Source: a virus. Taken from it: a stretch of DNA of 26,295 nucleotides. A model generated the notes under the pieces. It was not told the origin of the DNA. It did not search any database and saw only the letters and a program-made list of their open reading frames with translations. The stretch spans positions 1 through 26,295 of IMG/VR virus record IMGVR_UViG_3300007514_000563; one strand, 5' to 3'. Positions 1-26,295 of this stretch are shown in pieces (the first letter of the stretch is position 1; each line of letters begins with the position of its first letter). The position numbers were made by a program, and so were the translations under genes.

Positions 1-2
1 TA

Positions 3-377
3 TTTGTTATTTGTGTAATGCTGCTTGGTCTTGCATTTATGTTTTGGGAACGTGGTGGTAAGATTCAAGAGATAGTATTAACAAAAACAAATACAAGATA
101 TGTTCGATCAGCAACATTGATTGATCTTGTTTATTGTTTTGTTTTATTCTTTTTCAAAGAACTTAATGATATTCCAATGTCAACAACATTCGTTTTTATG
201 GGAATGTTAGCTGGTAGAGAATTGGGGATTTGGGTTCAAATGGGATATGGAAATCTTACTTATGGTAAAGAACATAAGAAAGCAATTTTTCCAATGTTAT
301 ATACGGATTTTCTCCGGTTGATGTTGGGATTGGCTATTTCGGTATCATTGGCCTATGGTGTATATTACTTAAAATAA
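3..377 (+). CDS. Membrane protein of unknown function, probably 5'-truncated by the window edge
   Basis: An ATG lies at 18, but the frame is open back to base 3 and the codons before it encode more hydrophobic residues (FVICV before MLLGLAFMFW). The gene therefore probably starts outside the window and the first visible stretch is part of a membrane helix. Further hydrophobic segments lie at about residues 35-46, 57-68 and 100-117 counted from the ATG, the last close to the C terminus, so this is likely a small protein with three or four membrane passes. I do not recognise the family and see no catalytic motif. It is followed by T-rich, gene-free DNA and the hsp20 promoter. The coding call is fairly safe; the function is unknown. 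Confidence 0.65.
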   Translation, partial: FVICVMLLGLAFMFWERGGKIQEIVLTKTNTRYVRSATLIDLVYCFVLFFFKELNDIPMSTTFVFMGMLAGRELGIWVQMGYGNLTYGKEHKKAIFPMLYTDFLRLMLGLAISVSLAYGVYYLK

Positions 378-417
378 ACGAGTTATAACTTTTTTTAACT
401 TTTTTTTTATTAAGACC

Positions 418-446
418 TTGACATATATGATTTGCGATCTTATTAT
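418..446 (+). promoter_or_regulatory. Sigma-70 type promoter of hsp20
   Basis: TTGACA at 418-423, a 17-base spacer, then TATTAT at 441-446. The -35 box is a perfect consensus and the spacing is ideal. It precedes hsp20 by about 50 bases. This looks like an early promoter read by unmodified host RNA polymerase. Confidence 0.7.
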
Positions 447-496
447 ATATATAGAGGCACTTAATATTATTAATTATAAATAAGGAGTACAAAGTT

Positions 497-931
497 ATGA
501 CTAGTTCACTTACAAGAAGGGATCCATTTAGTATGTTTGATGATATTTTTCCAGCTTGGACAAATTGGGATAGGTTTGACAACTATCTAATGAATAATGA
601 TCCTTGGACTACCGGAGTAGCACATAGACCAAAGAACAAATATCGCTGGGATGAAACAGACGAAGCCTATAAGTTAGATATTGTTATGCCGGGTCTAACA
701 AAGAAAGATGTTGATCTTACATTTAAAGAAGGTGTTCTTACTATTAAATGTAAAAAAGATGTATCTGAAACAGACACACAATTTTATGGTGTGAAAACTG
801 AACAATCATTCGCGAATTTTCCAAGTGCAATAAATGCTGATAAAGTATCAGCTGAAATGGAAAATGGCGTATTATCTATAAATTTGCCCAAAAAAGAATC
901 AGATAAAGCAAAATTTATAGATATTAAGTGA
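497..931 (+). CDS. hsp20: Small heat shock protein, Hsp20/alpha-crystallin family
   Basis: The 144-residue protein is the usual size for phage small heat shock proteins, which act as ATP-independent holdases. The alpha-crystallin domain spans about residues 49-132, with the strand GVLTI (79-83) and the family signature NGVLSINLPK (123-132). The C-terminal I-x-I anchor that docks between dimers is present as IDI (141-143). The N terminus (FSMFDDIFPAWTNWDRF) is aromatic, as expected for substrate binding. The start at 497 has a strong ribosome site, TAAGGAG at 481-487. Hsp20 genes are common in T4-like marine phages, where a role in folding or stabilising virion proteins is presumed. Family assignment is secure. 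Confidence 0.95.
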   Translation: MTSSLTRRDPFSMFDDIFPAWTNWDRFDNYLMNNDPWTTGVAHRPKNKYRWDETDEAYKLDIVMPGLTKKDVDLTFKEGVLTIKCKKDVSETDTQFYGVKTEQSFANFPSAINADKVSAEMENGVLSINLPKKESDKAKFIDIK

Positions 932-941
932 TAAACCCTTA

Positions 942-984
942 TAAACAAAGGAGTTATAGGGATTTCTTGTAACTCCTTTGTTTA
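942..984 (+). repeat. Perfect 15-bp stem-loop downstream of hsp20
   Basis: TAAACAAAGGAGTTA (942-956) is followed after a 13-base loop by its exact reverse complement (970-984). No U-tract follows, so it is not a classic intrinsic terminator. It may protect the 3' end of hsp20 mRNA or pause RNA polymerase. The core AAGGAGTTA is shared with the nearby inverted repeat at 1011-1061 and with the ribosome site at 4897-4905. Confidence 0.75.
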
Positions 985-1010
985 CAGTCATTTACAGTTC
1001 TCTCCAAAAA

Positions 1011-1061
1011 AAGTTTATAACTCCTTTAAAATCAACCACTTAGATGCGCCGGGAGATCCAC
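1011..1061 (-). repeat. Left arm of a 51-bp imperfect inverted repeat flanking the VWA/AAA+ cassette
   Basis: This segment matches the reverse complement of 4862-4912 at 40 of 51 positions without gaps, including the exact GC-rich 12-mer GCCGGGAGATCC (1048-1059) and TATAACTCCTT (1016-1026). Read on the minus strand it resembles the ribosome site and leader of the gene at 4910, but the ATG has become CTT. It lies immediately upstream of the promoter at 1069-1096. Confidence 0.8.
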
Positions 1062-1068
1062 TTTTTCC

Positions 1069-1096
1069 TTGTATTAAATCCTAATTGCTGTATAAT
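1069..1096 (+). promoter_or_regulatory. Promoter of the VWA-protein gene
   Basis: TTGTAT at 1069-1074, a 16-base spacer, TATAAT at 1091-1096. The preceding bases CTTTTTCCTTG recur in almost the same form before the promoters at 3496 and 9649, suggesting a phage-specific promoter class. Confidence 0.65.
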
Positions 1097-1124
1097 AATA
1101 GGTAATAATTGAGGAGTATAATAT

Positions 1125-3479
1125 ATGATGAAAATTGAAAGTAAAGAAAAACTAGCAAAGTTGCTGGCGACCGAGGATCTTGATATTCAGCATCAGCAGG
1201 TTGATACTGCTTATTTTGATATTGTAAATCGGTCTTTAATCCTTCCTATCTGGAAAGATATGCCAAATTATCTTTATGACCTTTTAGTTGGCCATGAAGT
1301 TGGGCATGCTCTTTTCACACCAACCAACATTGAGCGAGTTAAAAAAGCTTATAAAAAATCTTCTAAACATTGCGTTAATATAATAGAAGATGCTCGGATT
1401 GAGAAATTAATTAAAAATCGTTATCCGGGTCTGCGCAAGCAATTCTTTGCGGGTTATAAACATTTAACTCAAAAAGATTTCTTTGGAACTTCTAAAAAAC
1501 CAATTAAAGATATGAACATTCTTGACCGATTAAATCTTTATTTTAAAATAAAGAGTTTTGTTAATGTTCCCTTTAATGATGTGGAGATGGATTTTGTTAA
1601 TCGAATTGAAAAACTAAGAAATTTTAAAGAAGTTGAAGAAATTGCAGAAGAAATTTATGCTTATGCAAAAGAGAATAAAACAGAGGATGATGTTTTAGGA
1701 GAATCTGAATGGGGAGAAAATACTACTCCATCACCTTCGGATGAAGAAATAGACGGAGATGATTTTAATTCTGATGATGAACCTGAAGAATTTGATTCTG
1801 ATGAAGAAAATGAAGCAAGTGATTCAGCAGAAACTGATGAAGATGGAAAAACTGCTTCAACAAATGAAAAAGATAAAGGTGAATCTGGAGATGAAGAAAT
1901 TGATGCTGAGGATGATTCTTTTGAAAAGTATGATAATGATGAGGATATTTTAGATAAAGCTTCTCGGGTTGATCCTGAAGATGTTCCTGAAAAATTAAGA
2001 GATGAAGTTCAGTCAACTACTTATGAACATTTTCAACAGCGTTTGGATTCTTTAATTAAAAAAGATAGAAAAAACATTTATTTAACGGTTCCTGATTCTA
2101 TAAATTGGGATGTTGGAGTACATGATTATAAAAGAGTACATAAAAATATTGATGATTTTTATGCAAATCCAAATAAGGATATTGGTTATATGCATATGGA
2201 AGCATCACAGTTTGCTCGTTTGAAGGATTCAATTTATGAAGGTGCTAAATTTACATTAAATAAATGGAAAAAGGAATCTCTTAAAACTGTTAATCATATA
2301 GCTATGGAGTTTGAAAGAAAGAAAGCTGCTACAGTATATAAGAAAAGATCAATGTCCAAAACTGGTGTTTTAGATACAAACAAATTATTTTCTGCCAAAT
2401 ATAATGATGATGTTTTTAAAAAGAATATGAGATTGCCCGAAGGCAAGAGTCATGGTTTGGTAATGATTATTGATTGGTCTGGATCAATGTCAGCTAATAT
2501 TTTTGGTTGTATTAAACAAGTTATGGAGCTTACTTTCTTTTGTAAAAAAGTAAATATTCCATTTGAAGTTTATAGTTTTACAGAAATGGATCCAAGTGAT
2601 ACAGATAAACGCTATACATTTAATTATAAGCATGGCGATATGGTTACGGATCCAAGAGTGTGTTTGAGAAATTATATTTCTAGTCGTATGAATTTAGCGG
2701 AGTATAATAAAGCTTTGATTAATCTTTGTATTATTGCTAATCGTAATAAACCTTATGCAATGCAAGGTTATCCACATGCTGGTTATCCTATTCCAAAAGA
2801 AGATGAGCTTAGATGCACTCCTTTGAATGGTGCGATTCTTTTATCTGAGCATGTTATTCGGGAATTTAAGAAAAAGAATAATCTTGAGTGTGTTCATTCG
2901 GTTTGGCTAACTGATGGAGAAGCGAGTGGACAACTTTCTCAATATGATACTATTAATAATCCCGCAAATAGATTTACTCGCGAGAATTTTTATAAAGAGA
3001 AAACTAATATCTATATAAAAGATACGAAAAAGAAAAAGAATCATTTAGTCTTTCAAGGAGGAATGCATGGCAGAGGTAGAGCTACAACCCCAGCAATGTT
3101 TGATATTGTAAAAGATAGATTAGGAATTAATATTGTAGGGTTTTTTATTCTTAGTAGTTTTTCCAGTAATTCTCTTTGGAGATATGTTCCAGAGTATTCT
3201 TGTCCTGATTATAATGAAAAACGTGCATATTATGATAAGTGGATTAAGCAAGCTAGAAAAGATGGTTGGTTTGTTAATACACAAGGTGGTTATGATGAAT
3301 ATTATGTTATTAGAGGAGACAATATTGGTAAAGAACTTTCTGATAATTTAGATATAAACCCGTATATGACTCAACGTAAAATTGTAAGTACTTTTATGAA
3401 GAAAAATAATGCTTTTAAGGTAAATCGTATTATCTTGAGTCGATTTATTGATTTAATTACTGAAAATACAGAGGTTTAG
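1125..3479 (+). CDS. CobT-like protein with an HExxH metalloprotease-like motif and a C-terminal VWA domain
   Basis: This 784-residue protein has three parts. The N-terminal part (about 1-185) carries HEVGH at 57-61, followed by NIIEDARIE (85-93), which could supply the third zinc ligand, so a gluzincin-like metal site is plausible. Residues about 186-280 are very acidic and low in complexity, as in CobT proteins. The C-terminal part is a von Willebrand A domain with all MIDAS elements visible: DWSGS at 450-454, T565 in CTPLNGA and D597 in LTDGEASG. VWA proteins of this kind work with MoxR-family AAA+ ATPases, and one is encoded directly downstream. A role in cobalt chelation is unlikely because no CobN is present here. 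The start could be 1125 or 1128 (two ATGs); GAGGAG at 1111-1116 fits both. The domains are clear; the biological role is unknown. Confidence 0.85.
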   Translation: MMKIESKEKLAKLLATEDLDIQHQQVDTAYFDIVNRSLILPIWKDMPNYLYDLLVGHEVGHALFTPTNIERVKKAYKKSSKHCVNIIEDARIEKLIKNRYPGLRKQFFAGYKHLTQKDFFGTSKKPIKDMNILDRLNLYFKIKSFVNVPFNDVEMDFVNRIEKLRNFKEVEEIAEEIYAYAKENKTEDDVLGESEWGENTTPSPSDEEIDGDDFNSDDEPEEFDSDEENEASDSAETDEDGKTASTNEKDKGESGDEEIDAEDDSFEKYDNDEDILDKASRVDPEDVPEKLRDEVQSTTYEHFQQRLDSLIKKDRKNIYLTVPDSINWDVGVHDYKRVHKNIDDFYANPNKDIGYMHMEASQFARLKDSIYEGAKFTLNKWKKESLKTVNHIAMEFERKKAATVYKKRSMSKTGVLDTNKLFSAKYNDDVFKKNMRLPEGKSHGLVMIIDWSGSMSANIFGCIKQVMELTFFCKKVNIPFEVYSFTEMDPSDTDKRYTFNYKHGDMVTDPRVCLRNYISSRMNLAEYNKALINLCIIANRNKPYAMQGYPHAGYPIPKEDELRCTPLNGAILLSEHVIREFKKKNNLECVHSVWLTDGEASGQLSQYDTINNPANRFTRENFYKEKTNIYIKDTKKKKNHLVFQGGMHGRGRATTPAMFDIVKDRLGINIVGFFILSSFSSNSLWRYVPEYSCPDYNEKRAYYDKWIKQARKDGWFVNTQGGYDEYYVIRGDNIGKELSDNLDINPYMTQRKIVSTFMKKNNAFKVNRIILSRFIDLITENTEV

Positions 3480-3495
3480 GAGATTAACCTTTTCC

Positions 3496-3524
3496 TTGTA
3501 TTTGCGGTAATAATTTGTTATAAT
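3496..3524 (+). promoter_or_regulatory. Promoter of the CobS-like ATPase gene
   Basis: TTGTAT at 3496-3501, a 17-base spacer, TATAAT at 3519-3524 with an extended -10 (TGT before TATAAT). It begins with CTTTTCCTTGTATTT, nearly the same as at 1069. The ATPase therefore seems to have its own promoter although it directly follows its partner gene. Confidence 0.65.
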
Positions 3525-3558
3525 AGTAGTATAAAAATTAAGTGAGGAGTTTTAAATT

Positions 3559-4857
3559 ATGAGTAAACTTGATATGGATACAACCCCAACCCGGCGACAA
3601 TTTAAGGATGAAATTGAAAAACTTTATGGTGATGATGAATTTACCATGCAACAGGCTAAAGATGCTTTAGCGTCTGCTGGGCTTCCTAAGTCTAAATGGT
3701 CTGCAATTTATCAGCATGTACTTATGAAACATTGTGGAACTGGAAAGCGTGGAGTATTTTCCTTTGCGAATGCTTTTTCTAAGAATACTGAAAAGACTGT
3801 TACAACTAAAAAGAAAATTCTTGAGAAAGATATGGCAGTAGTTAATGAAAAAGAGACAGCAGAATATTGGGATAAAAAAGCAGAAGTAGCAAAGTCAAAA
3901 TATTCACAAAAAGCTGTTATTTCAAAACCTAAAGTTGTACAATCTAATACTATTAGTTTAGTACCAATAAAAGATCCTCAGTATGTTGCGTGGGGTCATT
4001 TTAGAGATATTAAAACTATTATTAGTCGTAAAATTTTCTATCCTATTTTTGTTACTGGACTTTCTGGAAATGGCAAAACTTCTATGATACATGAAGTTTG
4101 TGCTAAGCTGAAACGTGATCTGATTCGTGTAAACATTACAGTTGAAACTGATGAGGATGATTTACTTGGTGGTTTCCGTTTAGTTGATGGTGAAACTGTA
4201 TGGCAAGACGGACCTATCATTAATGCAATGCGTCGTGGTTCTGTTGCGTTGATTGATGAAATTGATTTGGCTTCTCATAAAATCATGTGTCTGCAACCAG
4301 TACTAGAAGGTAAACCTATTTATCTTAAAAAGATTAATGAAGTGGTTTATCCAGAACCTGGATTTAATGTAGTAGCAACTGCTAATACAAAAGGTAAAGG
4401 TTCTGATGATGGTCGTTTCATTGGTACTAATATTTTGAATGAAGCATTCTTGGATAGATTTTCAGCAACATTTTATCAAGAGTATCCTAGTCAATCACAT
4501 GAACAAAAAATTCTCAATAAACAATTTGAGAAATATGAAGTTGAAGCTGGTGATTTTGTTGAGAAGCTTGTTAAGTGGGCTGATGTTATTCGTAAATCTT
4601 TTAAAGAAGGTGCTGTTGATGAAATCATTACTACTCGCAGACTGATTGATATTTCTAAGTCTTTCTTTATCTTTAATGATAAAATGAAAGCTGTTACAAT
4701 GTGTCTTGAGCGTTTTGATGATGAAACTCGCGAATCTTTTTGTGATCTATACACCAAGATTGATGCTGGTGTATCTTTAGAGGAGGAGGTTGAGGTTGAG
4801 GTTGATGATACTGAAAACGCGAAACCTGTTGACAATAAAGATGATGTTCCTTTCTAG
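3559..4857 (+). CDS. cobS: AAA+ ATPase of the MoxR/CobS type
   Basis: The 432-residue protein has a helical N-terminal extension (about 1-75), a linker, and one AAA+ module. Walker A is GLSGNGKT (167-174), Walker B is LIDEID (231-236), sensor 1 is in ATANT, and LDRF provides an arginine-finger-type site. The acidic C-terminal tail (EEEVEVEVDDTE) resembles the acidic middle of the partner VWA protein. T4-like cyanophage genomes often carry such a gene under the name cobS. The true job in phage is not established. The pairing with a VWA protein fits the general MoxR-VWA theme, in which the ATPase ring remodels or activates a target held by the VWA partner. GAGGAG at 3543-3548 sets the start. 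The symbol follows phage convention and does not imply cobalamin synthesis. Confidence 0.85.
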   Translation: MSKLDMDTTPTRRQFKDEIEKLYGDDEFTMQQAKDALASAGLPKSKWSAIYQHVLMKHCGTGKRGVFSFANAFSKNTEKTVTTKKKILEKDMAVVNEKETAEYWDKKAEVAKSKYSQKAVISKPKVVQSNTISLVPIKDPQYVAWGHFRDIKTIISRKIFYPIFVTGLSGNGKTSMIHEVCAKLKRDLIRVNITVETDEDDLLGGFRLVDGETVWQDGPIINAMRRGSVALIDEIDLASHKIMCLQPVLEGKPIYLKKINEVVYPEPGFNVVATANTKGKGSDDGRFIGTNILNEAFLDRFSATFYQEYPSQSHEQKILNKQFEKYEVEAGDFVEKLVKWADVIRKSFKEGAVDEIITTRRLIDISKSFFIFNDKMKAVTMCLERFDDETRESFCDLYTKIDAGVSLEEEVEVEVDDTENAKPVDNKDDVPF

Positions 4858-4861
4858 TGTC

Positions 4862-4912
4862 GCGGATCTCCCGGCATGTCTAAACTATTGATTTTTAAGG
4901 AGTTATAAAATG
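4862..4912 (+). repeat. Right arm of the 51-bp inverted repeat; leader and start codon of the following gene
   Basis: The reverse complement matches 1011-1061 at 40 of 51 positions. This arm contains GGATCTCCCGGC (4864-4875), the ribosome site TAAGGAG (4896-4902) and the ATG (4910-4912) of the secreted-protein gene, so it is probably the functional, ancestral copy. Confidence 0.8.
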
Positions 4913-5728
4913 ACTTTATTTACTTATATTATGTTAGTTTTTATGACCTTATATGTAGGTCCTGCTTATGGGGAGATTGGAATTGGCCAATCTCCTTCTT
5001 CTAATATTGAAACCCAAGAGAATTATTCATTTAATAATCAGGAAGTTGGTGAAACAGAATCTGGAAAGATTAAGATTTTTGTTGATAAAGAGCATACAAT
5101 GACCGCTGTTGTTGATAAACAAGATTGTTCTATCATGCGTCAAAAGAATAGTCAAGTTGCTTTTGGTTGGAAGTTTGGTGGTTTGATGTGGGGATTCGGA
5201 CCTGAGATTAGTGTAGGTCGTTCTTCAGGTATTGCATGGAAACGTGATGTACAAAAAATGGTTGCTGAATATCAAGAATTGTGTTCACGTTTTAATACCG
5301 GTCGTTTGTCTCAAGAAGAATACAATAAAGAAAAAGGCGAACTTGTTGATCGTGGTTATCAATATGCTGAAAAACTAAGAAAACAATTTCAAGAAAAGAA
5401 AAATTCTTTATTTAGAGAAATGGATCAAGGAAATTTTATTTCTTTAGAGAATAGTCGTTTTGAAAGTGGTTGTTGTTTTAGTCGAAGTCAATTTTTACCT
5501 GTATCTGAAACAGTTTTTAAAGATCAGATGCAACATGCTGCACTTCCTACGGGAGTTGATTTTATTGGAAATCATCCAACTTATGAAATGAATTTGGATC
5601 AGGTAAACCAAAGATTAGATGCTATGGTTCATATTAATAATATGAGGCGTGCATGTGGAGATCCTTGTTTGAGGCAAAGGTCTGGTATAAATTGGAACAT
5701 GAATATTTTGATGCAAAGGAGGTGGTAA
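4910..5728 (+). CDS. Secreted or periplasmic protein of unknown function
   Basis: The 272-residue protein starts with a signal-peptide-like segment: a hydrophobic stretch at about 4-17 and a signal peptidase I-type site AYG|E after residue 21. The n-region lacks a positive charge, which weakens the prediction slightly. The mature part has a Gly/Trp/Phe-rich segment (FGWKFGGLMWGFGPE), then a charged helical region (about 112-175, coiled-coil-like, with SRFNTGRLSQEEYNKEK), and several cysteines including a CC pair and CGDPC near the end that could form disulphides outside the cytoplasm. I do not recognise a named family. It is first of a run of close genes leading to gp45. A role at the host envelope, such as superinfection exclusion or lysis timing, is possible but only a guess. 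Confidence 0.75.
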   Translation: MTLFTYIMLVFMTLYVGPAYGEIGIGQSPSSNIETQENYSFNNQEVGETESGKIKIFVDKEHTMTAVVDKQDCSIMRQKNSQVAFGWKFGGLMWGFGPEISVGRSSGIAWKRDVQKMVAEYQELCSRFNTGRLSQEEYNKEKGELVDRGYQYAEKLRKQFQEKKNSLFREMDQGNFISLENSRFESGCCFSRSQFLPVSETVFKDQMQHAALPTGVDFIGNHPTYEMNLDQVNQRLDAMVHINNMRRACGDPCLRQRSGINWNMNILMQRRW

Positions 5729-5730
5729 TT

Positions 5731-6183
5731 ATGCCAAGAGAACTTTTAAAGTTTAGAGATGGTGATGTTGGTATGAAAATTCGTAAAGATGGAGCTTTAG
5801 AATTAGCAGGAGTAGGTGGTGATGAAGGAATGATTAGAAAAGATGGGATGGTCAATCCTGCAATGTTGTTTGCTGCTGCTTGGGCAAGGCGAGATCAAAA
5901 AGTTTTTGAATTATTAATTGAAAATTTTAAGTCGGCAATACTAGAAGGATATTTTGGTGAACCAGCAAAAGCTGATTATCAAAAAGCTTTAGAACTTAAA
6001 GAAAAGGCAGATAAAGAATCTCCACAAGATTCAAACACTCCTTTACCAACTTCTATGAAAGAAATTCCCATCCCACCTGAGAAAGAAATTCCTGCCACAA
6101 CTGATACTGCTTCTGGAGCAGTTACTTTTGAACAACCTAAACCATTAACAAGCGAAGAAGCTGTAACAAGGAGAGATTCGTAA
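5731..6183 (+). CDS. Small phage protein of unknown function, similar to the protein at 15182-15826
   Basis: I start this gene at the ATG at 5731 because AAGGAGG at 5716-5722 sits at a suitable distance; a longer reading from 5653 would overlap the previous gene by 76 bases. The 150-residue product has a folded N-terminal half and a disordered, Pro/Thr/Glu-rich C-terminal tail. The N-terminal half has the pattern MKIRKDGALEL, then a helical segment LFAAAWARRD...FELLIENF. The protein at 15182 has the matching pattern LIVRTDGSVEL and VLAFAASLEN...LYANLFQNL, so the two look like distant paralogues. One sits directly before the sliding clamp and the other directly before clamp loader gp62. The stop overlaps the start of gp45 by one base (TAATG). 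Function unknown. Confidence 0.75.
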   Translation: MPRELLKFRDGDVGMKIRKDGALELAGVGGDEGMIRKDGMVNPAMLFAAAWARRDQKVFELLIENFKSAILEGYFGEPAKADYQKALELKEKADKESPQDSNTPLPTSMKEIPIPPEKEIPATTDTASGAVTFEQPKPLTSEEAVTRRDS

Positions 6184-6863
6184 TGAAAATAAGTAACAAG
6201 ACACTTGATGTCTTAAAGAATTTTTCTGAGATTAATCAGTCTATTTTGATTACTCAAGGAAATAAAATTAAAACTGTTTCAGCATTGAAAAATATATTAG
6301 CACATGCTGAAGTAGAGGAAACATTTCCAAAAGACTTTGCTATTTATCAATTAAGTGAGTTTATTGGTGTATTGACTACTATGAACAATCCCGATTTAAC
6401 TTTTAATGATAAGTATGTAAAAATTTCTTCATCCTCGGATAATAATGAATCTTTGAAATATTTTTATGCGGATCCTTCTGTTGTTGTAACTCCTGATAAA
6501 GATATTGAAATGCCTTCCGTGGATATTGATTTTAAATTAGCTAAATCTCAATATGATAAAGTAATGAAGATGGCTAATATTTTACAATTAAATGATGTTA
6601 TGGTTAAAGGCTGTTCTAAATCTAATAAGATGTATTTAACTGTTACAAATAAACAGAATGATACTTCTAATGATTATTCTGTTGAATTGGCTGAAGGTGT
6701 AGGTGAACCATTTAAGATGTATTTTAAATCAGAAAATTTAAAAATTGTTGGTGGAGATTATATAGTATCTATTTCTGAAAAGGGTATTTCACATTTTAAA
6801 AATACTAATAATAGTTTAGAATATTGGATTGCTTTAGAACCTGATTCAACATATGGGTCTTAA
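6183..6863 (+). CDS. 45: DNA polymerase sliding clamp, gp45 family
   Basis: At 226 residues it is almost the length of T4 gp45 (228). The match is visible along the whole chain: the N terminus LDVLKNFSEINQSILI corresponds to the T4 start, AIYQLSEFIGVLTTM to AIYDLNGFLGILSLV, ADPSVVVTPDK to ADPSTVVAPNK, and the end WIALEPDSTYGS to VVALEADSTHDF. gp45 forms a trimeric ring that tethers gp43 to DNA and also activates late transcription with gp33 and gp55. It is translationally coupled to the small gene upstream. In T4 it is followed directly by gene 44; here 1.8 kb of accessory DNA separates them. Confidence 0.95.
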   Translation: MKISNKTLDVLKNFSEINQSILITQGNKIKTVSALKNILAHAEVEETFPKDFAIYQLSEFIGVLTTMNNPDLTFNDKYVKISSSSDNNESLKYFYADPSVVVTPDKDIEMPSVDIDFKLAKSQYDKVMKMANILQLNDVMVKGCSKSNKMYLTVTNKQNDTSNDYSVELAEGVGEPFKMYFKSENLKIVGGDYIVSISEKGISHFKNTNNSLEYWIALEPDSTYGS

Positions 6864-6865
6864 AA

Positions 6866-7657
6866 ATGAATAGTGAGGTAATTTCAAAACCAATTATATC
6901 ATGGTTTCTTTTTTTACACCTTGGAGCTTTATTGGCTTTTATACCAGAGATATTTTGTTGGAGTGCTGTAGCACTAATGATATTTATGTATTGGCTGACT
7001 GCTTCTATTGGTATCTGTTTGGGTTATCATAGATATTTGACTCATAAAAGTTTGATATTACCAAAATGGTTAGATTATTTTGTTGTGTTTTGTGGAACCC
7101 TTGCTTGTCAAAACGGTCCTATCAAATGGGTAGGGTATCATAGACAACATCATAAATTTTCGGATACAGAAAAAGATCCACACAATGCTAATCGTGGATT
7201 TTGGTGGTCTCATATAGGATGGATGTTATATACACAAGATAGTGATAACGATAATATCATAAAACAACATACAAAAGATATTAACAAAGATAAATTTTAT
7301 CAATTCTTAGATAAGTATTACATTCATATTCAAGTAGCTCTTGGTATTTTATTTTATTTACTAGGTGGTATCTCTTGGGTTGTCTGGGGAATCTTTGTAA
7401 GATTAGTTTTTGTGTATCATGTAACATGGTTAGTCAATAGTGCTTGTCATATGTGGGGATATAAAAACTATGATATTAAAAATGATTTATCCACTAATTG
7501 TTGGTGGGCTGCAATATTAAGTTTTGGAGAAGGATGGCATAACAATCATCATAAACATCCGAAGAAATCAAAGCATGGTTTAAAATGGTTTGAATTTGAT
7601 CTAACATGGGTATCTATATGGTTACTTTATAAATTAGGACTAGTAAAGGAGAGATAA
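6866..7657 (+). CDS. Membrane fatty acid desaturase (acyl-CoA delta-9 type)
   Basis: The 263-residue protein has the three histidine boxes of membrane di-iron desaturases: HRYLTH (55-60), HRQHH (92-96) and HNNHH (225-229). The surrounding residues (GYHRYLTHKS, GEGWHNNHHKHP) match the stearoyl-CoA/acyl-lipid delta-9 branch. Hydrophobic segments before box 1, between boxes 1 and 2, and before box 3 fit the four-helix layout. It would introduce a double bond into acyl chains of host lipids and needs an electron donor from the host. It starts two bases after gp45 with only a weak ribosome site, so it may depend on coupling. Desaturase genes are known from marine T4-like phages, where membrane fluidity during infection is the usual explanation. 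Confidence 0.93.
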   Translation: MNSEVISKPIISWFLFLHLGALLAFIPEIFCWSAVALMIFMYWLTASIGICLGYHRYLTHKSLILPKWLDYFVVFCGTLACQNGPIKWVGYHRQHHKFSDTEKDPHNANRGFWWSHIGWMLYTQDSDNDNIIKQHTKDINKDKFYQFLDKYYIHIQVALGILFYLLGGISWVVWGIFVRLVFVYHVTWLVNSACHMWGYKNYDIKNDLSTNCWWAAILSFGEGWHNNHHKHPKKSKHGLKWFEFDLTWVSIWLLYKLGLVKER

Positions 7658-7659
7658 TA

Positions 7660-7752
7660 ATGAGTAAGTGGGTAATTGCTAGAGATGCTTTTATAGGTAT
7701 ATGTTTGAGTATATTATTAATTTCTTTTCTAGGTTGGTTAAGTAGATTATAA
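7660..7752 (+). CDS. 30-residue single-pass membrane mini-protein
   Basis: The ORF starts two bases after the desaturase stop, with a strong ribosome site AAAGGAGAG (7646-7653). It encodes a short polar start (MSKWVIARD) followed by one hydrophobic segment, about residues 10-27 (AFIGICLSILLISFLGWL), and ends SRL. Good ribosome site, operon position and membrane character support it, but there is no homology evidence. It might be a partner or regulator of the desaturase. Confidence 0.5.
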   Translation: MSKWVIARDAFIGICLSILLISFLGWLSRL

Positions 7753-7753
7753 A

Positions 7754-7843
7754 ATGGATAAGAACTATATAATACCAATCTTAATTATAGTGATTGCGTA
7801 TCTGGTTTTATTTCACTATATTATACAGCCCATGTTGGGGTAG
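7754..7843 (+). CDS. 29-residue single-pass membrane mini-protein
   Basis: The ATG follows the previous stop by one base. The product has a short N-terminal MDKN and a hydrophobic segment of about 20 residues (YIIPILIIVIAYLVLFHYII). There is no clear ribosome site of its own, so translation would rely on coupling. Its last codons overlap the first hairpin of the structured RNA (7835-7850), which raises the possibility that translation and folding affect each other. Confidence 0.4.
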   Translation: MDKNYIIPILIIVIAYLVLFHYIIQPMLG

Positions 7844-8036
7844 TTCCCAACTAGTGTGCTACACATGATTGAAATGAGATAACCACTCATAGTAGATGCT
7901 AAGCCGGTGATGAGGCTCGGCACGGCATTGTCGTTAGGTGATTCTGAAAACGGAGGTTAGGAAAGACGTTTTCCCTCTACGGAGCCATGCGTACTTGATA
8001 CGCGTAAATAATACGTTTGCTAAGAATCCCGTTGCC
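7835..8036 (+). ncRNA. Structured, GC-rich leader RNA upstream of talC (candidate riboswitch-like element)
   Basis: This stretch is much richer in G and C than its surroundings and has no convincing ORF beyond its first bases. Several helices can be drawn by hand. A long-range stem pairs 7919-7925 with 8029-8036 (one bulge) and continues as 7940-7944 with 8024-8028, closing a multi-branched domain. Inside it are 7946-7952/7967-7973 (seven perfect pairs) and 7987-7993/7999-8005 (seven pairs with one G-U). Upstream are 7902-7905/7914-7917, 7874-7878/7886-7890, 7854-7857/7861-7864 and 7835-7839/7846-7850. The domain ends 15 bases before the talC ribosome site (TAGGAG, 8051-8056), the position expected of a cis-regulator. 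Known phage leader motifs of this kind include manA and wcaG RNAs; I cannot confirm membership without a covariance search. A free small RNA is the alternative. Confidence 0.65.
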
Positions 8037-8063
8037 ATTTTTAATATACTTAGGAGTAAGAAT

Positions 8064-8708
8064 ATGAAATTTTTTGCTGATACAAGTAATATAGATGAAA
8101 TAAAAAAACTTAAAGACTATGGATTAATACAAGGTGTTACAACAAATCCTACATTAATTGCAATGGAAGAATCTAATATTACTTCCCATTGGCATGATGT
8201 TGTTAAAGAAATTTGTGAGATTGTTGACGGACCTGTTTCTGCAGAAGTTACAAAAGAAAATTATTTTGATATGTTAGGAGAAGCATTAAAGATTAATGAA
8301 ATCCACGAGAATGTTGTAGTAAAACTTCCTTGTACACCTGATGGTATTAGAGTTTGTGAAGCAATTGTTGACAAAGGTGCTGATGTTAATATGACACTTT
8401 GTTTTACAGTAGGTCAAGCTTTGTTAGCTGAAAATGTAGGTGCGCTTTATGTTAGTCCTTTTGTAGGTAGATTAGAAGATCATAAATTAAGATCAGGTAT
8501 TGCTTTAGTTAAAGAAATTAGTGAAGCAACTACTAATGTTAATGTTTTAGCAGCTTCTATAAGAAGTTCAACTCATGTTGATGAGGTAGCACCATACGCA
8601 GATGTTGCAACTTGTCCTCCAAAAGTTATATGGGATATATTCAAACATAAATTGACTGTATCTGGACTTGAACAATTTAATAATGATTGGAAAAAAATGA
8701 ATGAATGA
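8064..8708 (+). CDS. talC: Transaldolase, TalC / fructose-6-phosphate aldolase-like subfamily
   Basis: The start is the ATG at 8064, with TAGGAG at 8051-8056; a longer reading from 7938 would run through the structured RNA and begins with a non-ATG codon. The 214-residue product is the size of the short TalC/FSA subfamily. It begins MKFFADTSNIDEI, has GVTTNPTL at 24-31 and the Schiff-base lysine K87 in VVVKLPCTPDG, and ends with the helix that closes the barrel. Transaldolase moves a dihydroxyacetone unit between sugar phosphates. In cyanophages TalC is a well-known auxiliary metabolic enzyme thought to push carbon through the pentose phosphate pathway toward NADPH and nucleotides. It overlaps gp44 by eight bases, linking a metabolic gene directly to replication expression. 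Confidence 0.95.
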   Translation: MKFFADTSNIDEIKKLKDYGLIQGVTTNPTLIAMEESNITSHWHDVVKEICEIVDGPVSAEVTKENYFDMLGEALKINEIHENVVVKLPCTPDGIRVCEAIVDKGADVNMTLCFTVGQALLAENVGALYVSPFVGRLEDHKLRSGIALVKEISEATTNVNVLAASIRSSTHVDEVAPYADVATCPPKVIWDIFKHKLTVSGLEQFNNDWKKMNE

Positions 8709-9639
8709 TATATTATGGGTAGAAAAGTATAGACCAAAATTAGTTGACCAATGTGTATTACCAAACAACACACAAAAAGTTTTTTCAGAGATTGTTGAGA
8801 AGGGTGAAATTCCAAACCTTCTTCTCACCGGGAGTCCCGGGATTGGCAAGACTACGATAGCCAAAGCTTTGTGTAACCAGCTAGAATGTGACTGGCTGAT
8901 GATTAATGGTAGTGATGAAGGTCGTATGATTGATACCTTGAGAACTACCATTACTAACTTTGCGTCTACTGTTAGTCTATCAGGTGGGAAGAAGGTTTTA
9001 ATTATTGATGAGGCTGATTATATGAATCCTGAATCAGTTCAACCAGCCATGAGAGGTTCCATAGAGCAGTTCGCTCAGAATTGTCGTTTTATCTTTACTT
9101 GTAATTTCAAAAACAGAATCATCCCAGCATTACATTCCAGATGTAGTGTAGTTGATTTTAAGATTAAGAAAGACGACAAACCATTACTTGCACAAAAATT
9201 TTTGAAGATAACTTCTGATATATTGGATAAAGAATCAGTTAAATATAAACCGGATGTTATCGCACAGTTAATTATGAAACACTTTCCAGATTTTAGGAGA
9301 GTGTTAAATGAGTTACAAAAACATTCTGTTGGTGGAATGATAGATGAGAATATTTTAGTACAATCATCTGAAGAAAATCTTAAAGAATTATTTGTAGCAT
9401 TAAAGAAAAAAGATTTCTCAACCATGAGGAAGTGGGTAGCTGAGAATATAGATAATGACCATGTTCGTTTGTATCGTCAAATCTATGACAGTCTTTATAA
9501 TCGTTTTGAAAAAACCAGTATTCCTAATGCGGTATTAACCATAGCTGATTATTCTTATAAGTCAGCTTTTGTTGCGGATCAGGAAGTGAACATGGTTGCT
9601 TGTTTAACAGAACTTATGATGAATTGTGAGTTTGTATAA
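8701..9639 (+). CDS. 44: Clamp loader large subunit, gp44 family AAA+ ATPase
   Basis: The 312-residue protein (T4 gp44 is 319) begins LWVEKYRPK, the typical clamp-loader opening. Walker A is GSPGIGKT (44-51), Walker B is IIDEAD (101-106), and the SRC arginine-finger motif is at 146-148. Four gp44 subunits with one gp62 load the gp45 ring using ATP. The gene starts inside the end of talC (ATGAATGA overlap). The segment around 8821-8900 is locally richer in GC and uses rarer C-ending codons compared with its neighbours. That could reflect the conserved ATP-site sequence or an exchange of this segment. Confidence 0.95.
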   Translation: MNDILWVEKYRPKLVDQCVLPNNTQKVFSEIVEKGEIPNLLLTGSPGIGKTTIAKALCNQLECDWLMINGSDEGRMIDTLRTTITNFASTVSLSGGKKVLIIDEADYMNPESVQPAMRGSIEQFAQNCRFIFTCNFKNRIIPALHSRCSVVDFKIKKDDKPLLAQKFLKITSDILDKESVKYKPDVIAQLIMKHFPDFRRVLNELQKHSVGGMIDENILVQSSEENLKELFVALKKKDFSTMRKWVAENIDNDHVRLYRQIYDSLYNRFEKTSIPNAVLTIADYSYKSAFVADQEVNMVACLTELMMNCEFV

Positions 9640-9648
9640 CTTTTCCCT

Positions 9649-9676
9649 TGTTTTTATAATTTGTTTTTGTTATAAT
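9649..9676 (+). promoter_or_regulatory. Promoter of the DNA-modification operon
   Basis: TTGTTT at 9649-9654, a 16-base spacer, TATAAT at 9671-9676 with an extended -10 (TGT). It is preceded by CTTTTCCCTTG, the same element as at 1069 and 3496. Transcription would begin around 9683, leaving a leader of only about 14 bases without a Shine-Dalgarno sequence. Confidence 0.65.
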
Positions 9677-9696
9677 ATTCTTATATTTTAATTACT

Positions 9697-10338
9697 ATGA
9701 CTAAATTGACTAAATGTAAATGTGGGCGAGAAAGAGATGCTACAAAAAGAGTTAAATGTTGTGAACCGGGTTGTAATAATCTTGTACAAAATGTACACGG
9801 ACCTGAAGATCCATATTATAGACCTCATCCAAATTTATCATTTCATACGGATGAAAGTTGTTGTGTCTGCACTAAACATCATCAAAAAATGAATGATTTC
9901 TTTGGTGAGTATAGATTCTATCGCCTTCCTGAATGTGCTAATGTAGATGGAAGGTTAGGATTTAAATGTAAAGGTGTTCAACATATACCTGAAAGATTAA
10001 GAGCGGGTATTTTAGAAGTAGATCATAAAGATGAGTTCCATGACAATGATCCTAAGAAGAAGGGTAATAAACATATATGGTCGAAAAATTTACAAACTCT
10101 TTGTGCTGTTTGTCATAAAATAAAAACACTTATGGTTGTGCATTTAGATCAACATGAACCTGAAATTAGATACATGCTTTCATTTGAAGAACATGCGTAT
10201 GATACTGATGATGAATGTATTGACGCTATATGGGCAAGCAAAAAGCAGCATGGTAAAGGTGTACCGAAGGAAACAGAAGATAACTCAGTAGTTAATCTAG
10301 TTGAACAATTTGGACTAACGAAAGTAGATACATTATGA
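9697..10338 (+). CDS. HNH endonuclease with Cys-rich zinc-binding N terminus
   Basis: The 213-residue protein has a Cys-rich N-terminal part (CKCG, CCEPGC, CCVCTKHH) likely to bind one or two zinc ions, and a central HNH motif: D109-H110, N131 in KNLQTLC, then C136, C139 and H140 in LCAVCHKIKT. This is the D-H...N...CxxCHxxKT form of HNH nucleases. It is first in the modification operon, driven by the promoter at 9649, and overlaps queE by four bases (ATGA). That coupling argues against a recently inserted homing gene. It could cut unmodified host or competitor DNA or act in recombination; a homing nuclease remains possible. No Shine-Dalgarno sequence is visible before the ATG. Confidence 0.8.
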   Translation: MTKLTKCKCGRERDATKRVKCCEPGCNNLVQNVHGPEDPYYRPHPNLSFHTDESCCVCTKHHQKMNDFFGEYRFYRLPECANVDGRLGFKCKGVQHIPERLRAGILEVDHKDEFHDNDPKKKGNKHIWSKNLQTLCAVCHKIKTLMVVHLDQHEPEIRYMLSFEEHAYDTDDECIDAIWASKKQHGKGVPKETEDNSVVNLVEQFGLTKVDTL

Positions 10339-11240
10339 GTAAATTAAGATATAGTGAGATGTTTTATTCTGTACAGGGAGAAGGAAGGTTTGTGGGGGTA
10401 CCTTCTATCTTCCTTCGTTTGTTTGGTTGTAACTTTGAGTGTAGAGGTTTTGGTCAAACTAGTCGAGATCAATCTAAATGGTTACCTGAGGATAAGATGC
10501 CTCACAATCAAGATTATCCTGATATAAAACATTTAGTTGATTTACCAGTTCCCGAAATAGGATGTGATAGTTCTTTTAGTTGGGGTAAGAAATGGGGACA
10601 CCTTGCACACTATGAAGATATAGATACTATTGTTAAATCGTTTAATGAATATCAACCTGAAGTATCAACTGATAGTCCTCATTTAGTTATTACAGGCGGT
10701 GAACCTCTTTTAAAGGGATTCCAAAAACCATTAATGGATCTTATTTTTCATCCGAAATTTCCTACACAGTTTATAACATTTGAAACTAATGGTACTCAAG
10801 AATGTTCTTTTAATGAACATATTTCAGAAAGTACACATGATCGTTATATAGATTTTTATAGAAGATATGGTGATAGAGGTTTTGCGAGATGGGGTGGAAT
10901 TACATGGTCTGTATCTCCTAAACTTTCATTGAGTGGAGAAAAAAAAGAAGAAGCATTAAGACCAGAAGCTTTGTTGTCTTATAATAGATGGCCTCATTCA
11001 TATTTGTATTTAAAATTTGTTGTTAGAGATGAAGAAGATTTTAAAGAAGCAGAAGAATTTATTAATGAGTATGAAGAAGCGGGTGTAATTATTGATAATG
11101 TTTATATGATGCCCGAAGGTGCTACAAGTGATGGTCAATCTTATACAGAAGGCACAGTTGCTCAGTTGTGTTTAAAATACGGATATTCTTTTAGTCCTCG
11201 GTTACATATTAATTTGTTTGGTAATAAATGGGGGACCTAA
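10335..11240 (+). CDS. queE: QueE-like 7-carboxy-7-deazaguanine synthase (radical SAM)
   Basis: QueE converts 6-carboxytetrahydropterin to 7-carboxy-7-deazaguanine, the ring contraction of the preQ0 pathway. The 301-residue protein opens with YSVQGEGRFVGVPSIFLRLF, the standard QueE start. It also has the GGEPLL motif (residues about 117-122) for SAM binding. The cluster motif is unusual. C32 and C36 are in place (GCNFEC), but the third cysteine of the usual CxxxCxxC is absent there. C77 in GCDSSFSW, which lines up with the CDTKHTW of ordinary QueE, supplies it after a 40-residue insertion (CX3CX40C). This also explains why it is longer than E. coli QueE (223). A second insertion lies near 170-195. 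Function is likely but depends on C77 being the ligand. Confidence 0.88.
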   Translation: MSKLRYSEMFYSVQGEGRFVGVPSIFLRLFGCNFECRGFGQTSRDQSKWLPEDKMPHNQDYPDIKHLVDLPVPEIGCDSSFSWGKKWGHLAHYEDIDTIVKSFNEYQPEVSTDSPHLVITGGEPLLKGFQKPLMDLIFHPKFPTQFITFETNGTQECSFNEHISESTHDRYIDFYRRYGDRGFARWGGITWSVSPKLSLSGEKKEEALRPEALLSYNRWPHSYLYLKFVVRDEEDFKEAEEFINEYEEAGVIIDNVYMMPEGATSDGQSYTEGTVAQLCLKYGYSFSPRLHINLFGNKWGT

Positions 11241-11635
11241 TGACTAAACAAATCAAAGATTCATATATGTATATAGATGAAGAAGCAAGAGCGGGTAAAA
11301 CAAGAATGCCTATTGAACTTGTAAAAGATTTTACAGAATTAGCTAAAAAAATGGGAGTTTATCGAAGTGCATTATTAAGAAGGGTTCTTGAAAGTTTTGT
11401 TCTTTATATGAATGATGCTCGTGCATTTGGGAAGTTGCCTACGTTTTCGGCTCCTCTTGGTGTTGAAACATGGATGCATGAGAGAGAACAAATTTATTCT
11501 TATACAAAAGATATTAATAAAATGAGAATAGCTATTCAAAATGAAAAGGATGTTAATAAAAAAATAGATTTACTTGCTGAACAGAATGAATTGTTATCTA
11601 ATATGACTAATCTTTTAAATAAACAGGTGGTGTAA
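11240..11635 (+). CDS. Ribbon-helix-helix protein with C-terminal coiled coil
   Basis: I prefer the ATG at 11240, overlapping the queE stop (TAATG), with GGGGGA at 11229-11234 as ribosome site; an ATG at 11228 in the same frame is the alternative. The 131-residue product has a ribbon-helix-helix pattern: strand KTRMPIEL, helix VKDFTELAKKMG, then VYRSALLRRVLESFVLYM. The C-terminal third (KDINKMRIAIQNEKDVNKK onward) is probably a coiled coil for oligomerisation. RHH proteins bind DNA through the paired strands and often repress their own operon, so it may regulate the modification genes. It could instead guide a DNA-acting enzyme such as the DpdA-like protein. The family is inferred from the pattern only. 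Confidence 0.65.
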   Translation: MTKQIKDSYMYIDEEARAGKTRMPIELVKDFTELAKKMGVYRSALLRRVLESFVLYMNDARAFGKLPTFSAPLGVETWMHEREQIYSYTKDINKMRIAIQNEKDVNKKIDLLAEQNELLSNMTNLLNKQVV

Positions 11636-12076
11636 ATGGCTGATAAATTTTATTATAACTATGCTCATTATATGAAAGATATGAAACATTTGGTGGATAG
11701 ATTTACAAGAGTATCAAATCCTCATATAGTAGGTGTGTATAGAGGATCACTTCCTATCGCAACTCATTTAAGTAATTCGTTGGATTGTCCAATGAGTATT
11801 ATTCGTTTTCAATCAAGAGATGGTAAAGATACTGAACCAGAATGGATCCTTCATCCTGCTGATACCGAATCATTTGATTCGGATTCAACTCTAATTGTTG
11901 CTGAGGACATATATGATACAGGACATACATTTAGAAAAATTAAAAACATGCCGGATTTAAAAGAGAATCCGTATGTGATATATACTGCTTTGTTTGGATC
12001 TAAAAATCAAGATGGTGTAGATTATTTAAATGAAAGAAATGGACAATGGATTGTCTTTCCGTGGGAGTATGTTTAA
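11636..12076 (+). CDS. Purine-type phosphoribosyltransferase
   Basis: The 146-residue protein has the PRPP-binding loop of type I phosphoribosyltransferases: LIVAEDIYDTGHTF with E90, D91, D94, T95 and G96. It also has the upstream strand and P-loop-like turn VGVYRGSLPIATHLS. Length and layout resemble xanthine/guanine/hypoxanthine phosphoribosyltransferases. It starts immediately after the previous stop and overlaps queD by one base, so it belongs to the modification operon. It may salvage the guanine released when DpdA exchanges bases, or act on a 7-deazapurine base. The substrate cannot be read from sequence. Confidence 0.8.
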   Translation: MADKFYYNYAHYMKDMKHLVDRFTRVSNPHIVGVYRGSLPIATHLSNSLDCPMSIIRFQSRDGKDTEPEWILHPADTESFDSDSTLIVAEDIYDTGHTFRKIKNMPDLKENPYVIYTALFGSKNQDGVDYLNERNGQWIVFPWEYV

Positions 12077-12531
12077 TGTATAGAAGTACTAAAACATTCG
12101 GTAATGATGTAGGATTGAGTTGCTCTTTTAGACAATGGAGAGCTGATAGTCATTGTCATTTTATTCATGGTTATAGTTTAGGATTTCGTTTTGTATTTGA
12201 AGCAGAAGAATTAGATAAGAGAAATTGGGTTTATGATTTCGGAGGATGTAAGTGGATTAAGAAGTATCTTGAAGATAATTTTGACCATAAGTTAGCAATA
12301 GCAGAAGATGATCCAGAATTATCAAATATTTTAAAATTATCTAAAGATGTAGCATGTATAAATGTTGTAAAAGGTGTAGGATGTGAAATGTTTGCTAAAC
12401 AGGTTTTTGACTTTGTTGCTCCAGAAGTTAGAAAAGAAACTCATGGACGCGTGAGTTTATATAGTGTGGAGTGTTTTGAACATGGTGCTAATAGTGCAAT
12501 AGCACATAACCCGTACGGTAGTATAATATGA
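12076..12531 (+). CDS. queD: QueD-like 6-carboxytetrahydropterin synthase
   Basis: The start at 12076 overlaps the previous stop; the longer frame from 12046 has no support. The 151-residue product is of the 6-pyruvoyl-tetrahydropterin synthase/QueD fold and would convert dihydroneopterin triphosphate to 6-carboxytetrahydropterin. It keeps C27 and H31 of the C-x3-H-G motif (CHFIHGY) and the catalytic D70-H71 pair (FDHKL), with E near the end in VECFEHG. Two zinc-ligand positions differ from E. coli QueD as I recall it: position 33 is Tyr instead of His (HGY, not HGH) and position 16 is Cys. H26 and H28 could compensate. The operon context makes QueD the best reading. Confidence 0.85.
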   Translation: MYRSTKTFGNDVGLSCSFRQWRADSHCHFIHGYSLGFRFVFEAEELDKRNWVYDFGGCKWIKKYLEDNFDHKLAIAEDDPELSNILKLSKDVACINVVKGVGCEMFAKQVFDFVAPEVRKETHGRVSLYSVECFEHGANSAIAHNPYGSII

Positions 12532-12544
12532 AAAGGAGAATTTT

Positions 12545-13225
12545 ATGAAAGCTTTAACAGTTTTATCAGGTGGTCAAGATAGTACAACTTGTTTGTATTG
12601 GGCGTTAGCAAATTTTGATGAGCATGTTGCTATTACTTTTGATTATGGTCAAAAGCATAGACGAGAAATTGCATGTGCTAAAAAGATTGCTCAGATGGCA
12701 GGTGTAGAACATGAGGTTATTGAAGTAGGTAATATTCTGAAAGGTACTAGTCCTCTTGTAAATTCTGATTATGATGTTGAACAATATAAAGACGCGGCAT
12801 CATTACCCGGTGGTTTGGAAAAAACATTTGTTCCTTCAAGAAATATGTTGTTCTTGACAATTGCATCTAATCGTGCTTATGTGCATGGTTGTGATGTTGT
12901 TATTACTGGTGTGTCCGAAGAAGATTATGGTGGATACCCTGATTGTCGAGAAGGTTTTATTCGTGGTATGGAAAATGTTTATAATGAGGGATTGGAGAAA
13001 GATATTAAAATTGTTACTCCTCTAATTCAATTAGATAAAAAACAAACTGTTGAAATGGCTGTTGATCTTCCAGGTTGTATGGAAGCTTTAAAGTATAGTC
13101 ATACTTGTTATAATGGAGAATTTCCTCCTTGTGGAAAATGTCATGCATGTCTTTTGAGAGAGAAAGGATTTGAGTTGGCTGGTGTTCCTGATCCTATACA
13201 TGATTCAGAAGGTGTTAGTGTATGA
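12545..13225 (+). CDS. queC: QueC, 7-cyano-7-deazaguanine (preQ0) synthase
   Basis: QueC converts 7-carboxy-7-deazaguanine to preQ0 with ATP and ammonia. The 226-residue protein is the normal length. The N-terminal PP-loop is SGGQDST (8-14). The C-terminal zinc site is C188, C196, C199 and C202 (CYNGEFPPCGKCHAC). There is no fused amidotransferase domain, so the product should stop at preQ0 and not be carried on to archaeosine-type bases by this protein. It has a strong own ribosome site (AAGGAG at 12533-12538) and overlaps the next gene by four bases (ATGA). Confidence 0.95.
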   Translation: MKALTVLSGGQDSTTCLYWALANFDEHVAITFDYGQKHRREIACAKKIAQMAGVEHEVIEVGNILKGTSPLVNSDYDVEQYKDAASLPGGLEKTFVPSRNMLFLTIASNRAYVHGCDVVITGVSEEDYGGYPDCREGFIRGMENVYNEGLEKDIKIVTPLIQLDKKQTVEMAVDLPGCMEALKYSHTCYNGEFPPCGKCHACLLREKGFELAGVPDPIHDSEGVSV

Positions 13226-13920
13226 AGATTTCTAAAAAGATTAAAGAAAGATTAGATTATAGTTTTGAAAGTGTTGATTCATCAAAATCTTATCTGGCTA
13301 ATGATTCGATTTATGCTTTTTTAGAGGATGGAGATATAGACGGACTCATAGAAGAAGTTGCTGAGTCTTTTCAAGGTGTATTAGATTCTTTAGTTATAGA
13401 TTCACAGAAAGATCATAATACAAAAGACACAGCAAAAAGAGTTGCTAAGATGTTTATTAATGAAACTTTTCGTGGTAGATATTATCCTCCACCTGTAGTA
13501 ACAGCGTTTCCTAATGCTAAGATGTATGACCAATTATATATGACGGGTCCTATTAGTATTGATTCAACTTGCGCTCATCATTTTCAACCCATATCAGGTA
13601 AATGTTATATTGGGATTTTCCCGGGAAAAAAAGTTATAGGTCTTTCTAAGTTTAATCGAATGGTTGATTGGATTGCTTCAAGACCTCAAATACAAGAGGA
13701 AATGACAGAACAAATAGCTGATATGGTTGAAAAAGAAACTGAAGCTAAAGGAGTAGCTGTTGTTGTTAAGGCAGAACATTTTTGTATGACCGCTCGTGGT
13801 GTTAAAGAACATGAAAGTGATATGTTGACATCTGTAATACGTGGTGATTTTTTAAAAATAGATCATTTGAAAGCAGAGTTCTTTTCTCTGTTAAATAATA
13901 TGAAAGGAATAAATGAATAA
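13222..13920 (+). CDS. folE: GTP cyclohydrolase I
   Basis: This enzyme opens the pathway by converting GTP to dihydroneopterin triphosphate. The 232-residue protein has the zinc ligands C117 and H120 (CAHHFQP) and C188 (EHFCMTARGV), and the conserved TAKRVAKMF helix and GLSKFNRMVDWIASRPQIQEE segment of FolE. It overlaps queC at its start and the DpdA-like gene at its end, so the pathway genes are translated as one block. With QueD, QueE and QueC it completes a GTP-to-preQ0 route independent of host enzymes. QueF was considered but lacks support, since the CAHH zinc motif is that of FolE. Confidence 0.95.
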   Translation: MKISKKIKERLDYSFESVDSSKSYLANDSIYAFLEDGDIDGLIEEVAESFQGVLDSLVIDSQKDHNTKDTAKRVAKMFINETFRGRYYPPPVVTAFPNAKMYDQLYMTGPISIDSTCAHHFQPISGKCYIGIFPGKKVIGLSKFNRMVDWIASRPQIQEEMTEQIADMVEKETEAKGVAVVVKAEHFCMTARGVKEHESDMLTSVIRGDFLKIDHLKAEFFSLLNNMKGINE

Positions 13921-15151
13921 AGAAAAACACGCGATATATATTCCAGCATATAGTGATGGTTTAATGTCAATGTTTTATAATTATACGGACAATGAGATAA
14001 GTAAAAAGTATCAACCAGATTTTGAAAAAAAGAAATCTTTAAGAATTTTTAATAAAGAGTTGGATCCTTATTTTACAAATCCGTATATTTTAATTTCTGC
14101 TGGAACACAATTTAGAAAAGAAAATTTTCGTGAAAAGTTACAGATAGGAGATGAATGTCATATATTTGTAGATAGTGGTGGGTTTCAGTTGGCTATGGGA
14201 ACTGTAAATAAAGATGTGTTTACTGATGAAGTAGCTTTAAAATGGTCTGAAGCTAACGGTAATATTTTTCCTATCCTTGATAGACCGGCATTTTCTAAAT
14301 TATATGATTATGATTATAGTTTATCTAAATCTTTAGAGTCAGCGGAGTATTATGCGAAGAATGCAAAGTCTGAATCTAAAGTTTTAAATGTAATGCAAGG
14401 TCAAAATAAAACGGCAATGGAACAATGGTATAAACCAATGTCGAAGTTTAAAACATTTAATGGATGGGGTTATGGAGGATCAAAAGGAAATTTAGAATTA
14501 ATAGGCAATGTACTTTTAATTTTATTGAACAATGGAGAATTTGAACGTGATGAATGTGAATATTTTCATTTGTTCGGATTTAGTTCATGTGAAATTATGT
14601 TGTACATGGAATATATACAACATATTTTTAATAAAAAAGATATAGATGTTCAGCTTACTTATGATTCTACCTCATGGAATAGAGGTTGTGTTTATGGTTC
14701 ATATTTTCTAGGAGGTAGATTTCATGGGGGAATAACTTCTATGGAAGAAATGAATTGGACTAATACGATTGATTATAAGAATTTAAATAAAGAGTTTAGA
14801 TTTCCTTGTGTATGTCCTATATGTACAGACTTAGTAAATTCTTATGGTTTTTTTAATACATATAATAAGAAAGATGAATTAACTTTTTATAAGTTTAATC
14901 AAGTTATACCATTTCATAATTTAAAGCTTCAAATGGATTTTAATGAGAAGGTTAATAAAATTGTTGCATGTAATATGAAAGAAGTATATCAAGAATTTTT
15001 TAGGGGTAAAATTGTTCAAAACTTAGAAATTATAGATAAAGTTTTTGATAATCCTAAAAATCCTGATAATCCATCAATATTGGCTAGTGTTTTTGTACAA
15101 AAACCATCGAAAACTATTCCAACTGATATATTAAATTCTTTTGGAAAGTAA
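13913..15151 (+). CDS. dpdA: DpdA-like DNA 7-deazaguanine transglycosylase (TGT superfamily)
   Basis: The 412-residue protein is a tRNA-guanine transglycosylase relative. It has the base-binding motif DSGGFQ (87-92), a second active-site Asp D251 (LTYDSTSW), a GFGYG-like turn (NGWGYGG), and the zinc site C299, C301, C304 and H335 (CVCPICTD...PFH). TGT enzymes exchange guanine for a 7-deazaguanine base. The divergent sequence, phage location and linkage to a complete preQ0 pathway point to DpdA, which acts on DNA, and not to tRNA modification. It is last in the operon and overlaps folE by eight bases. The expected result is preQ0 or a derivative in phage DNA, which in other phages protects against host restriction. 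No downstream-converting enzyme is seen in this window. Confidence 0.88.
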   Translation: MNKEKHAIYIPAYSDGLMSMFYNYTDNEISKKYQPDFEKKKSLRIFNKELDPYFTNPYILISAGTQFRKENFREKLQIGDECHIFVDSGGFQLAMGTVNKDVFTDEVALKWSEANGNIFPILDRPAFSKLYDYDYSLSKSLESAEYYAKNAKSESKVLNVMQGQNKTAMEQWYKPMSKFKTFNGWGYGGSKGNLELIGNVLLILLNNGEFERDECEYFHLFGFSSCEIMLYMEYIQHIFNKKDIDVQLTYDSTSWNRGCVYGSYFLGGRFHGGITSMEEMNWTNTIDYKNLNKEFRFPCVCPICTDLVNSYGFFNTYNKKDELTFYKFNQVIPFHNLKLQMDFNEKVNKIVACNMKEVYQEFFRGKIVQNLEIIDKVFDNPKNPDNPSILASVFVQKPSKTIPTDILNSFGK

Positions 15152-15157
15152 AAGATA

Positions 15158-15165
15158 TATAAATA
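15158..15165 (+). promoter_or_regulatory. T4-late-type box TATAAATA
   Basis: TATAAATA matches the T4 late consensus. With a start about seven bases downstream (near 15172) the transcript would keep most of the GGAGG ribosome site before the ATG at 15182. AT-rich background makes chance occurrences possible. Confidence 0.4.
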
Positions 15166-15181
15166 CTAGTGGAGGTGTAAT

Positions 15182-15826
15182 ATGTCTGAAGAAGAAAAAC
15201 CCGATAAGAAGGGTTCATTAAAAATTAAATTAGGTGCTGATGATAGTGCTTTAATTGTTCGTACAGATGGTTCAGTTGAACTTTTTAGTCGTGAGCTTCA
15301 AGGTCAAGATGGTAATTACCTTGGTGATTTAGAGGATTTAAATAAGACCTTTACTCTTGTTTTAGCCTTTGCTGCATCATTAGAAAATGAGCAATTATAT
15401 GCTAATCTTTTTCAGAATTTAAATAATATTTTACACCGACAATGGAATAAATTACCTACTGATGAAAAACAAAAAATAAATGAAATTAGATTAAAACATT
15501 TATTAGAAAAAGATGAAACTGATGGAGAAATTAAATCTGATCCTAAATCAGACCCATATCAAGATTTACAATCTCGAAAAGAATGGTTAGAAAAATGGAA
15601 AAAAGAAAGTGAAAGAAGTAGAAGAATGTTTGAAGATTTCTTTTACGATCAACAAGGTGAAGGTCAATTTCCACAAGAACAGGAAGAAGGACCTAGAAGA
15701 AAAAAGAAGAAACAAAATCCTCTTAATGTGCTGAGAAATGTTGACTGGAATCCTTATGATGAAACTTTGAAAGCTAATATGAGAAGTGATTGGAGAGTAG
15801 ATCAACCACCTCCAGAGGAGAATTAA
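15182..15826 (+). CDS. Small phage protein of unknown function, similar to the protein at 5731-6183
   Basis: The 214-residue protein begins with an acidic-basic leader (MSEEEKPDKKG), a strand-rich part with LIVRTDGSVEL, and a helical part with VLAFAASLENEQLYANLFQNL. This order matches the product of the gene at 5731. The C-terminal half is highly charged and low in complexity, with a basic patch RRKKKKQ, and looks disordered. GGAGG at 15171-15175 gives a strong ribosome site. It follows the modification operon and directly precedes gp62 (stop and start adjacent), so it belongs to the replication block. I do not recognise a named family. The basic tail suggests nucleic-acid contact. Confidence 0.75.
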   Translation: MSEEEKPDKKGSLKIKLGADDSALIVRTDGSVELFSRELQGQDGNYLGDLEDLNKTFTLVLAFAASLENEQLYANLFQNLNNILHRQWNKLPTDEKQKINEIRLKHLLEKDETDGEIKSDPKSDPYQDLQSRKEWLEKWKKESERSRRMFEDFFYDQQGEGQFPQEQEEGPRRKKKKQNPLNVLRNVDWNPYDETLKANMRSDWRVDQPPPEEN

Positions 15827-16210
15827 ATGAATCCGTTTCAGTATGCTAATGACTTGATGAATAAAAAAGATTATGATGGTGATTGTATTCGAGAAAGAAA
15901 AGATTATAAAGCGTTTTTTGTAAATCGTTCTTTATCCTACCAACCTGATTTAATCCATTACGCAAATATGATGAATGAGAATCCGATGGTCGAGACTAAA
16001 GCTCATTATGATTTTCTTCATCAGACAGTCGAGAAAAAGAAAAGGCCATTTCGACCATGGATAAAAACAAAAAAGTTAGATGATTTGTCTATTGTTAAAG
16101 AATATTACAAATATAGCAATAAAAAAGCATTAGAAGCATTGAATATTCTAAATGAGGACGATATTCACTATCTAAAACAAAAAATGAGTAAAGGTGGAAA
16201 ATCTCCATAG
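15827..16210 (+). CDS. 62: Clamp loader small subunit, gp62 family
   Basis: The 127-residue protein carries the short gp62 form seen in marine T4-like phages: MNPFQYAND at the start, FFVNRSLSYQPDLIHYAN in the middle, and IVKEYYKYSNKKALEALNIL near the end. T4 gp62 is longer (187). One copy joins four gp44 subunits to make the clamp loader. It has a strong ribosome site (GAGGAG, 15815-15820) and sits between the small paralogue and regA, keeping the T4 order 62-regA-43. The ATPase subunit gp44 lies 6 kb upstream, on the other side of the modification operon. Confidence 0.88.
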   Translation: MNPFQYANDLMNKKDYDGDCIRERKDYKAFFVNRSLSYQPDLIHYANMMNENPMVETKAHYDFLHQTVEKKKRPFRPWIKTKKLDDLSIVKEYYKYSNKKALEALNILNEDDIHYLKQKMSKGGKSP

Positions 16211-16218
16211 TATAAATA
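16211..16218 (+). promoter_or_regulatory. T4-late-type box TATAAATA before regA
   Basis: TATAAATA begins directly after the gp62 stop. A start near 16225 would give a leader of about 35 bases that includes the AAAGGAG ribosome site. In T4 regA is not a typical late gene, so this may be chance or a late extra promoter. Confidence 0.35.
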
Positions 16219-16259
16219 TTATATAATGATTTATTATTGAATTGAAAGGAGATGTTACA

Positions 16260-16730
16260 ATGGAAGATAGTATTAAGTGGTCAATAGATGATATGGTTGA
16301 AGTGAAATTGAAAGAAGATGATGATTTTTTAAAAGTCAAAGAAACCCTCACACGCATTGGAATAGCTTCAAGAAAAGAAAAAAAGTTATTTCAATCATGC
16401 CATATATTACATAAACAAGGAAAATATTATATTGTTCATTTCAAAGAACTTTTTGCTTTGGATGGCAAAGCTACAAATATTTCAGAAAACGATCTTGAAA
16501 GAAGAAATACAGTTGCCAATCTTTTACATGAATGGGAACTTGTAAAACTTGTTGATGCTGAAAAAGCACAACCTACAGTACCAATACGTCAATTAAAGAT
16601 TTTACCTTTTGGTGAAAAAGATGATTGGGATTTACAAGCAAAATATAGTATTGGAAATGTTGGAATCAAATCAGCTGATGAACATGAAGCAAAAGGAGCC
16701 ACGGAAATTGATTCTAATTTATTTGAATGA
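16260..16730 (+). CDS. regA: RegA translational repressor
   Basis: I start at the ATG at 16260, eight bases after AAAGGAG (16245-16251); a TTG at 16242 in the same frame would include the ribosome site itself. The 156-residue product matches T4 RegA (122) nearly throughout: DDFLKVKETLTRIGIA, LFQSCHILHKQGKYYIVHFKE, a DDWDLQAKYSIGN ending like the T4 KHEWKLVPKYTIGN. RegA binds AU-rich sites near start codons of early mRNAs and turns off clamp, loader and other proteins. Relative to T4 it has about 15 extra residues at the N terminus and a tail of about 20 after the T4 C terminus. Confidence 0.95.
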   Translation: MEDSIKWSIDDMVEVKLKEDDDFLKVKETLTRIGIASRKEKKLFQSCHILHKQGKYYIVHFKELFALDGKATNISENDLERRNTVANLLHEWELVKLVDAEKAQPTVPIRQLKILPFGEKDDWDLQAKYSIGNVGIKSADEHEAKGATEIDSNLFE

Positions 16731-16741
16731 TTGGAGATTGT

Positions 16742-17020
16742 ATGAATATTAAAGTTGTAAGAATGATTAGTGGTGAAGAATTGGTAGGTGAATGGAATGA
16801 AGAAGAAAATTCTATTAGTAATCCGGTTGTAATGGTTCCTATGTCAAAAGATAAATTAGGATTTGCACCTTGGTTACCATATGCTAAAGAAGAAAAATTT
16901 ATTCTAAAAGATCAACATATTATGGTTATTGGCACACCTGATACTAATTTGATAAATGAATATAATAGAGTATTTGGCTCAGGTTTAGTTGTTCCTGAGG
17001 AATCAAACTTAGTTCATTAA
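16742..17020 (+). CDS. Sm-like small protein
   Basis: I choose the ATG at 16742, which has GGAG at 16732-16735; an in-frame ATG at 16727 overlaps the regA stop. The 92-residue product starts MNIKVVRMISGEELVGEW and continues with NPVVMVP, the strand-turn pattern of Sm/Lsm-like folds that many T4-like marine phages encode beside regA or gp43. Such a protein might bind RNA. The gene lies between regA and gp43, which suggests a part in post-transcriptional control of replication genes. This is inference from fold pattern and position. Confidence 0.7.
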   Translation: MNIKVVRMISGEELVGEWNEEENSISNPVVMVPMSKDKLGFAPWLPYAKEEKFILKDQHIMVIGTPDTNLINEYNRVFGSGLVVPEESNLVH

Positions 17021-17031
17021 GATAGTTTTAC

Positions 17032-17060
17032 TTGCTTTTTCCACCCTTTTTTGATATAAT
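17032..17060 (+). promoter_or_regulatory. Promoter of DNA polymerase gene 43
   Basis: TTGCTT at 17032-17037, a 17-base spacer, TATAAT at 17055-17060 with an extended -10 (TGA). The predicted start, about seven bases downstream, falls at or next to the ATG at 17067. TTGCTT also resembles the T4 MotA box, but the distance to the -10 is about two bases longer than usual. Confidence 0.6.
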
Positions 17061-17066
17061 TATATA

Positions 17067-19577
17067 ATGAATTTCTATACCTACGTTGGTTTAATTAAAA
17101 ATAAAATATATTGTCGTTGGTTTCAAGATGATAATGAATATTCTTCTAATGAGACTTTCCAACCTACAATGTATGTTACGGCTCCTCCCGATAAGTGTCA
17201 ATATAAAACTCTTGATGGCGAACCTGTAGGCCATGTTAAGTTTGATGATATTCCTTCCTGTAAAGATTTTATTAAACAATATAAAAATATAAAGAATTAT
17301 CCTATTTACGGGAATACGAATTATATGGTTCAATATATTTCTGAAAAATATCCTAGTAAAATTCGTTGGAATTATAATAAATTAAAGATATACACTATTG
17401 ATATTGAAGTATCTGCAGAAGATGGATTTCCTGATATTCAAACAGCTTCTTCTGAAATTACTGCTATTACAGTTCACGATAGTATAAGTAATACTTATTT
17501 TGTTTGGGGAATAGGTTCTTATGTTCCACATGACGATACAAAAAATATTAATTATAATGAATGTGAAGATGAAGAAGAATTGTTAGATTCTTTTTATCAT
17601 TGGTGGACTACAAATTATCCAAATATTATAACTGGATGGAATTGTAAATTTTTTGATATTCCTTATTTAATAAATCGTTATAAACATTTTGAACATTTTA
17701 AAGTTAATAATTTATCTCCGAGCGGTGTAATAAATGATAGAAGTGTTTTTATTGCTGGTAGAGAAAATTATTATTACACCATTCCGGGTATTTCAATTTT
17801 AGATTATCTTGATTTATATAAGAAGTTTACATATAAAGTTAGAGAATCATATCGGTTAGATTATATTGGTTTTGTTGAGTTAGGATTAAAAAAAGTTGCT
17901 GTTGGTGAAGTACAGGGTTATGATTTATATAAAACAAATTATCAAAAATTTATTGAATATAATATTCGTGATGTTGAAATTGTAGAAAAACTTGATGAAA
18001 AAATGAAGTTATTGGAGTTGGTTGTTACTATTGCATATGAATCTAAGATTAATTTTGAAGATGTATTTTCTCCTGTAAGAACTTGGGATTCGATTATCTA
18101 TAATTTCTTAAAGAAAAGAAATGTTGTTATTCCTAATAAAGGTGAAGAATCAGATCGAACAGACTTTGTTGGTGCATATGTAAAAGAACCTCAGACAGGT
18201 TTACATAATTGGGTTATGAGTTTTGATCTCAATTCTCTTTATCCTCATCTTATTCAACAATATAATATAAGTCCAGAAACAAAAACAGATATTATTAAGG
18301 ATATAACAGTTGATAAATTATTAAGTCAAGAAATAGATACAAAATTTCTTAAAGATAATAATTCTTGTATGACACCAAATGGTCAATGTTTTACTAATCA
18401 ATATAAAGGATTTCTTCCACAGTTAATGGAAGATATGTATAATGAAAGAGTTGAATTTAAGAAAAAGATGTTGAAAGAACAACAAAAATTAGAAGATGGT
18501 GATTATAAGAACAAACAAACAGTAATTAATAATATATCAAGATGTAATAATATTCAGATGTCGAAAAAGATTTTGTTGAATAGTGCTTACGGTGCATTAG
18601 CTAATCAACATTTTCGTTATTATTCTCTTGAGATGGCAGAAGGTATAACGACAGCAGGACAACTAGCAATTCGCTGGATTGACAAAGGTATAAATACATA
18701 CATTAACAATCTACTTAATACAAAGGAGATTGATTATGTTGTCGCCTCGGATACGGATAGCATATACGTCACGTTTGATAGACTTGTTAATGAAGTGTTT
18801 AAAAAGTCAGGAAGTCTTAATCAAACGACAAAAATTATCACTTTCTTGGATAAGATTAGTAAAGATAAAATTGAACCATTTATTAATATCAGTTATCAAA
18901 ACCTTCATTCGTATGTAAATTCATACGCACAAAAGATGAAGATGGGTAGAGAAGTAATTGCTGATAAAGGTATTTGGACTGCGAAGAAAAGATATATACT
19001 TAATGTTTATGATTCAGAAGGTGTTAAGTATAAAGAACCCAAATTGAAGATTATGGGTATAGAAAGTGTTCGTAGTTCTACACCTGAATGGTGTAGAGAA
19101 AAAATTAAAGAGTTGATAGGTACAATTATTAATACAGATGAAAATACTGTATTAGATAAATTACAAGATTATCGGGATAAGTTTAAAAAATTATCTTTTG
19201 AAGATATTGCATTTCCTCGCTCTGTACACGGTGTGGAAAAATATACTTCTACAAAAAGTATCTATGGTAAAGGAACACCTATTCATGTTAGAGGTGTTTT
19301 AGTTTATAATCATCTTTTGAGAGAAAAACAATTAACAAAAAAATATGCGAAAATTCGTGAAGGTGAAAAAATTAAATTTGCTTATCTTAAAGAACCTAAT
19401 CCCCTTCATCAAAATGTTCTATCGGTTTCCACACACCTCCCAAAAGAATTTAATTTAGAAAAATATATAGATTATGATATGCAATTTGATAAAGCCTTTT
19501 TACAACCTATTAAAAATATATTAGATGCTATTGGATGGAAAACGGAAAAAAGAGGTACTTTAGAATCTTTCTTTTAG
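17067..19577 (+). CDS. 43: DNA polymerase, family B, gp43 type
   Basis: The 836-residue polymerase (T4 898) is complete. The 3'-5' exonuclease has D112-I-E114 (Exo I), TGWNCKFFDIPY (Exo II) and YNIRDVE (Exo III). The polymerase motifs are DLNSLYP (387-393), KKILLNSAYGAL, and DTDS at 562-565. ISILDYLDLYKKF, MSFDLNSLYP and KKRYILNVYD match T4 closely. The C terminus KRGTLESFF resembles the T4 clamp-binding tail SLDFLF, so it should bind the gp45 ring. No ribosome site precedes the ATG and the promoter is directly upstream, so the mRNA may be leaderless. The T4-style hairpin through which gp43 represses its own translation is not evident. A TAGGAG spanning the stop serves uvsX. Confidence 0.97.
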   Translation: MNFYTYVGLIKNKIYCRWFQDDNEYSSNETFQPTMYVTAPPDKCQYKTLDGEPVGHVKFDDIPSCKDFIKQYKNIKNYPIYGNTNYMVQYISEKYPSKIRWNYNKLKIYTIDIEVSAEDGFPDIQTASSEITAITVHDSISNTYFVWGIGSYVPHDDTKNINYNECEDEEELLDSFYHWWTTNYPNIITGWNCKFFDIPYLINRYKHFEHFKVNNLSPSGVINDRSVFIAGRENYYYTIPGISILDYLDLYKKFTYKVRESYRLDYIGFVELGLKKVAVGEVQGYDLYKTNYQKFIEYNIRDVEIVEKLDEKMKLLELVVTIAYESKINFEDVFSPVRTWDSIIYNFLKKRNVVIPNKGEESDRTDFVGAYVKEPQTGLHNWVMSFDLNSLYPHLIQQYNISPETKTDIIKDITVDKLLSQEIDTKFLKDNNSCMTPNGQCFTNQYKGFLPQLMEDMYNERVEFKKKMLKEQQKLEDGDYKNKQTVINNISRCNNIQMSKKILLNSAYGALANQHFRYYSLEMAEGITTAGQLAIRWIDKGINTYINNLLNTKEIDYVVASDTDSIYVTFDRLVNEVFKKSGSLNQTTKIITFLDKISKDKIEPFINISYQNLHSYVNSYAQKMKMGREVIADKGIWTAKKRYILNVYDSEGVKYKEPKLKIMGIESVRSSTPEWCREKIKELIGTIINTDENTVLDKLQDYRDKFKKLSFEDIAFPRSVHGVEKYTSTKSIYGKGTPIHVRGVLVYNHLLREKQLTKKYAKIREGEKIKFAYLKEPNPLHQNVLSVSTHLPKEFNLEKYIDYDMQFDKAFLQPIKNILDAIGWKTEKRGTLESFF

Positions 19578-19586
19578 GAGTATATA

Positions 19587-20597
19587 ATGACTGAAGTTAA
19601 AAATATTGTTAAACATTTAATAAAGGTAACTGAAAATGATTTTGCTAGCGTGGTATCCTCTGGTATTGTTGGTGATTGTTCTACTTTTGTGGATACAGGT
19701 TCATATTCATTAAACGCATTATTGTCTGGTTCATTATATGGTGGTGTACCATCTAACAAGATAACTTGTTTAGCTGGTTCAGAGGCAGTTGGTAAAACAT
19801 TCTTTGCATTAAGTATAGCTAAAAATTATTTGAATAAAGATAAAAGTAATATTATTCTTTACTTTGAGAGTGAAGGTGCATTGACATCTGATATGATTAA
19901 AGAGAGAGGATTAGATCCTAACAGATTTATTGTATTACCAGTTGCAACAGTAGAAGAATTTAAAACACAAGCAATCAAGATAATTGATAATATGGATAAA
20001 GATTATCAAGTTATGATGTTTCTTGATTCTCTTGGTAATTTATCTACACGAAAAGAGATGGAAGATTCGGCGAGTGGTTCTGATAAAAGAGATATGACCC
20101 GTGCGCCAGCTGTTCGATCAGCCTTTAGAACTCTTGCGTTGAAATTAGCACAAGCAAATATTCCTCTTATCATAACAAATCATACTTATGATAAAGTAGG
20201 GAGTATGTTTCCATCTAAAGAAATTTCTGGTGGAGGTGGGATTAAGTATGCAGCATCAGTTATTGTAACACTTGGTAAAAGAAAAGTTAAAGATGGTACT
20301 GAGGTATTAGGAAATATTGTTAAGATGAAATTGGTTAAAGGAAGAATGACCAAAGAAGAATCAATTACAGAAACTATGTTAGATTATAAAAAAGGATTAG
20401 ATAAGTATTATGGTTTAGTTGCACTTGCAGAGAAATATGATATATTCAAGAAAGTTTCAACTAGATTTGAAACTCCAGCTGGAAAAGCTTTTGAGAAAAC
20501 TATTGTGAATGATCCCGAGAAGTATTTTACAGAGGATGTAATGGGTAAGTTAGAAGAAGTAGCTAAGAAAGAATTTTCATATGGGTCGAGTGAATGA
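19587..20597 (+). CDS. uvsX: UvsX, RecA-like recombinase
   Basis: UvsX forms filaments on single-stranded DNA and drives strand exchange and recombination-dependent replication. The 336-residue protein has Walker A GSEAVGKT (64-71), Walker B VMMFLDSLGNL, and a loop 2-like GGGGIKYAASVIVTL. Its P-loop has the full GxxxxGKT form, closer to bacterial RecA than the altered T4 version. T4 UvsX is 391 residues; this one is shorter at the C terminus, as in other marine T4-like phages. TAGGAG at 19575-19580, overlapping the gp43 stop, is the ribosome site, and the stop overlaps the start of gp59 (ATGA). Confidence 0.95.
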   Translation: MTEVKNIVKHLIKVTENDFASVVSSGIVGDCSTFVDTGSYSLNALLSGSLYGGVPSNKITCLAGSEAVGKTFFALSIAKNYLNKDKSNIILYFESEGALTSDMIKERGLDPNRFIVLPVATVEEFKTQAIKIIDNMDKDYQVMMFLDSLGNLSTRKEMEDSASGSDKRDMTRAPAVRSAFRTLALKLAQANIPLIITNHTYDKVGSMFPSKEISGGGGIKYAASVIVTLGKRKVKDGTEVLGNIVKMKLVKGRMTKEESITETMLDYKKGLDKYYGLVALAEKYDIFKKVSTRFETPAGKAFEKTIVNDPEKYFTEDVMGKLEEVAKKEFSYGSSE

Positions 20598-21265
20598 TTA
20601 CATTTCCTAAACAGAAAACAATAGAAACAAATAGAACTTATAAAGCTTGGAAAGTATATCATGCTTTATATTTACATTTTACTACAACATCATACGATTA
20701 TTTTAAATATTGTGGAAATGCGTCATGGGGTACAATCGAATCTATGGAAAAGTATTTTGCCAAGTTTGAGAGTCGTACAGGGTTTTCATGGCAACGAGGA
20801 TTTTTTACTACATTAGGTAAAAAATATGTTAATGAAGTTGATTTAATTTTTTATTATTTATCACAATTTACAAAAGGTAAATTACATCCACCAGAATTTC
20901 AGGATGATTATTTTGATGAATATAAAGAAAGAATGACTACATTTTCTATTTATTTAAAAAAAGATATTAAAGTTATTGTAGAATATTTAAAAGAATATGA
21001 TATAAAGTTTAATGATTTATTTCTTTGTGATGAAATTAATCATCCACCTATATTAAAGTTGTTATTAGGAAATGATATTTCATTAGAAACTTTTACTGTA
21101 TTAGATATTTGTTTAGAGTTTGTTAAAAATATTGATGAAAAATTAATTGATCCTATTTGGAGAGATCAAAAAACATTATGTTATAATTATAAACCGTTTT
21201 TAGAAATAAATGTAAAAGAGAGTCGTGAATTAATAAGAGGTGTATTAAGTGAAAATAGATTTTAA
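20594..21265 (+). CDS. 59: Helicase loader, gp59 family
   Basis: The 223-residue protein is about the length of T4 gp59 (217), which loads helicase gp41 on gp32-coated DNA. Shared features include the N-terminal YKAWKVYHALYLHFT..YDYFKY (T4 VYKLYLMIKQHMN..YDVIKY), KYFAKF, a mostly helical layout, and the late segment ILKLLLGNDISLETFTVLD (T4 IFKLLQSNIISFETFILLD), which is the clearest match. It is coupled to uvsX by an ATGA overlap and lies one gene before gp41. Identity with T4 is low in the middle, but context and the late segment agree. Confidence 0.85.
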   Translation: MITFPKQKTIETNRTYKAWKVYHALYLHFTTTSYDYFKYCGNASWGTIESMEKYFAKFESRTGFSWQRGFFTTLGKKYVNEVDLIFYYLSQFTKGKLHPPEFQDDYFDEYKERMTTFSIYLKKDIKVIVEYLKEYDIKFNDLFLCDEINHPPILKLLLGNDISLETFTVLDICLEFVKNIDEKLIDPIWRDQKTLCYNYKPFLEINVKESRELIRGVLSENRF

Positions 21266-21533
21266 GACAGGTACAGTTTATTATCCTACAGAGGAACAAC
21301 AGTTTAAAGATTCTTTAGAAGATTTAAAGATTAAGGATGATGAAATTAATGAAGAACAACCTACATTTACAAAAACGATACATGCTGGATTACCATATGC
21401 AAGACTTAAATATTTGTTCTTTTGTTTATGTATGGTGTTAGATGGAATGATTGGTATTATTTCTTTAGGTCAAACACAAAGTATTATGGCTAATAAGTTT
21501 TTACTGTCGAAGTGGATTTATAAAGGAGAATAA
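21249..21533 (+). CDS. Small membrane protein between gp59 and gp41, possibly gp40-like
   Basis: The start is a GTG at 21249, inside the end of gp59; no ATG precedes the membrane segment. The 94-residue product has an acidic N-terminal half and one hydrophobic segment at about 55-75 (YLFFCLCMVLDGMIGIISLG). In T4, gene 40 next to gene 41 encodes a small membrane-bound chaperone for head vertex assembly. Position, size and the membrane segment would fit a gp40 counterpart, but I cannot confirm sequence similarity. Confidence 0.6.
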   Translation: MKIDFKTGTVYYPTEEQQFKDSLEDLKIKDDEINEEQPTFTKTIHAGLPYARLKYLFFCLCMVLDGMIGIISLGQTQSIMANKFLLSKWIYKGE

Positions 21534-21538
21534 TATAG

Positions 21539-22990
21539 ATGAGGATAGAGCAGTTAATATTAGAAAATTTAATACATGACAATGAGTATGCTGGAATGGT
21601 ATCGGTCTTTTTAAAGTCAGAATATTTTAGAGCTACACCAGAGAAAATTATTTTTACACAAATACAAGAGTATATAACAGAATATAATAAACCACCAGAA
21701 ATAAAAACACTTGAATCACTTATAACTAATAGAACAGATTTAAATGAAAGTTTGTTTGGTAATTGTAAAGAGGTTTTAAAAGGTTTAGGAAATAGTAAAT
21801 CAAATGATCCAGAATGGTTATTATATGAAACAGAAAAGTGGGCAAAAGATGCTGCTGTATATAATGGTATTGTAGATTCGATTGCTATTTTAGAAGGTAA
21901 AGATACAAATAGACCAAAAGATGCAATACCAGATATGTTGACGGATGCACTTGGAGTATCTTTAGATCAAAGTGTTGGTCATAATTATATTGAAGATGCA
22001 ACAGATAGATGGGATTTTTATCATAAAAGAGAACAAAAATTTCCATTTAATTTAGAGATTCTTGATAAAATTACTAATGGTGGAATATCACCAAAAACTT
22101 TAACAGTATTTTTAGGTGGTACAGGAGTAGGTAAAACATTAGTCAAGACTCATTTGGCATCTGAATATATTAAACAGGGATTTGATGTTTTGTATATTAC
22201 AATGGAAATGGCACAGGAAAGAATAGCAGAAAGAATTGATGCTAATTTGTTAGATATTGACTTAGATCAAATTCAACATTTACCGAGAGATTCATTTAAT
22301 AAAAAAATTGAAAAGATGATGAACTCTACTAGAAATTTTGGACAATTAATTATTAAAGAATATCCTACTTCAGGTGCGCATGTTGGTAATTTTCGTGCTT
22401 TGTTGAGAGAGTTGAAAATAAAGAAACGATTTACACCACAAATTATTATATTAGATTATTTAAATATATGTGCATCTAGTAGAGTAAAGTGGACATCAAA
22501 TATGAATACTTATGTTTATATCAAATCCATAGCAGAGGAAATTCGTGGTTTTGCAGTTGAATCAAATACTCCTGTTATCACAAGTTCACAGTTAAATCGT
22601 GAAGGATATATGAGTTCTGATCCTGATATGTCAAATATATCTGAATCATTTGGTTTACCAGCAACTGCTGATTTGATGATGGCAATAGTTGCAAAAGAAG
22701 ATGCTGGGAGTCAACAACTTATGTTTAAGCAATTGAAGAATCGTTATAGTGATGTTACTTATAACTCAAAATTTATGATTAGTATTAATAAAAAACGTAT
22801 GAGATTGGAGAGTATTTCACAGGATAAACAACCGGTATTAGCTGATGGAGGTTCTACTACTTCATATGCTAAAAATACGCAAGTTAGTTCCTCAGATACT
22901 CCATTTTTGAAGCAACATAAAGACGTTAAAATAGCACCATTGACGGCAAATAGACCAATTAAACCCGTTTTAGATGATTGGAAAATTTAA
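21539..22990 (+). CDS. 41: Replicative DNA helicase, gp41 (DnaB-like)
   Basis: The 483-residue protein (T4 475) is a hexameric 5'-3' helicase. The N-terminal part is helical and binds the loader and primase. The RecA-like core has Walker A GGTGVGKT (193-200), the MEMAQERIAERIDAN signature of the DnaB/gp41 family, Walker B IIILDYLNI and ITSSQLNREG. The C-terminal tail from about residue 430 is poor in hydrophobics and likely disordered, ending PIKPVLDDWKI. AAAGGAG at 21522-21528 is the ribosome site. Primase gp61 is not in the window. The following 54-base gap carries late-type boxes, marking the end of the early replication block. Confidence 0.96.
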   Translation: MRIEQLILENLIHDNEYAGMVSVFLKSEYFRATPEKIIFTQIQEYITEYNKPPEIKTLESLITNRTDLNESLFGNCKEVLKGLGNSKSNDPEWLLYETEKWAKDAAVYNGIVDSIAILEGKDTNRPKDAIPDMLTDALGVSLDQSVGHNYIEDATDRWDFYHKREQKFPFNLEILDKITNGGISPKTLTVFLGGTGVGKTLVKTHLASEYIKQGFDVLYITMEMAQERIAERIDANLLDIDLDQIQHLPRDSFNKKIEKMMNSTRNFGQLIIKEYPTSGAHVGNFRALLRELKIKKRFTPQIIILDYLNICASSRVKWTSNMNTYVYIKSIAEEIRGFAVESNTPVITSSQLNREGYMSSDPDMSNISESFGLPATADLMMAIVAKEDAGSQQLMFKQLKNRYSDVTYNSKFMISINKKRMRLESISQDKQPVLADGGSTTSYAKNTQVSSSDTPFLKQHKDVKIAPLTANRPIKPVLDDWKI

Positions 22991-23006
22991 TCAAATGTTG
23001 AATTAT

Positions 23007-23037
23007 TATAAATAATAGGTAATATATACTATAAATA
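23007..23037 (+). promoter_or_regulatory. Two tandem T4-late-type boxes TATAAATA
   Basis: TATAAATA occurs at 23007-23014 and again at 23030-23037, 23 bases apart, in a gap of only 54 bases. Starts would lie near 23021 and 23044. They precede genes whose products look packaged, which fits late expression. The second start would leave the ATG at 23045 almost without a leader. Confidence 0.55.
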
Positions 23038-23044
23038 CAGATAT

Positions 23045-23239
23045 ATGAAAGAAAAATCAATTATAGAATTGTTCAAAGATTCTGCATCAAAATTAGCTAA
23101 GAAAAAAGGAAAGAGTCAGAATAGTATTTTTATGTTGGGTGGATTTGACGATATTGAACATTATAAACTTTGTCCTTTTCGTTCCATTTCCGTAGAGGAT
23201 TGTCCTCTATGTACCATAGATAGATTAAAAAAACTATGA
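23045..23239 (+). CDS. Small Cys-containing protein of unknown function
   Basis: The 64-residue product has a lysine-rich N-terminal half (SASKLAKKKGKSQ) and three cysteines near the C terminus (CPF...DCPLC) that could bind a metal, perhaps with a histidine just before them. No ribosome site precedes the ATG, but the tandem late boxes lie directly upstream. The stop overlaps the next start (ATGA), indicating coupling to the 490-residue gene. I do not recognise the family. Confidence 0.6.
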   Translation: MKEKSIIELFKDSASKLAKKKGKSQNSIFMLGGFDDIEHYKLCPFRSISVEDCPLCTIDRLKKL

Positions 23240-24708
23240 AGTCATTTAAAACTTTTAGAGAAGAAAAACATTTAAAGAATTTATTTGAGGCTACTGATCT
23301 TTCTACTGCTATGGAAACAGTTATTGGTATTTGTTATCAAGCTGCATCTGCCGGTGGTAAAAAGGGTAAAGATATTTTGTTAGATGCTATGGCAAATAAT
23401 AAAGAATTTAAAAAAGCAAATTCTGTTTGGGATAAAGGTAAAGAAGAAGATAGTATTAAAGGGTTAATGAAATTTGGAAAGAATGTTTCGGATGTAGTTC
23501 AAGGTGATGGAACATATCAAATCCAAGCTAAAGGTAAATTAACTCCTCAATGGTCAGAGTGGGCAAATAAAAAAGGATCAGATACTTCTAAGACAGATAT
23601 TGTTATAGGAGGTTATAAGTATTCTGTTAAGAATGCAGACGGCGCTCAGTTGATGTCAGGAAAAAAAGGTGAGTCAATTGCAACTGCTAACGCAGCTGCT
23701 AAGACAGCAAAAATTGATGCTGTAAAAACTTTAACTGATTCTATGTCTAAATTAGAAGAAGCAACAACAAAAGGTTATTATGCTTCTGTTAAAGTAATGA
23801 AAAGATTTAGAGACACTAATCCACGTGCTACTGATAGTATGCAAAAATGGGCAGAGAAAGAAGTTAAGCGTTGGGAGAAATTAAAAAAACAATTAGAGAA
23901 AGAAAAGAATCCTAAAAAGGCCGCAATACTTAAAAAATCAATTAAGGCTGCTAATCCTAGTAAAGAGATGAAGCAGATGGCAACAGCGAAAGGTAAAGCT
24001 AATGCTAAATTAGCACCTACATATATTGCTAAAGAAAATAAAAAACTTCTTAAAAATATGGATACAATTTTTAAGGATAATCAAGAAGAAGTTAAGAAAA
24101 AATTAAAAGCTTTATTTAAAAAGAATGAATTATTTAAATTGGGATTTGTTTATGAAGCAGCATCTGGTTCACAGAAATTTGGAAAGAGTGCAGTACAGAC
24201 AGCAGAGTATATGTTTGTTTGGAAACCAAAAGGAATGGTTGAAGATTTCTTAATTAAAGAACATGAGATTAAGGGACCTAATTCAAAAACAATTAAAGAA
24301 TATGCCGATCAAGTTAATATAGATGTTAATTGGAAAGGTTCTTCAACATCAAATCATTTAGGTTATAATATATATCAGAATGTAAGATTGGGTGTAAAAG
24401 AAGTACAGTTTGAATCTAATGATTTGTTTGAAAATTATATTAAACAATATGATATTTATCAAAATTATTTAGAAGAAAATGCTATAACTGAAGGAGCATT
24501 TTTTGATCGAATTAAATCATTAGCTACAAAGTTAATGGATGGTATTAAGAAAGTTTGGAATAAATTTGTAGGTATTATTAAAGAGGCTATATCAAAAATT
24601 AAAGAATATGCAGATGCCGGTATTATGGCTTTAGGAAATATGTTTGGATTGGAAATGGATGTACAAGACAACATATTAAATAAAAATAATTTGACATTGA
24701 CTATATAA
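23236..24708 (+). CDS. Putative internal (packaged) protein with T4-type capsid-targeting N terminus
   Basis: The 490-residue, lysine-rich protein begins MKSFKTFREEKHLKNLFEA. T4 internal proteins begin MKTYQEF and are cut by prohead protease gp21 after the pattern L/I-x-E. Here LFE|A occurs at 16-19 and ITE|G at 417-420, so cleavage could yield a central fragment and a C-terminal piece of about 70 residues with amphipathic helices (IKSLATKLMDGIKKVWNKF). The middle has a strand-rich region (YQIQAKGKLTPQW, IVIGGYKYSVKNADG) and long charged helices (150-300). No enzyme motif was recognised. The gene follows late-type promoters and is coupled to its neighbours. A virion structural or injected protein is my inference. 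Confidence 0.7.
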   Translation: MKSFKTFREEKHLKNLFEATDLSTAMETVIGICYQAASAGGKKGKDILLDAMANNKEFKKANSVWDKGKEEDSIKGLMKFGKNVSDVVQGDGTYQIQAKGKLTPQWSEWANKKGSDTSKTDIVIGGYKYSVKNADGAQLMSGKKGESIATANAAAKTAKIDAVKTLTDSMSKLEEATTKGYYASVKVMKRFRDTNPRATDSMQKWAEKEVKRWEKLKKQLEKEKNPKKAAILKKSIKAANPSKEMKQMATAKGKANAKLAPTYIAKENKKLLKNMDTIFKDNQEEVKKKLKALFKKNELFKLGFVYEAASGSQKFGKSAVQTAEYMFVWKPKGMVEDFLIKEHEIKGPNSKTIKEYADQVNIDVNWKGSSTSNHLGYNIYQNVRLGVKEVQFESNDLFENYIKQYDIYQNYLEENAITEGAFFDRIKSLATKLMDGIKKVWNKFVGIIKEAISKIKEYADAGIMALGNMFGLEMDVQDNILNKNNLTLTI

Positions 24709-25940
24709 TGAAATCGTTTAGAAGATTATTGAATGAAGATAGAAGAACGCACATGGAGCATCTTGAAGATGAGATCATCAACAATGGTGTGAAAGGTGCA
24801 ACTACAGCAATTCAGTTTTTAAAATCTCTCAATACTATGTTAATAGGAGGGAAAAGTAAAACGAATGTAACTGTAAAATGGGATGGCGCACCCGCAATTT
24901 ATGCTGGTATAAATCCTGAGAACGGAAAGTTTTTTGTAGCAACAAAAGCCCTTTTTAATAAGGTTCCTAAAATTAATTATACAGTAGCTGATGTTGAAGC
25001 TAATCATGGTACACAAGGACCTTCAGATAAACTCAAAGCTGCCATAAAAACTTTACCCGATCTTGGTATGGAAGGCATTTATCAAGGTGATATTATGTTT
25101 TCTAAGGGTGATTTAACCAAACAGAAAATTGATGGTGCGAGCTGTTTAACATTTACACCAAATACTATCACTTATGCTGTTCCAGAAGATAGTGATTTGG
25201 CTTCTCAAATGAGAAAAGCAACTCTAGGAGTTGTGTGGCATACGAAGTATACAGGAGATACTATTAGTTCTTTGAAAGCATCTTATGGTGTTGATTCAAG
25301 TATTTTTAGAAAAACTAAAAAAGTTTGGTTTGATGATGCATATGTTGATACTGCTAATGCCGCAACTTTTACACCAAAAGAAACTAAGCAACTTGAGAAA
25401 AAAATAAATCAGATTGCTGGTGCAGCTGTTAAGGCTGGGAAGTTTCTAAATGTGTTAGCAAAAGAGACTGCTGAAAATTCTAAGTGGGGAATAGCTCCTC
25501 TTTTGAAAATCTTTTTTAATACTAAAGTTCGTAGTGGAATAAAAATAGAAGATACTAAAAAACTTGTTCAAGAGTTTGATAAGTATTATATGGACAGAGT
25601 ATCTAAAGAGATTGCTTCTAAGAAAACACCTCAAGGTAAAAAGTCTTATCAAGAAGTAAAGAGAGAATCTAAAAAAGTTTTAAAAAGATTTAAAACTGAA
25701 GTTTATTTTACGATAGCAACATACTTGGGTATACTTGAAGCAAAAGAAATGGTTGTTAGAAAATTACAAACCATTCAAGGTATCGGAACATTTTTAAAAA
25801 CTGGTAGTGGTTATAAAGTTACAGCACCAGAAGGTTTTGTTGCTATTAATTCTAAAGATGGTAATGCAGTTAAGTTAGTCGATAGACTTGAATTTTCTCA
25901 TGCCAATTTTACTATTGCAAAGGATTGGGTTAAGGGTTGA
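24708..25940 (+). CDS. Protein with ligase/nucleotidyltransferase-like KxDG motif and capsid-targeting-like N terminus
   Basis: The 410-residue protein begins MKSFRRLLNEDRR, the same opening as its upstream neighbour, with a possible prohead-protease site LNE|D at 8-11. The body contains VKWDGAPAIY with K57-W-D-G60, the motif I form of covalent nucleotidyltransferases such as DNA and RNA ligases. EGIYQGDIMF (122-131) follows at the place of motif III, and LGVVWHTK (173-180) resembles motif IV. A helical region (about 225-350) follows. T4 Rnl1 and gp30 are not obviously similar overall. It overlaps the previous stop by one base. The gene call is secure; ligase-like chemistry is a motif-based hypothesis, and a structural protein that keeps only the fold is possible. 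Confidence 0.7.
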   Translation: MKSFRRLLNEDRRTHMEHLEDEIINNGVKGATTAIQFLKSLNTMLIGGKSKTNVTVKWDGAPAIYAGINPENGKFFVATKALFNKVPKINYTVADVEANHGTQGPSDKLKAAIKTLPDLGMEGIYQGDIMFSKGDLTKQKIDGASCLTFTPNTITYAVPEDSDLASQMRKATLGVVWHTKYTGDTISSLKASYGVDSSIFRKTKKVWFDDAYVDTANAATFTPKETKQLEKKINQIAGAAVKAGKFLNVLAKETAENSKWGIAPLLKIFFNTKVRSGIKIEDTKKLVQEFDKYYMDRVSKEIASKKTPQGKKSYQEVKRESKKVLKRFKTEVYFTIATYLGILEAKEMVVRKLQTIQGIGTFLKTGSGYKVTAPEGFVAINSKDGNAVKLVDRLEFSHANFTIAKDWVKG

Positions 25941-26295
25941 AATACTTTGAAAAATTACCTTTAATATTTGATGAACAAAAACTTGTAGTTGCATTGGAAC
26001 AAGTTTTAAAAATAGCACCTTGGCCAGATCAAGTTTTAAATGCTGATAAAAAATATCATCAGATTTGTTTGACAAAAAAAGATTTTCAAGAAGCTCCAGA
26101 ATGTTTTTATGAAGGTACTGGTGGTGTTTATCGAACAATGGTTGATGGACAAGAAGTTATTAGACAACAAGAACTTGATGAAAGAGATTATGGTACTTTT
26201 ATACCAGAATTAAATCATACATATTTTAAAGAAGTTTATGATACTTTAAATGAATATGTTGGTAAAAAATATGAAGGTCAGTTGGGTCGTGTGCG
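25937..26295 (+). CDS. Partial gene at the window edge, possible 2OG-Fe(II) oxygenase-like protein
   Basis: The frame opens after a TAA at 25931 and the first usable start is the TTG at 25937, overlapping the previous stop (TTGA); AAAGGA at 25918-25923 may be the ribosome site. It runs to the window end without a stop, giving 119 residues that begin LKYFEKLPLIFDEQKL. The last residues YEGQLGRVR resemble the segment just before the iron-binding motif in phage 2-oxoglutarate oxygenases, but the motif itself would lie outside the window. The existence of a coding region is likely because codon use is like that of its neighbours; the function is a guess. Confidence 0.55.
   Translation, partial: MKYFEKLPLIFDEQKLVVALEQVLKIAPWPDQVLNADKKYHQICLTKKDFQEAPECFYEGTGGVYRTMVDGQEVIRQQELDERDYGTFIPELNHTYFKEVYDTLNEYVGKKYEGQLGRV

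Follow-up and report, generated by a model that had tools for sequence, protein, structure and literature searches.

Genes and leader of the talC locus

The window analyzed here, the whole stretch of 26,295 nucleotides that forms positions 1 to 26,295 of IMG/VR record IMGVR_UViG_3300007514_000563, is part of the genome of a T4-like marine phage. The sliding clamp gene gp45 (6183-6863) is followed by a fatty-acid desaturase gene (6866-7657; Pfam FA_desaturase, E 6.1e-21), two tiny ORFs of about 30 codons each that were read from the sequence as probable membrane proteins (7660-7842), the RNA element studied here, the transaldolase-like gene talC and the clamp loader gene gp44. In the nearest relatives (86% DNA identity in gp44) the slot holds neither desaturase, RNA nor talC; instead a 2OG-Fe(II) oxygenase-like gene, named from sequence resemblance, was found there. 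The desaturase-RNA-talC stretch is thus a variable cassette. A run of 7-deazaguanine (preQ0) genes lies at 10335-13920 and encodes a QueE-like radical SAM protein, a phosphoribosyltransferase-domain protein, a PTPS/QueD-like protein, QueC and GTP cyclohydrolase I, which suggests that phage DNA or RNA is modified.

An initial annotation placed a structured, GC-rich leader without an ORF at 7835-8036 and proposed that it senses a metabolite on behalf of talC. The composition matches the described island: GC content was 0.45-0.51 at 7850-7999 and about 0.25-0.35 in the flanks, and the only gene-sized ORF detected was talC itself, extended 5' in frame to a GTG at 7938. A structured RNA does lie there, with its start at about 7831, four bases earlier than annotated; the whole element spans 7831-8040 on the + strand, as given by the match to covariance model R1 (see below). 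Its first hairpin, P1, overlaps the second of the two tiny ORFs, whose stop codon lies inside P1; in one of the relatives (L270) the upstream ORF likewise has its stop within P1. The folding energy of the single sequence was ordinary (z -0.72; 47 of 200 shuffles were equally good), and relatives were therefore needed to test the structure.

Relatives, covariation and fold

Pattern scans of IMG/VR recovered four further copies, with three distinct sequences among them, on contigs of other marine T4-like phages: L182 (on G070), L270 (on G087), and L238 and L239 (on G071 and G072). L238 and L239 represent one RNA, so the comparative set, including the source element, comprises four distinct sequences, of which three come from one phage group. 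L182 was found with a 16-base pattern taken from the centre of the element, L238 and L239 with a second pattern leaving the P9 stem free, and L270 with a third, placed in a near-invariant block; the remaining matches of these three patterns were dismissed as chance. A 3'-end pattern and one mid-element pattern gave, besides L182, only chance matches. The contigs of the relatives are T4-like by their baseplate genes; gp44 is not included on them. A short leader-like motif around TAAACAAAGGAGTTA is common to the source phage (963-997) and two RNA-bearing contigs (L235, 5195-5230 and 5451-5482; L270, 4183-4215), in one instance as the ribosome-site region of a gene. This shared motif hints that the source phage and the RNA-bearing phages may be related.

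Other searches yielded no further copies. R1, run over the full length of 100 other marine phage records, found none apart from two weak matches that were rejected: one in Synechococcus phage DSL-LC03, which was antisense, scored 14.7 bits and lacked the conserved blocks, and a still weaker one in P-TIM68. BLAST of the source element and its relatives against 50,697 phage records returned nothing over the RNA. No copy was found with 18- and 29-base patterns in 84,980 bacterial and archaeal genomes (GTDB), where five matches of the 18-mer lay in unrelated contexts and were attributed to chance. TalC as bait in IMG/VR retrieved no close relative; 80 distant loci were obtained, and those of their talC leaders that were inspected had other sequence or manA.

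The 5' half of L182 is identical to the source element over about 105 nt, and its 3' half has 54.5% identity, with differences at almost half of the positions and the changes paired. Since the 5' halves are identical while the 3' halves have diverged, phages may recently have exchanged this sequence by recombination. Four stems (P5, P6, P7, and P9) had already been read from these two sequences, and L239 and L270, found later, both kept them.

R1, a covariance model derived from L182, L270, and L239 only, matched the source element, which was left out of it, with 152.7 bits (E 1.6e-51 over 552 kb); part of this score comes from the 5' half common with L182, and R1 E-values are rough. In the R1-model alignment of the four distinct sequences 93% of cells were paired, and 24 of 55 base pairs had changed on both sides while remaining paired, compared with 10.7 (sd 2.2) expected from shuffles and 2-6 when the partners were slid. 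This alignment is fitted to a structure drawn from the same sequences. A stem-by-stem hand alignment gave 29 compensatory pairs, and RNAalifold on a plain MAFFT alignment, unfitted to any structure, gave 21 two-sided pairs and regained nearly the same fold (all helices except P8, some in part only). Homologues thus carry the compensatory changes whose absence would have spoken against the annotated stems.

The element could still be taken for coding sequence, or for a GC-rich stretch that arose by chance and does nothing as RNA, given the ordinary energy of the lone sequence and a frame that stays open from 7938 into talC. Stops occur in every frame of all members, however, P8 tolerates an insertion of more than 100 nt, and the strong two-sided covariation already refutes such an origin, provided that the alignment is right; we regard it as scarcely conceivable. 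The stretch 7831-8040 is a conserved structured RNA rather than a chance fold.

The RNA begins with small hairpins in a row, P1-P4, followed by a closed second domain in which P10, P5, and P6 enclose P7, P8, and P9 (Table 1). Ten helices are kept in the four distinct sequences, in agreement with the closed multi-branch RNA ending just before the talC ribosome site that the initial annotation described. Support for P2, P8, and P10, in which there is hardly any variation, comes from conservation alone. The P2 loop (7859-7861) can pair with 7893-7895 (CUA/UAG; UCG/CGA in L270 and L239). A three-pair pseudoknot, both sides of which change in step in the two forms seen, is therefore possible from the sequences and may tie the P1-P4 row together. 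The near-invariant block contains the 5' strand of P10 (7919-7922) and a small hairpin, CGGC-AUU-GUCG (7923-7933). In L238 and L239 (the RNA spans 1966-2294 of L239, minus strand), P8 has grown into an arm of more than 100 nt, the insertion at its tip being itself probably folded.

Table 1. Features of the talC leader RNA and its downstream gene (window coordinates)
Feature	Position	Strand	Evidence or variation
P1 hairpin, GUUGGG/CCCAAC, UAGU in loop	7834-7851	+	GGCGUU/AGCGCC in L239; two-sided change at 4 of 6 pairs (hand alignment)
P2 hairpin, GUGUG-CUA-CACAU	7854-7866	+	Stem invariant
P3 hairpin, AUGAG/CUCAU	7874-7890	+	GUGCU/CGCAC in L270; GUUAU/AUAAC in L239
P4 hairpin, AGCC-GGUGAUGA-GGCU	7902-7917	+	UAUC/GAUA inside CUUAUC-GGG-GAUAAG in L270 and L239
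Near-invariant block CGGCACGGCAUUGUCGUUAG	7918-7937	+	Four sequences identical but for last base (G; A in L270)
P5 5' strand, partner 8024-8030	7938-7944	+	CAGUAU/AUACUG in L182; GGAAUAU/GUAUUCC in L270; AGGAUGU/ACAUUCU in L239
P6 5' strand AAACG, partner 8014-8018	7948-7952	+	GCAGG/CCUGC in L182 and L270; GCAGC/GCUGU in L239
P7 hairpin, GGAAA-GACGU-UUUCC	7960-7974	+	GGGAA/UUCCC and GUGGA/UCCGC in relatives
P8 stem CUC/GAG, UACG loop	7975-7984	+	Stem invariant in four sequences; insertion at tip only
P9 hairpin, AUGCGUA-CUUGA-UACGCGU	7987-8005	+	Two-sided change at 5 of 7 pairs; loop CUUGA or CAUGA
P6 3' strand CGUUU, partner 7948-7952	8014-8018	+	Same pair changes as P6 5' strand
P5 3' strand, partner 7938-7944	8024-8030	+	Same pair changes as P5 5' strand
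P10 3' strand UGCC, closes second half with 7919-7922	8033-8036	+	UGCC in three sequences; UGUC in L270
AGGAG ribosome-binding site of talC, outside RNA element	8052-8056	+	Sequence
talC, transaldolase-like, downstream of RNA	8064-8708	+	Pfam TAL_FSA, E 3.7e-47; PHROG 440

The stems drawn by hand in the initial annotation were largely recovered. The stem 7940-7944/8024-8028 (GAUUC/GAAUC) is part of P5 and covaries fully, and the seven-pair hairpin 7987-7993/7999-8005 is P9, with five covarying pairs. The second seven-pair internal hairpin probably corresponds to the P7 region, which has five pairs, three of them covarying. From the outer seven-pair stem 7919-7925/8029-8036 only GGCA/UGCC (7919-7922/8033-8036) was kept, supported by near invariance plus one change from G-C to G-U; the rest is not conserved. 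Positions 7923-7926 more likely pair locally with 7930-7933 in the modelled fold, and 8029-8030 were assigned to P5. P6, which the initial annotation did not list, also covaries.

Comparison with known RNA families

The same annotation left open whether the leader was manA, wcaG or something new. Rfam 15 returned nothing at gathering thresholds for the element or its relatives, and only unrelated chance matches up to E 10, so the RNA is new. No Rfam family model for a group I or other intron, tRNA or tmRNA matched the element; ARAGORN found no tRNA or tmRNA gene. A literature search for the 15-mer core of the element found no mention.

The manA RNA (RF01745) is an orphan cis-regulatory RNA of cyanophages and marine metagenomes that precedes diverse genes; the gene classes listed in the main text of its description do not mention transaldolase (PMC2864571). 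In cyanophage P-TIM40 we found that the RNA upstream of talC is manA (141.7 bits). In this phage and several marine phage contigs (together loci L086, L101, L106, L112, L148, L158) manA lies 28-41 nt upstream of talC, and it is directly upstream in P-TIM40 plus at least four other distinct marine phage sequences. The talC leader is therefore a known place for structured RNA. Like manA, the element is a structured RNA of about 190-200 nt that occurs in leaders of various phage genes and directly upstream of talC; the trait of leading a metabolic gene applies to the source talC copy only, and the likeness is one of place, not membership. The two differ in that neither model matches the other's RNA, helix order and closing helix differ, and no conserved block is common.

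The element could nonetheless be a divergent manA, to which its length of about 200 nt, its site upstream of talC and a 5' hairpin in both RNAs would correspond. It did not reach the manA gathering cut-off (55.2 bits). With permissive filters the manA model gave no match at E up to 5-10, with none in the source record up to E 10 or in any relative, and R1 had no match in manA-bearing loci at E up to 1. By-eye comparison with the manA alignment showed that the closing pseudoknot GGGaG...CuCCC and the conserved GUGACUGAAUAA and UAAGGUGAUGAG are absent from the members, and the closing helix begins elsewhere. A manA-like GGUGAUGAG in the source element was dropped as evidence because it is not kept in L270 and L239. 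We consider membership in the manA family very improbable. Since other marine phages have manA at this site upstream of talC, the element looks like an unrelated RNA filling the same role.

The wcaG RNA (RF01761) is likewise an orphan cis-regulatory candidate of marine phages found upstream of metabolic genes (PMC2864571); its model did not match the element or its relatives at any threshold used. The glutamine riboswitch (RF01739) of cyanobacteria and cyanophages is also a leader element in T4-like marine phages; it differs in being about 50 nt long with one small fold, and it had no match in the element or relatives. Weak RF01739 matches were observed near talC in P-TIM40 and others.

Placement and possible role

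In every copy the RNA is on the strand of the downstream gene, starts in the sequence where the upstream ORF ends or no more than about 45 nt away, and leaves 20-32 nt between its own end and the ATG (27 nt from the end of P10 to the talC ATG). The fold is conserved and its place just before the ribosome site is constant. No terminator was found after the element, no pattern of ribosome-site pairing or sequestration was common to the members, and promoter-like sites were not more frequent than in shuffles.

The downstream genes differ. talC occurs once, in the source phage; a 130-aa protein family follows in L182 and L270 (48% identity), and in L239 a tiny membrane ORF and then a 163-aa ORF. 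The 130-aa family, characterized by GWxLEPTY and GTADMLNKV, lies directly behind the RNA (L182, 2180-2572, minus strand; L270, 7330-7743) and had no Pfam or PHROG match. No recognized metabolic function was found in the downstream genes of the non-talC copies.

Different gene neighborhoods might be expected of a phage small RNA that acts in trans and only happens to lie between genes, and the better conservation of the 5' half than of the 3' half in two close pairs would suit such an RNA. The constant strand and distance to the start codon, the missing terminator and the ordinary frequency of promoter-like sites argue against it, and we consider this role rather improbable.

The initial proposal, a riboswitch for a sugar phosphate or nucleotide controlling talC, draws on the complex conserved fold with its near-invariant 20-nt block and on manA, an orphan riboswitch candidate, at the same site before talC. 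Conserved structure with covariation, as expected of a riboswitch, is present. The copies do not lead genes tied to one ligand or pathway, which is weak evidence with only four distinct copies; those other than the source precede genes of no recognized metabolic role, which speaks against a talC- or sugar-specific sensor, and a search for an expression platform shared by the copies found none. A riboswitch of this kind is unlikely.

Alternatively, instead of sensing a metabolite, the RNA may be bound by a protein of the phage or its host, as a translational operator, or may stabilize the mRNA 5' end. Translational repression by proteins such as RegA is established for T4-like phages, and RegA-type genes lie near gp44 in relatives. 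Because the downstream genes are unrelated, a general signal is suggested; operators, however, are usually smaller. We hold this as a possible, still doubtful, explanation.

The element is the first found of a small, previously undescribed RNA family of marine T4-like phages that occurs before different genes. Based on its placement, it probably resides in the mRNA leader or intergenic region and would act in cis on the gene 20-32 nt further on. As no terminator follows and the element ends just upstream of the ribosome site, it may control translation start or stability of the downstream mRNA. As the downstream genes differ between copies, the signal it answers is unlikely to be private to talC and would be a general metabolite, a protein of the phage or its host, or the state of infection. 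More tentatively, the family could be a riboswitch-scale class that reads an intracellular infection signal, such as a common metabolite or nucleotide, and gates talC together with other phage genes, the talC-leader slot being interchangeable with manA.

R1 provides a covariance model for a family of phage RNAs that is missing from Rfam 15. The timing and dosing of stolen metabolic genes by phages is a largely open question. A well-supported, unlisted RNA precedes talC where other phages carry manA, and the question becomes testable because one reporter could serve to compare the two unrelated RNAs in front of the same gene.
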